A stretch of DNA of 64,000 bases from contig DXEN01000054.1 of the NCBI GenBank assembly GCA_019114945.1, positions 61,386 through 125,385 on the forward strand. Reading direction: 5' to 3'. The notes beneath the pieces are model-generated. The model was not told the origin of the DNA, made no database searches, and was given only the letters and a program-made list of their open reading frames with translations. Position numbers and translations under genes: made by a program. Shown here in pieces: positions 1 to 64,000 of the stretch; the first letter of the stretch is position 1, and every line of letters starts with the position of its first letter. The DNA is from Candidatus Parabacteroides intestinigallinarum. GTDB taxonomy: Bacteria > Bacteroidota > Bacteroidia > Bacteroidales > Tannerellaceae.

Positions 1-75
1 CAGCAAGCCAGCGGCAACACAAACAACAACAAAGACGGCAACGTAACAGATGTCGACTTTGAGGAGGTGAAATAA
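1..75 (+). CDS. dnaK: Chaperone DnaK, C-terminal fragment (runs off the left edge)
   Basis: Frame 1 reads QQASGNTNNNKDGNVTDVDFEEVK*, typical of a Bacteroidales DnaK C-terminus (…DVDFEEVK). Confidence 0.75.
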   Translation, partial: QQASGNTNNNKDGNVTDVDFEEVK

Positions 76-109
76 GTATCGGTAAACAACGATAATTAAC
101 AACAGTAAG

Positions 110-144
110 ATAGGGTGTAGCTCAATGAGTTACGCCCTATTTTT
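110..144 (+). terminator. Intrinsic terminator after dnaK
   Basis: ATAGGGTGTAGCTC-aat-GAGTTACGCCCTAT followed by TTTTT. Confidence 0.7.
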
Positions 145-146
145 AT

Positions 147-797
147 TTAAGGCAATTGAGCGTCGAGATAAAAGTTCCAGCGCAATTTATTCTTTTTCTC
201 GAAAGAGGATTTGATATTTATCCTTTCCTGTTGTTTAATGGTCAATCTTTTCTCTAACCTAATTTTCTCGCCTGTATCTTCCAAGTATATTTCATGTTCC
301 CGACTATTCCAATGAATGATGGAATCGTGGTCTTCCGCTCGCAATCCCATCGCTTTCAGAATTATGTTGGGACTTCCTTGCCCCGTGCCGATGAGATGAA
401 AATCAGAATCCCAAACGCTTCGTATCAAGAGGCTGGCGGGGACGTTTGAGGCTCCTACGACAATATCGAACCGGGTATAGGTATCGTTTAGGTCCAATGA
501 ACTTAAATAGACTCGGAATCCTTCTTTACACTGGGTTTCGGAATGTACTTTGTATCTCGAATTTTTATAAACGTAATGGCTCCTGTAAAAATCCTGCGCA
601 TCGTCTCCTATGCCTCCATAATAAATCTCTAACATCCTGATGATAAACTTATTACCTCGAACGGAAAGTGTACTTCCAAGCAGATTCCTCGCTAAATCCT
701 CTATTGCATTGATTGCTTCCTCTTTTTCATGAATAGTACCGATGAAACGGCCTTCTCCGTCTATCAGGTTCTTGATAGGATTAAATCGATTATCCAT
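147..797 (-). CDS. Uncharacterised protein, possibly a divergent methylpurine-DNA glycosylase (MPG/AAG) fold
   Basis: 216 aa ORF; motifs LARNLLGSTL, LEIYYGG, RFDIVVGASNVPASLLIRSVWD and GQGSPNIILKAMGL resemble MPG family signatures. Confidence 0.5.
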   Translation of the reverse strand: MDNRFNPIKNLIDGEGRFIGTIHEKEEAINAIEDLARNLLGSTLSVRGNKFIIRMLEIYYGGIGDDAQDFYRSHYVYKNSRYKVHSETQCKEGFRVYLSSLDLNDTYTRFDIVVGASNVPASLLIRSVWDSDFHLIGTGQGSPNIILKAMGLRAEDHDSIIHWNSREHEIYLEDTGEKIRLEKRLTIKQQERINIKSSFEKKNKLRWNFYLDAQLP

Positions 798-824
798 ACA
801 ATTTTTACATTTTAGAATGAATGA

Positions 825-1994
825 TTAGTTCTCACTGATTTGAAAACCATATTGACCGATGCTTTCCAGATATTCCAATATGAGGTCGATGGTTTTGTCG
901 ACATAATGTTGTGGTATGAAATTCCGTTCTTGCGATTTTTCCAGAAGGCGATGCGTACGTTCCTTTAGCTCACCATCGCCAATAATATCTCCGGTAGAGA
1001 AATTCCATACTGTCTCGAAACATTTTGCGATTAATCGATAATCGAATGTCGATAAATAGAAATCTAATCTACCGTATACATAGGCTTCTTGCTCCGCCCT
1101 GTCCGGCCGTTTCAGCGGGAAGCAGTGAAACTTGCTCGTTGTCTCCATCCGGATATTCCATGTTACGCAATTGAGCACACCTCCGTCTATCGCAATCTCG
1201 TTGGAGAGAATAGGAATAATTTCGCAATCTGGGAATAATTCCTGGGTGCGTTTGCAGGCTTCCGCATCTTTCTCTAAATGAAATTGCGGCAATAGGATGA
1301 TATTCCCAATCCGCAAGAAGTTGATGTAAACTCCCTCCGCTGTATAATCCCCATGCTCGTTCTTCCGGATTATCGTTTCCGATGGGAAAAGGTGGATATT
1401 CAGTCCCGTTTTCTCCAACGCACGATCCATCTTGGTGCGCCATGTTTTACTCTCCTTCGAATAATCAGCCACTATCAAGTTTTTGTCATCTATGAACCGT
1501 ACCATGCCATCGGCGTGTCCCGTCATGTCATAGGGTAGTTGGGGTATCACGTAGATTCGCTCTATTCCAAGCGCTTTTTTTAATAAGGATAGGACGGTTG
1601 TCTTTTTTAAGCGGGCATTGTCTTTCCATATCTTATCCGTCAGGATAGCGGAGTTGTCTGATTTCACGATATTGCCTCCATCTATTATCAAATCTGTTTT
1701 CGACAGCTCGAACGTGTAATCCAAGCTCACCTCGGAAGGTATAGTTAATTGGGAAATGTATTTTGGAGAAAGATAGTAATCCGGGAAATAATCGAATTGG
1801 ACGAATTGGCGGATGCCTGTTTGGATTGGCATATAATCCCGGCACCAAATATCATGCGTGTGTTCGATAAATCCATAATGAATCCCCTTTTCCACTAAAA
1901 TGCGTTTTAAGCGTGCCCAGAACGGAGTATATTTTTCTATGCTTTTAATTAATGAGCTAAAGTATATGAAATTTGTTTCTTTGTCTATTATCAT
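825..1994 (-). CDS. Agmatine deiminase / peptidylarginine deiminase family protein
   Basis: 389 aa; motifs IDGGNIV, TGHADGMVRFID, EIAIDGGVLNCVTWNI. Confidence 0.85.
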   Translation of the reverse strand: MIIDKETNFIYFSSLIKSIEKYTPFWARLKRILVEKGIHYGFIEHTHDIWCRDYMPIQTGIRQFVQFDYFPDYYLSPKYISQLTIPSEVSLDYTFELSKTDLIIDGGNIVKSDNSAILTDKIWKDNARLKKTTVLSLLKKALGIERIYVIPQLPYDMTGHADGMVRFIDDKNLIVADYSKESKTWRTKMDRALEKTGLNIHLFPSETIIRKNEHGDYTAEGVYINFLRIGNIILLPQFHLEKDAEACKRTQELFPDCEIIPILSNEIAIDGGVLNCVTWNIRMETTSKFHCFPLKRPDRAEQEAYVYGRLDFYLSTFDYRLIAKCFETVWNFSTGDIIGDGELKERTHRLLEKSQERNFIPQHYVDKTIDLILEYLESIGQYGFQISEN

Positions 1995-2014
1995 GCCGGT
2001 TGTTTTTCTATAAA

Positions 2015-2042
2015 GTAGAGACGCAAAATTTTACGTCTCTAC
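2015..2042. repeat. Short palindromic intergenic element
   Basis: GTAGAGACG-caaaatttta-CGTCTCTAC inverted repeat. Confidence 0.6.
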
Positions 2043-2065
2043 CTATAAATATTATATGAGGTGTT

Positions 2066-2365
2066 TTACCGTACGGCAATCTTCAGCGTTTCGCCGCCAG
2101 CGGTCATGATGTAGATGCCCGCGGGCAGGTTGGCGATAGTAGCGGTGCCGCTTACCGTGGCGTTGTAGTGGCATACGCTCGTCATGCCGTAGACTTGTAC
2201 GGCCGTGGCTTCGGTGGTGGTGATGACGATCGCGCCGTCCGCCGTAAGAGCCTCCTTCCGGACGTCCTGTAGCGACACGGCTGGATAGTCGTCCATTACC
2301 TGTGCCTCGACGCTCATTCCGCAAACGACACTGGCCATTAAAGCCAAAAGGTACTGTTTTCTCAT
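2066..2365 (-). CDS. Short secreted protein: signal peptide plus DUF6383/sorting-domain-like C-terminus
   Basis: MRKQYLLALMASVVCGMSVEA signal peptide; C-terminus AIVITTTEATAVQVYGM…ATIANLPAGIYIMTAGGETLKIAVR matches the protein at 60439-61470. Confidence 0.7.
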   Translation of the reverse strand: MRKQYLLALMASVVCGMSVEAQVMDDYPAVSLQDVRKEALTADGAIVITTTEATAVQVYGMTSVCHYNATVSGTATIANLPAGIYIMTAGGETLKIAVR

Positions 2366-2469
2366 GTTATTTACCCCTATTTTTAATTATTGAACGCAGC
2401 AAATATAGGGAAATTTCATCTACCTTCGCGGCCGGTTATCGATGTTTTTTAATTCTCAAAACCACGTTT

Positions 2470-3840
2470 ATGGCAAATACGAAAGAGATGACGGAGGGCG
2501 CTATCTTCCCTCTCCTATTTAGTTTCACGTTGCCCCTTTTGTTGGGGAACATCCTTCAGCAGACCTATTCGTTGATCGACGCGGCGATCGTCGGCAAATT
2601 CTTAGGCATAAACTCTTTGGCGGCGGTGGGAGCGAGTACTTCGGTTGTATTCCTTATTTTGGGATTTTGCAACGGTTGCTGCGCGGGGTTCGGCATCCCC
2701 GTGGCGCAGAAATTCGGGGCGAGGGATTACGCCACGATGCGCCGCTACGTGGCGACGGGCTTGCGGCTGGCCATCAGCATGTCGGTAGCGATCGCCGCGA
2801 TCTCCGGCTGGCTGTGCCGCGACATCCTGCGGTGGATGCAGACGCCGGCGAATATCTTCGACGAGGCGTTCGATTATCTGTTCATCACCTTCCTGGGCAT
2901 TCCCTGCACGTTTTTCTACAACCTGCTGGCGAGTTTCATCCGGGCGCTGGGCGATAGCAAGACGCCGTTCTTGTTCCTGCTGCTCTCCACGGTATTAAAT
3001 ATTTTCCTGGATTTGTTCTGCATCCTGACGTTGGGCTGGGGCGTGGCGGGCGCGGCGATCGCGACGCTCGTGGCGCAAGGCGTCTCCGCCGCGCTTTGCT
3101 ACCTGTATATGACGCGGCGCTTCCCCATCCTGCGGGCCGAGTCGCCGGACGACCGCCGGTTCCACGCCGGTCTGGCGCGCGTCTTGCTGTCGATGGGCGT
3201 GCCGATGGGCTTGCAGTTCTCCATCACTGCGATCGGAAGCATCATGTTGCAAAGCGCGAACAACGCGTTGGGCACGGTGTGCGTGGCCGCCTTCACCGCC
3301 GCCATCCGCGTGAAGATGTTCTTCATGTGCGCCTTCGAGAGCCTGGGCATCGCGATGGCCACCTACTGCGGGCAGAACTACGGCGCCGGGAAGCCGGAGC
3401 GCATCCTGCGGGGCATCAAGATAAGCGTGGGGATGATGCTCGCTTACGCCGCCGTCACGTGGGCGATCCTCATGTGGGGCTCCCGCGTGTTCACCCTGTT
3501 GTTCGTCGACCCTTCGGAGACCGACATCCTGGATTACGCGGAGCGGTTCTTGCGTATCTCGTGCAGCTTCTTCCCCACGGTGGGGTTGCTTTGCATCCTG
3601 CGCTACGCCATCCAGGGCGTGGGCTTCAGCAACCTGGCGATGTTCTCGGGCGTCTCGGAGATGATCGCCCGGGTGCTGGTCAGTCTCCTCGTCGTCCCGG
3701 TGTTCGGATTCATGGGCGTATGTTTTGGCGACCCGATGGCGTGGATCGCGGCGGACTTGTTCCTGGTGCCCGCCTTCTGGTACGTGTATCGGAAGATTAA
3801 AAAGGCGCCTCGGAACGAAGCTCGATCCGTTCCCGCGTGA
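2470..3840 (+). CDS. MATE family efflux transporter
   Basis: ORF with start adjusted to MANTKEMTEG; many TM segments; LPLLLGNILQQTYSLIDAAIVGKFLG. Confidence 0.88.
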   Translation: MANTKEMTEGAIFPLLFSFTLPLLLGNILQQTYSLIDAAIVGKFLGINSLAAVGASTSVVFLILGFCNGCCAGFGIPVAQKFGARDYATMRRYVATGLRLAISMSVAIAAISGWLCRDILRWMQTPANIFDEAFDYLFITFLGIPCTFFYNLLASFIRALGDSKTPFLFLLLSTVLNIFLDLFCILTLGWGVAGAAIATLVAQGVSAALCYLYMTRRFPILRAESPDDRRFHAGLARVLLSMGVPMGLQFSITAIGSIMLQSANNALGTVCVAAFTAAIRVKMFFMCAFESLGIAMATYCGQNYGAGKPERILRGIKISVGMMLAYAAVTWAILMWGSRVFTLLFVDPSETDILDYAERFLRISCSFFPTVGLLCILRYAIQGVGFSNLAMFSGVSEMIARVLVSLLVVPVFGFMGVCFGDPMAWIAADLFLVPAFWYVYRKIKKAPRNEARSVPA

Positions 3841-5428
3841 CGGGATGCGTGAAGGCGAGATATTCCGCGTGCAGGTAAAGCCGCTCCGCCTTCCGCCCAT
3901 ACAACGCGTCGCCAACGATCGGGCAACCCAATCCGAGCGGATGGGCGGCGTGCACGCGCAGTTGGTGGGTGCGCCCGGTACGCGGGAAAAAGGCGACACG
4001 CATTGTCCCGCCGAGGCGCTCCAACACGGCGTATTCCGTGATGGCGGGCTTGCCGTGCTCCTCGCTCACGAGCTGCCGCGGGCGATCCAAGGGGTCGGGG
4101 CATAGCGGCAAGTCGATCGTGCCCGCGTCCCGCGGGACATCCCCGTCCAAAAGGGCGACGTATCTTTTCCCGACGGTCCGATGCTTGAACTGCGCCTGTA
4201 GGTTCTGGTGCGCCTCCTTCGTCTTGGCGGCGAGAAGAATCCCCGACGTATCCATATCCAAACGATGCGCGAGCAGCGGACCGGTCGCCTCCGGATAAAT
4301 CCGGCGCAATTGCCGGTAAACGGAATCGGCGTCGCTTTTCCCCGGCACGGAAAGCATCCCGGCGGGCTTATCGACCGCCACAATGTACGCATCCTCGTAT
4401 AGGATGCGCAGGCTGCCCACCTCTGGGGCGCATGTCTCGGGTGCGGGCGGCGTCTCTAGGCGCAATCCCCGCAACATGTGGCGCAGGATAGGCTCACATT
4501 TTCCCTTGCACGCCGGGTAATAATAGCCGTGGCGACGCACCTCGGCCACGGGCGAGTCGCCCCACCAGAATTCCGCCATCGCGAGCGGCTCCAAGCGTTT
4601 TCGGTAGGCGTATTGCAGCAGCTTCGGCGCCGCACACTCGCCGGCTCCGGCCGGAGGAACGCCGCTGGCGGTATCCGCAAATAACTCGTGCAGGTCTTTC
4701 GCCTCGCCACAGGCGTTCAGCATGCGGAACTGGCCGAAGAGCCAGTCTTGTAACGCCGCCGAGCGTCGTTTACGCTCCTGCCGCATCCGCTCGATGACCA
4801 CATCGAGGCGATCGACCTCCGCCTGCCTCTGTTCGACCTCCGCCCGCATGGCTCGTTCCAATCGTTTGATTTCCGCTTTCTGGTACTGGCTCTCTCGGAT
4901 AAGAGCAGCCGCTTCCGACTCGCTCAGCGGACTTTGGCGGCGGAGGTCGCGTGCCGCTTTTGCGGTTTTATACGCCTCTTTCGCCTCGGAGATCCGTTGC
5001 CGTGCGTAAGCGGTAGCTTCCTCCAGCTTTTTCCGAGCCTCGAAGTAAACGGGTGCGGTTTGTAATCGTCGTATCTCGTCATTCATCGCGGAGATGTTTC
5101 GTTCCTCCTGGCGGAAATAGCACTCCGGTGCGGAGAAATCGAAAACCGGTGGCACGAAAAAGGGTTGTGTGCTCCGTCCTGCCAAGTTGCCGGAGAATGC
5201 GGCCAGGTAACCGAGCGCACCAGCGACGTCACGAACCACCAACACCCCGAACATCTTACCGGCACGCAGTTCTTCCGCCCATTCCTCCTGTTTCGAAAGA
5301 AACTCCTGCGTCTCTTCTGCCGCAATGACGCACAGCGGATGCGGTGTATAATGAAAAGGATTGGTGAAACGCCCCGGTAAGGGGATATCCGCTACCGGGT
5401 GCGTGAACGTATGAAACTTGTCTTCCAT
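3797..5428 (-). CDS. RluA family pseudouridine synthase with N-terminal extension
   Basis: HRLDMDTSGILLAAKT, GRTHQLRVHAAHPLGLGCPIVGDALYG; start adjusted to MEDKFH. Confidence 0.88.
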   Translation of the reverse strand: MEDKFHTFTHPVADIPLPGRFTNPFHYTPHPLCVIAAEETQEFLSKQEEWAEELRAGKMFGVLVVRDVAGALGYLAAFSGNLAGRSTQPFFVPPVFDFSAPECYFRQEERNISAMNDEIRRLQTAPVYFEARKKLEEATAYARQRISEAKEAYKTAKAARDLRRQSPLSESEAAALIRESQYQKAEIKRLERAMRAEVEQRQAEVDRLDVVIERMRQERKRRSAALQDWLFGQFRMLNACGEAKDLHELFADTASGVPPAGAGECAAPKLLQYAYRKRLEPLAMAEFWWGDSPVAEVRRHGYYYPACKGKCEPILRHMLRGLRLETPPAPETCAPEVGSLRILYEDAYIVAVDKPAGMLSVPGKSDADSVYRQLRRIYPEATGPLLAHRLDMDTSGILLAAKTKEAHQNLQAQFKHRTVGKRYVALLDGDVPRDAGTIDLPLCPDPLDRPRQLVSEEHGKPAITEYAVLERLGGTMRVAFFPRTGRTHQLRVHAAHPLGLGCPIVGDALYGRKAERLYLHAEYLAFTHPVTRERIELRSEAPF

Positions 5429-6978
5429 CAGTGGTTGATTAATCGGGCATACATATAAACGGCCGGCGCCGCGGTCTTCCCCTCGTGGTACAATCCCGGC
5501 CGGGAGACCCGATCCCATTGTACCAACGCACGGGCCTCATCGGCGGAGAGCGTATCGGTAGAGAGTGCGCTCCAGCATTCCCCGTCGCGGCTCCACGCAA
5601 ACGAGACGCACGTGCCTTCCTCCACCTCCATCCGCAAATAGAGCGGAGAGGCAGGCAGCGGAAGGTCCGCCAACATGCGTTCTTTCCCGTCCATAAGGCA
5701 TTTGAGCATCAAGCGGTCGCCTGCACAGCCCAAGGTAATGAGATTACGTGCGTCGCCATACAAGGCGATGCCTTTCCAAGCGTCATTTTGGTTGACCACC
5801 GCCGTCTCGAACGTATAACGCTCGGCGGCGGGTCGCAGGCAAAGCGCCGTGCCGCTGGAAACGCCCTGCTTAGGCATCCCCGCGAGCGTCAGCCTACCGT
5901 TGCGTACACTGGCTTGTATATCCGCGAACGTATAGTTCCAGCTCCAATCATTACGCAGCCGGTCCGCGGAGAAATCGTCATAAAAGTCGGCGAGCGGTCG
6001 TTGCGCCGTCTCGGCGAAGGGAACAGGCTGCGTACGTACGGCATACTCGCCGGTCACGAAGTGAGGCCACCCATCGTCGCCCATTCGTATCTCCTGCAAA
6101 AACGGCTGCCTTCCCTGATAAAATCCATTCCCCGGCAAATAAGCGTGGCATAAGTAATACATTCGTCCGTCCGGTGCGGTGGCGATGGTGCCATGCCCAA
6201 TCGAAAGCACCTCCTTGCTGCCGTGCAGGATGGGATTTCCAGCATACTTCTCGTACGGTCCGTCGATGTTCTTAGAACGGGCCACGGAAACAGCATAATC
6301 GCTACGAGGTCCGCAGCAACCCCCTTCGGAATAAATCAAGTAATAATAGTCGCCGTGCTTAAACCAATGTTGTCCCTCCATACCAACGCGATCGTCGTCG
6401 CGCAGCAGATGGAACGGCTCTCCCTCCAGTCGCAGTCCGTCATCTGATAACTGGCACGCCAACAGCTCTATAGGGCGGTTATCCAATCCATAAGCCTTCC
6501 AGCTAATGTATAATTCGCCCTTGTCCTCCAAGACGAACGCGTCGATCGCCTCCTTGCCGAACTCGACCACCGGTCCGTAGTCCTTGAACTTGCTGGTAGG
6601 CGAGTCCGCCACGGCTACCCCGATACACGAAATGTTGTCCGACCGCTTGCGTGCGGTGTAATACACGTACGTTCTCCCGTCGTGGTGGAACCATTCCGGC
6701 GCCCAGAAGGAAGACAGGGTCCAATCCGGTTTCTGGTCAAATATATGCCCTATTTGCCGCCAATTGACCAGGTCCGTGGAAGTAAAAATCGGATAATGCG
6801 GCGCCCATTCCGAGGAAGTTCCCGTCGCATAGTAAGTTTCTCCTATCCGAAGGATGGAAGGGTCGGGTACATCTCCGTGAATCACCGGATTCGTGAAATA
6901 AGCGTTTTGCTGCGACCAGCCGGCTATCGCGCAGCTCGCATAGAAAAGTAAAGAAAGAAATGTTCGTGTTTGTCTCAT
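5428..6978 (-). CDS. Glycoside hydrolase family 43 protein
   Basis: Signal peptide; NPVIHGDVPDPSILRIGETYYATGTS; FWAPEWFHHDGRTYVYYTA; TGATG stop/start overlap with the downstream gene. Confidence 0.85.
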   Translation of the reverse strand: MRQTRTFLSLLFYASCAIAGWSQQNAYFTNPVIHGDVPDPSILRIGETYYATGTSSEWAPHYPIFTSTDLVNWRQIGHIFDQKPDWTLSSFWAPEWFHHDGRTYVYYTARKRSDNISCIGVAVADSPTSKFKDYGPVVEFGKEAIDAFVLEDKGELYISWKAYGLDNRPIELLACQLSDDGLRLEGEPFHLLRDDDRVGMEGQHWFKHGDYYYLIYSEGGCCGPRSDYAVSVARSKNIDGPYEKYAGNPILHGSKEVLSIGHGTIATAPDGRMYYLCHAYLPGNGFYQGRQPFLQEIRMGDDGWPHFVTGEYAVRTQPVPFAETAQRPLADFYDDFSADRLRNDWSWNYTFADIQASVRNGRLTLAGMPKQGVSSGTALCLRPAAERYTFETAVVNQNDAWKGIALYGDARNLITLGCAGDRLMLKCLMDGKERMLADLPLPASPLYLRMEVEEGTCVSFAWSRDGECWSALSTDTLSADEARALVQWDRVSRPGLYHEGKTAAPAVYMYARLINH

Positions 6979-7119
6979 GTCTGATTGATTTGAAAGTGTA
7001 AAGATATTTATTTCATGGCATATTCGCCGTATGCTCGTGCCTGATAAATCATGAAAAGGCATGTTCGCTGCCAAGATGACAATCGTACATGTCGTATTGG
7101 CGGTCAGGATATTGAAACA

Positions 7120-7186
7120 AGTTTGCGAAAGTTTAAAAGCGATGGGCGTGGATTTAAAATAGTTCGCGCAAGTTTAAAAGGGGCGT
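7120..7186 (+). promoter_or_regulatory. Pair of direct repeats upstream of the Hsp20 promoter (candidate activator sites)
   Basis: AGTTTGCGAAAGTTTAAAAG (7120) and AGTTCGCGCAAGTTTAAAAG (7161), spaced 41 nt. Confidence 0.5.
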
Positions 7187-7211
7187 GCCTCGCTGAAAGG
7201 TGGCTGTCAGC

Positions 7212-7227
7212 GGGCACGCTCTTTGCA
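7212..7227 (+). promoter_or_regulatory. Candidate sigma-54 (-24/-12) promoter
   Basis: GGGCACGCTCTTTGCA against consensus TGGCACGNNNNTTGCA; one mismatch, correct GG/GC spacing. Confidence 0.55.
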
Positions 7228-7313
7228 GAAGGTAGGGTGAACTCCGGAAATCGAAAGATGGAGGAGCTCAAGAAAAAGATAAAAAGAACAATTAAAGATA
7301 GGAGATTAAAGTT

Positions 7314-7751
7314 ATGATGCCGAGTAGAAAGTATTACAATCAAAATTGGTTACCGAGTTTCTTCAATGATTTCTTTGATAACGACTGGATGACGAAAGCG
7401 AACGCTACAGCTCCGGCTATCAATGTAATAGAAAGCGAGAGCGATTATAAGGTAGAGGTCGCCGCTCCGGGCATGACAAAGGATGATTTCCAAATCCATC
7501 TGAGTGAGGACAACGAGTTGGTGATCTCGATGGAAAAGAAAAACGAGACGAAAGAAGAAGATAAGAAGAACAAGCGTTATCTGCGCCGTGAATTCTCTTA
7601 TGCGAAATTCCAGCAATCGTTGGTATTGCCGGATGACGTAGAAAAAGACAGAATTAGCGCGAACGTCACGGATGGCGTTTTGACGATTGATTTGCCGAAA
7701 CGGACACCGGAGGAAAAAGCTAAGGTCAATAAGGTCATCGAGATCCATTGA
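7314..7751 (+). CDS. Hsp20/alpha-crystallin family small heat-shock protein
   Basis: 145 aa; INVIESESDYKVEVAAPGMTKDDFQIHL…GVLTIDLPK. Confidence 0.93.
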   Translation: MMPSRKYYNQNWLPSFFNDFFDNDWMTKANATAPAINVIESESDYKVEVAAPGMTKDDFQIHLSEDNELVISMEKKNETKEEDKKNKRYLRREFSYAKFQQSLVLPDDVEKDRISANVTDGVLTIDLPKRTPEEKAKVNKVIEIH

Positions 7752-7777
7752 TCGGATTCATTCGAATTAAAAGGGAG

Positions 7778-7811
7778 AGAGGACGTGTCTGCATGACACG
7801 CCCTCTTTTTT
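7778..7811 (+). terminator. Intrinsic terminator of hsp20
   Basis: AGAGG-a-CGTGTC-tgcat-GACACG-c-CCTCT then T tract. Confidence 0.75.
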
Positions 7812-7901
7812 ATATCTTCACTTACTTTCCGACCGGGAAAGCGCACTGGCTTTCTCGCTCCTATGCGGGAATCGTAAAGGTTGAATCTATAATTGCTACG
7901 A

Positions 7902-8069
7902 TTAATAAATCTTATCAAGGTCAACCGCTTTAACCCTGAAGATATGCCCATTACGAGAGAATACCAGTTCTCCGTCTTCCTTCTTTTTCTGGTTCACCAA
8001 TCGCTGGAAGGCGATATTCGCTCCTTTTACGATATTCTCCTCAAATTCCTTAACCTCTTGTTCATTCAT
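7902..8069 (-). CDS. Small protein, putative partner of the zeta-like kinase
   Basis: MNEQEVKEFEENIVKGANIAFQRLVNQKKKEDGELVFSRNGHIFRVKAVDLDKIY; overlaps the upstream ORF by 8 nt. Confidence 0.6.
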   Translation of the reverse strand: MNEQEVKEFEENIVKGANIAFQRLVNQKKKEDGELVFSRNGHIFRVKAVDLDKIY

Positions 8070-8637
8070 GATGTTCAAGTTTTGTAAAAATGTCCCAATT
8101 AAACACTTCCTTTTTATCATTCTTAAATCCCTTGGCGATCACTTCCATAGGCGACATAGAGTTATCCGTTATCATCCAATAATCGCTGATGGGTAAGTAC
8201 AACTCAAACAAGTTGTGGATACCGGCCTTATATCGGCGCCTGATAGTCGGCTCCGGGATATTGTGGCCTCCGGCGGCGACCCTCATCTTCACACGTTCCA
8301 CCGCTAAATCAGGCGTGTTCAGCCAGAAATAAAGCAGCGTGACATAATAACCTTCCCTCTGTGCTTCCCGTATTAAGTTCGCGACCGAACGGGTTGCCAG
8401 CGTCGTTTCCATTGCGAAAGTCTCACCCGCGCTGATGAGTTCCTTGATTCGCTTATACATAATACGGCTGGCTTCAACGGCTACGGCGATACTATCCGCA
8501 TTAAAAGGGGAAAGCCCCTTGGCTATCTCGTCCGAGTTAACAAACTCCTTGCATTTTAGCATCTCTGGTAAAATGGTAAAGGAGGCTGTCGTTTTCCCAG
8601 CTCCGTTGCAACCTGATATTATATACAAATATGGCAC
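8062..8637 (-). CDS. Zeta toxin family protein (P-loop kinase)
   Basis: IISGCNGAGKTTAS Walker A; NSDEIAKGLSPF; ETTLATRS. Confidence 0.8.
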   Translation of the reverse strand: MPYLYIISGCNGAGKTTASFTILPEMLKCKEFVNSDEIAKGLSPFNADSIAVAVEASRIMYKRIKELISAGETFAMETTLATRSVANLIREAQREGYYVTLLYFWLNTPDLAVERVKMRVAAGGHNIPEPTIRRRYKAGIHNLFELYLPISDYWMITDNSMSPMEVIAKGFKNDKKEVFNWDIFTKLEHHE

Positions 8638-8932
8638 TGTTCGCTGTTTTTGATACCGCGAATATATGTAATAGTTTTTTAATACGGTTCGTTTTGTTTC
8701 TCAAAAATCATAAAAATGCGCGGAAAATGTACTTTTAAGCGCTCTGTTTGTATGGGAAAGGGGGTGTTTTCGTTGATTTTGTCCTTCCGTATTGTCGCGG
8801 GAGCGGTCGCAAAGGGCGCATGCCGAGGATTTATCCGCTCTTCCCCGTGGAAATATCTCATAAATCGTAACTCGTTTATCGGTATTTTCTTACATTTTAT
8901 AAGGAATATCGAATAAATAATTACGAATTATA

Positions 8933-8963
8933 TTTGCCAGTTTAGGAAAAGAGCGTATCTTTG
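8933..8963 (+). promoter_or_regulatory. Bacteroidetes-type promoter for the leu operon
   Basis: TTTG (8933-8936) - 19 nt - TATCTTTG (8956-8963), matching TTTG/TAnnTTTG. Confidence 0.75.
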
Positions 8964-9007
8964 CGGCGTTTTAACGAATACGACAAACAGAAGCAAGACA
9001 TATTACG

Positions 9008-9082
9008 ATGATACGCGATTTATTAAATGGTCTCATTATTTCTCTACACGTGATTCTACTCTGGAAACGGGATAGGAAGTGA
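9008..9082 (+). CDS. leuL: Leader peptide of the leucine operon
   Basis: MIRDLLNGLIISLHVILLWKRDRK*: 6 Leu, 4 Ile, 1 Val in 24 codons, followed by attenuator structures. Confidence 0.75.
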   Translation: MIRDLLNGLIISLHVILLWKRDRK

Positions 9083-9151
9083 GATTGTGCGCTTCGCGGC
9101 GTCAGGATATAAGAAAGAGCCTCTCTCACTTCCGGGTGAGCGGGGCTTTTT
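9075..9151 (+). promoter_or_regulatory. Transcription attenuator: antiterminator and intrinsic terminator
   Basis: GGAAGTGAGA (9075-9084) is a perfect complement of TCTCACTTCC (9124-9133), which is part of the terminator AGCCTC-T-CTCAC-TTCCGG-GTGAG-C-GGGGCT-TTTT (9118-9151). Confidence 0.8.
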
Positions 9152-9208
9152 CCTTATATAATATATGTATAGGAAACAAGATTGTGTTTTAAAAGAAAAA
9201 ATAAGATT

Positions 9209-10708
9209 ATGTCAAACAGATTGTTTATTTTTGACACGACATTGCGTGATGGTGAGCAGGTGCCCGGATGCCAGTTGAATACGGTAGAAAAGATCCAGGT
9301 GGCCAGGGCGTTGGAGCAATTGGGTGTCGATGTGATCGAGGCGGGTTTCCCTGTGTCGAGCCCGGGCGATTTCAAGAGTGTGGTCGAGATATCGAAAGCG
9401 GTCACGTGGCCGGTGATCTGCGCCTTGACGCGTGCGGTGGAGAAAGATATCGACGTGGCCGCCGAAGCGTTGAAGTTCGCGAAGAGAGGGCGGATCCATA
9501 CAGGAATCGGTACTTCGGATTATCATATCCGTTATAAATTCAATTCCAATCAGGAGGAGATATTGGAGCGGGCGATAGCGGCCACCAAATACGCGAGAAA
9601 ATACGTGGAGGACGTGGAGTTCTATTGCGAGGACGCCGGGCGGACGGACAACGAGTATCTGGCGCGAGTCGTCGAGGCCGTGATCAAGGCGGGCGCTACC
9701 GTGGTGAATATCCCGGATACGACCGGTTATTGCTTGCCCGATGAGTACGGGGCGAAGATTAAGTATCTGATGGAGCACGTGGATGGCATCCATAAAGCCG
9801 TTCTCTCGACGCATTGCCACAACGATTTGGGCATGGCCACGGCGAATACCGTGCAGGGCGTGTTGAACGGCGCCCGCCAGGTGGAAGTTACGATCAACGG
9901 CATCGGCGAGCGCGCCGGAAACACCTCGTTGGAGGAGATCGCGATGATCTTCAAGAGCCATAAGGAGTGCGATATCGTGACGAACATCAATACGACGAAG
10001 ATCTACGGCACCAGCCGGATGGTATCGAGCCTGATGAATATGCCGGTCCAGCCGAACAAGGCGATCGTGGGGCGCAATGCGTTCGCCCATTCGTCGGGCA
10101 TCCATCAGGATGGCGTGCTGAAGAACCGGGAGAGCTATGAGATTATCGACCCGAAGGACGTGGGCATCGATGACAACGCGATCGTACTGACCGCCCGGAG
10201 CGGACGCGCCGCCTTGAAGCATCGTCTGCACGTGCTGGGCGTGGAGCTGGATCAGGAGAAGCTGAATAAGGTGTACGAGGAGTTCCTGAAGCTGGCCGAC
10301 CGGAAGAAGGACATCAATGACGACGATATACTGATGCTCGTCGGGAAGGATCGCACCGCCACGCACCGCATCAAGCTGGAGTATTTGCAAGTGACGAGCG
10401 GCGTGGGCGTGCAAGCGGTGGCCAGCATCTGCCTGAACTTGTCGGGCGTGCGGCGTTATGAGGCCGCCGCGGGCAACGGACCGGTCGACGCCGGCATCAA
10501 GGCGGTGAAAAAGGCTATCAGCAACAGCGACATGACCATTCAGGAGTTCCTTATCCAGGCCATCAGCAAAGGCAGCGACGACACGGGCAAGGTGCACATG
10601 CAGGTCGAGTATAAAGGCTCCACGTATTATGGCTTCTCGGCGAATACGGATATCATCGCCGCTTCCGTGGAGGCCTTCGTGGACGCGATTAATAAGTTTA
10701 TCGTATAA
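9209..10708 (+). CDS. leuA: 2-isopropylmalate synthase
   Basis: [54 protein letters not shown]. Confidence 0.95.
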
Positions 10709-10726
10709 ATACAAAACAAACAAGAT

Positions 10727-12124
10727 ATGAGCAAGACGTTATTTGAGAAAATCTGGGACAAGCATATCGTGGATACGTTGCCGGATGGCACCATCCAGTT
10801 GTATATCGACCGCTTGTACTGCCACGAGGTGACGAGCCCCCAAGCGTTCGCCGGGTTGCGGGCGAGAGGGTTGAAGCCTTTCCGGCCGGGGCAGATTACC
10901 TGTATGCCGGATCACAATATCCCTACCCTGCGCCAGGACGAGCCGATAAAGGATCCCGTCTCCAAGAATCAGGTGGACACGCTGGAGAAGAACGCCAAGG
11001 ATTTCGGGCTGACTTGCTACGGCCTGCTGCATCCGAAGAACGGCATCATCCATGTCGTGGGACCGGAAACGGGCCTCACCCAGCCGGGGATGACAATCGT
11101 CTGCGGCGACTCGCACACCTCTACGCACGGCGCCATGGGCGCGCTCGCCTTCGGCATCGGCACGAGCGAGGTGGAGATGGTGCTGGCCACGCAATGCCTG
11201 ATGCAACGGAAGCCCAAGACGATGCGCATTACCATCGATGGCAAGCGGAAGCCCGGCGTCACGGCGAAGGACATCGCGTTGTATATCATCAGCCGGATGA
11301 CGACCAGCGGCGCTACGGGGTATTTCGTGGAATACGCGGGCGAGGCGATCCGGGCCACGACGATGGAGGAGCGCTTGACCATCTGCAACCTCTCTATCGA
11401 GATGGGTGCCCGCGGCGGCATGATCGCTCCGGACGACGTGACGTTCCGTTATTTGAAAGACCGCGAGTTCGCTCCCCGTGGCGAGGAATGGGAGAAGAAA
11501 CTAAAGGAATGGCGTGAGTTGTATAGCGACCCGGACGCCGTGTTCGACAAGGAGGTGCTGTTCCACGCCGAGGACATCGAGCCGATGGTGACGTACGGCA
11601 CGAATCCGGGTATGGGCATGGGCATCCGCTCGTCCATCCCTTCCTTGGAGAGCGTGGACGAGGCGGGGCGTGCCTCTTTCCAGAAGTCGTTGGATTATAT
11701 GGGATTCCAGCCGGGAGAGTCGCTGCTGGGCAAGAAGATCGATTACGTGTTCCTGGGCAGTTGCACGAATGGCCGCATCGAGGACTTCCGGGCGTTCGCC
11801 TCGTTGGTGAAGGGACGGAAGAAGGCCGACGGCGTGACCGTCTGGCTCGTGCCCGGCAGTTGGCAGGTGGAGCGGCAGATCCATGCCGAGGGCATCGACG
11901 CTATACTGAGCGAGGCGGGCTTCGAGCTTCGTCAGCCGGGATGCTCCGCTTGCCTGGCGATGAACGAGGATAAGATTCCCGCCGGGAAATACGCCGTGTC
12001 CACGTCGAACCGGAACTTCGAGGGACGGCAAGGCCCCGGGGCGCGTACGATATTGGCGGGTCCGCTCGTGGCCGCCGCCGCCGCGGTGACCGGCGTGATT
12101 ACCGATCCGAGAGAGTTGATGTGA
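10727..12124 (+). CDS. leuC: 3-isopropylmalate dehydratase large subunit
   Basis: [43 protein letters not shown]. Confidence 0.95.
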
Positions 12125-12151
12125 TTTATGAATTATGAGTTACGGATTATG
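12124..12151 (+). repeat. 7-nt-period AT-rich array (4 units) bridging leuC stop and leuD start
   Basis: ATTTATG AATTATG AGTTACG GATTATG. Confidence 0.6.
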
Positions 12152-12745
12152 AAACAGAAATTCAATATACTGACAAGTACCTGCGTGCCGTTGCCCCTTG
12201 AGAACGTGGACACGGACCAGATTATCCCGGCTCGTTTCCTGAAGGCGACGACCCGCGAGGAGAAATTCTTTGGCGACAACCTGTTCCGCGACTGGCGGTA
12301 CAATCCCGACGGCTCGCCGAACAAGGACTTCGTGTTGAACGACCCCACCTACGGCGGGCAAATCCTGGTGGCGGGCAAGAACTTCGGCTCCGGGTCGAGC
12401 CGCGAGCACGCCGCCTGGGCCATCGCCGGATACGGATTCCGGGTGGTGGTATCCAGCTTCTTCGCCGACATCCATAAGAACAACGAGCTGAACAACTTCG
12501 TGCTGCCCGTCGTGGTGAGCGAGGCGTTCCTGGCGGAGCTGTTCGATTCCATCTACAAGAACCCGAGGACCGAGGTGGAGGTGAACCTGCCCGAGCAGAC
12601 CATCACCAACAAGGCCACGGGCCATAGCGAGCGTTTCGAGATCAACGCCTATAAGAAGCACTGCCTGATGAACGGCCTGGACGACATCGACTACCTGGTG
12701 TCGAATCTGGATAAAGTGGAAAAGTTTGAAATGGCACGCAGATGA
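12149..12745 (+). CDS. leuD: 3-isopropylmalate dehydratase small subunit
   Basis: VDTDQIIPARFLK; GKNFGSGSSREHAAWAI; start adjusted to MKQKFN. Confidence 0.94.
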   Translation: MKQKFNILTSTCVPLPLENVDTDQIIPARFLKATTREEKFFGDNLFRDWRYNPDGSPNKDFVLNDPTYGGQILVAGKNFGSGSSREHAAWAIAGYGFRVVVSSFFADIHKNNELNNFVLPVVVSEAFLAELFDSIYKNPRTEVEVNLPEQTITNKATGHSERFEINAYKKHCLMNGLDDIDYLVSNLDKVEKFEMARR

Positions 12746-12772
12746 CGCAGACAACGCAGACGGACGCAGACT
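12735..12772 (+). repeat. Left inverted array, GxxExxY element
   Basis: GC ACGCAGAT g ACGCAGAC a ACGCAGAC gg ACGCAGAC. Confidence 0.8.
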
Positions 12773-13146
12773 TTTTATTTAAAGAAGAGACAGACTTGAT
12801 TATAGGAGGCTTTTATAAAGTGTATCGCGCTTTAGGTTATGGCTTCCTTGAGAGGGTCTATCAGAATGCCCTTTATTATGAACTTTTGGATCGGGGCTTG
12901 GATTGCAAGGTCCAACAACCAATAAGAGTTTATTATCAAGGGCATTTGGTGGGAGAGTATATCGCTGATATGTTGATTGAGGATAAAATCATATTGGAGC
13001 TGAAAGCGGTAAAGGATTTAGCCGATGAGCATGAGGCACAATTGATTAATTATTTGAAATCTACCCGTATAGAGGTTGGACTTCTTTTGAATTTCGGGTC
13101 TCGCCCACAAGTAAAGAGAAAGATATTTAGAAATATGAATAAATAG
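12742..13146 (+). CDS. GxxExxY protein (PD-(D/E)XK nuclease-like family)
   Basis: GYGFLERVYQNAL gives the GxxExxY motif; AD…ELK resembles D…ExK; start codon lies within the left repeat and overlaps the leuD stop (ATGA). Confidence 0.88.
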   Translation: MTQTTQTDADFLFKEETDLIIGGFYKVYRALGYGFLERVYQNALYYELLDRGLDCKVQQPIRVYYQGHLVGEYIADMLIEDKIILELKAVKDLADEHEAQLINYLKSTRIEVGLLLNFGSRPQVKRKIFRNMNK

Positions 13147-13184
13147 TCTGCGTTCGTCTGCGTGCTCCGCGTAGTCTGCGTTCG
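13146..13184 (+). repeat. Right inverted array, GxxExxY element
   Basis: Reverse complement is cga ACGCAGAC t ACGCGGAG c ACGCAGAC ga ACGCAGAC, the same 8-mer unit and spacing as the left array. Confidence 0.8.
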
Positions 13185-13204
13185 AATAAGAAAAGAAAGG
13201 ATTT

Positions 13205-14728
13205 ATGATTGAATTAATGGATACGACCCTCCGGGATGGCGAGCAGACTTCGGGTGTCTCCTTCGCCGCCCACGAGAAGCTCAGCATCGCCCAGGTACTG
13301 CTCAAGGAGCTGGGCGTCAACCGGGTGGAGGTGGCCTCGGCGCGCGTCTCGGAAGGCGAGTTCGAGGCCGTCAGGCGCGTGGCGGCATGGGCCGCCCGGA
13401 CAGGGTATTTGGATAAGCTGGAGGTCCTCGGATTCGTGGACGGCACGGTGTCGCTCGACTGGATCGAGTCGGCCGGCTGCCGCGTGGTGAACCTCCTGTG
13501 CAAGGGCTCCTACAAGCACGTCACCGAGCAGCTGCGCAAGACGCCGGAGCGCCACATCGCCGACATACGGGCGGTGGTGGAGGAGGCCGAGCGGCGGCGC
13601 ATCGACGTGAACGTCTACCTGGAGGACTGGAGCAACGGCATACGGCGCTCGCCCGAGTACGTCTTCCAGATGATCGACGCGCTGCGCGAGCTCCCCATCC
13701 GGCGCTTCATGCTGCCCGACACGCTGGGCATCCTCAACCCGTGGAACACCTACGAGTATTGCAAGGCGATGGTGGAACGATACCCGGACCTCCGCTTCGA
13801 CTTCCACGCCCACAACGACTACGACCTGGCCGTGGCCAACGTCTACGCCGCCATACGGGCGGGCGTCAAAGGCATACACACCACCGTCAACGGGCTGGGC
13901 GAGCGCGCCGGCAACGCCCCGCTCAGCAGCGTGCTGGCCGTCATCAAGGACCAACTGGGCGAGGAGACGAGCGCCCGCGAGGAACGCATCAACCGCGTCA
14001 GCCGCCTGGTGGAGACCTACTCCGGCGTGCACATCCCGCCCAACAAGCCCATCATCGGCGAGCACGTCTTCACTCAATGCGCCGGCGTGCACGCCGACGG
14101 GGACAGCAAGAACAACCTCTATTGCAACGACTTGCTGCCCGAGCGCTTCGGGCGGGTGCGCGAGTACGCCCTGGGAAAGACCTCCGGGCGGGCGAACATC
14201 CGCAAGAACCTCGAGGCGCTGGGCATCGACATGGACGAGGCCTCGATGCGCAAAGTGACGGAGCGCATCATCGAGCTGGGCGACAAGAAGGAGATGGTCA
14301 CGCCCGAGGACCTGCCCTACATCATCAGCGACGTGCTCCACCACGACAACCCGCAGGAGGAGCACCGGGTGCGCATCCTCAACTACTCGCTCTCGCTGGC
14401 GCAGGGGCTGAAGCCCGTAGCCACGCTCAAGATAGAGATCAACGGCGAGGCCTACGAGGAATCCGCCTCCGGCGACGGCCAGTACGACGCCTTCGTCCGC
14501 GCCCTGCGCCGCATCTACTCGCGCCTGAACCGCCCCTTCCCGATGCTGACGAACTACTCCGTCTCCATCCCGCCGGGCGGGCGCACCGACGCGTTCGTGC
14601 AAACCGTCATCAGCTGGAACTACGCGGGCGTCGATTTCAAGACGCGCGGCCTCGACGCCGACCAGACCGAGGCGGCCATCAAGGCCACCCTCAAGATGCT
14701 GAATAAGATTGAGGACCAGGGGTTTTGA
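13205..14728 (+). CDS. Second LeuA-like protein (2-isopropylmalate/citramalate synthase family)
   Basis: [53 protein letters not shown]. Confidence 0.88.
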   Translation: MIELMDTTLRDGEQTSGVSFAAHEKLSIAQVLLKELGVNRVEVASARVSEGEFEAVRRVAAWAARTGYLDKLEVLGFVDGTVSLDWIESAGCRVVNLLCKGSYKHVTEQLRKTPERHIADIRAVVEEAERRRIDVNVYLEDWSNGIRRSPEYVFQMIDALRELPIRRFMLPDTLGILNPWNTYEYCKAMVERYPDLRFDFHAHNDYDLAVANVYAAIRAGVKGIHTTVNGLGERAGNAPLSSVLAVIKDQLGEETSAREERINRVSRLVETYSGVHIPPNKPIIGEHVFTQCAGVHADGDSKNNLYCNDLLPERFGRVREYALGKTSGRANIRKNLEALGIDMDEASMRKVTERIIELGDKKEMVTPEDLPYIISDVLHHDNPQEEHRVRILNYSLSLAQGLKPVATLKIEINGEAYEESASGDGQYDAFVRALRRIYSRLNRPFPMLTNYSVSIPPGGRTDAFVQTVISWNYAGVDFKTRGLDADQTEAAIKATLKMLNKIEDQGF

Positions 14729-14738
14729 CCCTCCCCTC

Positions 14739-14767
14739 CCCCGCGTGGGCGCGGAAACACGCGGGGG
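14739..14767 (+). terminator. GC-rich hairpin after the second leuA-like gene
   Basis: CCCCCGCGTG-ggcgcggaa-CACGCGGGGG; no T tract directly after it, T7 only after the adjoining array. Confidence 0.5.
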
Positions 14768-14833
14768 CGGTCCGCGCTACACGCGGGTGTAGGTCCGGCT
14801 ACACGCAGGTGTAGTCCGCGCTACACGCAGGTG
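14757..14833 (+). repeat. 22-nt-period array A (4 cores)
   Basis: ACACGCGGGGG/ACACGCGGGTG/ACACGCAGGTG/ACACGCAGGTG at 14757, 14779, 14801, 14823; 11-nt spacers; ends in T7. Confidence 0.85.
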
Positions 14834-14882
14834 TTTTTTTAGAAGTAAATAGAGTACTAACAAAATAGAAACAGATTAACGT

Positions 14883-15944
14883 ATGAGACTAAACATCGCG
14901 GTCCTTCCCGGCGACGGGATAGGGCCAGAGATTTCCGAGCAGGGCGTGAACGTGATGAACGCCGTCTGCCAGAAGTTCGGCCACGAGGCCCATTACAAGT
15001 ATGCCATTTGCGGGGCGGACGCCATCGACAAGGTGGGCGACCCGTTCCCGGAGGAAACGTTCCGCACGTGCGAGGAGGCCGACGCCGTGCTCTTCTCCGC
15101 CGTGGGCGACCCGCGGTTCGACAACGACCCCACCGCCAAGACGCGCCCCGAGCAGGGCTTGCTGGCGATGCGCAAGAAGCTGGGCCTCTTCGCCAACATC
15201 CGCCCGGTGCAGACCTTCAAGTGCCTGCTGCACAAGTCGCCCCTCCGGGCCGAGCTGGTGGACGGGGCCGACTTCCTCTGCATCCGCGAGCTGACCGGCG
15301 GCATGTACTTCGGCGAGAAATACCAGGATAACGATATGGCGTACGACACGAACAAGTACACCCGCCCGGAGGTGGAGCGCATCCTGCGCGTGGGCTTCGA
15401 GTACGCCATGCGACGCCGCAAGCACCTGACGGTGGTGGACAAGGCGAACGTCCTCGCCTCGTCGCGCCTCTGGCGGCAAATCGCCCAAGAGATGGCGCCC
15501 CGCTACCCGGAGGTGACGACCGATTACATGTACGTCGACAACGCCGCGATGCGCATGATACAGGAGCCCACCTTCTTCGACGTGATGGTGACGGAGAATA
15601 CCTTCGGCGACATCCTGACGGACGAGGGCTCGTGCATCAGCGGCTCGATGGGGCTGCTGCCCTCCGCCTCGACGGGCGAGAGCACGCCGGTGTTCGAGCC
15701 CATCCACGGCTCGTGGCCGCAAGCGAAGGGGCTGAACATCGCCAACCCGCTGGCGCAAATCCTCTCGGTGGCGATGCTTTTCGAGTATTTCGGCTTGAAG
15801 GAGGAGGGCGCCGCGGTGCGCCGGGCGGTCGACGCCTCGCTGGACGCCAACGTCCGCACGCCGGAAATCCAGGTGGAGGGCGGCGCGCGCTACGGCACTC
15901 GCGAGGTCGGCGCCTGGATCGCCGACTATATCCGCGCGCATTAA
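14883..15944 (+). CDS. leuB: 3-isopropylmalate dehydrogenase
   Basis: [38 protein letters not shown]. Confidence 0.95.
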
Positions 15945-15987
15945 CGCCGCGGATACGGGCCGATATCGCCATTCTCACAAAGGGAAA

Positions 15988-16036
15988 AGGGTGTACCAAA
16001 TCGCGTGCCTCCACGCGATTTTGGTACACCCTCTTC
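15988..16036 (+). terminator. Long-stem terminator after leuB
   Basis: AGGGTGTACCAAATCGCGTG-cct-CACGCGATTTTGGTACACCCT followed by CTTCTTT. Confidence 0.75.
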
Positions 16037-16055
16037 TTTATAGGCCTATCATCCG

Positions 16056-16083
16056 TAAATCATAAATCATAAATCATAAATCT
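16056..16083. repeat. 7-nt-period array (TAAATCA x4)
   Basis: TAAATCA TAAATCA TAAATCA TAAATCT. Confidence 0.7.
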
Positions 16084-18388
16084 AATAGCTTATCTTGCAG
16101 CCCACGAAATAGCTACGGGGCAGGCCGGGGCCGTAGATGTAGCCGGAGTCGCGGTTCGCGCCCTGGTCGAAATCGTCCTGATAGGCGTTGAAGATATTCT
16201 GCACGCCGGCGTTCACCTGCAGCGTGACGGAGCTATAGATGGGGATGTCGTAGGCCAGCTTCACGTTCATATCGAAGAAATCCGGGGTGGTCTCCTCGCG
16301 GTCCTCCGGGATGTAGCCGGCGAAGTGTTGCACCAGCATGCTACCCGTATACGTGCCGGTGAGCGACACCGTGAGGCGCTTCACGGGCGTGAGCGTGGAG
16401 GTGAAATAGCCGTACAGGTCGGGCGAGCGGAACATCTTCTTCTGCGGCGCGATGTTCGGGTTCTCGCTCCACGTCTCCGCCTCCTTGTAGCGGCTGCGCT
16501 GCACCGTCACGCCCGCCTGCAGCTGCAGCCAGGCGTAGGCCATCTTGCCCTCCAGGTTGGCGCCCATCACGCGGGCGCCCTTGCCGTTGCGCCGCTCCAT
16601 GAGCAGGTTGCCGTCCGCGTCGCGCCCCACCTCGTTCAGGATGAACACGTCCCGCAAGTCGGTGTAGAAGCCCTCGGCCAAGAGGTTCACCTGCACCGGG
16701 CCAAAGCGGTGGTAGAAATCGACGGAGGCGCTCACGCTCCGCGAGTTCTCCTCCTTCAAATCCGGCGAGAGCTGGATGATGGAGGCCTCGCCACCGACGG
16801 CGGTGATGTGCAAATCCTCGTCGAAGGCCTGCGGGGCGCGGAAGCCGCTGGAGTACGAGAGGCGCAGGTTGATGTCCTTGGTCGGGTTGAAGCGGAGGTT
16901 CGCCCGCGGGCTGAAGATGACATGATCCATCAGGTTGTGCTTATCCAGGCGCCCTCCGATGAGGAAGCTCCACTTATCGTTCTTCCACTCGTTCTGGGCG
17001 AACACGCTCCCGATGTGCACCGTCTGCGCGATGATGCGGTTGTAGCCCAGCATCTCGTCCCGCAGGTCGTCGTAGCTATACTCCGCCCCGCCGGTGAACG
17101 TGGCGGGCATGAAGAGGCACTTGTCCCAATCGTACGAGTATTGCGCCCCGCCGATGAAGGTCATGTCGGTCGTATGCCCGTAGGCGTTGGGGTCGTGCCC
17201 GGCGCCGTAGTAGCTGTCGCGCTTCGTGTGCTGCGCCGAGGTATAGACGTTCAAGCGGTGGCGGTAGTCTTTCGAGAAGAGGTCGAACTTCAGCCCGCCG
17301 CCGTTTATCTGGTGGTCGGTCTGCTCCGTGATATCGGTCTCGTGCGGCGGCAGGTCCATCAGGTTACCGCCCCGGCGGAACTCGCCGATGTGGTGGTACT
17401 CGAAGGTGAGCTTGGAGTAGGCGCTCGTCTTCAGGTACGAGCGGAAGCCGAGTGTCTTCGCCTCCAGTTTGCCTAATTCGGAGAATCCGTCGCCGTCGTG
17501 GTCGTACGAGGCGCGGTGGCGGCTCTGCCCGAAGATGTAGATGCCCGCCTTCTGGTCGTCCGTCACGAGCGAGGCGTTCAGCGTCGTGTTATTGTCGGGG
17601 CGGCTGCCGCCGACGAGCGTCAGCGAGTGGGCTATCTGGGCGGAGTTGCGTGTCGGCTCCTTGGTGATGATGTTGATGGTGCCGGCGATGGCGGACGAGC
17701 CGAACAGCGCCGAGCCTCCGCCGCGCATCACCTCTACCCGCTCGATCATGTTCGCCGGGATTTGCTCCAGCCCGTACACGCCTGTCAGCGCGCTGAATAT
17801 CGGGCGGCTATCCATCAATATCTGCGTGTAAGGGCCTTCCAATCCGTTGATGCGCACCTGCTGGAAGCCACAGTTCTGGCAGTTGTTCTCCACGCGCACG
17901 CCCGGCTGGAAGTTCAAGCCGTCGGCCAAGGAGGTGGCGTGCGCCGTCTCGAATACTTTCGCGTCGAGCACGTTCACCAACGAGGGCGCCAGGCGGCGGG
18001 TCGTCTCGTTCCGGTTGGCGGATACCACCACGCCATCGAGCGACACGGCGTCCTCCTCGGCGTCGAAGTTAATCTCCAAGGTCTGTCCCTTCCTCAGCGT
18101 CACCTCGCGTTCGATGGTCTGGTAGCCGATGGATTTCATCACGATGGTGAACGTTCCCTCGGGTAGGTTCTTCAGGAAATAGTGACCCGTATCGTCGGTT
18201 GTCGTCCCGATGGTCGTGCCATGCAAGTATATGTTGATAAAGGCGAGGTGCTCGCCGGTCTTCTTGTCCACTACATGCCCCACGATATTCGCGTCGGAGG
18301 GGTTCAAGGCGTCGTAATTGTCGCCGTCGGCCCACGCTGCCATACAGGCACAGCATAGGCATATGATAAATGTAATTAGTTTATTCAT
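16082..18388 (-). CDS. TonB-dependent receptor with carboxypeptidase-regulatory-like N-terminal domain
   Basis: HVVDKKTGEHLAFINIYLHGT; VRINGLEGPYTQILMDSRPIFSALTGVYGLEQIPANMIERVEVMRGGGSALFG. Confidence 0.92.
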   Translation of the reverse strand: MNKLITFIICLCCACMAAWADGDNYDALNPSDANIVGHVVDKKTGEHLAFINIYLHGTTIGTTTDDTGHYFLKNLPEGTFTIVMKSIGYQTIEREVTLRKGQTLEINFDAEEDAVSLDGVVVSANRNETTRRLAPSLVNVLDAKVFETAHATSLADGLNFQPGVRVENNCQNCGFQQVRINGLEGPYTQILMDSRPIFSALTGVYGLEQIPANMIERVEVMRGGGSALFGSSAIAGTINIITKEPTRNSAQIAHSLTLVGGSRPDNNTTLNASLVTDDQKAGIYIFGQSRHRASYDHDGDGFSELGKLEAKTLGFRSYLKTSAYSKLTFEYHHIGEFRRGGNLMDLPPHETDITEQTDHQINGGGLKFDLFSKDYRHRLNVYTSAQHTKRDSYYGAGHDPNAYGHTTDMTFIGGAQYSYDWDKCLFMPATFTGGAEYSYDDLRDEMLGYNRIIAQTVHIGSVFAQNEWKNDKWSFLIGGRLDKHNLMDHVIFSPRANLRFNPTKDINLRLSYSSGFRAPQAFDEDLHITAVGGEASIIQLSPDLKEENSRSVSASVDFYHRFGPVQVNLLAEGFYTDLRDVFILNEVGRDADGNLLMERRNGKGARVMGANLEGKMAYAWLQLQAGVTVQRSRYKEAETWSENPNIAPQKKMFRSPDLYGYFTSTLTPVKRLTVSLTGTYTGSMLVQHFAGYIPEDREETTPDFFDMNVKLAYDIPIYSSVTLQVNAGVQNIFNAYQDDFDQGANRDSGYIYGPGLPRSYFVGCKISY

Positions 18389-18485
18389 TCCGTTTGAAAT
18401 ATGATAGATTTAAATAAATAGGGTGACACACGTGCGTACGTCCACACGTGAATCCACAACCCCTCAGTCTCGCCTTTGGCGAGCC

Positions 18486-18512
18486 AGCTCCCCTAAGACA
18501 GGGGAGCTTTTT
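18486..18512 (+). repeat. Palindromic hairpin AGCTCCCC-taagaca-GGGGAGCT
   Basis: Perfect 8-bp stem with T run on the + side; adjacent CTCGCC-ttt-GGCGAG. Confidence 0.6.
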
Positions 18513-18535
18513 AGAGCCTTTTGGACTCAGAATTG

Positions 18536-18598
18536 TCAATCGTCAATCGTCAATCGTCAATTGTCAATTGTCAATCGTCAATTGTCAATTGTCAATTG
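18536..18598. repeat. 7-nt tandem array, 9 units TCAATYG
   Basis: TCAATCG x3, TCAATTG x2, TCAATCG, TCAATTG x3. Confidence 0.85.
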
Positions 18599-18946
18599 AA
18601 CCGGCGGAGCGCGCAGATAGCGCCGGCCCACGGCTTCCGCGACGTAGCTCGGATACACCGGCTCCTCGGACAGGTCGTGGACACGCGTCGCATAGAATCG
18701 CAAATGCAACGGATGGATGGCCCCGTCCGCCGCGTGGATGGAAGAAAGTATGTGGAATAATTGGATTTCCGCCAGCGAGCCGTGCTGATGGCACGTCCCG
18801 TCGGCGGTTTTCTTGAACGGGTGGGCGTGTACGATGGTCGTCCCCTGCTCCACGTGGACATGGGTAAAGAGCGACACGCTGCCGTAATACGCGATAAACA
18901 GCATCGGCAGCAACCACCTCATATATCTCACCATCGCCTCTCTCAC
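18578..18946 (-). CDS. His-rich small protein upstream of the TonB receptor
   Basis: 122 aa; N-terminal hydrophobic segment; THVHVEQGTTIVHAHPF…CHQHGS; C-terminus read through the TCAATTG array. Confidence 0.65.
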   Translation of the reverse strand: MREAMVRYMRWLLPMLFIAYYGSVSLFTHVHVEQGTTIVHAHPFKKTADGTCHQHGSLAEIQLFHILSSIHAADGAIHPLHLRFYATRVHDLSEEPVYPSYVAEAVGRRYLRAPPVQLTIDN

Positions 18947-19036
18947 CTCTCGGTCTCGTTATCCGGTCGCGAAGATACAATAAATACTCGCTCGCCTATT
19001 GGATTAGGCGGAAAAAAGGGAGGGTGTGTCACCTGA

Positions 19037-19146
19037 TTTGAAATCCCTCCCAATTCCCTTCGAAAGGGATTTCATTTTCTTTCGGAAGAAATTTCATTTT
19101 CCTTCGGAAGAAAATAAATTTTCCCTCGAAGATATTTTCGGCCTTC
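19037..19146 (+). repeat. 22-nt-period array F (5 units)
   Basis: Units start at 19037, 19059, 19081, 19103, 19125: TTTGAAATCCCTCCCAATTCCC / TTCGAAAGGGATTTCATTTTCT / TTCGGAAGAAATTTCATTTTCC / TTCGGAAGAAAATAAATTTTCC / CTCGAAGATATTTTCGGCCTTC. Confidence 0.75.
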
Positions 19147-19307
19147 TTTCCATAATATTTTATCAAATATTAAGGATTGACACATTTCGCGTACCGAAAA
19201 AAGCGGCTCAAAAATGTCAATCCTTAATTAGACGTAAAACCTTAAAGAAACCGCTTCCTTATTTGGATTTCACCGAAATTTATTGTAAATTTGTTAATAA
19301 AGCAGCA

Positions 19308-19342
19308 GATTTGAAATCTGAAATCTAAAATTTGAAATGTAA
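19308..19342 (+). repeat. 7-nt-period array abutting the DUF4373 start
   Basis: GATTTGA AATCTGA AATCTAA AATTTGA AATGTAA, then AATGGCA containing the start codon. Confidence 0.65.
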
Positions 19343-19343
19343 A

Positions 19344-19925
19344 ATGGCACGCCCTATTAAATATGGATTGGATTATTTTCCGCTCGATACGAACGTATGG
19401 AAAAACCGCAAGATACGCCGCTTGAAACGGGCTTTCGGGGCGGAGGGTTGTATGCTGTTTATCGCGCTCTTGTGCGATATTTACCGCGAGGGATATTATA
19501 TCGAGTTCAACGACGATTACGTGTTCGACCTTTCCGAGCTATGCGATCTCGCCGAGAGCCGCATATGCGAAATAGTCGCCTATATGGTGGAGCTCGGCTT
19601 GTTCCATGCCGGACTTTTCGACGAGCGGGGCGTACTGACTTCCGAATCCATCCAACAGCAATATGTAACGATTAAGCGGAAATTGAGTGTCGAACAGTTA
19701 ATTAACGAGGATTTACGTTTGTTTTCGCCTGAAAAACCCTGCGTTTCGGACACGAAAATCCCCCAAAGTAAAGGAAAGGAAAGTAAAGGAAAGGAAAGTA
19801 AAGAAAATATATTATCTAACAAACTAGCCGCGTGCGAGGTTGAAAAAAATGATAGTACGGCACCCGCCACACCCGCGTGGGGCGAATGGGCGGAGCCGAG
19901 GGACAACAACGAGATGCCGCCGCTA
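19344..19925 (+). pseudogene. DUF4373 (Lin1244/Lin1753-like) protein, probably 3'-truncated; exact end uncertain
   Basis: MARPIKYGLDYFPLDTNVWKNRKIRRLKRAFGAEGCMLFIALLCDIYREGYYI… is DUF4373-like; the frame then runs without stop into the antisense of the neighbouring gene. Confidence 0.55.
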
Positions 19926-22769
19926 CTCCCGCCGGGAGGGAAGCGGCTCGGTACACTCGTCCACCAGATAAGCGATGGAGACGTAGGGCACGCCCGCGTT
20001 CGTCGACAGACCAATCTCGCACGTCCGGCTGTTGGAATAACCGACCACAACGCCGGCGCGCTCGATTTGCGGACGCAGCTTGCGAAGGGCGTAGGCGTTG
20101 ACCTCCGGATGGGTGAAACCACGGTCGCCGGCGAAACCGCAACAACCAATCTCCTCCGGCACGAGTACCGCATCGGAACAGAGCTTCGCCAAGCGGACGA
20201 TGGTGTCGGCCAGCCCCATCTTGCGCATCGAGCAGGTGACGTGCACCGCCACGGGGCGATGGATGGGGTGGAACACCAGCCGCTCGCGCAAGAAGGTGTA
20301 GATGAACTCGGCGGGCTCGTAGAGCTTCATCTTGTGGATGGTTTCGCGCATCCGGAAAAGGCAGGGGCTTTGGTCGCAAAGCACCGGGTAGCGCCCGTGC
20401 TCGCTGGCCTCCCACAAGGCGGCCTCCAGCTCGGCGGATTTCCGGTCGGCGATGTCGGGCATTCCCTTGCTTTCCCAGATGGTACCGCAGCAGAGCTTGT
20501 CCATCTCCTTGGGGAAGATGACCTCGTAGCCCGCCTTCCGCAAGAGGGAGACCATCTTGTCGACCAGCGGCGTGGCGTCGGGGGCGTTTCGGGCCGCTCC
20601 CATCGTCTGGTTGATGCAACTGGGGAAGTAGACGACCTTATCGGCCCCGGCGGCGGCGATTTTCCTCTTCCGCAAAGCGGCGGGGATATGGTAGGCCTTC
20701 GGCATGGCGGGCGTCCAAAGCGGGATGCCCAGCGCGTCGTGCATGCCGCGGCACACGGCGCTCATCGCCCGGCTGCCCAACACGGCGTGGGCGGTGTCGG
20801 CGAGCGTCAATACGGGGCGCAGCGCGCTTTTCACGCCGGCGAAATGCGCCGCCACCCAATCGCCCGCCTTATACCCCGCGCTCCCTTTCGGCAACAGGCT
20901 TTGGCGGATAAAGTGAGTCAGCTCGCCCGTGTTGATATGCATCGGGCAGGAGGTGGCACAAAGGCCGTCGCCCGCGCAGGTCTGGTTCCCCTCATAGCGA
21001 TAGGCCCGCTCCAAGGCGGCCAGCCGCTCCGGCTCCTCGCCGGACTGCTTCAGCCGCATAATCTCGCGGAAGGTCACGATGCGCTGGCGCGACGAGAGCG
21101 AGAAGCCGCACGTCAGGCAGTTCACCTCGCAAAAGCCGCACTCGATGCAACGGTCCACCAACGGGTTCGCGATGGGCAGGGGCTTGAAATGTTTCAGGTG
21201 GCACCGCGGGTCGTCGTTGAAGATGACACCGGGGTTCAAGAGGTTGTCGGGGTCGAACAGGCGCTTCACCTCCCGCATGACGCGGTAAGCCTCGTCGCCC
21301 CACTCGTAGCGGACGAAAGGCGCCATGTTGCGCCCCGTGCCGTGCTCGGCCTTCAGCGAGCCGTCGTACTTATCGACCACCAGCCGCTTCACGTCATCCA
21401 TCAGGCGTTCGTAGCGCTCCACCTCGGCGGGCGAGTGGAACGATTGGTTCAGGATGAAATGGTAATTCCCCTCCAGCGCGTGGCCGTAGATGCAGGCGTC
21501 GTCGTAGCCGTGGCGGGCGATAAGCTCCTGCAAGTCCGCCGTGGCCTCCGGCAGGTCCTCGATGTGGAACGCCACGTCCTCGATGAGGCAGGTCGTGCCG
21601 ATGGGACGGGTGCCGCCCACGGAGGGGAAAATGCCCGAGCGGATGGCCCAATAGCGGGAATATTCCTCCGGCTTGTCGGTGAAATGGACGGGCGTGAAGG
21701 TCTGGAAAGGCTCCAGCGCCCGCTCGATGGCTTGGATATTCGCCCGCAGCTCCTCCGGCGTACGCGCCTTGGTCTCGGTCAGCACCGCCGTCAGGCCCTC
21801 GCCGGTCGTGTCGTTCACGGACGAGAGCGATTTCTTGTCCAGCAGCTCCGCGCCTTTCACGAGCCACTCGCCCTGGTCGCTGGTCAGCTTCTTCATCGCC
21901 ACCACGGCGCGGCACGCCTCGCGGATGTCCTGGAAATAGAGCATGGCGCTCGCCTTGCAGGGATAATCGTACTCGGTACGCATCGTCACCTCCGACAGGA
22001 AAGCGAGCGTGCCCTCCGAGCCGACCATCAGGTGGGCGATGATGTCGAACGGGTCGTCGAAACGGACGAAAGGCAGAAGGTTCAGCCCCGTCACGTTCTT
22101 GATGGAATATTTATACCGGATGCGCTCGCTGAGTTTCGCGTCGGCCCGCACCTCGTCGCGCAACGCCTCTATGCGGCGGATGAAGTCGGGATGGCTCTCG
22201 CGGAACGCCGCGCGGCTCGCCTCGTCGCCCGTGTCGAGGATGGTGCCGTCCGCCAGCACGATACGGGCGGAGATGAGCATCCGGTCGCTGTTCGCGTGCG
22301 TGCCGCAGTTCATGCCGGAGGCATTATTCATCACGATGCCGCCCACCATCGCGCTCCGTACCGAGGCGGGGTCGGGGGCGAACTTCCGCCCGAACGGGCG
22401 CAGCAACTCGTTCACCCGCTGGCCGATAATGCCCGGCTGCAGGCGTATCCGCTCGTGGTCGGGCGAAATCTCGTACTTCTCCCACCGTTTGCCCGCCACC
22501 ACGAGGATGGAGTCGCTGATGGCTTGGCCCGAAAGGCTGGTGCCGGCGGCGCGGAACGTCAGCGGCAGGCGGTATTTCCCCGCCACGCGCAGCAGACGCG
22601 CCACCTCCGCCTCGTCGTCTGAGCGAACGATAACTTGGGGGATGAGCCGATAGAAGCCGGCGTCCGTTCCCCACGCGAGCCGCCGCAGCTCGTCCGTATA
22701 AATCCGCTCCTCGGGGATAAACGCGCGTATCTCCTTCACGAAGGCGGAATAACGTTCTCTTTTGTCCAT
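19923..22769 (-). CDS. FAD-binding and (Fe-S)-binding oxidoreductase (D-lactate dehydrogenase / glycolate oxidase-like)
   Basis: 948 aa; LPLTFRAAGTSLSGQAISDSILV; CIECGFCEVNC; DGLCATSCPMHINTGEL. Confidence 0.9.
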   Translation of the reverse strand: MDKRERYSAFVKEIRAFIPEERIYTDELRRLAWGTDAGFYRLIPQVIVRSDDEAEVARLLRVAGKYRLPLTFRAAGTSLSGQAISDSILVVAGKRWEKYEISPDHERIRLQPGIIGQRVNELLRPFGRKFAPDPASVRSAMVGGIVMNNASGMNCGTHANSDRMLISARIVLADGTILDTGDEASRAAFRESHPDFIRRIEALRDEVRADAKLSERIRYKYSIKNVTGLNLLPFVRFDDPFDIIAHLMVGSEGTLAFLSEVTMRTEYDYPCKASAMLYFQDIREACRAVVAMKKLTSDQGEWLVKGAELLDKKSLSSVNDTTGEGLTAVLTETKARTPEELRANIQAIERALEPFQTFTPVHFTDKPEEYSRYWAIRSGIFPSVGGTRPIGTTCLIEDVAFHIEDLPEATADLQELIARHGYDDACIYGHALEGNYHFILNQSFHSPAEVERYERLMDDVKRLVVDKYDGSLKAEHGTGRNMAPFVRYEWGDEAYRVMREVKRLFDPDNLLNPGVIFNDDPRCHLKHFKPLPIANPLVDRCIECGFCEVNCLTCGFSLSSRQRIVTFREIMRLKQSGEEPERLAALERAYRYEGNQTCAGDGLCATSCPMHINTGELTHFIRQSLLPKGSAGYKAGDWVAAHFAGVKSALRPVLTLADTAHAVLGSRAMSAVCRGMHDALGIPLWTPAMPKAYHIPAALRKRKIAAAGADKVVYFPSCINQTMGAARNAPDATPLVDKMVSLLRKAGYEVIFPKEMDKLCCGTIWESKGMPDIADRKSAELEAALWEASEHGRYPVLCDQSPCLFRMRETIHKMKLYEPAEFIYTFLRERLVFHPIHRPVAVHVTCSMRKMGLADTIVRLAKLCSDAVLVPEEIGCCGFAGDRGFTHPEVNAYALRKLRPQIERAGVVVGYSNSRTCEIGLSTNAGVPYVSIAYLVDECTEPLPSRRE

Positions 22770-22847
22770 AACGATAGTTATTATTTCCGCCGCGAAAATA
22801 CGACAAATCGTATTTGGGTGTCCCTCGCTCCCACCCCAAAAATGAGG

Positions 22848-24251
22848 TCAGACGCTTTTTCCGCCTTCGAACAACCGGACTTCCTCCGGCAGATGGCCGG
22901 AACGGATACGCCACTCCTGCGGATAAAGGTTGTTCGCGCGATTGCCCAAGTTCTTGACGAAGCCGAGAGGAAATCCCCGATAACGAAGGAGCACGTAGCC
23001 GCGCCCGACCGACGGAGGCAGCGTCAGCGCCTCTTTACGGAGGTATCGGATGGCTTCCGCCCAATCCACTTCCGCCGCGGGAAAGGCATCGGGGTTTACG
23101 TCCGCGCTCAGGGCCAGCTCGTGCGAGGGGACGAGGTCTTTCCCTTTTACCTCGCCGAGGCGCGTCCCGACGGAAAGGGCCCGCAACGAACTTCGCAAAA
23201 GTAACGAAAACGCGTCCGAGACCGACCGCGTGTAGGCCCGGAGGCAATTCCCGTCCCACGATAGGACGTACTCCTTTTCCGCCTTGAGGAACCCGAGGGC
23301 TTCCTTGGGGATGGAAGGGACGTTTTTCCCCCGCTCTTTCCGGGCCTTCGCCTCGCGGGGCTCGCGCCACTCGCCCTCCGCTTTCCGCAGCGCCGCGAGG
23401 AAGAAGCCCTCGCCCCGCGCCCGGTGCGGAAAGAAATGATAACAGGGCGCGTCGTAGCGCGTGGCTCCCGCGACACCCCACTCCGGACGCGTGGGAACGG
23501 ACAGGGCCTCCGCGCCGAACGTCTCGATGATGTAGCGGACATTCTCCTCGTCCTCCTCCGGGTTGTAGGTACATGTGCTATAAATAAGGAGACCGCCGGG
23601 GCGCAACGCCTCCCAGATATCGTGGATGATACGACGCTGGCGGGCGGCGCACAGCTGGACGTTCTCCACGCTCCATTCCCGGACGCTGTCCGGGTCTTTC
23701 CGGAACATTCCCTCGCCGGAGCAGGGCACGTCCGCCACGATCACGTCGAAGAAATGGGGCAAAGCCCGCCCGATTTCCTCCGGGTCGTTGTTGAGCACGA
23801 CCGTATCGCCGCGGCCCCATTTCGCCACGTTCTCGGCCAGCACATAGGCGCGCGAACGGATGACCTCGTTGCAAACCAAGACGCTTCCCTCCGGCAAGAG
23901 AGCCGCGAGGTGCGTGGACTTACCGCCCGGCGCCGCGCAAAGGTCGAGGCAGCGCACGGGGCCGCTCGCGTAGCTCCTCACCGCCTGCTCCAGGAACATG
24001 GACGAGGCCTCCTGCACGTAGTAGGCCCCGGCGTGCAACAAGGGATCGAACGTGAAGGCGGGGCGCTCCGGCAGGTAGAAGCCGCTGTCGCACCAAGCGA
24101 CGGGCTCGCCGCCGCGCGGCGCCGCGGCGCCTTTCTGGCGGTTGATACGGATACTGGTGGGCGCTTCCGCGCGGAGGGAAGCCTCGAAGGCCTCGTAATC
24201 GCCACCCAGCGCCGCACGCGTCCGTTGGATAAAATCGATAGGAAGTTCCAT
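22848..24251 (-). CDS. RsmF/NOL1-type rRNA (cytosine-C5) methyltransferase
   Basis: CLDLCAAPGGKSTHLAALLP; DVPCSGEGMFRKDP; YSTCTYNPEEDEENV; start adjusted to MELPIDF. Confidence 0.9.
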   Translation of the reverse strand: MELPIDFIQRTRAALGGDYEAFEASLRAEAPTSIRINRQKGAAAPRGGEPVAWCDSGFYLPERPAFTFDPLLHAGAYYVQEASSMFLEQAVRSYASGPVRCLDLCAAPGGKSTHLAALLPEGSVLVCNEVIRSRAYVLAENVAKWGRGDTVVLNNDPEEIGRALPHFFDVIVADVPCSGEGMFRKDPDSVREWSVENVQLCAARQRRIIHDIWEALRPGGLLIYSTCTYNPEEDEENVRYIIETFGAEALSVPTRPEWGVAGATRYDAPCYHFFPHRARGEGFFLAALRKAEGEWREPREAKARKERGKNVPSIPKEALGFLKAEKEYVLSWDGNCLRAYTRSVSDAFSLLLRSSLRALSVGTRLGEVKGKDLVPSHELALSADVNPDAFPAAEVDWAEAIRYLRKEALTLPPSVGRGYVLLRYRGFPLGFVKNLGNRANNLYPQEWRIRSGHLPEEVRLFEGGKSV

Positions 24252-24306
24252 AAATCTTCGGTTTGTTTCCGGCAAAAGTACTACATTCGCGGAAAACAAC
24301 AGAACA

Positions 24307-25011
24307 ATGCGAGCATCTCTTTTCCTGATACCGGTGCCTTTGGGCGATACGGAAACGCGCCACGTGCTGCCGGAATACAATCGCGACGTGATTCTTTCCA
24401 TCCGGCATTTCGTGGTGGAAAACGTACGGACGGCCCGGCGCTTCCTGAAGAAAGTGGAACCCTCGATCGTAATAGACGAGCTTTCCTTCCGCGAACTGAA
24501 CAAACATACGTCGCCCGCCGAGGTGTCCGATTTCCTGCGGCCCTTGGCCGAGGGCCATTCGGTAGGCGTCATCTCGGAAGCGGGATGCCCCGCCATCGCC
24601 GACCCCGGCGCCGACGTGGTAGCCATCGCCCAGCGGAAAGGCTATCCGGTGGTGCCGCTCGTAGGGCCGTCGTCCATCTTGCTCTCGCTGATGGCGTCGG
24701 GCTTCAACGGGCAGAGCTTCGCCTTCCACGGCTACCTGCCCATCGACGCGGCGGAGCGCGTGGCGATGATCAAGAAGATGGAGAGCCGCGTCTACGGGGA
24801 AAGCCAGACGCAACTTTTCATCGAGACGCCTTACCGCAACCAGCGGCTGGTGGAGGAGCTGATACGCGTGTGCCGCCCGTCCACGAAGCTGTGCGTGGCC
24901 GCCGATATCACCTGCGCCGACGAATACATCCGTACGCGCCCGGTGAAGGAATGGGCGGGCAAGCTGCCGGACCTGAGCAAGCGGCCGACGATTTTCTTAC
25001 TTTATAAATAA
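24307..25011 (+). CDS. SAM-dependent methyltransferase, tetrapyrrole methylase / RsmI-like family
   Basis: SVGVISEAGCPAIADPGADVVAIAQRKGYPVVPLVGPSSILLSLMASGFNGQSFAFHGYLP. Confidence 0.85.
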   Translation: MRASLFLIPVPLGDTETRHVLPEYNRDVILSIRHFVVENVRTARRFLKKVEPSIVIDELSFRELNKHTSPAEVSDFLRPLAEGHSVGVISEAGCPAIADPGADVVAIAQRKGYPVVPLVGPSSILLSLMASGFNGQSFAFHGYLPIDAAERVAMIKKMESRVYGESQTQLFIETPYRNQRLVEELIRVCRPSTKLCVAADITCADEYIRTRPVKEWAGKLPDLSKRPTIFLLYK

Positions 25012-25035
25012 CACACCGCATAAAAACAATCCAAG

Positions 25036-25608
25036 ATGAGTTATCAAGCGCATGAGACGGCGGTCATCGACACCGGGTGCCACATCGGCGACGGGACGCG
25101 CGTCTGGCATTTCTCGCATATCATGGCCGGCTGCCGGATTGGCAAGGCGTGCAACATCGGGCAGAACGTGGTGGTCTCGCCCGGCGTCACGCTGGGCGAC
25201 AACGTGAAGGTGCAGAACAACGTCTCCATCTACACGGGCGTCGTCTGCGAGGACGACGTGTTCCTTGGGCCGAGCTGCGTCTTCACGAACGTCATCAATC
25301 CCCGAAGCCACGTGCCCCGCAAGGACCAGTTCCGGCCCACACGCGTGGAAAAAGGCGCCTCCATCGGCGCGAACGCCACCATCGTTTGCGGGCACACCAT
25401 CGGACGCTACGCTATGATAGGCGCCGGGGCGGTGGTGACGAAAGACGTCCCACCGTACGCCTTGGTGATGGGAAATCCCGCCCGGCAGGTCGGCTGGGTG
25501 AGCGAGTACGGCCACCGGCTGGAGTTCGACGGCGAGGGCGTCGCCGCCTGCCCGGAGACGGGCCAGCGCTACCGCCTGCGCGACGGGCGATTGCACGAGG
25601 AGAAATAG
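25036..25608 (+). CDS. Hexapeptide-repeat acyltransferase (WbpD/WlbB-like)
   Basis: Left-handed beta-helix repeats; [54 protein letters not shown]. Confidence 0.85.
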
Positions 25609-25650
25609 GAATCATTCATTCATAAATTAATCATTACACACAAAAGAATC

Positions 25651-27933
25651 ATGAACACACTACGCATGAGATGCGGCTTGCTGGCCTTGGCGCTGGCGGG
25701 CTGCCTGCAAAGCCGGGCGGTAGAGAGCCCGGTGGACTACGTTAGTACGCTGGTGGGGACGCAATCGAAGTACGAGCTTTCCACCGGCAACACCTACCCC
25801 GCCACGGCGATGCCCTGGGGCATGAACTTCTGGACGCCGCAGACGGGACCGATGGGGAACGGATGGACGTACCGCTACGACGCCGACAAGATACGCGGCT
25901 TCAAGCAGACACACCAACCGAGCCCCTGGATGAACGACTACGGGCAGTTCTCCATCATGCCCGTGACGGAAGGGCTGGTGTTCGACGAGGACAAGCGCGC
26001 CAGCTGGTTCTCCCACAAGTCAGAGGTGGCAACGCCCTATTACTACCGCGTCTACCTGGCCGACCACGACGTGACGACCGAGCTGACGCCCACCGAGCGC
26101 GCCGCCAAGTTCCGCTTCACCTTCCCGGAGACCGACAAGGCCTACATCGTGGTCGACGCATTCGACCGCGGCTCGTACGTGAAGGTCATCCCCGAGGAGC
26201 GCAAGATTATCGGCTACACGACGCGCAACTCCGGCGGCGTGCCGCGTAATTTCAAGAACTATTTCGTCGTACGCTTCGATAAAGACTTCACCTTCTCCTC
26301 GTCCGTGAAGAACGGGGCCATCCGTCTCGACGAGCTGGAGGTGAAGGCCAACCACGCGGGCGCCATCATCGGCTTCGCCACGCGGGCCGGCGAGGTGGTG
26401 CATGCCGACGTGGCCTCGTCGTTCATCAGCCCCGAGCAGGCCGAGCTGAACCTGCGCGAATTAGGCGACAAGAGCTTCGACCAGCTGAAGGCCGACGGCA
26501 AGGCGACGTGGAACCGCGTGATGGGACGCGTAGAGGTGGACGACCCGAACATCGACAACCTCCGCACGTTCTACTCCTGCCTCTACCGCTCGCTCCTTTT
26601 CCCCCGGGCCTTCTACGAGATCGACGCCGACGGGAAAGTGATGCACTACAGCCCCTACAACGGCGAGGTGCTGCCGGGCTATATGTTCACCGACACGGGC
26701 TTCTGGGACACGTTCCGCTGCCTTTTCCCCTTCCTCAACCTGATGTATCCCGAGATGAACCAGCGGATGCAGGAGGGATTGGTGAACGCCTACAAGGAGA
26801 GCGGCTTCCTGCCCGAATGGGCCAGCCCGGGACACCGCGACTGCATGGTGGGCAACAACTCGGCCTCCGTCGTGGCGGACGCTTACGCGAAAGGCTTGCG
26901 CGGCTACGATATCGAGACGCTCTGGGAGGCGCTGAAGCACGGCGCGAACGCCCAGCTGCCCCGCACGGCCTCCGGACGCGTGGCCTTCGAGGAATACAAC
27001 CGCCTGGGATACGTGCCCAATAACATCGGCGTAGGCCAGAACGTGGCCCGCACGCTGGAATACGCCTACAACGACTGGACCATCTACACGCTGGGCAAAC
27101 TGCTGGGCAAGCCGGCCAGCGAGACCGACATCTACAAGCAGCGCGCCTTGAACTACCGCAACGTCTACGACCCGACGCGCAAGCTGATGGTGGGCCGCGC
27201 CGACGACGGCACGTTCAACCCCGACTTCGAGGGCACGGACTGGAGCCGCGACTTCTGCGAGGGCAACAGCTGGCACTGGAGCTTCTGCGTCTTCCACGAC
27301 CCGCAAGGGCTTATCGACCTGATGGGCGGCGAGGCCGCGTTCAACCACATGATGGACTCCGTCTTCAAGATGCCCAGCCGATTAGGCATGGAGAGCCGCG
27401 GCATGATACACGAGATGCGCGAGATGCAGGTGATGAACATGGGCCAATACGCCCACGGCAACCAGCCCATCCAGCACATGGTGTACCTCTATAACTATTC
27501 CGGCCAGCCCTGGAAGGCCCAATTCCACGTGCGCGACATCATGCGCAAGCTGTACAGCGCGCAGGCCGACGGCTATTGCGGCGACGAGGACAACGGGCAG
27601 ACATCCGCTTGGTACGTCTTCTCCGCCCTCGGGTTCTACACCGTGTGCCCCGGAACGGACCAGTACGTGCTCGGCACGCCGCTCTTCCGCTCCGTGAAGC
27701 TCCATCTGGAGAACGGCAAGCAGATTACCATCCAGGCCGACAAGGCCGACTGGGAGCATCCGTACATCCAGGCCATGAAGCTGAACGGCAAGAATTACAC
27801 ACGCAACTACCTGACGCACGAGCAGCTGACAAAGGGAGCGAGCATCCGGTTCCAGATGAGCGACACGCCCAACACGGGCCGCGGCACCGCTGACGCCGAC
27901 CGCCCCTACTCCTTCTCGCTCGCCAACGACTGA
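25651..27933 (+). CDS. GH92 family glycosidase (alpha-1,2-mannosidase-like)
   Basis: Signal peptide; GTQSKYELSTGNTYPATAMPWGMNFWTPQTG; GNQPIQHMVYLYNYSGQPWKAQ; GYCGDEDNGQTSAWYVFSALGFY. Confidence 0.93.
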   Translation: MNTLRMRCGLLALALAGCLQSRAVESPVDYVSTLVGTQSKYELSTGNTYPATAMPWGMNFWTPQTGPMGNGWTYRYDADKIRGFKQTHQPSPWMNDYGQFSIMPVTEGLVFDEDKRASWFSHKSEVATPYYYRVYLADHDVTTELTPTERAAKFRFTFPETDKAYIVVDAFDRGSYVKVIPEERKIIGYTTRNSGGVPRNFKNYFVVRFDKDFTFSSSVKNGAIRLDELEVKANHAGAIIGFATRAGEVVHADVASSFISPEQAELNLRELGDKSFDQLKADGKATWNRVMGRVEVDDPNIDNLRTFYSCLYRSLLFPRAFYEIDADGKVMHYSPYNGEVLPGYMFTDTGFWDTFRCLFPFLNLMYPEMNQRMQEGLVNAYKESGFLPEWASPGHRDCMVGNNSASVVADAYAKGLRGYDIETLWEALKHGANAQLPRTASGRVAFEEYNRLGYVPNNIGVGQNVARTLEYAYNDWTIYTLGKLLGKPASETDIYKQRALNYRNVYDPTRKLMVGRADDGTFNPDFEGTDWSRDFCEGNSWHWSFCVFHDPQGLIDLMGGEAAFNHMMDSVFKMPSRLGMESRGMIHEMREMQVMNMGQYAHGNQPIQHMVYLYNYSGQPWKAQFHVRDIMRKLYSAQADGYCGDEDNGQTSAWYVFSALGFYTVCPGTDQYVLGTPLFRSVKLHLENGKQITIQADKADWEHPYIQAMKLNGKNYTRNYLTHEQLTKGASIRFQMSDTPNTGRGTADADRPYSFSLAND

Positions 27934-27943
27934 TAACGAGCGC

Positions 27944-27980
27944 GGCCACCCGGCTCCCGGACAAGCTCCGGCGGGTGGCC
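27944..27980 (+). terminator. GC-rich hairpin after GH92
   Basis: GGCCACCCG…CGGGTGGCC, immediately followed by array B and T7. Confidence 0.6.
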
Positions 27981-27986
27981 AAACCC

Positions 27987-28019
27987 ACACAACCGTGTAG
28001 CCGCGACTACACAGTTGTG
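27987..28019 (+). repeat. 22-nt-period array B (2 cores) ending in T7
   Basis: ACACAACCGTG-TAGCCGCGACT-ACACAGTTGTG-TTTTTTT; spacer resembles array A spacer TAGTCCGCGCT. Confidence 0.75.
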
Positions 28020-28046
28020 TTTTTTTCGCGGCCCGCGATTCGCCGT

Positions 28047-28643
28047 TTACAAACTCTTATTGACCGACTCGATGAAGCCAAGAATCTCCTCGCGGCCCTC
28101 CTTCTTCTCGGACGAGGAAGTGAGGATGGGCGGCAGCTCCTCCCACGTCTCCATCAGTTTCTCTTGATAGACCTTTATGTTCTCCGCCAGCCGGCCCTTG
28201 CTAATCTTGTCTATCTTCGTGAAGATGATGGCGAAGGGAATACCGTTCTCGCCCAGCCACTCCATGAACTCGAGGTCGATCTTCTGCGGGGCGTGCCGGC
28301 AGTCGAGCAAGACGAACAGGCAGGTCAGCTGCTCGCGGTAGAGGGCGTAGCTCTCGATAATCCGCCGCAACCGCTCGCGCGCCTCCTGGCCCCGCTGCGC
28401 GTAGCCGTAGCCGGGCAGGTCGACAAGGTACCACTCGTCGTTGATAAGGAAGTGATTGATAAGCAACGTCTTTCCCGGCGTTTGCGAGGTCATCGCCAAT
28501 CCTTTCTGGTTGGTGAGCATATTGATGAGGGACGATTTCCCCACGTTACTCCGTCCGATGAAAGCGTACTCGGGCAAATCGCCCTCCGGACATTTCCGTA
28601 CGTCCGTGTTGCTGATAACGAATCTTGCGCTTTTGATTTCCAT
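28047..28643 (-). CDS. engB: Ribosome biogenesis GTP-binding protein YihA/YsxC
   Basis: [48 protein letters not shown]. Confidence 0.94.
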
Positions 28644-28656
28644 TTCTATCTAATTT

Positions 28657-28691
28657 ATTTATGATTTATAATTTGTGATTTATGATTTATG
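28657..28691. repeat. 7-nt-period array (5 units) upstream of engB
   Basis: ATTTATG ATTTATA ATTTGTG ATTTATG ATTTATG. Confidence 0.7.
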
Positions 28692-28770
28692 GGAGTATCC
28701 ATTCCCCTCTTGAGAGGGGGCAGGGGGTGTGTTATGAATCAATTGACAATGGATAATCATAAATCTAAAA

Positions 28771-30216
28771 TTAACTCTTTCGCTCGCTCAACAGGTAAAG
28801 GCCGCCGAAGGTGAGGCCGCCGTTCACCATCAGCATCTCGTAGCCGAAGGTGTAGCCCGCGTAGCGTTGGGACAGATAGTCCAGCGTGAAGCAGACGAGC
28901 GGCGAGAGCACGCAGATGTACGGCACGTACCGGTCGATGGGCTTCCGCCGCGTGAACAGGCCGAAGACGAACAGGCCTAATAGCGGGCCGTAGGTGTACG
29001 AGGCGATCATGTAGATGGCGTCGATGACGCTCCGGTTGTTCACCGCCTTGAAGGCCAGGATGATGAGCACGAACAGCACGGAGATGAGCAAGTGCACCTT
29101 CAGGCGGGTCCGCTTCGCCTTTCCCGCCTCTTCCCGCTCGATGCCCAGGATGTCCACGCAAAAGGAGGTGGTGAGGGCGGTCAGCGCCGAGTCCGCGCTG
29201 CTGAACGCCGCCGCGATGATGCCGACGGTAAAGAAAATCAGGATGCTATCGCCCAGGATGCCCGACGTGCAGAACATCGGCAGTATGTCGTCGCTCAGCG
29301 CGGGCAGCGGGATGCTCTCCCGCTCCGCCAGCGTAAGCAGGAGCACGCCTAATGAGAGGAACAGGAAGTTGACCGGCGTGAAGGCGAAGCCGTAGGTGTA
29401 CATATTCTTCTGCGCGTCGCGCAAGCTCTTGCAGGAAAGGTTCTTCTGCATCATGTCCTGATCCAGGCCCGTCATGACGATGGTGATGAAGATGCCGCTG
29501 AGGAACTGCTTCGCGAAGTGCTGCGTGCTGTGCCAGTCGCTGAACTCGAAGATACGGAACCGCGGGCTCTCGCCGATGGTCCGTGCCATGCCCACGAAGT
29601 CCAACTCCATCCGGTCCTTCACCTGCCAGATAATCACCACCAGCATCGCCACGAGGCAAATGGCCTGCAGCGTGTCGGTCCAGATAATCGTCCGCACGCC
29701 GCTCCGGAACGTGTAGAGCCACACGAGGAAGATGCTCAGGATAGCCGTCACGACGAAGGGGACGTGCCAGGCGTCGAACACGTACGTCTGCAGGATGAGC
29801 ACCACGAGGTACAGCCGTGCCGCCGCCCCGACAATCTTCGACAGCAGGAAGAACGACGCGCCCGTCTTATAGCCCCGCCGCCCGATGCGTGTGTCCAGAT
29901 AGGCGTAGATGGAGGTCAGCCGCAGCTTGTAGTAAAGCGGCAGCAGGACGTGCGCGATGAGGACGTAGCCGACGAAGAAGCCCAGCACCGTCTGCATATA
30001 GGTCATATCGATGCTCCGCACCATGCCGGGCACGGAGACGAACGTCACGCCCGACAGCGACGTGCCGATCATGCCGATGGAGACGATGTACCACGGCGAC
30101 TTCCGTTCGCCCAGGAAGAACGCCTCGTTGCTATCGCTGCGCCCCGTGATCCACGCGACACCCAACAGGATCGCGAAGTAGACGGCGATGATAATCAGGA
30201 TCGTGTAACTACTCAT
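28771..30216 (-). CDS. Sodium:solute symporter family protein
   Basis: Start MSSYTILIIIAVYFAILLGVAW; polytopic; GMIGTSLSGVTFVSVPG. Confidence 0.88.
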   Translation of the reverse strand: MSSYTILIIIAVYFAILLGVAWITGRSDSNEAFFLGERKSPWYIVSIGMIGTSLSGVTFVSVPGMVRSIDMTYMQTVLGFFVGYVLIAHVLLPLYYKLRLTSIYAYLDTRIGRRGYKTGASFFLLSKIVGAAARLYLVVLILQTYVFDAWHVPFVVTAILSIFLVWLYTFRSGVRTIIWTDTLQAICLVAMLVVIIWQVKDRMELDFVGMARTIGESPRFRIFEFSDWHSTQHFAKQFLSGIFITIVMTGLDQDMMQKNLSCKSLRDAQKNMYTYGFAFTPVNFLFLSLGVLLLTLAERESIPLPALSDDILPMFCTSGILGDSILIFFTVGIIAAAFSSADSALTALTTSFCVDILGIEREEAGKAKRTRLKVHLLISVLFVLIILAFKAVNNRSVIDAIYMIASYTYGPLLGLFVFGLFTRRKPIDRYVPYICVLSPLVCFTLDYLSQRYAGYTFGYEMLMVNGGLTFGGLYLLSERKS

Positions 30217-30227
30217 ATCGTAATGGC

Positions 30228-31886
30228 TCAATGCTTTTTCTCGCCCGCGAAGATACGGTTTTCCACCGAAATAACCGGCATACGGGTGGATTCCGTCGTG
30301 ACGGGCTCCCGCAGGGCGCGTAAATAGTCGAAGAACGCGTCGGTGGTGACGATACCTAAACGGTTGAACGCCTCGATCCCGTAGCCGGTGAACAGCGAGG
30401 CGTCGTAGCCATCGCCCCCGTTCGTGATAAAGGCGTCGAGCACCACCACGCACGGCGTGTCGTCGGCGATCTCCATCGCTTGCCCGCCACCGGTGTACAC
30501 CATCTTCCGGATGCGTTCGCCCTCGAAGGTCAGCGTCAGGTCGGAGGATTGCAGATAGCCGTACGCGGGACGACGCCCTTCCTCCAGGAGCTGCCTCAAC
30601 CGCTTGCCATCGAAGCGATACGCCACCACCGGCGAGCCGAAGGGCAACACGTTGCCCGCCCGCAACCGCGTGATCGGCCCTTGGGGCAACGAGGCCCGGA
30701 TGCCGCCGAAGTGGTTCACGCCGACGACCGGGACATCGGCATAGGCCGGCATCCGCTCGCGGAAGCAGTGGACGTAAGCGCTGGTTACCAAGGCGCCGAC
30801 AGGCGTGAAGTCGAGGCTGTTCACGTCCCAATCGTGCGTCAAGGTCTCGCCGGCAGTGGCGAGCACCTCGCTCAGTCCATATCTATCCATGATGCGTCCC
30901 ACCGCCTGGCGGATAGCGGGATGCCCGCTCCCGGCGACACGTATCGTATCGCCGCCCATATAATCGACGCGGCGTATGCCGGCGGAATCGCGTATCAGGA
31001 AAAGCAACTTGCCCACGTGGCTCCCGTTAACGCCCGCCTGCACGATGGGAACATCGTTGACCCGGCGAAGCACCACCTCGTGCGTGTGGCCCGAGATAAT
31101 CGCGTCCACACCCTCGATAAAGGGCAAGTCGCGGGCATCGTCCTCCACGAAGCCTCGCGGGTCCCGCATATCCGTGCCGATATGCGCCAATACGACGATT
31201 AAGTCCACCCGCTCCTCCTGCCTCAACCGGGCGATCGTCCGCTCGCAGGCCCGCGACGGATTGACAAAGCGCAAGCCGTTCACATAGGCCCGAGTCGTCT
31301 TCAGGGGCGTCTCGGTCGTGGTCAGCCCCACGAAAGCCACCCGCAGGAGCGAGCCATCCCGCAAGCGTCGCTCCACGATTCGATAAGGAGCGAGCCAATC
31401 GGGCGAGCGACCGTCGCTCTCCCGCGTGATATTCGCCGCCACATAAGGCATCCGCCGCGCGGCGGTGTCCCGCAAATAAGCGAGTCCCCAATCGAACTCA
31501 TGATTGCCGATGGCGGACATCTCCACGCCCATCGTCCGGCTCATCTCGTCGAAAGGCTCGCCCTTGGTCATCTTGGAGAAATAGCTCCCGCTGAGATTGT
31601 CCCCGCCGGCCACCACGATCGCCCGCGGATAACGCCGCCGCTCGTCGAGGACGGTCCGTGTCAGGCACGCGGCACCCGGAATCGCCTCGTCCGCCGCGAA
31701 CGCCCCGTGGAAATCGTTGAAGGAGAGAATCGCCAACGTATCCGTAAACACCCGTGCCGCCTCCTCATCGGCCGCGAGCTTCCTCTGCCCCGCGCAAGCG
31801 GCGCAAATCAATCCGATAAGGAAAGGGATGCAGAATGGCCACGCCCGCGTGCCCTTCCTTGCCCGGTATTTCGTCGCCCCGCTCAT
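30228..31886 (-). CDS. 5'-nucleotidase / UDP-sugar hydrolase family metallophosphatase
   Basis: LSFNDFHGAF; GGDNLSGSYFSK; AIGNHEFDWG; AIISGHTHEVV. Confidence 0.9.
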   Translation of the reverse strand: MSGATKYRARKGTRAWPFCIPFLIGLICAACAGQRKLAADEEAARVFTDTLAILSFNDFHGAFAADEAIPGAACLTRTVLDERRRYPRAIVVAGGDNLSGSYFSKMTKGEPFDEMSRTMGVEMSAIGNHEFDWGLAYLRDTAARRMPYVAANITRESDGRSPDWLAPYRIVERRLRDGSLLRVAFVGLTTTETPLKTTRAYVNGLRFVNPSRACERTIARLRQEERVDLIVVLAHIGTDMRDPRGFVEDDARDLPFIEGVDAIISGHTHEVVLRRVNDVPIVQAGVNGSHVGKLLFLIRDSAGIRRVDYMGGDTIRVAGSGHPAIRQAVGRIMDRYGLSEVLATAGETLTHDWDVNSLDFTPVGALVTSAYVHCFRERMPAYADVPVVGVNHFGGIRASLPQGPITRLRAGNVLPFGSPVVAYRFDGKRLRQLLEEGRRPAYGYLQSSDLTLTFEGERIRKMVYTGGGQAMEIADDTPCVVVLDAFITNGGDGYDASLFTGYGIEAFNRLGIVTTDAFFDYLRALREPVTTESTRMPVISVENRIFAGEKKH

Positions 31887-33967
31887 CGCCGCTCCTTCCT
31901 ATTCCGCAAATAATTATAAATCTCCAACTGCGAGCGCACTTTCCGCGGATTATCGTCCCACTTAAACTGGTTGCGCAAGCGGTCGTCCAAACGGCACGCT
32001 TTCACGTTATCGCTCAACTGGATGCGCAGGATGTCGATAATCTCCCGCTTGATATCCGGGTCGAGAATCGGGAACGCCGTCTCGATGCGGCGGCTCAAGT
32101 TGCGCTTCATCCAGTCCGCCGAGGTCAGATACACATCCTCCTGCCCGTCGTTGTAGAAATACCAGATCCGCGCGTGCTCCAAGAACATATCCACGATGCG
32201 CGTCACCCGGATCCGGGCGCTATACGGCTGGTCGGGCACCAAGCAGCAGATGCCGCGCACGATCAAGTCGATCTCCACGCCCGCCTCGCTGGCCCGATAC
32301 AGCTCATCTATCATGCGCGTATCGTGCAGCCCGTTCATCTTCAGGACGATCCGGCCCTTCCGTCCTGCCCGCGCGTGCTCGATCTCCCGCTGGATCATCC
32401 GCGTCAGCTCGGGCACCATATTAAACCGTGCCACCAACAGATGCCGGAATGTCGGCTCCCTCAAACGTCCCTCCAAGACGGCGAACACCTTGTTGATATC
32501 CGTGATAATCTCGGCGTTCGAGGTCAGCAACGCCATATCCGAATAAATCTTGGCGGTCTTCTCGTTGAAGTTGCCTGTGCTCAGGTAAGCGAAATCCCGT
32601 CGCTTGCTCCCATCCGAGGCGTCTTTCCGCAAGATCACGGCCACCTTCGCGTGCACCTTCAATCCGGGGATACTGTAAATAATACGGATGCCCGCCTGCT
32701 CCATCCGCTCCGCCGTGCGCATATTGTTCTCCTCGTCGAAGCGCGCCTTCAGCTCCACGAACACGGTCACCCGCTTCCCGTTCCGGGCGGCGCTGATCAG
32801 CGTATTGATCACGGCCGAGTTCTCCGCCACCCGGTATTGCGTAATCTTGATCTCGTCCACCTTCGGGTCGAACGCCGCCTCCATCAGGAAACGAATCAGG
32901 TAATCGAACGACTCATACGGGAAATGCAGCAACACGTCGCGCCGCTTCACCGCCTTGAACACCGAGCCCATCTCATCCAAAAAAGGCACACGCATCGGCA
33001 CGGGCGGATGCCACTCCAAGCGGTCGCCCACGGGGTTGGGCAGCTTGCTCAAATCCTGCAAGTTGTGATAACGCCCGCCCTGCACCAGGTCGTCCGTCCG
33101 GATGCCAAACGCATCGCACAGGAACGCGAGGAAATCGTCGGGCATCGCCCTATCGTACATAAACCGGCTCAAAGCCCCTATCTTACGGCGCTGCACGTTC
33201 TTCCGGATATTCTCCACCAGATTGCCCCGGCTCTCATCGCCGATATAAATATCCGCGTCGCGCGAGATCTTGATGCTATAACAACTATCGATCTCATAAC
33301 CCGGGAAGACACTCGGCAAGTTCGCCCGGATAATATCGTCGACAAACATGATATAATACTTGCCGTCACGCGGAGGCAACTCGATGAAACGTGGGACCTT
33401 CGAATACGGGATTTTCATCAACGCGTAGGAATAAGGCGGCCTCTCGCCCGCGGCGTCATCGGGGCGCTTGCGTCGCTTGCGCATCCGGATGACGAGGTAC
33501 AACCGCCGGTCGCGGATAAACGTCCGGATATCGCCCGCCTGGATCATCACGGGCGCGAGGAACGGAAAGACCTCCTCGTTGAAATACTCCCGGACGAACG
33601 CCTCGTGGAAAGGCTCCGAGCGCTCATTGGGATATAAATAAATGTGTTGGCGATTCAATTCGGGCAGTATCATCTCCGAGAAGACACGGTAATATTCCCG
33701 CTGCTGGCGATTCACCTCACGCGTGATGGCGGCCAGCGTCTCCTCCGCCTCCTCCGCGCTCTCGTCGGCATAATTCTTCCGCATGATCACCGCCCGATGC
33801 TCGGCGACCCGGATCTCATAAAATTCCTCCAAATTCGAGGAATAGATCGAGAGGAACTTAATCCGCTCATAAACAGGGAGCGTGTCGTCCTCCGCCTCCA
33901 ACAAGACCCGGTAGTTGAACGAGAGCCAACTAAGATCTCGTTTGAAATATTGGTATGTATTTTCCAT
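31883..33967 (-). CDS. ppk1: Polyphosphate kinase 1
   Basis: YFKRDLSWLSFNYRVLLEAED; VFVELKARFDEENNMRTAERMEQAGIRIIYSIPGLKVHAKVAVI; ATG/TGA overlap with downstream gene. Confidence 0.95.
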   Translation of the reverse strand: MENTYQYFKRDLSWLSFNYRVLLEAEDDTLPVYERIKFLSIYSSNLEEFYEIRVAEHRAVIMRKNYADESAEEAEETLAAITREVNRQQREYYRVFSEMILPELNRQHIYLYPNERSEPFHEAFVREYFNEEVFPFLAPVMIQAGDIRTFIRDRRLYLVIRMRKRRKRPDDAAGERPPYSYALMKIPYSKVPRFIELPPRDGKYYIMFVDDIIRANLPSVFPGYEIDSCYSIKISRDADIYIGDESRGNLVENIRKNVQRRKIGALSRFMYDRAMPDDFLAFLCDAFGIRTDDLVQGGRYHNLQDLSKLPNPVGDRLEWHPPVPMRVPFLDEMGSVFKAVKRRDVLLHFPYESFDYLIRFLMEAAFDPKVDEIKITQYRVAENSAVINTLISAARNGKRVTVFVELKARFDEENNMRTAERMEQAGIRIIYSIPGLKVHAKVAVILRKDASDGSKRRDFAYLSTGNFNEKTAKIYSDMALLTSNAEIITDINKVFAVLEGRLREPTFRHLLVARFNMVPELTRMIQREIEHARAGRKGRIVLKMNGLHDTRMIDELYRASEAGVEIDLIVRGICCLVPDQPYSARIRVTRIVDMFLEHARIWYFYNDGQEDVYLTSADWMKRNLSRRIETAFPILDPDIKREIIDILRIQLSDNVKACRLDDRLRNQFKWDDNPRKVRSQLEIYNYLRNRKERR

Positions 33968-34028
33968 AATATGCTTATCTTCGGCGCGTAAATATAAAGA
34001 CTTTTAAGCAATAAATAAAGGAAGATCC

Positions 34029-34517
34029 ATGATTAAAATCGGTTTGCTCTCCGACACGCACGCCCATTGGGACGATAGATACGCCACCTATTTCGCGGAC
34101 CGCGACGAGATTTGGCACGCGGGCGACATCGGCTCCGAGGCATTGGCCGACCGGCTGGCGGCGTTGAAGCCCTTGCGGGCCGTGTACGGGAATATCGACG
34201 GGCAAGAGCTCCGCGCGCGCTTCCCGAAAGTAGCCTGTTTCCAAGTAGAGGAGACGCGGGTGATGATGACGCACATCGGCGGCTATCCGGGTCGCTATGC
34301 GCCGGAGATCCGTCCCCGGCTCTACGCCTTCCGTCCCGGCCTGTTCATCTCCGGCCATTCGCACATCCTGAAGGTGATGTTCGACAAGCGACTGGGCTGC
34401 CTGCACATCAACCCGGGCGCCGCCGGGCTCAGCGGCTTCCAGCGTGTCCGCACACTGGTACGCTTCACCATCGACGGACCGGCCATCAAGGATTTGGAGG
34501 TGGTGGAAATGCGGTAG
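34029..34517 (+). CDS. YfcE/MJ0936-family metallophosphoesterase
   Basis: IGLLSDTHAHWDDRY; IWHAGDIGSEAL; VYGNIDG; FISGHSHI. Confidence 0.9.
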   Translation: MIKIGLLSDTHAHWDDRYATYFADRDEIWHAGDIGSEALADRLAALKPLRAVYGNIDGQELRARFPKVACFQVEETRVMMTHIGGYPGRYAPEIRPRLYAFRPGLFISGHSHILKVMFDKRLGCLHINPGAAGLSGFQRVRTLVRFTIDGPAIKDLEVVEMR

Positions 34518-35607
34518 CCAGCACCGTGTTCCTCAGCAAGGGGAACTCTTGCACGAAGTATTCGCTGAAGATGCCGGAGGAGAGGTTCTCCTCGATTTGC
34601 TTGGGCGTCCATAGCTTGCCATCCCGGCGCTCGCAGCGCGCGAGCTGCTCTTCCGTGCGCAGGCGGATAATATAGAGGGAGACGAAATGCTTCACCTTCT
34701 CGTTCTCGAAGGTATAACGGATCAAGAGGCGCAACGGCAGCGACTTATCGCGCGCCAAGCTCCCGACCGTCTCTTTCAACGTGCTCGCCACGCTGTGCCG
34801 AAACAACACGTAGCTATGCATCGGATGGTCGATCGTGTCCGGGGAGACATATTCCTCCCTCGGGCGGCGCGCCAAATAAATCATCCCATTGAAAACCACC
34901 GCCACCCGCACGATGGGATGGCAATATTTCTTCGGCAGCGAGCGGCTCACCGAACGGGCGATGCAACCGATCACCTTCCCTTGATCGCCCAGCACCGGAA
35001 GCCACATCTCTTTCTGCAAATTCCCGTTCATCAACCACAAGCGAACCTGCTCATAAAAGAACACCAATACCCCGATCATCCATCCCAACTCCCAATTCAG
35101 GAAACGCTCCACGCGCATCGACCGCGCCGACTCGGGCAGGATGGCATAAAACAAGATCGCGAACAAATGAAGCGTATAAAGCCCCTGAAGGAGCTGCGCC
35201 AGGAAATAAGACTCGTTCAAGGCGGAGCGCACCGCGATCCGCCGATAGACGGGCCACTTGGAATCGCGGGCCCAGCGCAGGGCCGAATGCCTCGTGAAGC
35301 CACACAACGTCAGCATCACCACGAACAAGAGCTCGGCCACCAAGGGGGAATAGAGGAACAGCGTCGGCTCCACCTTGAGGAACAGGAAAATAGAATACAA
35401 CACGAACGTAGCCGCCACGGGAAGCAACAGGAACTGATAGACCCCTTTCTCCCGCAGCAGCCGGAACAAGGCGAAACAGCCGACGCAACACGACGCGCCG
35501 ACAACAAACGAAAGCAAATAAGAGAAGTAGTTGTTCAAGAACAAGAACAACAGCAAAGGCAATACGCCTATGGCTTGATTATCCAACTGTTTCCTGACAA
35601 CATTCAT
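34486..35607 (-). CDS. Conserved hypothetical membrane protein
   Basis: 373 aa; N-terminal TM segments and soluble C-terminal half; overlaps 34029-34517 convergently by 32 nt. Confidence 0.7.
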   Translation of the reverse strand: MNVVRKQLDNQAIGVLPLLLFLFLNNYFSYLLSFVVGASCCVGCFALFRLLREKGVYQFLLLPVAATFVLYSIFLFLKVEPTLFLYSPLVAELLFVVMLTLCGFTRHSALRWARDSKWPVYRRIAVRSALNESYFLAQLLQGLYTLHLFAILFYAILPESARSMRVERFLNWELGWMIGVLVFFYEQVRLWLMNGNLQKEMWLPVLGDQGKVIGCIARSVSRSLPKKYCHPIVRVAVVFNGMIYLARRPREEYVSPDTIDHPMHSYVLFRHSVASTLKETVGSLARDKSLPLRLLIRYTFENEKVKHFVSLYIIRLRTEEQLARCERRDGKLWTPKQIEENLSSGIFSEYFVQEFPLLRNTVLATAFPPPPNP

Positions 35608-35674
35608 AACTCCGTTCCTTTAACGTTCCGCTGTTTATTATAAGAACAAACGCGGAAAGAGAAAGGTTCGGACC

Positions 35675-36520
35675 TCAAACATGCTTTTCGGCATGATACG
35701 ACGAACGCACGAGCGGCGCGCTCTCCACATGGCGGAAGCCCTTCGCCAGCGCCATTCGTTTATAAGCCTCGAAGCGCTCGGGCGTCACATACTCCACCAC
35801 CGGGATGTTCTTCCGCGAGGGACGCAGATACTGCCCGATGGTCAACACGCTGACGCCAACGGCCCGGGTGTCGTCCATCAGCTCCAGCACCTCCGCCTCG
35901 GTCTCGCCCAGGCCTACCATGATTCCCGTTTTCGCCACCACGCCCCGCTCCGCGACGCGCCGCAACACCGAGAGGCTTACCTCGTACCTCGCCGCGCTAC
36001 GCACCGACGGGCTGACGCGACGCACCGTCTCCATATTGTGGGAGATAATCTCCGGACCAGCGTCCACCACGGCATCCACCAGCTCCAGGCGCCCCTGGAA
36101 GTCGGGTATCAGCACCTCCACCGTCGTCCGCGGGTTCCGCTCCTTAATCGCCCGGATGGTACGCGCCCAATGCGCCGCCCCCAGGTCCGGCAAATCATCC
36201 CGGTCCACCGAGGTGATCACCGCGTGCCTCAACCCCATCAGGCGGATACTCTCCGCCACGTTCTCGGGCTCGTCCGGGTCCAAGGGCAGCGGCTTGCCCG
36301 TCAAGGTATTGCAAAAGCGGCACGAGCGTGTGCATATCTCGCCGCCAATCATGAAAGTCGCCGTCCCCCGGCTCCAGCACTCGCCCTGGTTCGGGCATTT
36401 CCCGCTCACGCAAATCGTATGCAGGCAACGCGACTCCACGATCCGTCTCGTCTCCGCGAAACGCTCGTTCCCGCCCAGGCGGATCTTCAGCCAATCCGGC
36501 TTCCGTACATGTTCCCCCAT
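35675..36520 (-). CDS. lipA: Lipoyl synthase (radical SAM)
   Basis: TICVSGKCPNQGECWSRGTATFMIGGEICTRSCRFCNT. Confidence 0.95.
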   Translation of the reverse strand: MGEHVRKPDWLKIRLGGNERFAETRRIVESRCLHTICVSGKCPNQGECWSRGTATFMIGGEICTRSCRFCNTLTGKPLPLDPDEPENVAESIRLMGLRHAVITSVDRDDLPDLGAAHWARTIRAIKERNPRTTVEVLIPDFQGRLELVDAVVDAGPEIISHNMETVRRVSPSVRSAARYEVSLSVLRRVAERGVVAKTGIMVGLGETEAEVLELMDDTRAVGVSVLTIGQYLRPSRKNIPVVEYVTPERFEAYKRMALAKGFRHVESAPLVRSSYHAEKHV

Positions 36521-36523
36521 CGC

Positions 36524-38698
36524 CTACAAGTTCTTGAACAGGTAATTCGACAATTTCGTATAGAGGTGATAACGGGTGTTGCCGCCCGCGATGCTATGGT
36601 TCCGGTCCTTATAGACGTGCATATCGAAATCCTTGTTGGCCTGCACCAGCGCCTCGGCGTACTCCATCGTTTGCATGAAATGCACGTTATCGTCCGCCGT
36701 GCCATGCACCAACAGCAACTTGCCCCGCAACTCCTTGGCCCTGCGGAGCGGCGAGGTGGCGTCGTAGCCCTCGAAGTTCTCTTGCGGCGTACGCATGAAA
36801 CGCTCCGTATAAACCGTATCGTAGTAGCGCCAGTCCGTCGGCGGAGCCACGGCGATGCCCACCTTGAAGGTGCCCTCGCCCACGGTCAGCGCCATCAGCG
36901 TATTATACCCGCCGAAGCTCCAGCCCCAGATGGCGATACGCTCCTTGTCGATATAAGGCAGCTCGCCCAAGGCCCGCGCCGCCTCCACCTGGTCTCTCGA
37001 CTCCAGCTCGCCCATCCGGAGGTACGTGCATTTGCGGAACGCCTCGCCGCGCGCGCCCGTGCCGCGGCCATCCACGCACACCACGATAATGCCGTTGGCC
37101 ACCAAATATTGCTCCCAATCGAACTCATATTGATCCAGCACCTCTTGCGAGTTGGGCCCGCTGTATTGCGTCATCAGCACCGGGTATTTCTTCGAGGGGT
37201 CGAAATCCACCGGTTTCATGATCCAGGCGTTCAGCTCGTAGTCCGAGGCGGTATGAATCGTGGTAAACTCCTTCCGCGCGACCGCGTACTCGCCCAGGCG
37301 GCTCCGCAAGGCGGCGTTGTCTTGCAGGACGCGTAGCTCTTTCCGGCTCCTCGTCTCGTTCACCGTGATCCGCATCGGCGTGCTGGCGTTGGTATAATAA
37401 TTCGTATAGTAAGCGAAATTGGCGCTGAACACGGCGTGATTCATTCCCGTGGCGGTAGACAACCTCGTCTTCACGCCCTTCGCGTCCACCTTATACACCG
37501 AGCGGCGTATCGGGCTCTCCTCGGCGGACTCGTAATAGAAGCTGTTCGTCTTCTCGTCCACGCCCAGGAAGGCGGTCACGTCCCAGTTGCCCTTCGTCAC
37601 CTGCCGCCTCAGCACGCCTGTCGGCGAGTAAAGGTAGATATGCGCGTAGCCATCCTGCTCGCTCACGTAGGTGAAGCCGTCGTCCAGGAAATGGATCGAG
37701 CTAAGCCATTCCGAATCCACGTAACACTTGTTCTCGTCGCGCAAGATGAGGCGGAACACGCCGCTCTTCGGGTTGGCGTAATACATATTGAGCACGTTCT
37801 GCTGGCGGTTCAGCACCATCACCGCCAACTGGCTCGCGTCGCGGGTGAAGGCGATACGGGGGATGTACAAATCGCCCTCCAAGGGCACCCGCAACGCCTT
37901 GGTATCGCGCGTCTCCACGCGATACGCGTGTACCGATACCTTCGAGTTCCTCTCGCCCGCCTTCGGATACTTATAAGTATAGAGACCCGGATAATAACCG
38001 TCGCCATACATCTGCATCGCGTACTCCGGCACCTCCGACTCGTCCGAGCGCACGAACGCCAGGTACTCGCTATCCGGCGACCACGCCATCAGGTTCGTCA
38101 CGGCGAACTCCTCCTCGTACACCCAGTCCGTGATGCCGTTCAGTATCTTATTCACCTCGCCATCCTTCGTCACCTGCACCTCGGTATCGTAGTCGAACTT
38201 CCGGATCCAGATATTATTGTCGCGCACATAGGCGCACATCCTGCCATCCGGCGAGAAGGTAGGTATCATCTGCTTGCCCGGCGCGTCCGAGATAGGCTTC
38301 ACGTAATTGCGACGCACGTCGTAATCGTACACCTTCGCCCGGAACGAGCGTCGATAGATAGGCTCCTTCTCCCGCCAAATCAGGATGTGATGCCCCGTGC
38401 TACTGATGGTGTAGCCCTCGAAATCCGTAAAGGGGCACTCGCGGGCCTTACGGGCGTCGAACAACGTATCCACGGGATTGCCCGTCCGGTACGCGTATTT
38501 GATAATCATGCTTCTATCCTCACTCATCGCCGTGTAATGCTCGCCATCCGGCAAGGAACGCATCTCCCCCACCGCCGTCACCTGACGGAATTTTCCATCC
38601 GTAATCTCTTTCAGTTCCACACGCTTGCCCCCATTCTGGGCGCCCGCGCTACCCAGCATCACCGCCGCGAGCAACACGCTCCATCCTAATCGCTTCAT
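36524..38698 (-). CDS. S9 family peptidase, dipeptidyl peptidase IV type
   Basis: IAIWGWSFGGYNTLMAL (GxSxGG); beta-propeller N-terminus; GTADDNVHFMQ. Confidence 0.93.
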   Translation of the reverse strand: MKRLGWSVLLAAVMLGSAGAQNGGKRVELKEITDGKFRQVTAVGEMRSLPDGEHYTAMSEDRSMIIKYAYRTGNPVDTLFDARKARECPFTDFEGYTISSTGHHILIWREKEPIYRRSFRAKVYDYDVRRNYVKPISDAPGKQMIPTFSPDGRMCAYVRDNNIWIRKFDYDTEVQVTKDGEVNKILNGITDWVYEEEFAVTNLMAWSPDSEYLAFVRSDESEVPEYAMQMYGDGYYPGLYTYKYPKAGERNSKVSVHAYRVETRDTKALRVPLEGDLYIPRIAFTRDASQLAVMVLNRQQNVLNMYYANPKSGVFRLILRDENKCYVDSEWLSSIHFLDDGFTYVSEQDGYAHIYLYSPTGVLRRQVTKGNWDVTAFLGVDEKTNSFYYESAEESPIRRSVYKVDAKGVKTRLSTATGMNHAVFSANFAYYTNYYTNASTPMRITVNETRSRKELRVLQDNAALRSRLGEYAVARKEFTTIHTASDYELNAWIMKPVDFDPSKKYPVLMTQYSGPNSQEVLDQYEFDWEQYLVANGIIVVCVDGRGTGARGEAFRKCTYLRMGELESRDQVEAARALGELPYIDKERIAIWGWSFGGYNTLMALTVGEGTFKVGIAVAPPTDWRYYDTVYTERFMRTPQENFEGYDATSPLRRAKELRGKLLLVHGTADDNVHFMQTMEYAEALVQANKDFDMHVYKDRNHSIAGGNTRYHLYTKLSNYLFKNL

Positions 38699-38752
38699 AT
38701 CGCTATATCGTTTTTACACTATTATTTCACTCTTCGTCTCGCGAAGATACAC

Positions 38753-38787
38753 AATTACGAGTTATGAATTACGAGTTACCAATTACG
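38753..38787. repeat. 7-nt-period array (5 units)
   Basis: AATTACG AGTTATG AATTACG AGTTACC AATTACG. Confidence 0.7.
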
Positions 38788-38817
38788 ATTTTTAGTCTTA
38801 GCCACTTTAACGGGAAA

Positions 38818-38897
38818 GACACATACGTGCGCGGGCAATTTAACATACGTGCGTGGGCAAAGACACGTACGTGCGTTGACCGGAGAAGATAGGTGCC
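38818..38897 (+). repeat. 22-nt-period array C (left arm of 80-bp inverted pair)
   Basis: GACACATACGTGCG…ACATACGTGCG…ACGTACGTGCG…AGATAGGTGCC with 11-nt spacers. Confidence 0.85.
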
Positions 38898-38946
38898 TAT
38901 AACCAACCCTATTTGTGTCATAGCTTCAATATTTAAAATGATATAC

Positions 38947-39066
38947 CTATCAGACCCGTGGCTTGCGCCTGCCTTGATGAGGCATGATAATAAAAAGTGC
39001 TCGGTTCGCGGGATTGGTGATGAAAATCGCTCTATATTTGTAGAATAACCGGAAAAAGGGCTTTTT
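38947..39066 (+). repeat. ~119-bp dispersed repeat, copy 1
   Basis: CTATCAGACCCGTGGCTTGCGCCTGCCTTGATGAGGCATGATAATAAAAAGTGCTC…TATATTTGTAGAATAACCGGAAAAAGG; near-identical to the reverse complement of 55091-55209. Confidence 0.9.
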
Positions 39067-39074
39067 TATTATTT

Positions 39075-39563
39075 ATGAGAGGTATGGAAAGGAAGTATCA
39101 AATTTGTTTCGTGTGCTCGGGCAACGCCTGCCGCTCGCCGTTCGCCGAGTGCGTGATGCGTGCGTTGCTGTCGCGGGCGGGCTTGATGGGAATTGAGGTT
39201 AGTTCGGCGGGTACGATTGAGTGGGGCAGGAATCCAAGGGATCCGATGATGACGAGGATTGCCAAGGAGATGGGTTACGAGTTGACGGGCGAGACGACTT
39301 GCGTGACCCGCGAATCGCTTTGGGAGGCTGATAGCATAGTCGTTTTCAGCCGGCACCACCGGGATGCCGTCACTCGTGTGTTGGATTATGCCCATTGGAA
39401 TCGGATTATTTTGTTTAGCCAGCTCGCTTTCGGCACCGACGAGGAGATAGAGGACCCGAATTACCAGACCGAGGCTGTCTATCGCCGCGTCGCCTCGCGG
39501 ATTGAGGACGGTTGCCGGTGGCTTGTCGATTGTTGGAGGCGATGCCCGCCTCCTATCCGATGA
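39075..39563 (+). CDS. Low-molecular-weight protein-tyrosine-phosphatase family
   Basis: CFVCSGNACRSPFAECVMR (CX5RS) and late EDPNY; alternative start MERKYQ at 39084. Confidence 0.9.
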   Translation: MRGMERKYQICFVCSGNACRSPFAECVMRALLSRAGLMGIEVSSAGTIEWGRNPRDPMMTRIAKEMGYELTGETTCVTRESLWEADSIVVFSRHHRDAVTRVLDYAHWNRIILFSQLAFGTDEEIEDPNYQTEAVYRRVASRIEDGCRWLVDCWRRCPPPIR

Positions 39564-39581
39564 TTAGGGGAATAGGAGGGG

Positions 39582-39661
39582 GGCACCTATGTTCTCCGGA
39601 TCGCGCACGTAGGTGAAATCGCTAACGCACCTATGTGAGTTTGCCAACGCACCTATGTGTC
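39582..39661 (-). repeat. 22-nt-period array D (right arm of 80-bp inverted pair)
   Basis: Reverse complement GACACATAGGTGCG…ACATAGGTGCG…ACCTACGTGCG…ACATAGGTGCC aligns gaplessly to array C (61/80 by hand count). Confidence 0.85.
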
Positions 39662-39662
39662 T

Positions 39663-40025
39663 TTAATAGTACACATAATAGTCGACCTTGATATCGTTCT
39701 CCACGAAGAAATGGGAAATGGCGAAGTCGGCGACGTATTTGTCCTTTCGGAAGCGTCTGTACATTTTGTAGATCAGCTCCTTTCCGCTTCTCGCTTTCAT
39801 AAGTGTCATCAGTTTTTGGGTATTTGCCTCGTCGAGGTCCCAATTCATTTCCACACGACCGTCTCGCGATCGCTCGAAATCCTCCTCGGCGCCCCAATTG
39901 ATTTTTTGCATATCCAATTTCTTGTGGCGATAAGAGAGTATGATGAGGGTTCCCACTTTTTTGGGAGGATCCTCCGCCGCGTCGTTCCAAAGCAACGCTT
40001 GGTAAATCATCTTGTCTTTGTCCAT
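39663..40025 (-). CDS. Hypothetical protein
   Basis: 120 aa ORF without recognised domain; only long ORF with the strand of its neighbours. Confidence 0.55.
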   Translation of the reverse strand: MDKDKMIYQALLWNDAAEDPPKKVGTLIILSYRHKKLDMQKINWGAEEDFERSRDGRVEMNWDLDEANTQKLMTLMKARSGKELIYKMYRRFRKDKYVADFAISHFFVENDIKVDYYVYY

Positions 40026-40066
40026 GGCTGATGTGTTATGTACGTATTCGATTTTGTTTTCATCAA

Positions 40067-40639
40067 CTATTTGATTTCAAATTCCGCGTTCAGTTCTATG
40101 TCCTCTCTTCCCGTATGAAACGATTTACGTATCCGGTATTTCCCTTGGGGCAGATAATAATCCCTGCCGACAGGGAAACGAAAACAGTAAAGCAAGGGCG
40201 CCTTTTCCTTCGCGAAAGCGTCATCTTGCCAAGAAATGTCACCTTTTGTTTTCGCCATCGCCCATTCTGCCCCGTTCCATTGTTCCAATACCCAACCTCT
40301 TCCATACATGAGGAAATCGGACGTAGGGTTCGTCACGAATACATTGATGGTTTGTGCATTCTCCCAATAAGCGGTCCGCTCAGTCCACATCGAGACAGGT
40401 TTGTCCTTATACTCGTCCGGCAAGTTTTGGACATACCAAAGGTAGCATTCTGGTGTGTCATAGACGATGGTGTCTTCTTTATCAGCCGATGAAACCCGGA
40501 TGCTTGTGACCGTATCGCCTCCACCGATGATGGCCAATCCCTTGTCCGGTGTCGCTTCCGGTTGGAACAGTTGCCGCTTGCGGGTGCAACTGAGGCAAAT
40601 GATGCTTGATAGTGTCACGAATAAGATAATCGTTTTCAT
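40067..40639 (-). CDS. Hypothetical lipoprotein
   Basis: LFVTLSSIICLSC lipobox-like signal; overlaps upstream gene by 4 nt (ATGA). Confidence 0.6.
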   Translation of the reverse strand: MKTIILFVTLSSIICLSCTRKRQLFQPEATPDKGLAIIGGGDTVTSIRVSSADKEDTIVYDTPECYLWYVQNLPDEYKDKPVSMWTERTAYWENAQTINVFVTNPTSDFLMYGRGWVLEQWNGAEWAMAKTKGDISWQDDAFAKEKAPLLYCFRFPVGRDYYLPQGKYRIRKSFHTGREDIELNAEFEIK

Positions 40640-41808
40640 TGTATGTTTTCTCCTTTTCTAAAAATGATAGGTATAGTCCATACGGATTCCCGGTATTCTC
40701 CTTTTCCGTAATAATTGATGGTCGGAGTCCAGCGGGGCATTTCTCGGATGATTTCCAATACTTGGTTATCCCAATCCTCGATACCGCAGCTTCGCAGGAC
40801 TTTGGTTTCATATACTTCTCCATACGAGTTAATCCGCACCGTATAGATGCCTCTCGCCTGCTGCTTGTTTCCCAGCGGTGCCGGGTCGTACACTAGCCGT
40901 TGGGTGATATATTCTTGCGCAGACCATGGTTTCCCTTCTTGAAAATAAGAGATTGCTTCCCATTCAACGAAGCACTGTTTCAATTCTTCTTCCGCGATGC
41001 TGTCCGCCTTCACCCTGTCCCTGTAATGTTGAGGTAAGAAAGGTACATATACCGTATAGAAACATTCCATCCGCTTGCCGTCCTTGTCCCTGCATGGTAA
41101 GCAATGCGGCAATTCCCTTGTCAGTCGGACAACTTCTTTGTCGAAATCTTTATGAAAGGAGGTCAAAATGTTGATGTCGCATGGCAACCCTAATGTGTCG
41201 ATAGAGAACATCGCTATGGAGTATCCGGCTTGGTTCTTCTTCAACTGTTGTTCGGGATATATCATTTGGGAAGTGAAATACTTTTCCAAATCATAATTCC
41301 ATATTGCCCATCGGGGCGGCTCTATGGCAGACAGGTCTTTAAATGGCTTTCCTGACCTGTCCAAAACACCCAAGTTCCAAATGTTATCTGCACGCCAAAT
41401 GCTATCCAAACGTTTTTCATTCTTCCGTTGTCCTTGTAAGCTATTATCTGTTATACATCTGACAAGGCCGACACCGACAGTCAACGTGTCGGGCAGATAT
41501 TGAAAGACCAATGTGTTGTCGGTCAGCTCTTTGATAATGTGATTTCCCCTTGATTCAAAAACTTTGATAGTATCATCGCATAGAGAATAAGAATGAAAAG
41601 TTTCTGTTCTTTTACCATCATACAAAAAGACGCTTCTCCATCCTGCGTCGCGAAATTCCATTTCCATAGTATATTGCTTGTCTTGGGGTAATTGCACTTT
41701 CCATACCTTGTTTTCCAGCAATGCGGACATATCTGCATAGTTGCCATTTTGGGCGGAAAGTCCGCCTATAACAACCCATAAGAGCAATATGTACAGAAAC
41801 TTTCTCAT
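40636..41808 (-). CDS. Secreted protein with TonB-C-terminal-like (energy transducer-like) domain(s)
   Basis: Signal peptide; C-terminus RGIYTVRINSYGEVYETKVLRSCGIEDWDNQVLEIIREMPRWTPTINYYGK; a second similar block mid-protein. Confidence 0.65.
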   Translation of the reverse strand: MRKFLYILLLWVVIGGLSAQNGNYADMSALLENKVWKVQLPQDKQYTMEMEFRDAGWRSVFLYDGKRTETFHSYSLCDDTIKVFESRGNHIIKELTDNTLVFQYLPDTLTVGVGLVRCITDNSLQGQRKNEKRLDSIWRADNIWNLGVLDRSGKPFKDLSAIEPPRWAIWNYDLEKYFTSQMIYPEQQLKKNQAGYSIAMFSIDTLGLPCDINILTSFHKDFDKEVVRLTRELPHCLPCRDKDGKRMECFYTVYVPFLPQHYRDRVKADSIAEEELKQCFVEWEAISYFQEGKPWSAQEYITQRLVYDPAPLGNKQQARGIYTVRINSYGEVYETKVLRSCGIEDWDNQVLEIIREMPRWTPTINYYGKGEYRESVWTIPIIFRKGENIQ

Positions 41809-42043
41809 CCTATTATCTTAATAGCATTCAAAGATAACGAAAAGAATGGTTAAGACGGACTTGTTGGCGAGATTAATAGATATTTATTGTTGGAGAACGG
41901 GCGGATAGAGGAAGAATACACGCCCAATAATCGTTAATGCGCTGTATATTTTCTTGTGGAAACTTTTCTCGTTGGATTTAATAATTTACTTTTGCGAAAG
42001 TTTCTAATGGAAAATAATAGTAACAAGGAAAAAGAATAGTCGT

Positions 42044-44509
42044 ATGAAAATCATTATTGTAGGAGGAGTGGCCGGCGGAGCTACGGCGGCGGCACGTATC
42101 CGTCGTAATACAGAGAGCGCGGAAATCATCTTGTTCGAGAAGGGAGCGCATATCTCGTATGCCAATTGTGGATTACCTTATTATATAGGTGGTGTTATCA
42201 AGGAGCGCAACCGCCTGTTCGTGCAGACGCCCAAAGCGTTCGGGAAGCGTTTTAACATTGATGTGCGCACGCTTTCGGAGGTGACCGCTATCGACCGGGA
42301 ACGGAAAGAAGTGACCGTGCGTACCGCCGACGGGAAGATGTACACGGAAAGTTATGATAAATTGCTGCTCTCGCCGGGCGCCTCGCCCGTACGTCCCCCG
42401 CTGAAGGGCATCGACTCGGAAGGCATCTTTACGCTTCGTAACGTAGCCGATACCGACCGTATCAAACAATACCTGAATGAGAAGCCGGTGAAACGTGCCG
42501 TGATTGTCGGCGGAGGTTTTATTGGGCTGGAGATGGCGGAGAACTTGGTTCATGCCGGCGTGGAGGTGTCGGTGGTGGAGATGGCGGATCAGGTGATGGG
42601 GCCTATCGACTATTCCATGGCCTCGTTCGTGCACGAACATCTGACGCGGAAAGGCGTGCGGCTTTATTTAAGCCAAGCGGTGGAATCGTTCGAGCGGACG
42701 GACGCCGGATTGAGCGTGGCTTTCAAATCGGGTATTCATCTGCGAGTGGATATGGTGATTCTTTCCATCGGCGTGCGTGCCGAGACTCGTTTGGCTTCTG
42801 ACGCCGGACTGCGATTGGGCGAGATGAAAGGCATCTATGTGGATGAGTACCTGCGGACATCGGATGAGAATATCTATGCCGTGGGCGACGCCATCGAATT
42901 CCCGCATCCCATCACGGGCAAGCCGTGGCTGAATTTCCTGGCGGGTCCCGCGAACCGGCAGGCGCGTATCGTGGCGGATAACATTGTCTTTGGCGATCGG
43001 GTGAAGTACGAGGGCTCCATCGGCACGTCGATCGCCAAGGTGTTCGACCTCACGGTGGCCTCTACCGGTCTTCCCGCCAAGCGCCTGAAGCAGATGGGGA
43101 TCGACTATCTTTCCTCCACCACGCACTCGGCTTCCCACGCCGGTTATTATCCGGGTGCCTTACAGATGTCTATCAAGATCACCTACTCGCCGAAGGACGG
43201 ACGGCTTTATGGAGCGCAAATCGTGGGCCGCGACGGAGTGGACAAACGGATAGACGAGTTCGCGCTGGTTATCAAGCAGGGTGGGACGGTGTACGACCTG
43301 ACCCACTTGGAGCATGCCTACGCGCCTCCGTTTTCCTCGGCCAAGGATCCGGTGGCTATCGCCGGTTATGTGGCAGGTAATATATTAAGCGGAAAGATGA
43401 CGCCTCTTTATTGGCGTGAGTTGAAAAACGCCGACCTGAGCCAGGTGTCTTTCGTGGATGTGCGCACGAAGGATGAGTATGAATTGGGAAATATTCCGGG
43501 TGCCATTAATCTGCCGCTCGACGAATTACGGGAGCACTTGGATGAGATTCCTCGCGACAAGCCCGTGTGGCTGTATTGCGGCGTGGGCTTGCGCGGCTAT
43601 TTGGCAAGTAATATTTTAAAGGATAATGGGTTCAAGGAGGTGCGCAACCTGATAGGTGGCATCAAGACCTATAAGGCGGCTACCGCGCCGGTGTGCCTGC
43701 CCGCGGATAGCGGGACGTGCGCGTCCGATCCGAAAGACGGGGCGAGGCGTGCCTGCGTGTCGGCGGAGGAAACGGCGGCCGAGGTGATAAAGGTGAACGC
43801 TTGCGGCGTGCAATGCCCCGGTCCTATCTTGAAACTGAAGAAAGGGATGGAGTCGCTGCGGCCCGGTCAATGCCTGGAGGTGAGCGCCACCGACGCCGGC
43901 TTCCCGCGTGACGCGGAAGCGTGGTGTCGCACGACGGGGAATCGTTTCCTCTCGACGACAGAGGAGAAAGGGGTGTATCGGGTGCGGATCGCCAAGGAAG
44001 AGGCGGCTCCCCGGCCGGCAACCGCTATGGCGAGCGGAGGAAAAGGCAAGACATTTATCCTTTTCAGTGACGATCTTGATAAGGCGTTGGCGACTTTTGT
44101 CCTCGCCAACGGCGCGGCGGCTACGGGCGAGAAGGTGACGATTTTCTTTACGTTCTGGGGTTTGAACGCGATCAAGAAGGAGCGAAAGCCGGCGGTGAAG
44201 AAAGACCTGTTCGGCAAGATGTTCGGGATGATGCTCCCGTCCAATTCCACGAAACTGAAGCTCTCGAAGATGAATATGGGCGGTATTGGGGCGAAGATGA
44301 TGCGCCACCTGATGGGGCAAAAAGGCGTGGATTCGTTGGAGTCGCTCCGCCGGCAAGCGTTGGATAACGGCGTGGAGTTTATCGCTTGCCAGATGTCGAT
44401 GGACGTGATGGGCGTGAAGCGCGAGGAATTGCTGGATGAGGTAAGCGTCGGTGGTGTCGCTACGTATATGAGTCGTGCCGATGAGGCGAACGTGAACTTG
44501 TTTATCTGA
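42044..44509 (+). CDS. CoA-disulfide reductase-like oxidoreductase fused to rhodanese, TusA-like and DsrE-like domains
   Basis: IIVGGVAGGATAAARIRR; VDVRTKDEYELGNIPGAINLPL…YCGVGLRGY; NACGVQCPGPILKLKK; FILFSDDLDKALATFVLANGAAATGEKVTIFFTFWG. Confidence 0.9.
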   Translation: MKIIIVGGVAGGATAAARIRRNTESAEIILFEKGAHISYANCGLPYYIGGVIKERNRLFVQTPKAFGKRFNIDVRTLSEVTAIDRERKEVTVRTADGKMYTESYDKLLLSPGASPVRPPLKGIDSEGIFTLRNVADTDRIKQYLNEKPVKRAVIVGGGFIGLEMAENLVHAGVEVSVVEMADQVMGPIDYSMASFVHEHLTRKGVRLYLSQAVESFERTDAGLSVAFKSGIHLRVDMVILSIGVRAETRLASDAGLRLGEMKGIYVDEYLRTSDENIYAVGDAIEFPHPITGKPWLNFLAGPANRQARIVADNIVFGDRVKYEGSIGTSIAKVFDLTVASTGLPAKRLKQMGIDYLSSTTHSASHAGYYPGALQMSIKITYSPKDGRLYGAQIVGRDGVDKRIDEFALVIKQGGTVYDLTHLEHAYAPPFSSAKDPVAIAGYVAGNILSGKMTPLYWRELKNADLSQVSFVDVRTKDEYELGNIPGAINLPLDELREHLDEIPRDKPVWLYCGVGLRGYLASNILKDNGFKEVRNLIGGIKTYKAATAPVCLPADSGTCASDPKDGARRACVSAEETAAEVIKVNACGVQCPGPILKLKKGMESLRPGQCLEVSATDAGFPRDAEAWCRTTGNRFLSTTEEKGVYRVRIAKEEAAPRPATAMASGGKGKTFILFSDDLDKALATFVLANGAAATGEKVTIFFTFWGLNAIKKERKPAVKKDLFGKMFGMMLPSNSTKLKLSKMNMGGIGAKMMRHLMGQKGVDSLESLRRQALDNGVEFIACQMSMDVMGVKREELLDEVSVGGVATYMSRADEANVNLFI

Positions 44510-44513
44510 CGCG

Positions 44514-44888
44514 ATGGAGAAGATTCAATGCATTTGTCGGATGAGAGACCTGATAAGGGCTCTCTCCGAATTGGAGACCCGGTTGGAGGAAACCTATGGC
44601 ATCACGCTCAACGAGGCGATGGTGTTGTGCGCCGTGGGCAAAGAGATCGTGTCGGCCGGCGACGTCACTTCCCGCACGGGCATGACTTCCTCGCACGCCT
44701 CGAAAACCATCCGCTCCGTGGAGGATAAGGGCCTGCTCTCGCGCCAGCTGGGCAAGCAAGACAGGCGACAGATGTATTTCGCGCTGACCCGGAAAGGGAG
44801 GAGCCGCCTGGAGCGTATCAAGGAGCGGGGGATTGATGTACCCGAGTGGTTGGCGCCGTTGTTCGCCGTGCGGGAGGCCGCGGAATAA
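44514..44888 (+). CDS. MarR family winged-helix regulator
   Basis: LNEAMVLCAVGKEIVSAGDVTSRTGMTSSHASKTIRSVEDKGLLSRQLGKQDRRQMYFALTRKGR. Confidence 0.82.
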   Translation: MEKIQCICRMRDLIRALSELETRLEETYGITLNEAMVLCAVGKEIVSAGDVTSRTGMTSSHASKTIRSVEDKGLLSRQLGKQDRRQMYFALTRKGRSRLERIKERGIDVPEWLAPLFAVREAAE

Positions 44889-44968
44889 GAAATGGAGATG
44901 TTTCGCGTGAATGGGATGTGGAATCCGCGAGTTTCATTACCTTTGTAGAAACATTATAAAGGAGCGTT

Positions 44969-46030
44969 ATGAAAGGATTGAATTATATCTTATTGGCAAG
45001 CGTGTTGGGCGGCGTGGTGGCATGCGGCCCTAAAAGCGCACGTGAGGCGGAGGCTTCCTCCGCGTCCGCGGATTCTATCGAGGTGAAAGCGACGTACCGG
45101 AATCCCGTGATACGTATCTCCGCGCCGGATCCGACGGCGATCCGCTTGGCGGACGGGACGTATTATCTTTACGCGACGGAGGACATCCGCAACTTACCGA
45201 TCTTCAAGTCAAGGAACTTGGTGGATTGGGAAGAGGTCGGCACGGCGTTTACCGACGCGACCCGTCCGGACTTCGTGGATAACAATCCGGAGGGAAAGAA
45301 GGCAGCTTTGTGGGCGCCCGATATCCATTTTGTTAAAGAAAAATATCTGCTGACGTACTCGCTGGCGGAGTGGGGAAACCATTGGATCAGCACGATCGGC
45401 TATGCGGTGGCGGATTCCCCGGAAGGGCCTTTCACACCGAAAGGGAAGATCTTCAATAGTCGCGATGTGGACGTGGAGAACTCGATCGACCAGTTCGTGT
45501 ACGAGGAGGCAGGTCGGTATTATATCCTGTGGGGAAGTTTCTTTGGTATTTATATCATGGAATTGGAGATTGCCGATGATTTGACGATCACGCCTAAGTT
45601 CGATACCAAGCGACAGATTGCCGGGAACGCCTACGAGGGCATCAACCTGTGGAAACGGGATGGCTATTATTACTTGTTCGGCTCGATCGGCTCGTGTTGC
45701 GAGGGCGAGAAGAGCACCTATACGACGGTGGTGGGCCGTAGCCGCGATTTGTGGGGACCGTATGTGAATAAAGCGGGCGAGCGGATGCTGGACAACGCGC
45801 ACGAGGTGGTGGTGCATAAGGACGACCGCTTCGTAGGCACCGGGCATAATGCCTTGTTGCAGTTGGACGATGCCGGGCAGACGTGGATGTTGTATCACGC
45901 GTTCGAGTTGTCGAATTTGGGGGCGCAACGGCAAGTCCTTTTGGACCGCGTCTTATGGGACGACGCGGGATGGCCCGTGATAAATGGCCAACAGCCCTCG
46001 CATGAGGCGGAGGCTCCGGAGATCCGATAG
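44969..46030 (+). CDS. GH43 family lipoprotein
   Basis: Lipobox GGVVAC; NPVIRISAPDPTAIRLADGTYYLYATED; ALWAPDIHFVKEKYLLTYS. Confidence 0.88.
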   Translation: MKGLNYILLASVLGGVVACGPKSAREAEASSASADSIEVKATYRNPVIRISAPDPTAIRLADGTYYLYATEDIRNLPIFKSRNLVDWEEVGTAFTDATRPDFVDNNPEGKKAALWAPDIHFVKEKYLLTYSLAEWGNHWISTIGYAVADSPEGPFTPKGKIFNSRDVDVENSIDQFVYEEAGRYYILWGSFFGIYIMELEIADDLTITPKFDTKRQIAGNAYEGINLWKRDGYYYLFGSIGSCCEGEKSTYTTVVGRSRDLWGPYVNKAGERMLDNAHEVVVHKDDRFVGTGHNALLQLDDAGQTWMLYHAFELSNLGAQRQVLLDRVLWDDAGWPVINGQQPSHEAEAPEIR

Positions 46031-46067
46031 AAAAGGAAGGCATGAATCGTTTTAAATAAGGAAGTAT

Positions 46068-46970
46068 ATGAGAAGAAGAGAATGGTTACGTAGTGTTGCG
46101 AGCGCGGCCGTGCTGTTGGCGGCCACCGGATGCGCGAACGGAAGTAAGAAATCGGGAGCGGATGTCGCTTCGGATGCCGCCGAAGGTACGGGAACGTCGG
46201 GCGACGTTCGGGCCGCGTTGCCCGATGGCGTGGTCAGTCGGCGATTCGGTTCCGCCAAGATCACTTGGATCCGCGATAATGAGGAAGGACAGATGCGGGC
46301 GAATCAGATGTTTGTCGGTGCCGATAGCACGCGAATCGCCCAGTGGGCTCCGGAAGGAGGCGTTCCCACGGCGATCGCCGCTTATCTCGTGGAGGTGGAC
46401 GGGAAACGTATCCTGATCGATACGGCCAACGGCAAGCCGGACAGCCGCCTCTTGCCCGGTCTCGCCGCGTTGGGCATCCAGCCCGAGGCGATCGATTATA
46501 TTTATATCACCCATTTCCATGGCGACCATCTCGGAGGCATGATGAAAGAGGGCGCTCCGGTCTTCGCGAACGCCCAGGTCTATGTCTCGGCGCCCGAGTA
46601 TGACGCGTGGATGACGAGCCCCGCGCTCGCGGGGCGGCGTGCGCAAGCCGAGGCCACGATGAGAGCCTACGAGGCGCGGTTGCGTAAGTTCGCTTTTGGC
46701 GACACCCTGCCCGGCGGCATCCTCGCGATGGACGCGGTGGGACATACGCCCGGTCATGCGGCATTCGTGGTCGACAAATGCTTGATCGGGGGCGATTTCG
46801 TGCACGGCGCGGCTCTCCAATTAGCTCATCCGGAGTTGTGCGCCCGCTTTGATATGGACGTGCCGAAGTCCGTCGAGACCCGCAAGCGCCTCATGGCTTA
46901 TGCGAAAGAGAACGGCATGACTTTGGCGGGTATGCATCTGCCCGCTCCCGGCTTCATCGAGCGGTGGTAA
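46068..46970 (+). CDS. MBL-fold metallo-hydrolase, secreted
   Basis: ITHFHGDHLGGM; TPGHAAFVV; Tat/lipobox-like N-terminus (RRREWLRSVASAAVLLAATGC). Confidence 0.9.
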   Translation: MRRREWLRSVASAAVLLAATGCANGSKKSGADVASDAAEGTGTSGDVRAALPDGVVSRRFGSAKITWIRDNEEGQMRANQMFVGADSTRIAQWAPEGGVPTAIAAYLVEVDGKRILIDTANGKPDSRLLPGLAALGIQPEAIDYIYITHFHGDHLGGMMKEGAPVFANAQVYVSAPEYDAWMTSPALAGRRAQAEATMRAYEARLRKFAFGDTLPGGILAMDAVGHTPGHAAFVVDKCLIGGDFVHGAALQLAHPELCARFDMDVPKSVETRKRLMAYAKENGMTLAGMHLPAPGFIERW

Positions 46971-47002
46971 AACGTTGGGAAGATGTGTCAAATCGAGGAA
47001 AA

Positions 47003-47103
47003 GCACGCGGATGACGCGGATTAAGCGGATGAACGCAGATCGTTTTTATTGATTTATAATTAAATAAATCTGCGCAAATCCGCTTAATCTGCGTCTGCGT
47101 GCC
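47003..47103. repeat. ORF-less inverted array related to the GxxExxY element flanks
   Basis: Left GC ACGCGGAT g ACGCGGAT t AAGCGGAT ga ACGCAGAT; right (reverse complement) GC ACGCAGA CGCAGAT t AAGCGGAT tt GCGCAGAT; AT-rich core of ~27 nt. Confidence 0.8.
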
Positions 47104-47121
47104 AATATCAAATTTCGACAT

Positions 47122-49110
47122 TCACTCCTTCTCTTTGATGAGGCCGTGCCGATAGGCGAAGAGCAGTTTCTCCAGGTCCTTGATCTGGTTTCGCAACTCG
47201 GCTCCTTTATCGGTGTCCTTCACCATCTGCCGGTGCGAGCTTAGCTCTACCACGATGGTCGTGGACTTGATGTCTAATCCTTCCGCGATCGCCTTGGCGC
47301 GCGATTCGAACGGCTCGTGTTGCACCAGCTGGAAACCGCGGGAGTGATAAACCAGCGTATAACCGGCGATGCCCGTTTCCAGGTGATAGGGGCGGGAGAA
47401 GCCGCCATCGATCACCAGCATCTTCCCGTTCGCCTTGATGGGGTTCTCGCCCATGTTGGAGCGCACCGGCACATGGCCGTTGATAATATGGCGATGCGGA
47501 CCCGTCACCCCGAACTCGTCCAATATCTTGTCGCAGATATCCTCGCGCTCGCGCAAGGCGTAATAAGCCCCTTTCTCCTCCTTGTGTGTCTCCGGATCCT
47601 CGATGAAAGCCCGCTCGAAGGTCGCCATCTTGCTCTTGTCGAACAGGGGCGAGTCCTTGCCTCCCCACAAATACCAGATATAATCGCTCGCGTACTCGAC
47701 TTCCTCCTGGTCGCCGGTCTTGAAATAAGCGGTACGGATCAGTTGGTCCACTCGGTCCAGCAACGCCCGTCCTTTGTAGGTCTTTCCTAAGATGGACACT
47801 TCCTTGAACGTGCCGTCCGGGTTCATGGGGACCGAGGCGTGGAACAATAGGTTCGAGTTGCACACCTGGTACATGCTCCCGTGCCGGAAGAAGCAGCGCA
47901 TGTGTTTCTTCAGCTTCTCGCTGCTCTCGAACGAATGCCATATCTTATGGATCAGGTCCTCCTCCTCGATCGACAGGCGGTACGGGTCCTTGGGGTCCAA
48001 GGTTGGCCAGTTCGTGTCCCTCAGCGCGTATTCTTTCCCGTTCACGCGTACGGTGCCCCGCTTCAGGTCGATGAGGTGCAACAGCATCCGGTCGTCCATG
48101 TCGAACTCCGGCCGTCGCCGGATGATCTCGCCTTCCAGTTTGAATTGGATGATCGTGATCGCCTTGTGCATCTGGGCGATCAGGCGGATGGTCTTCTCGT
48201 CCGGCTCGATGTCGGCGTATTTGGTCTTGGGGATGAACAAGGCGCAGGGATCGTCGCCGTACGCCTCCATCGCGAAGGTGGCGAGGGGCAGCAGGTTGAT
48301 GCCGTAGCCATCCTCCAGCGTCGCCATATTCCCGAAGCGGAGACACATGCGGATTACGTTCGCGATGCTGACCAGGTTGCCCGAGGCGGCGCCCATCCAC
48401 AGTACGTCATGGTTGCCCCATTGGATATCGAAGTTGTGGTAATCGCACAGGATATCCATGATCAGGTGCGCGCCCGGGCCGCGGTCGTAAATATCCCCGA
48501 TGATGTGCAGCAGGTCGATCGTCAGTCGCTGGATCAGGTTGCAGAGCGCGATGATGAAATCGTCGGCGCGCCCGGTCGAGACGATCGTGCGGATGATTTG
48601 GTCCACGTACGCCGATTTGTTCGGCTCCACCGACGACTCGTGCAACAACTCCTGGATGATGTAGGAGAACTCCTTGGGCAGGGCCTTCCGTACCTTCGAG
48701 CGCGTATATTTGGACGACACGTTGCGGCAGACGCGTACCAATTGGTTCAACGTCACCGGGTACCAATCCTCCAAGTCCTGTTCCCGGCTCTTGATCAGCT
48801 CCAGTTTCTCCTCGGGATAATAAATCAAGGTGCACAATTCCTTCTTCTCCGACTCCCGGAGCGTGTTGCTGAATATCTCGTTCACCTTGCGTTTCACGGC
48901 GCCGGAGGCGTTCCGCAGCACGTGGTCGAACGCCTGGTCCTCCCCGTGCAGGTCGCTCAGGAAATGTTCCGTGCCTTTCGGCAGGTTCAGGATCGCCTCC
49001 AGGTTTATGATCTCCGTGCTCGCGTCGGCGATTGTCGGGAAGCTCCGTGCCAGGAGGCGCAAGTAACGCAAATCGCCCTCTACGGACGCTGCCATCATAT
49101 CTGTTGTCAT
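47122..49110 (-). CDS. fbp: Fructose-1,6-bisphosphatase, class III
   Basis: LSDLHGEDQAFDHVLRNASG; HIIGDIYDRGPGAHLIMDIL; QWGNHDVLWMGA; NGHVPV. Confidence 0.94.
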   Translation of the reverse strand: MTTDMMAASVEGDLRYLRLLARSFPTIADASTEIINLEAILNLPKGTEHFLSDLHGEDQAFDHVLRNASGAVKRKVNEIFSNTLRESEKKELCTLIYYPEEKLELIKSREQDLEDWYPVTLNQLVRVCRNVSSKYTRSKVRKALPKEFSYIIQELLHESSVEPNKSAYVDQIIRTIVSTGRADDFIIALCNLIQRLTIDLLHIIGDIYDRGPGAHLIMDILCDYHNFDIQWGNHDVLWMGAASGNLVSIANVIRMCLRFGNMATLEDGYGINLLPLATFAMEAYGDDPCALFIPKTKYADIEPDEKTIRLIAQMHKAITIIQFKLEGEIIRRRPEFDMDDRMLLHLIDLKRGTVRVNGKEYALRDTNWPTLDPKDPYRLSIEEEDLIHKIWHSFESSEKLKKHMRCFFRHGSMYQVCNSNLLFHASVPMNPDGTFKEVSILGKTYKGRALLDRVDQLIRTAYFKTGDQEEVEYASDYIWYLWGGKDSPLFDKSKMATFERAFIEDPETHKEEKGAYYALREREDICDKILDEFGVTGPHRHIINGHVPVRSNMGENPIKANGKMLVIDGGFSRPYHLETGIAGYTLVYHSRGFQLVQHEPFESRAKAIAEGLDIKSTTIVVELSSHRQMVKDTDKGAELRNQIKDLEKLLFAYRHGLIKEKE

Positions 49111-49150
49111 AGCTTATCTATTTTATACGCGAAGATAAGCGGATTTCCGC

Positions 49151-50647
49151 TTATTTGAACCGTACCTGCTCCGCTTTATTCTTCCGCGCCGCCTCTTGGA
49201 TCGCGTAGGGGCTGACCGTCACTTCCCCGCGTACCAGCTCCGGTATATTGTAGGAATAGAGCAGATAGTCGTATTCGTCCGGATCCTCTCGCGGCACGAG
49301 AAACGGCTTGGCGGGTTGGCCGGCCTCGTCGATCGCGCAAATGTAAGGCAACGTGTATAAACCATTGTCGCGCCGGGTACTGAACACCACCCAATCGCTC
49401 CCGCTACTCCACGAGTGGTAGCTCTCCGTGTCCGAGCTGTTCAATGCTGTCATATCCACTTGCGTGCGGGTACGCAGGTCCAGCATCCGGATCTCCGCGT
49501 CGGTGTGCCAAATGGGGAACTGCCCGTATGCCGTTTCCGTGTACATCAGGAAGCGGCCGTCGGGCGAGACGCGCGGGAAGGTGTAGCTTAGGCTGTCCGC
49601 CCGCGCCAGCGTGTCGGCGGGGAAACGGATCTCGCCCCGTTCCGCGTCGAAAGGCACCCGGCAAATGCTATATCGTATCCGGTCGTAGTTTTCGGGCATC
49701 TTCTGGGCCGGCGCCGTGCAGTAATAGAGCCATTCGCCATCGGGCGAGAAGGCGGGAAACGTCTCGAAATCGGATTTCGAGAGAAACGAGGCTTTCGATA
49801 GGATCTCCCGGCCGCGCGTATCGTAGACCACTACGTCCGATTCCAGGTCGTACACCTCCATCTTCCGTTCTTTTACGGCGTGGAAGAATTGCCGGATCTC
49901 GTTCACCGAGGTCACGATATAGCGTCCGGAAGGATGCCAGTAAGGATAGGTCAGGTGGCTGATCGTCTCGTCGGTTTTCGTGTTCAGTTTACTGATTCGC
50001 CCTTCCTGGACGATGTAGGTGCCCCCATACGCCGCCCGCATGTGGAACATCATTTGCTCCGGGTCGTTCATGCGGAAGGAGTGGCAATTGATGCAGTTGT
50101 AGCCGGTCATGTCGTTGCGGATGATCGGTTTCTCCTCGAACGATTCCAGGTCGCGCTGGTAAAGCCCGACGATGTGCCATTTCTCGTAACCCGGCTCGAT
50201 CAGGCGATACACCAAACGCGAGTCGATAGGGCGCTCGCTCACGTAGATCGGGAACGAGGTCCAGCGCGTCCATGCGTCCCCGTGCCGCGTCATTATCTCT
50301 ACCGGGATGGAGTCGCCCCGATGCGCGCGGGTCAGGCGCGCCCAGTCTTTGGGCTTGATACGGATGGTGGCGCCGCCGGTGTATGTCCGGTCGCCTATCC
50401 GCACGTGATACTCGTCGGCGGGAATATCGACGCGGAAATTCAGCGGGGCGATATTCGCGGGCACTGTCACGCCCGTATAATCCGGGAATATGGCGGGTCG
50501 CTCCGCGCGTGCGTCTGTCGCCACCGGGGCGCTTTCCCCCGAGCAGCCCGATAACGACGCTCCCGCCAAGGCTATCGTTTGCGCGATGATATATCCGATT
50601 ACGAGGCGCCGGGTGATCTGTCGTTTCATCTCATTCCTCATGGTCAT
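49151..50647 (-). CDS. PD40/TolB-like beta-propeller protein with one CxxCH motif
   Basis: YNCINCHSFRMND; repeated FSPDGEWLYY / VSPDGRFLMYT motifs. Confidence 0.75.
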   Translation of the reverse strand: MTMRNEMKRQITRRLVIGYIIAQTIALAGASLSGCSGESAPVATDARAERPAIFPDYTGVTVPANIAPLNFRVDIPADEYHVRIGDRTYTGGATIRIKPKDWARLTRAHRGDSIPVEIMTRHGDAWTRWTSFPIYVSERPIDSRLVYRLIEPGYEKWHIVGLYQRDLESFEEKPIIRNDMTGYNCINCHSFRMNDPEQMMFHMRAAYGGTYIVQEGRISKLNTKTDETISHLTYPYWHPSGRYIVTSVNEIRQFFHAVKERKMEVYDLESDVVVYDTRGREILSKASFLSKSDFETFPAFSPDGEWLYYCTAPAQKMPENYDRIRYSICRVPFDAERGEIRFPADTLARADSLSYTFPRVSPDGRFLMYTETAYGQFPIWHTDAEIRMLDLRTRTQVDMTALNSSDTESYHSWSSGSDWVVFSTRRDNGLYTLPYICAIDEAGQPAKPFLVPREDPDEYDYLLYSYNIPELVRGEVTVSPYAIQEAARKNKAEQVRFK

Positions 50648-50648
50648 T

Positions 50649-52406
50649 TTATTTAGGCCCCGGTACGAATTGGGCGTAATAATAATAGGTATCGCCGAAT
50701 TGCTCCTTCAGCACGGCCGGAGGCATCGAGCGGGCTACCTTCAGGAAACGCAAGAGGCGCTCGTGTACCGCTTTGTCGACCTTGTAGCTACGGTATTCCT
50801 CCGGGTCGGGCCGTACCGACGAGAAGAAGAGGCAGATCGCCTCTTGGTAAAGCCTCGGGAAAGCCTCGCCGCGATCCCGCCTCTGCCGCATGTAGTGCAT
50901 AAAGGTCGTTAGGTCCTTGCGCAGCAGCAAGTAGCCCATCGCGTACTCGAAGGCAGGGCGGTTGTCCGGATGGTCGTCCACCAAGTAAGCCAAGGCGCTC
51001 GGGAAGGCCTTTGTCAGGTCGAACGGGTTGTCCGTTATCGGGAGCGTCGCCCGCTTCGCCGCTACCCAATCCGTCCGCGCGCACACGGCGGAGTCCAATA
51101 AGGGGCGTTGGGCGGAGGCCCATGCCCGGTAGCGCGGTGTCGATTCCAATAGCTTGATGTACTTCTCGGCGGCCCGGTACTCGCCCGTCACCAGGTAGGT
51201 CTCCACCAGCCGTTTCATCAAGCGGGGTTGCACGAGGCGCTGCGCGCTCAGCACGCCGACGAAGGCGAACCGCTGCGCGGCGTTCACCTGCCCGACTTGC
51301 CACGCCACCTCGCTCGCCTCGATCAGTCCCAGCCTGCTCCGCGGGTCGTGGGGGATGAATCCCTCCTCGCCAATCTGCGGGAAGCGCGTCAACTCGTCGG
51401 TGAAGCGGTCCGTGCGCGATAAGGCCAGGTTCAGGTAAATCAGCGCGTCCTTGTCGCGCACGCCGTGCGCGCGGGCGTGGTCGGCTATCGCCTCCCATTG
51501 GCCTTGCCGGGCGTAATAGTCGTATCGGTAGGCTTGTGCCAGCGGGTCTTCCCGGTACAGGAGCCCGTATGCCATGGCGAGCGACACGATGGCGTATGGA
51601 CCGATCGCCCGCCACGCGGCTTTCCGTGTCGGCGTACGGCGCTCCTTCAGGCAAGCGAGCGCCAAGGCGATCGCGGGGAAAGAGAGGCCCAATACCCAGA
51701 GGGACGGGGGCACCGGATATTCCGGGTGGCACATGTATTTGCTGAAATACGCCTCGCGCGTGGGCAGGATGTAGACCGTGCGCAGGGCGATCAGGGGCAG
51801 GAGCGTAGCCCAGGCGAGCGAGAGCGCCGCCACGGCCCAACGAGCCTTGCCCTTGCCCGCGCGCGCCTCGTAGATGGCGATGAGCGCCGCGAGCAGCAGG
51901 TTCGCCGGGGCGGATAGGAAATAAGTGGCCGTCAGCGCGAGGAACCCCGCCGCGTAGCGAACCCACGTAGCGCGGATCGCCGTATAAAGCAGCGCGGTGA
52001 GCAAGCCGAGAAGAATGGCCGTGAGCGGGGCGATCGACTCTTGCGGGTAGAGCCAGAATAAATAGGCCGGCACCCAGGCGAGCCACATCGTCGCCCGGAG
52101 GCGGCACGCCCTCAGGTACGCGTAGAAGCAGGCGGAGATGCCTCCCAGCAGCGAGGCGATCACCATGGCCGCCCCATACGGGCGCGTGAAGAGGAGGCTC
52201 AGCGCCTCCGTCACGTACTCGTTCATCCCGCCCGGCTCCGCCCATCGCGCGTGGAGGTAGCCGGGAGTGGTCTGGAACATCATGTATTGCTCCAGGAAGC
52301 AATAATAATATCCATAGTTCCTGCCGAAAAACAGGACGCTACCGGCCACGAACAGGACCCATATCACGATCGTATGGTTTACGACCCACGGCTCGCTTCT
52401 TCCCAT
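50649..52406 (-). CDS. DUF6057-like polytopic membrane protein
   Basis: 585 aa; N-terminal TM segments and C-terminal TPR-like half; between PD40 and C1 peptidase genes. Confidence 0.7.
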   Translation of the reverse strand: MGRSEPWVVNHTIVIWVLFVAGSVLFFGRNYGYYYCFLEQYMMFQTTPGYLHARWAEPGGMNEYVTEALSLLFTRPYGAAMVIASLLGGISACFYAYLRACRLRATMWLAWVPAYLFWLYPQESIAPLTAILLGLLTALLYTAIRATWVRYAAGFLALTATYFLSAPANLLLAALIAIYEARAGKGKARWAVAALSLAWATLLPLIALRTVYILPTREAYFSKYMCHPEYPVPPSLWVLGLSFPAIALALACLKERRTPTRKAAWRAIGPYAIVSLAMAYGLLYREDPLAQAYRYDYYARQGQWEAIADHARAHGVRDKDALIYLNLALSRTDRFTDELTRFPQIGEEGFIPHDPRSRLGLIEASEVAWQVGQVNAAQRFAFVGVLSAQRLVQPRLMKRLVETYLVTGEYRAAEKYIKLLESTPRYRAWASAQRPLLDSAVCARTDWVAAKRATLPITDNPFDLTKAFPSALAYLVDDHPDNRPAFEYAMGYLLLRKDLTTFMHYMRQRRDRGEAFPRLYQEAICLFFSSVRPDPEEYRSYKVDKAVHERLLRFLKVARSMPPAVLKEQFGDTYYYYAQFVPGPK

Positions 52407-52415
52407 CCTCGCTTG

Positions 52416-53633
52416 TTAAATGCCCAGTTTCGCCCGGATGGCCGCGGGAATCGCGTCCTTATGCACGATAATGTTCAGTGTCTTGTAAGCCACGAACGCT
52501 TCCGAGGCGTACCACGTGCCCTTGTATTTGCTATCCGTTCCCCACGAGTTCTTCACCATGTAGTACTTCTTCCCGGTCTGGTCCTTGGCGATGCCGTAGA
52601 TTTGCATGCCATGGTCGTCGGTCGTCTGGTAATTATCGTACCCCTCCTGGCGCATCTCCTGCGTGATGGTCAGCTCCTCGCAAGGGCTCTGTATCAGCTT
52701 CTTGATTTCCTCGTTCTTCTCCTTCTGGCTCAAGCCCAGCCAGCGATCCTGGTCGGAGCCGCTCCGCTCCATCGACTCCACGTCCGGTACCACGGCGATG
52801 CCGTCGCGCGTGAAGCCCGTCTCGCTCACGTCCGAGCCCCAGGCGATGGAATAGCCCGTGTTGATCGCGTTGTCGAACACTTGCATAAACTCGTCCAGCG
52901 GCAGGTTGTACGAGTCGGACCAGCGCCAGTTGTCCTGCACCTCGATGGGGAAGGCCGTGTAGAACGGGTGGTGCGTGAACGACGTCAGCGATACGTAATC
53001 GTCCGGGTTCAAGCCCAGCTCGGCGGCGAAGCTCTTCGGGGTGTATTCTTTCCCTTTATAGGTGAAAGTCGTGGGCAGCTCGCCCAGGTACGCGTCGATA
53101 ATCCCGTCGAAGCCTTTCTTCCATGCCGTGGTGAGCTTCCGGTTCGGGTTCTTCACGATGGCCTGCACATACGCCAGGGCGGCTTGCTCCATCTCGCCGT
53201 GCACGTGCATGTTCTCGCCGTACCGCAAGCCGGTCATCACCTCCTCCGGCACGATGCCGTAGTGCTTCCACGCGTAGAGCACGTCGTAGAACGAGCCCCC
53301 TTGCGCGAAGTTCAGGTAGCCATGCAGGCGCACGTATTTCTCCGCCTTGTCTTTATACGAGTGGTTTACGATGAACATCTCCGAGAGGTCGTATTCCCCT
53401 TTCCCCATGCGTAGCAATTCCGACTCCAGGAATCCCATCGTGGAGAAGCACCAGCACGTGCCGGTGCGATTCTGGTTCTTTACCGGCGATATTTTCACCT
53501 CTTTCACGGGCGTGAACACATACCCGTCTCTTTTCTCTTCTTGCGCGCCCGCCGTTGTCGTGAACGCGTAGGCGAGCAATACGCTCGCGGCGATTACAGT
53601 CTTTTTCATGTTATTTTTTTTAGATGACTCCAT
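52416..53633 (-). CDS. C1 family peptidase (bleomycin hydrolase / aminopeptidase C-like)
   Basis: QNRTGTCWCFSTMGFLESELLR; DDHGMQIYGIAKDQTGKKYYMVKNSWG. Confidence 0.92.
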   Translation of the reverse strand: MESSKKNNMKKTVIAASVLLAYAFTTTAGAQEEKRDGYVFTPVKEVKISPVKNQNRTGTCWCFSTMGFLESELLRMGKGEYDLSEMFIVNHSYKDKAEKYVRLHGYLNFAQGGSFYDVLYAWKHYGIVPEEVMTGLRYGENMHVHGEMEQAALAYVQAIVKNPNRKLTTAWKKGFDGIIDAYLGELPTTFTYKGKEYTPKSFAAELGLNPDDYVSLTSFTHHPFYTAFPIEVQDNWRWSDSYNLPLDEFMQVFDNAINTGYSIAWGSDVSETGFTRDGIAVVPDVESMERSGSDQDRWLGLSQKEKNEEIKKLIQSPCEELTITQEMRQEGYDNYQTTDDHGMQIYGIAKDQTGKKYYMVKNSWGTDSKYKGTWYASEAFVAYKTLNIIVHKDAIPAAIRAKLGI

Positions 53634-53951
53634 TTAATTTATGTTACTTCCCGCGAATGTAGCTTTTTATTTTGAGTTTCGCACGAATTCGGCGGGGGAA
53701 TCGTCGCCTGTTCCTCGCTCGGGTGCACAAAAGAAAACACTTCCTTCGTCCCCTTTATGGGATACCTTCAATTTCTTTTTCGATGTTGCCATAATTAATT
53801 TTATTAATATAATGCAGTGAATCAGGGTCGTAAGATAGTTATAGGCTGTGTATTCTCGTAATCCCCCAAATCCTCTGGCAATCCCACGGGAAAATATCTT
53901 TACATAGTCGGACTCACCCGACAGTATTCGCGGCAAGGGAAGTGTTACCTC

Positions 53952-54497
53952 TCATAAATAATAAAAGTGACTATAATTAAAATCGGTCAACGGCGTACGG
54001 GCATCGTCCAACGCCTGGAGCCGCCCCGGTATCTCGCGCAACGGCACCCCCTCGTCCAGCAATGCGCGGAGGCGACGGAACAAGCGGTCGTTCTCGCGCG
54101 CCAATTCCTCGCCGGTGGTAGGCACCTCGTACAATAGCGCCTCCGACAGCTCGGTGATAATCATCCCCGAGAAAAGCCCGTGCAGCCCCTCCGCCCGGCC
54201 GAATAAGTCGGCGTGGCACCATATCGCCACGATATTCCCCGGATGCTTCCGCAGGTAAAAAGCGTGCGAATGGTTCACGATCAGGCGATCGAAATCGCGC
54301 CCGTCCGCCTCGCGGGAGAGCAGGCCCTTGTCCGAGCCATGCCCCAACAACAGGATACGCTCGCAAGCCGACACCCGGTTCAGCGCCTCCCGGATCCGCT
54401 TATTGCTACTGTCCTGATCCAGCCGATGGGCGTCCTGCCCTTCGTAAAGGACGGAAAGCATCGCCGTCGTCTTATCTCTCGGATGTATCACCAGCAT
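53952..54497 (-). CDS. Conserved hypothetical with clan-CD/caspase-like His and Cys motifs
   Basis: ERILLLGHGSDKGLL … NIVAIWCHADLF. Confidence 0.6.
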   Translation of the reverse strand: MLVIHPRDKTTAMLSVLYEGQDAHRLDQDSSNKRIREALNRVSACERILLLGHGSDKGLLSREADGRDFDRLIVNHSHAFYLRKHPGNIVAIWCHADLFGRAEGLHGLFSGMIITELSEALLYEVPTTGEELARENDRLFRRLRALLDEGVPLREIPGRLQALDDARTPLTDFNYSHFYYL

Positions 54498-54525
54498 AAC
54501 CTATCGTCTCTACTCCCACGCATTA

Positions 54526-55077
54526 TTACCCCGCGGACTCCCCATTCAACAAATCCCGCACCTCCATCAAGGCGAATCCCAGCAGGTTCTCTCCTTCCCA
54601 AAGCCGTGGAAAACAGACGTCCTTATCGTCCTTGCTCATTCCAATCCCCCAAATCGTATCATAAGGGCTCGCCTCTACGAGGACCTTATCGCCCGTCCGG
54701 CAAAGATAGCTCGACAAATGCGGATTCTGCGAGAACTTAGCGTAATTCCCCTCCACCACGATCTGGAATTTATGCCGTCCCCAAGTCGCGTCGTCATAGC
54801 CTTGTATCAAACGGCCGATCTTCTTCATCTTCATCGGATCCGTCGTTTCCAAGATTTGGCGATAAGCCTCCCTATCCCCGAAAAGCAACGCCTTGCGAGC
54901 CATCATGTACTGCTCGGCGCAACAATAAGAAACCCCATCCACGAAAAAATAACACGTATACCACTGGCTGAGACAAGCGTCGGACACGTTTCCGCCTTTC
55001 TCCGTATGCCCCCAAAAGAAAAGAAACCGGGGAGCATACATCCGCATTACGCTATCAATCGTATATTTCCGTTCCAT
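54526..55077 (-). CDS. NADAR family protein
   Basis: FFWGHTEKGG; YCCAEQYMMARKALLFGD; GYDDATWGRHKFQIVVEGNYAKF; VEASPYDTIWGIG. Confidence 0.9.
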   Translation of the reverse strand: MERKYTIDSVMRMYAPRFLFFWGHTEKGGNVSDACLSQWYTCYFFVDGVSYCCAEQYMMARKALLFGDREAYRQILETTDPMKMKKIGRLIQGYDDATWGRHKFQIVVEGNYAKFSQNPHLSSYLCRTGDKVLVEASPYDTIWGIGMSKDDKDVCFPRLWEGENLLGFALMEVRDLLNGESAG

Positions 55078-55090
55078 AAGAAACCTTTCT

Positions 55091-55209
55091 AAAAATCCTT
55101 TTTCCGATTATTCCACAAATATAGAGCGATTTTCATCACCAATCCCGCGATCTGAGCACTTTTTATCATCATGCCTCATCAAGGCAGGCGCAAGCCGCGG
55201 GTCTGATAG
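55091..55209 (-). repeat. ~119-bp dispersed repeat, copy 2 (inverted relative to copy 1)
   Basis: Reverse complement CTATCAGACCCGCGGCTTGCGCCTGCCTTGATGAGGCATGATGATAAAAAGTGCTC…TATATTTGTGGAATAATCGGAAAAAGG. Confidence 0.9.
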
Positions 55210-55348
55210 TAGTGGGAGCGTCCCGATAAAATATATCGCCGGGAAGCCACCGGGACAACCACCCGCCCCTAAAGTTTAAAGCGAAAGATAAGGGAATCTA
55301 ATAGAATTATGGTACATTCGCGTAGAAATATAGTAAACACTGGTTCGT

Positions 55349-56200
55349 ATGAAAACGTATCTGCGCGAAAGCACGCTGGCCTGCCTGCTGCTCGGCCTCA
55401 TAGCCACGGGCTGCGACATGGGGACGAAAAAGGCCGCCGAGAATGACATCCGGTTCGATTCCATCACGGTGGAGAAAATCTACCACCTGCTGGACAACCC
55501 CGACAATCCCAACTGCGATTTAGAGATTAAGTTCGTGTATCCCCAGGCGTACGCGGACGAGGCCATCCTGGAGAAACTGAGGAAGCAATTCGTCGTCTCC
55601 TACTTCGGGGAGGACTACGAGGACCTCAGCCCCGAGGAAGCCACGCGGCGTTATACGGACGACTACCTATCCGCCTACAAGGACCTGGAGGAGGATTACA
55701 AGGACGACCTCGCCAACGCGGACAAACGACCCGTGGGCGCCTGGTACTCCTATTACGAGATGTCGTCCAACACGATCGCCTTCAACCAAGCCGACATCAT
55801 CAGCTACACCGTGAGCTTCGAGAACTATACGGGCGGAGCGCACGGGGCGCACGCGTACAACAACCATGCGCTGAACCTGCGAACGGGCCGGCCCATCACC
55901 GAGGAGGAAATATTCGTGGAGGACTACCAGGACAGCCTCGCGCGGATATTGGTGGACCGCATCGCACGGCAAAACAACCTCACCGACATCAAGGAGCTGG
56001 AGGACATCGGTTTCTTTAGCGTCGACGAGATCTACCCGAACGGTAACTTCCTCGTGGACGAGGAGGGCATCACCTACTCGTTCAACGAGTACGAGATAGC
56101 CGCCTACGTGGTAGGCGTCACGAACGTGCGCCTGCCCTACCAGGACATCCGCCATTTATTGAAAGATGAGAGCCCCATTGCGCACCTGATAGACAAATGA
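55349..56200 (+). CDS. Lipoprotein with DUF4163/DUF3298 (RsiV-like) domains
   Basis: Lipobox IATGC; SFENYTGGAHGAHAYNNHALNLRTGRPITEEEIF; YSFNEYEIAAYVVG. Confidence 0.8.
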   Translation: MKTYLRESTLACLLLGLIATGCDMGTKKAAENDIRFDSITVEKIYHLLDNPDNPNCDLEIKFVYPQAYADEAILEKLRKQFVVSYFGEDYEDLSPEEATRRYTDDYLSAYKDLEEDYKDDLANADKRPVGAWYSYYEMSSNTIAFNQADIISYTVSFENYTGGAHGAHAYNNHALNLRTGRPITEEEIFVEDYQDSLARILVDRIARQNNLTDIKELEDIGFFSVDEIYPNGNFLVDEEGITYSFNEYEIAAYVVGVTNVRLPYQDIRHLLKDESPIAHLIDK

Positions 56201-56826
56201 ACGACATGGAACTGATCAAGACATATTTCCCCGACCTGGACGAGCGGCAGACCGAGCGATTCGCCGCCCTTTACGACCTGTACACGGATTGGAACGCGAA
56301 GATCAACGTCATCTCGCGCAAGGACATCGAGAACCTTTACCCGCATCACGTGCTCCATTCCCTGGGCATCGCCAAGATGTTACGCTTCAAGACGGACTCG
56401 TCGGTCATGGACTTAGGCACGGGAGGCGGTTTCCCGGGAATCCCGCTGGCGATTCTCTTCCCGGACTCCCACTTCCATTTGGTGGATAGCATCGGCAAGA
56501 AAATCAAGGTGGCGCAAGCCGTGGCCGAGGCGATCGGGCTGGAGAACGTAACCTTCAGCCACGCCCGCGGCGAGGAGGAGAAGGGCTTGTTCGATTTCGT
56601 GGTCAGCCGGGCGGTGATGCCCTTGGCGGACTTGGCGCGCATCGTCCGCAAGAACATCCGGAAGCAACAGATCAACGCCCTGCCCAACGGGCTGATTTGC
56701 CTGAAGGGAGGCGAGCTGGAGCGCGAGATCGCCCCGTTCCGCAAGCAGGCGATCAGCATCGAGCTGAAAGATTATTTCAAGGAACCCTATTTCGAGACTA
56801 AAAAAGTAGTATACGTACCATTATGA
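56197..56826 (+). CDS. rsmG: 16S rRNA (guanine527-N7)-methyltransferase
   Basis: INVISRKDIENLYPHHVLHSLGIAK; VMDLGTGGGFPGIPLAILFP. Confidence 0.93.
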   Translation: MNDMELIKTYFPDLDERQTERFAALYDLYTDWNAKINVISRKDIENLYPHHVLHSLGIAKMLRFKTDSSVMDLGTGGGFPGIPLAILFPDSHFHLVDSIGKKIKVAQAVAEAIGLENVTFSHARGEEEKGLFDFVVSRAVMPLADLARIVRKNIRKQQINALPNGLICLKGGELEREIAPFRKQAISIELKDYFKEPYFETKKVVYVPL

Positions 56827-57461
56827 TTACGATCCAACCGTTCGAGGTGAATTACTTCTCCGAGAACACTTACGTATTATACGACGAGACCAAGGAGGCG
56901 GTCTTGATCGACTGCGGGTGCCTGTTCCCGCAAGAGCAGAAGGCGCTGAGCGACTTCATCGCCCAAAAAGGATTGACCCTCAAGCGACTGCTCTGCACGC
57001 ACCTCCATCTGGACCACATCTTCGGATGCGAGTTCGTCTACAACACCTATGGGCTTAGCCCCGAGGCGCACAAGATGGACGTGGACAACCTACCGTCCGC
57101 CGGCGAGCAGGCGAAACGATTCGGCTTCCCGATGAAAGTAACGGACATCCCGGTGAAGCACTACCTGGTGAACGGCGAGACCGTGACCTTCGGCGAATCC
57201 GAGCTGACCGTACTCACCGTGCCGGGGCACTCGCCGGGCGGATTGGCGTTCTACAACAAGAAGAACGGCTTCGTGATGGTAGGCGACTCGCTGTTCGCCG
57301 GGAGCATCGGGCGCACCGACCTCTGGGGCGGCAACCAGGAGGTACTGATCGCCTCCATCAACGACAAGCTGCTCGCGCTGCCCGACGAGACCATCGTATA
57401 TCCCGGGCACGGGCCGGAGACACGCGTCATCGACGAGAAATTAAATAATCCCTATTTATAA
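56823..57461 (+). CDS. MBL-fold metallo-hydrolase (glyoxalase II-like)
   Basis: LCTHLHLDHIFG; VPGHSPGGLAFY; VMVGDSLFAGSIGRTDL; YPGHGPET. Confidence 0.92.
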   Translation: MITIQPFEVNYFSENTYVLYDETKEAVLIDCGCLFPQEQKALSDFIAQKGLTLKRLLCTHLHLDHIFGCEFVYNTYGLSPEAHKMDVDNLPSAGEQAKRFGFPMKVTDIPVKHYLVNGETVTFGESELTVLTVPGHSPGGLAFYNKKNGFVMVGDSLFAGSIGRTDLWGGNQEVLIASINDKLLALPDETIVYPGHGPETRVIDEKLNNPYL

Positions 57462-57488
57462 AACACAAGCTATTTAAATACAATCATT

Positions 57489-60332
57489 ATGGACACGAAC
57501 AAGTTTGTAAATCGCCACGTGGGAATATCCGAGGAAGATATCCCCGCCATGTTGAAGACGATTGGCGTACGGTCGATAGATGAACTGATCGACCAGACGA
57601 TCCCCTCGAACATCCGCCTCAAGGAGCCATTGGACCTGCCCGAGGCGATGACGGAACGCGAGTTCGCCGAGCATATCGCCGAGCTGGCCTCGAAGAATGA
57701 GGTATTCACCTCTTACATCGGCATGGGTTGGTACGACACGGTCTGCCCGGCGCCCATCCAGCGCAACGTGTTCGAGAACCCCGTGTGGTACACCTCATAC
57801 ACCCCTTACCAAGCGGAAGTGTCGCAAGGACGGCTGGAGGCGTTGCTGAACTTCCAGACCGTGATCTGCGAGCTGACCGGCCTGCCCTTGGCCAACTGCT
57901 CGCTGCTGGACGAGGCGACCGCCGCGGCCGAGGCGGTCACGATGTTCCATGGCGCCCGCAGCCGCGCCCAAGTGAAGGCGGAAGCCAACACGGTGTTCGT
58001 AGACGAGAACGTTTTCGCTTCCACGCAGGCCGTAATCCACACCCGCATGATCCCGCAAGGCATCCGGATCGTGACGGGCGATTATAAACAATTCGAGTTC
58101 ACGCCGGACGTGTTCGCCGCCATCGTGCAGTTCCCAAACGGCGACGGACAGATAGAGGACTACAAGGAATTCATCGACCGTGCGCACGCCGCCGGAGCGA
58201 AAGTAGGCGTGGCCGCCGACCTGATGAGCCTCGTGCTGCTGACGCCTCCGGGCGAATGGGGCGCCGACGTGGTGTTCGGCAGCAGCCAGCGCTTCGGTAT
58301 CCCGATGTTCTACGGCGGACCCTCGGCCGCTTACTTCGCCGTCAAGGACGAATACAAGCGCGCCATACCGGGACGCATCATCGGCATCTCGAAAGACGCC
58401 TACGGCCATCCGGCCTTCCGCCTCGCCCTGCAAACCCGCGAGCAACATATCAAACGCGAGAAGGCGACCTCCAACATCTGCACCGCCCAGGCGCTGCTGG
58501 CGACGATGGCGGGATTCTATGCCGTATACCACGGCCCGGAGGGCTTGCGCGACATCGCCGGACGTATCCACGCCTACGCCGGGTTCCTGGCCGGCGAGCT
58601 GGAGAAATTAGGCTACACGCAGCTGAACCGCGATTATTTCGACACACTGAAGATACAGTTGCCACCGCACGTATCGATCAACGCCCTGCGCGAGATCGCC
58701 TTGGAGTGCAAGGTGAACCTGCGCTATTTCGAGGGCGGACAAGTGGGTGTCAGCATCGACGAGACCACGCAACCCACCGACATCGGCGTGCTGCTCTACA
58801 TCTTCGCCGGAGCCGCCGGACAGGATTATATGCTGAACGAGAGCATCCCCACACGGCGCTACTTCGACGAGAAATTCGCCCGCGTGTCCGACTTCCTGCG
58901 GCAAGAGGTCTTCCAGAAATACCATACGGAGACGGAACTGATGCGCTACATCACCCGCTTGGGACGCAAGGACGTATCCCTCGCGCAATCGATGATATCG
59001 CTCGGCTCGTGCACGATGAAACTGAACCCCGCCTCCTCCATGCTGCCGCTGAGCCGGCCGGAATTCATGAACATACACCCCTACGCCCCCGAGGAGCAAG
59101 TGGAGGGCTACAAGGAGCTAATCGAGAACCTCTCCTCCTACCTGTGCGTCATCACGGGCTTCAAGGGATGCACGCTGCAGCCTAACTCCGGCGCCGCCGG
59201 CGAGTACACGGGCTTGCGCGTCATCCGCGCTTACCTGGAGAGCATCGGGCAGGGACATCGCGACATCGTGCTGCTGCCCGCCTCGGCCCACGGCACCAAC
59301 CCCGCCTCGGCGGTACAGTGCGGCTTCAAGACCGTCACCGTGAAATGCGATGCTAACGGCGACATCGACCTCGCCGACTTCCGCGCCAAGGCGGAGGAGA
59401 ACAAGGACCGCCTGGCCGCCAGCATGATTACCTATCCCTCCACGCACGGTATCTTCGAACCGGACATCAAGGAGATGTGTGACATCGTGCACGCTTGCGG
59501 CGGACAGCTCTACATGGACGGCGCCAACATGAACGCGCAAGTAGGGCTGACGAACCCGGGCACCATCGGCGCCGACGTGTGCCACCTGAACCTGCACAAG
59601 ACATTCGCGTCGCCTCACGGCGGCGGCGGACCGGGCGTGGGCCCCATCTGCGTGGCCGAGCACCTCGTCCCCTTCCTGCCGCAGCACCCCGTGCTGTGGG
59701 GAAGCGACCTCAACACCGTGGCCGCCGCGCCGTACGGTAGCGCGGGCATCCTGCCCATCACCTACGCCTACATCCGCATGCTGGGCACGGAGGGGCTGAC
59801 GCGGGCCACCCAAATCGCCATCCTCAACGCCAACTACCTGGCAGCGCGCCTCAAGGATACCTACGGCATCGTCTACACCGGCACGACCGGCCGCGTGGGC
59901 CACGAGCTGATATTGGAATGCCGCGGCGTGAAGGAGCGTTCCGGCATCGACGAGAGCGATATCGCCAAGCGGCTGATGGATTTCGGCTATCACGCCCCCA
60001 CACTCTCCTTCCCCGTGCACGGCACGCTGATGGTGGAGCCCACCGAGAGCGAGAGCAAGGCCGAGCTGGATCGTTTCGTGGAGGTAATGGAGTGCATCTG
60101 GAGCGAGATCAAGGAGGTGGAGGAAGGCACCGCGTCGAAGGACGACAACGTGCTGCGCAACGCCCCGCACCCGGAGTACGAGGTGACCGCCGACGAATGG
60201 CGCCACGCCTACCCGCGTAGCAAGGCCGCCTTCCCGCTCGACTGGCTGCACGACGGCAAGTTCTGGGTCAACGTCGCACGCGTCGACAACGCCTTCGGCG
60301 ACCGCAACCTGATAGCCACCTTGGAGGAATAA
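57489..60332 (+). CDS. gcvP: Glycine dehydrogenase (aminomethyl-transferring)
   Basis: 947 aa; HVGISEEDIPAMLK; DVCHLNLHKTFASPHGGGGPGVGPICV. Confidence 0.96.
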   Translation: MDTNKFVNRHVGISEEDIPAMLKTIGVRSIDELIDQTIPSNIRLKEPLDLPEAMTEREFAEHIAELASKNEVFTSYIGMGWYDTVCPAPIQRNVFENPVWYTSYTPYQAEVSQGRLEALLNFQTVICELTGLPLANCSLLDEATAAAEAVTMFHGARSRAQVKAEANTVFVDENVFASTQAVIHTRMIPQGIRIVTGDYKQFEFTPDVFAAIVQFPNGDGQIEDYKEFIDRAHAAGAKVGVAADLMSLVLLTPPGEWGADVVFGSSQRFGIPMFYGGPSAAYFAVKDEYKRAIPGRIIGISKDAYGHPAFRLALQTREQHIKREKATSNICTAQALLATMAGFYAVYHGPEGLRDIAGRIHAYAGFLAGELEKLGYTQLNRDYFDTLKIQLPPHVSINALREIALECKVNLRYFEGGQVGVSIDETTQPTDIGVLLYIFAGAAGQDYMLNESIPTRRYFDEKFARVSDFLRQEVFQKYHTETELMRYITRLGRKDVSLAQSMISLGSCTMKLNPASSMLPLSRPEFMNIHPYAPEEQVEGYKELIENLSSYLCVITGFKGCTLQPNSGAAGEYTGLRVIRAYLESIGQGHRDIVLLPASAHGTNPASAVQCGFKTVTVKCDANGDIDLADFRAKAEENKDRLAASMITYPSTHGIFEPDIKEMCDIVHACGGQLYMDGANMNAQVGLTNPGTIGADVCHLNLHKTFASPHGGGGPGVGPICVAEHLVPFLPQHPVLWGSDLNTVAAAPYGSAGILPITYAYIRMLGTEGLTRATQIAILNANYLAARLKDTYGIVYTGTTGRVGHELILECRGVKERSGIDESDIAKRLMDFGYHAPTLSFPVHGTLMVEPTESESKAELDRFVEVMECIWSEIKEVEEGTASKDDNVLRNAPHPEYEVTADEWRHAYPRSKAAFPLDWLHDGKFWVNVARVDNAFGDRNLIATLEE

Positions 60333-60374
60333 TCCCGGTTCAGCCACGAATGGCGACTGGAGGCAAAATCAAGA

Positions 60375-60413
60375 AAGAGGGTGTGTCGTAATGAGCGACA
60401 CACCCTCTTCCTT
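60375..60413. terminator. Bidirectional-type terminator between gcvP and the DUF6383-like gene
   Basis: AAGAGGGTGTGTCG-taatgag-CGACACACCCTCTT. Confidence 0.75.
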
Positions 60414-60438
60414 TAATACCACTAATATGTAGGCGAAC

Positions 60439-61470
60439 TTATCGCACGCTCACCTTCACCGTCTCGTCCCCGGACGCGATCACGTAGATGCCGGCCGGCA
60501 GGTTGGCGATCGTCACGCGGCCGCTGACCGTCGCGCTATAGTAACAAGCGCCCGCGATGCCATATACTTGGACGGCCCGCGCATCCGTCGTGGTAATCAC
60601 GAGGGAACCATCCGCGGCGTAAGCCTTAAAAGCAGGCTCGGCGTTGTCGGCGACGCGCTCGTTGGCGACAGTGGTCGAATAATAGTAAGTATCCGTGCAG
60701 CTATCCGTCACTACCCAATCCGCGTCCTCGGATTTCTTCTCGGCGCTCACGAACGTTCTCGGGTTGTCGCCGGTCCACTCAAATTTGCTGGCCCAATAGG
60801 TCGACACGCCATTTTCCGTCGTCACTTGCTCCATTATATAACTATCATCCGTGTCGTCCAAATAAGTATAAGTAGCGTCAGTCGTGGTCGTGGCCACGCC
60901 CTCGCTATCCATCCACGTTAAATGCTCGGCTACCTTCCGGTTCAGGGAATCGTACTCTACACCCCGCAGTCCCTTCATATACCATACCGTCGTATCGCCA
61001 AGCCACTCGTCGAAGCCCAAGTACTCATATTTGACAACGTTGCCCGCCTCGTCAAGCGTGCGCGTCTCGCGGGAAGGCGTGCCGGGCACACAAACGCCAT
61101 CCGTATAAGTGGTATCGATGGAGCTGAAATGGCAGACGCTGTCCCCCTCGTAAGAATAAGTATCCATCATACGCAGGTCGTCAGCGACGAAATACGTGGA
61201 GGTCAAGCGGCCCTGGTCGTCATACGTGTTGGTCGTCGTCCCGGCGCTGATCGTGCCATCGTCCAAGACATCCTCGCGGACCGAGCGGGTCAGCCGGCCA
61301 TTCTCGTCGTACGTATAGGCTTCCGAATAAGTCTTCTCGCCCGCCCAGCTCGCGGCGTCCGCGTCCCAGCGGATCGCGGTCATGAGGGAAAGCGCGCCCT
61401 CGTCCGTGTACGCGTAAACGAACTTCAGATAATTCTCGCCGTCTATCACCCGGATCATACTGTCGGGCAA
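60439..61470 (-). CDS. Secreted YD/RHS-like-repeat protein with DUF6383-type C-terminus; N-terminus in another frame (see 61455-61610)
   Basis: YTYDENGRLTRSV, NTYDDQGRLTSTY repeats; C-terminus SLVITTTDARAVQVYGI…VTIANLPAGIYVIASGDETVKVSVR; in-frame TAG just upstream of the 61470 TTG. Confidence 0.65.
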   Translation of the reverse strand: MPDSMIRVIDGENYLKFVYAYTDEGALSLMTAIRWDADAASWAGEKTYSEAYTYDENGRLTRSVREDVLDDGTISAGTTTNTYDDQGRLTSTYFVADDLRMMDTYSYEGDSVCHFSSIDTTYTDGVCVPGTPSRETRTLDEAGNVVKYEYLGFDEWLGDTTVWYMKGLRGVEYDSLNRKVAEHLTWMDSEGVATTTTDATYTYLDDTDDSYIMEQVTTENGVSTYWASKFEWTGDNPRTFVSAEKKSEDADWVVTDSCTDTYYYSTTVANERVADNAEPAFKAYAADGSLVITTTDARAVQVYGIAGACYYSATVSGRVTIANLPAGIYVIASGDETVKVSVR

Positions 61471-61610
61471 GTCTTCGCGTCGTCGCTACGCAGCAGCGAA
61501 ACGGGTTTCCCCGGAGCCGCGGGAGCCTTCTCGCCCACCGGCACGAGCGCCTCGACGCTCATTCCACACAACACACTGGCCGCTAAAGCCAAAAAGTAAC
61601 GTTTTCTCAT
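61455..61610 (-). CDS. Signal-peptide reading frame of the preceding gene, separated by an apparent frameshift
   Basis: MRKRYFLALAASVLCGMSVEALVPVGEKAPAAPGKPVSLLRSDDAKTCPTV*, near-identical signal peptide to the 2066-2365 protein. Confidence 0.65.
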   Translation of the reverse strand: MRKRYFLALAASVLCGMSVEALVPVGEKAPAAPGKPVSLLRSDDAKTCPTV

Positions 61611-61799
61611 GCTAATTCCTCCTTTTACATTTAATTATACGGGGAAAATATACGCATTATTTCAATTATCCATCGGCGCTTTCCCGCGATTTGATACAAT
61701 TCCGCACTTTTTTTATTCCCTCGCGAAAGTTTTATATACGATTTCGCGTATATTTGTCGCTCTTTCGGTTAAATTTTGAATCTTATACGTTTTAGACAA

Positions 61800-63032
61800 A
61801 TGAGACGGTTCCTGTGGCCGCTCGCGGCCCTTCTCGCGAGCACGATGGCGATGGCGCAAAAGCCCGACTTCTCGTACACCTTCTACGGCTTCGTGCGAGG
61901 CGACCTTTTTTACAACACGAGGGCCAACCAAGCGCCCATCGACGGTAACTTCTACCTCTATCCCCTCGACCGCGAGCCCGACGCCGATGGCAACGACCTC
62001 AACGCCACGCCCAACGGGAGTTTCTATACCTTCACCACACGGCTCGGCCTCGACATCGCCGGGCCGCGCGTCGGGAAGGCCTCATCGTCCGCCAAGATAG
62101 AGGTGGATTTCGGCGGGTTCACGGGGAACCATTATCTGCTGCGTATCCGGCAAGCCTACGCCGCCCTCGACTGGGCGGGACGGCACGAGGTGCTGGCCGG
62201 CGTGACGTGGCACCCGCTCTTCGGCGACGTGGTGCCCGACGTACTGAATCTTTCCACCGGCGCGCCTTTCCAGCCTTTCAACCGAAGCCCGCAAATACGC
62301 TATCGCTTCCGGCCCGCGCCCGCGCTCCGGCTGACGGCCGCAGCCGTGTGGCAGCTTCAATACCTGTCGAACGGGCCCGAGGGGGCGAGCGAGGATTACA
62401 TCAAGAACAGCCTCGTGCCGGAGTTCTACCTCGGGGCGGAGGTAGCGCCCGCCGAGGGACTGACGTACGGCGCTGACGCGCATCTCATCTCGCTGAAGCC
62501 CCGCGTGGAGGCGACCGCGGATGGCGTCACGCGGCGCGTCGACGAGCGGATGACGACCTACACCCTCGGCGCGCACGCCCGCCTGAAGCGGGGCGAATGG
62601 ATGGTGGCGGCGAAAACGTTCCTCGCCTCCGGGCTCGACCATTTGGCCATGCTTGGCGGCTTCGGCGCGCGAAGCGAGGACGCCGCGACGGGCCGACGCG
62701 ACTATACGCCCTTCCGTCATTCCACCTCGTGGCTGAACGTGACCTACGGGACGCGGTGGAAAACGGCGCTCTTCCTGGGTTACAGCAAGAATCTCGGGAC
62801 GGACGACGCCCTCATCGACCGCGAGCAGGTGTATGGCATGGGGCTGGACATCGACCAGCTCATCACGTGCAACGTGAACATCTCGTACAACCTGCCGCAC
62901 TGGCAACTCGGCGTGGAGTATTGCCCGTCGACCGCCTTCTATGGCACGACGGAGCTCGCCACCGGCCGCGCGCGCCACACGCGCGCCGTGACGAACCATC
63001 GCGTCCTCGCGCTCCTGATGTATTACTTCTGA
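61800..63032 (+). CDS. Outer-membrane beta-barrel/porin-like protein
   Basis: Signal peptide MRRFLWPLAALLASTMAMAQ; alternating amphipathic strands; terminal aromatic residue (LLMYYF). Confidence 0.65.
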   Translation: MRRFLWPLAALLASTMAMAQKPDFSYTFYGFVRGDLFYNTRANQAPIDGNFYLYPLDREPDADGNDLNATPNGSFYTFTTRLGLDIAGPRVGKASSSAKIEVDFGGFTGNHYLLRIRQAYAALDWAGRHEVLAGVTWHPLFGDVVPDVLNLSTGAPFQPFNRSPQIRYRFRPAPALRLTAAAVWQLQYLSNGPEGASEDYIKNSLVPEFYLGAEVAPAEGLTYGADAHLISLKPRVEATADGVTRRVDERMTTYTLGAHARLKRGEWMVAAKTFLASGLDHLAMLGGFGARSEDAATGRRDYTPFRHSTSWLNVTYGTRWKTALFLGYSKNLGTDDALIDREQVYGMGLDIDQLITCNVNISYNLPHWQLGVEYCPSTAFYGTTELATGRARHTRAVTNHRVLALLMYYF

Positions 63033-63034
63033 CG

Positions 63035-63874
63035 CTATATCTCGGAGGGAGAGTCCACCTCCTCGCCGCCCTCCTCGCCCGGCTCCGGCTCCGTCGGCTC
63101 CGAGGGGGGGGTGGGATCCGTCGGGTCGGTCGGCTCCGAGGGGTCGGCGGGCGTGTCCGCGGAGGAAGCGCCCGAAACGCCTTGTCCCAATACCTCTTGC
63201 TTGTAACGCTTGATTTGCGCGTTCATCGCGTCGATAAACGCCTGGTAATCCGCCGCGCCCTCGATAACGGCGTAGGCGTTCACCTTCCTTACCAGCGATT
63301 GATAAGCCGAGTCTGTCGCGCGCCGGGCCGTCTTCGTGGCGCCCACCTCGCGGGGGGCCAGCTCCGTATCCCGCTCCTTCAGCAGCTCGCGCACCTTATC
63401 GTTCGCCTCCTTCATCTGCTCGCGAAATACCGTCAGCCCCAGCGCCTCTACCTGCGTGCCGAATTTCGTCTCCAAGTCGGCGATAAAATTCGTCATCATA
63501 CCCGTCTGGCGGTCCAGCTGCATCTTCGGGTCGATCGAGTAATCAATGATGTGCTGCCACAGCGCCTTCGCGGCCGTCCGCATATCGCCCGTCGGCAATT
63601 TCAAGAATCCGCTCACGGCGGACTTGTAGCCGATGTAGAAATCATCGCGGCTCTCGTCCCACTCCGCGATGCTGTCGGTCAGCGAGCTTTTCCGCGATAC
63701 CTTCAGGTTCGCGTCCTCCACCGCCAGCGCGGTTTTCAATGCCGCCAACTCAGCGGCTACCTTCGTTTTGATCGTCTCGTCCGCCTCTACCCGATCGATA
63801 GTCGCATGTATGAAATTGTAATGCGCGCCGTTGCTCATCGCGGTCAATCGAATTGTTTGAATCTCTGTGCTCAT
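63035..63874 (-). CDS. DUF6261-like protein with Pro/Glu-rich C-terminal tail
   Basis: MSTEIQTIRLTAMSNGAHYNFI; tail PSEPTDPTDPTPPSEPTEPEPGEEGGEE; start adjusted. Confidence 0.7.
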   Translation of the reverse strand: MSTEIQTIRLTAMSNGAHYNFIHATIDRVEADETIKTKVAAELAALKTALAVEDANLKVSRKSSLTDSIAEWDESRDDFYIGYKSAVSGFLKLPTGDMRTAAKALWQHIIDYSIDPKMQLDRQTGMMTNFIADLETKFGTQVEALGLTVFREQMKEANDKVRELLKERDTELAPREVGATKTARRATDSAYQSLVRKVNAYAVIEGAADYQAFIDAMNAQIKRYKQEVLGQGVSGASSADTPADPSEPTDPTDPTPPSEPTEPEPGEEGGEEVDSPSEI

Positions 63875-63884
63875 ACTATTATCT

Positions 63885-64000
63885 TTATTTGTTAAACATT
63901 CTTCCCGCCAATCCGTTAGGATAAGAAACACCCGCGGATTCCTTCACGCCGAGCCGCTGGATGGGCATGATGGGGAACAATTGGTCAACGGCCCACGAGA
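63885..64000 (-). CDS. C-terminal fragment of an unidentified protein (runs off the right edge)
   Basis: Reverse strand reads …SWAVDQLFPIMPIQRLGVKESAGVSYPNGLAGRMFNK*. Confidence 0.45.
   Translation of the reverse strand, partial: SWAVDQLFPIMPIQRLGVKESAGVSYPNGLAGRMFNK

Follow-up and report, generated by a model that had tools for sequence, protein, structure and literature searches.

The REP/BIME elements of enterobacteria are mosaics of palindromic units, with hairpins of ∼35 nt, that are scattered through intergenic DNA, mainly at 3′ ends, and occur in both orientations. Within the Bacteroidales, the BrickBuilt element of Porphyromonas gingivalis has been described as a minisatellite/MITE with a 23-nt unit (AGAYCATARTATCCTCTCRTRTG), a leader, a tail, as many as 18 repeats in a single copy and IS5-like terminal inverted repeats; it is present in ∼19 copies, and 22-nt direct repeats have been noted as well in P. 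gingivalis W83 (PMC4596501). Heptamer intergenic direct repeats (e.g. TAACTGA) are found in cyanobacteria, Beggiatoaceae and some Bacteroidetes (PMC4679880).

Here we analyzed a 64 000-nt stretch of DNA from Candidatus Parabacteroides intestinigallinarum (in the following called the window) together with its source genome, a 2.98-Mb draft assembly that represents one genome of the species. The window contains members of an intergenic family of palindromic arrays, for which the 23-nt BrickBuilt is the nearest described element in the literature that we searched (PMC4596501). Both occur in Bacteroidales as dispersed intergenic tandem arrays, both appear to be near species-specific, and in both the unit spans roughly two helical turns and is composed of a conserved and a variable part. 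However, the BrickBuilt unit AGAYCATARTATCCTCTCRTRTG is unrelated to the array consensus, which is NNNNNNACRTASGTGCGTTGGC (22 nt). BrickBuilt as an element is also longer, whereas the Parabacteroides arrays comprise only 2–6 units in at least 56 copies. Terminal inverted repeats and target duplications of the BrickBuilt type were not found in the flanks of 56 arrays. Like REP/BIME, the arrays contain palindromic units in both orientations that are dispersed and located mostly at the 3′ ends of genes, but they are built as a 22-nt lattice of 8–10-nt palindromes. A Y1/REP transposase (PF01797) is absent from the source genome while 5 of 14 control genomes were positive, and by this absence a RAYT/REP origin was rejected. 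The heptamer repeats resemble the arrays in being short intergenic tandem arrays of a preferred unit length, and heptads also occur in the source genome, but their unit has 7 nt instead of 22 and gives a distinct autocorrelation peak. Other 22-nt arrays in Bacteroidetes or Parabacteroides were not found in the literature searched, most subscription papers lying outside its scope, and the novelty of the arrays is therefore provisional.

Two inverted arrays on either side of a phosphatase gene

The locus consists of a low-molecular-weight protein-tyrosine phosphatase (LMW-PTP) gene at 39075–39563 (plus strand) and of two arrays, array C at 38815–38902 (plus strand) and array D at 39577–39664 (minus strand), each with four 22-nt units as delimited by repeat search, TRF and the core lattice. 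TRF itself reported 22-nt tandem arrays at 38815–38876 and 39604–39659, and the palindrome ACNTANGT starts at 38821, 38843 and 38865 in C and at 39585, 39607, 39629 and 39651 in D, in steps of exactly 22, so that the period given in the initial annotation holds for both. Array C is extended by one further core at 38887 carrying one mismatch; its cores are thus ACATACGT (38821), ACATACGT (38843), ACGTACGT (38865) and AGATAGGT (38887). The cores of D, read on the minus strand, are ACATAGGT (39651), ACATAGGT (39629), ACCTACGT (39607) and ACATAGGT (39585). By repeat search we obtained inverted arms at 38815–38897 and 39582–39664, which are 684 nt apart and pair without gaps over 83 nt with 77% complementarity (64/83); the annotation had given 61 of 80, and its inverted pair is therefore confirmed at slightly greater length.

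In a whole-genome search the likeness of C and D was far above chance (E = 6e-11), because both arms are members of one dispersed family. In the same search 22 other places outscored D as matches to C, and in gapless identity to C, D is equalled or surpassed by eight other arrays (73/83 for the best, 64/83 for D). When the source genome was searched with the C/D locus, ∼40 arrays on many contigs were matched. Single ACNTANGT palindromes are not enriched in the window outside C and D (5 found, ∼6 expected). Array D fills most of a 99-nt gap between two convergent genes, and beside array C there is a heptad (7/14-nt) array of the AATTACG type (38752–38788, plus strand), which belongs to a separate class of intergenic repeats.

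Copy number and anatomy of the arrays

We gathered the arrays of the source genome by similarity and pattern searches and from sequence stretches and catalogued at least 56 of them, a number that is a lower bound; block-shuffled sequence yielded none. A search for two cores separated by any gap from 0 to 30 nt returned 75 places, at each of which the gap was exactly 11 nt, and no place in the reversed control. A module typically measures ∼90–110 bp and usually contains 4–5 palindromes ACNTANGT on an exact 22-bp lattice, each 22-nt unit consisting of a variable hexamer followed by ACNTANGTGCGTTGGC. By following the lattice outwards we counted 246 cores over 56 arrays, 222 of them perfect. Four cores were observed in 31 arrays and five in 18. 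Perfect cores beyond the array ends were found in 30 cases at +22 or −22 and in no case at the other 60 offsets tested. The asymmetric flank of the unit flips its orientation in ∼20 arrays, with the palindrome register unchanged.

The units are conserved very unevenly. Across 77 inner units, seven positions of ACnTAnGTG (A, C, T, A, G, T and G) carry no substitution; variation amounts to 27–30% at the two symmetric n positions and to 12–22% in the trailing TGGC. The initial annotation had seen identity concentrated in the cores, which is correct and true genome-wide, and it had proposed that core sequence and spacing look selected; the seven core positions without substitution and the uniform 11-nt gap of all 75 core pairs point the same way. 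The two n positions hold complementary bases less often than expected (35 observed, 58 expected), which fits recognition by a protein better than hairpin pairing. From these comparisons the array family is almost certainly a dispersed intergenic repeat of one Parabacteroides species. A search of the window from 30 to 60 kb against Rfam gave no match.

Several 22-nt arrays elsewhere in the genome directly precede AATTGAC heptads and a CCCCTCTTGAGAGGGG palindrome; the combination looks as though it had been copied as one. In addition, three arrays at contig starts (L044, L049 and L050) are located within 250 nt of a draft contig end. Composite repeats at the arrays may have caused wrong contig breaks or joins.

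Position of the arrays relative to genes

Of the 56 arrays, 55 are located outside predicted genes and one overlaps a weak gene prediction. The median distance to a gene 3′ end is 21 nt, compared to 164 nt for a 5′ end (P = 1.5e-7); individual distances are approximate because genes were called with a simple hexamer-based caller. Arrays are enriched in convergent gaps (P = 0.013) and depleted in divergent gaps (P = 0.03), and in many convergent gaps, including that of array D, the array makes up nearly the entire gap. A crude scan for intrinsic terminators did not discriminate between convergent gaps with and without arrays (5/18 and 6/26).

At two sites the arrangement was compared with that in relatives. 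The convergent gap between rsgA and an HD-domain gene measures 109 nt in the source genome and is filled by an array, whereas of 21 relatives that share this neighbour 19 have a gap of −4 to 34 nt; in the other two it contains 62 nt of heptad repeats (L261) and 829 nt, respectively. On the 3′ side of serS the source genome carries a 5-core array, where most relatives have a hairpin and T-run sequence. Thus, the arrays appear to arise as whole modules at gene ends. In two relatives (L226 and L277) we observed inverted CACGGATTACACGGATT-type repeat pairs just past the stop codon after serS and rsgA, which are perhaps another class of 3′-end repeats.

Distribution of 22- and 23-nt arrays

We searched 39 genomes of the genus, 125 of the family, 118 of the order and 60 of the phylum for the core pattern and found it in the source genome alone, barring one uncultured Parabacteroides (G033, CASEGC010000013.1), which also gave the sole match when the GTDB contig collection was scanned. 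In G033 only the last 255 bp of the contig resemble the source genome (98.4% identity) and the rest is unlike it. Since the likeness is confined to this contig end, the match is probably an assembly chimera rather than a second carrier. The G033 contig breaks beside an array. IMG/VR contained no match to the core pattern, and by this absence a phage origin of the arrays was rejected. Judged by these scans, the ACNTANGT family is near species-specific.

The window contains further arrays with the same unit length. An array at 19057–19137 (plus strand) has the same architecture and another sequence, with the core TTTCCTTCGAAGGAAA; in this second family, 17 of 18 core spacings up to 40 nt equal 22, arrays have 2–4 cores, and members are present in 21 of the 39 genomes of the genus. 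A third 22-nt array, intergenic and of unrelated sequence, lies at 14757–14834 (plus strand). For an alignment-free view we calculated the autocorrelation of intergenic DNA in the source genome, genus relatives, other genera of the family and 23 stretches of other Bacteroidales families. The source genome shows peaks at 7, 14, 21, 22, 44 and 66 nt. The genus relatives, the other genera of the family and the stretches of other Bacteroidales families peak at these lags too, with 22 and 23 in relatives. Values elsewhere are mostly near background, with a few extra peaks in the sets of other genera and other Bacteroidales families. The 22/23 peak is weak in other orders of the same class, and none was seen in other classes of the phylum or in E. 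coli. Samples comprised at most ∼20 kb per genome (100 kb for E. coli), and because of these small samples the array rates across genomes are rough. The sequences of the 22/23-nt arrays vary between genomes, and their bias towards 3′ ends is weaker than that of the family described here (84 versus 190 nt, P = 0.04). Overall, 22/23-nt intergenic arrays of unrelated sequence recur across the sampled Bacteroidales and not in E. coli. Palindromicity as a universal property of 22-nt arrays was rejected, as it is modest only (13 of 57 significant, versus 11% of control 22-mers). Unrelated 22/23-nt arrays upstream of DPP4 in 6 of 29 relatives look close to the base rate, and we make no claim on them.

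Heptad arrays form a second periodic class of intergenic DNA with a separate autocorrelation peak; in the window they occur at 18531–18598, 16056–16082, 28657–28691 and 38752–38788 and are of AATTGTC, TAAATCA, ATTTATG and AATTACG types. In L066 a 42-nt tandem array of 8.7 copies with 92% matches was called intergenic at 5419–5782.

Possible function and origin of the arrays

The DNA itself shows that the arrays are dispersed, keep a strict lattice and an invariant core, lie preferentially near the 3′ ends of genes and occupy a site left empty in relatives. We propose that the palindromes are dyad sites for a putative dimeric DNA-binding protein, whose dimers would dock at intervals of two turns along the same helix face. 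The bound array would then form an orientation-insensitive boundary at gene 3′ ends, either by halting transcription between adjacent genes, as a stop or roadblock, or as a supercoil or nucleoid anchor. That the palindromes are phased sites bound by a protein is the somewhat favoured reading of the lattice and the invariant cores, while a role at 3′ boundaries is more tentative and falls a little short of an even chance: relatives manage without an array at rsgA, and the 3′-end bias may reflect tolerance and not function. Taken as a whole, the statement that combines a dispersed family, protein-bound phased sites and a 3′-boundary role is in our judgement evenly poised.

Alternatively, the family could be a selfish or neutral, MITE-like minisatellite that spreads as a module, which we consider possible though doubtful. 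Modules would then survive mainly at gene 3′ ends since insertion elsewhere is harmful, and the 22-nt unit would reflect the mode of copying rather than binding. The near species-specific burst and the gain of a whole module at the rsgA site agree with such spreading, purifying selection by itself would produce the position bias, and BrickBuilt has been interpreted as a MITE (PMC4596501). However, simple copy decay predicts neither an invariant core between drifting spacers nor a lattice that is kept through orientation flips, and terminal inverted repeats, target duplications or a Y1/REP transposase were not recognized in the genome. The arrays might also work at the RNA level as 3′ elements, with transcripts of either strand forming hairpins from the palindromes and so terminating or protecting the mRNA. 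The RNA folds are stronger than those of shuffled sequences (z about −3.2 on one strand and −3.6 on the other), the arrays sit just past stop codons, and the serS array lies where most relatives have a hairpin and T-run. Tandem palindromes fold well trivially, however, the free core positions are complementary less often than expected, and between tandem genes there is no clear strand preference (15 arrays on the same strand, 9 on the opposite), so that we regard an RNA-level element as quite unlikely.

Far less probable still is a mobile cassette, as which the initial annotation had read the gene and its arms, with C and D serving gene 39075–39563 as inverted termini for one recombinase or transposase. 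The arms are indeed alike and inverted, the phosphatase gene is accessory and does not neighbour DPP4 in the relatives that were examined, and the ends of Mu and Tn7 likewise carry 22-bp transposase sites; unlike the cores described here, the MuA and TnsB sites are not known to be palindromic. Yet the arms are only two of at least 56 dispersed arrays, and 54 or more sites lie outside any such pair and without the gene. From the placement of the arrays, 0.6–0.8 pairs closer than ∼1 kb are expected (0.3–0.4 inverted) and one is seen; therefore the inverted enclosure of the phosphatase needs no special explanation, and among the 56 arrays no excess of inverted pairing over chance was found. Nor are C and D one another's closest relatives, and the DNA between them contains no recombinase gene. 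Target duplications, which the annotation had suggested might be looked for outside the arms, do not flank the arrays: over all 56 the longest common flank words amount to 3.91 against 4.04 in the null, and neither a common terminus nor terminal inverted repeats were evident in the flanks. Pair statistics, similarity ranks and the absence of target duplications thus led us to reject cassette or transposon ends. Arrays C and D are best seen as two independently placed members of a family whose dispersed nature is hardly in doubt, and their flanking of the phosphatase gene is a coincidence.

Returning to protein-bound phased sites, a broader and rather unlikely generalization is that Bacteroidales share intergenic boundary elements set by geometry rather than sequence, i.e. 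a few palindromic sites phased at 22–23 bp (two helical turns) with lineage-specific cores and a putative fast-evolving DNA-binding protein. If geometry is what is kept, the arrays would point to an undescribed chromosome-organising or 3′-end system in dominant gut bacteria, in which the specificity of the binding protein is replaced species by species. If the arrays are selfish, they would offer a clean case of fixed unit length with sequence turnover. Because the lattice is strictly 22 nt, the question can be put to a direct test by altering nothing but the spacing.

The phosphatase gene

The annotation was right about the gene between the arms. ORF 39075–39563 encodes an intact LMW-PTP of 162 aa (PF01451, E = 1.2e-24, profile positions 1–143 of 144), and its CxxxxCR(S/T) loop reads CSGNACRS. 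We found no ortholog of the window copy in 38 other Parabacteroides genomes, and the relatives examined lack it beside DPP4. The source genome has a second LMW-PTP copy at C37:3477–3926, C37 being the contig that holds the window. The LMW-PTPs of relatives, where found and compared, are 69–84% identical to this second copy and mostly ∼30% identical to the window copy. By these comparisons the gene is accessory and not part of the array element, and its acquisition could not be connected with the arrays.

The LMW-PTP gene has a duplicated promoter/leader region: 38947–39065 and 55091–55209 (minus strand) are identical at 111 of 119 bases. The second copy lies upstream of a NADAR-domain gene (54526–55077, minus strand), and the leader stretch common to both genes contains a TATATTTG box. 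Shared regulation of the LMW-PTP and NADAR-domain genes is possible.
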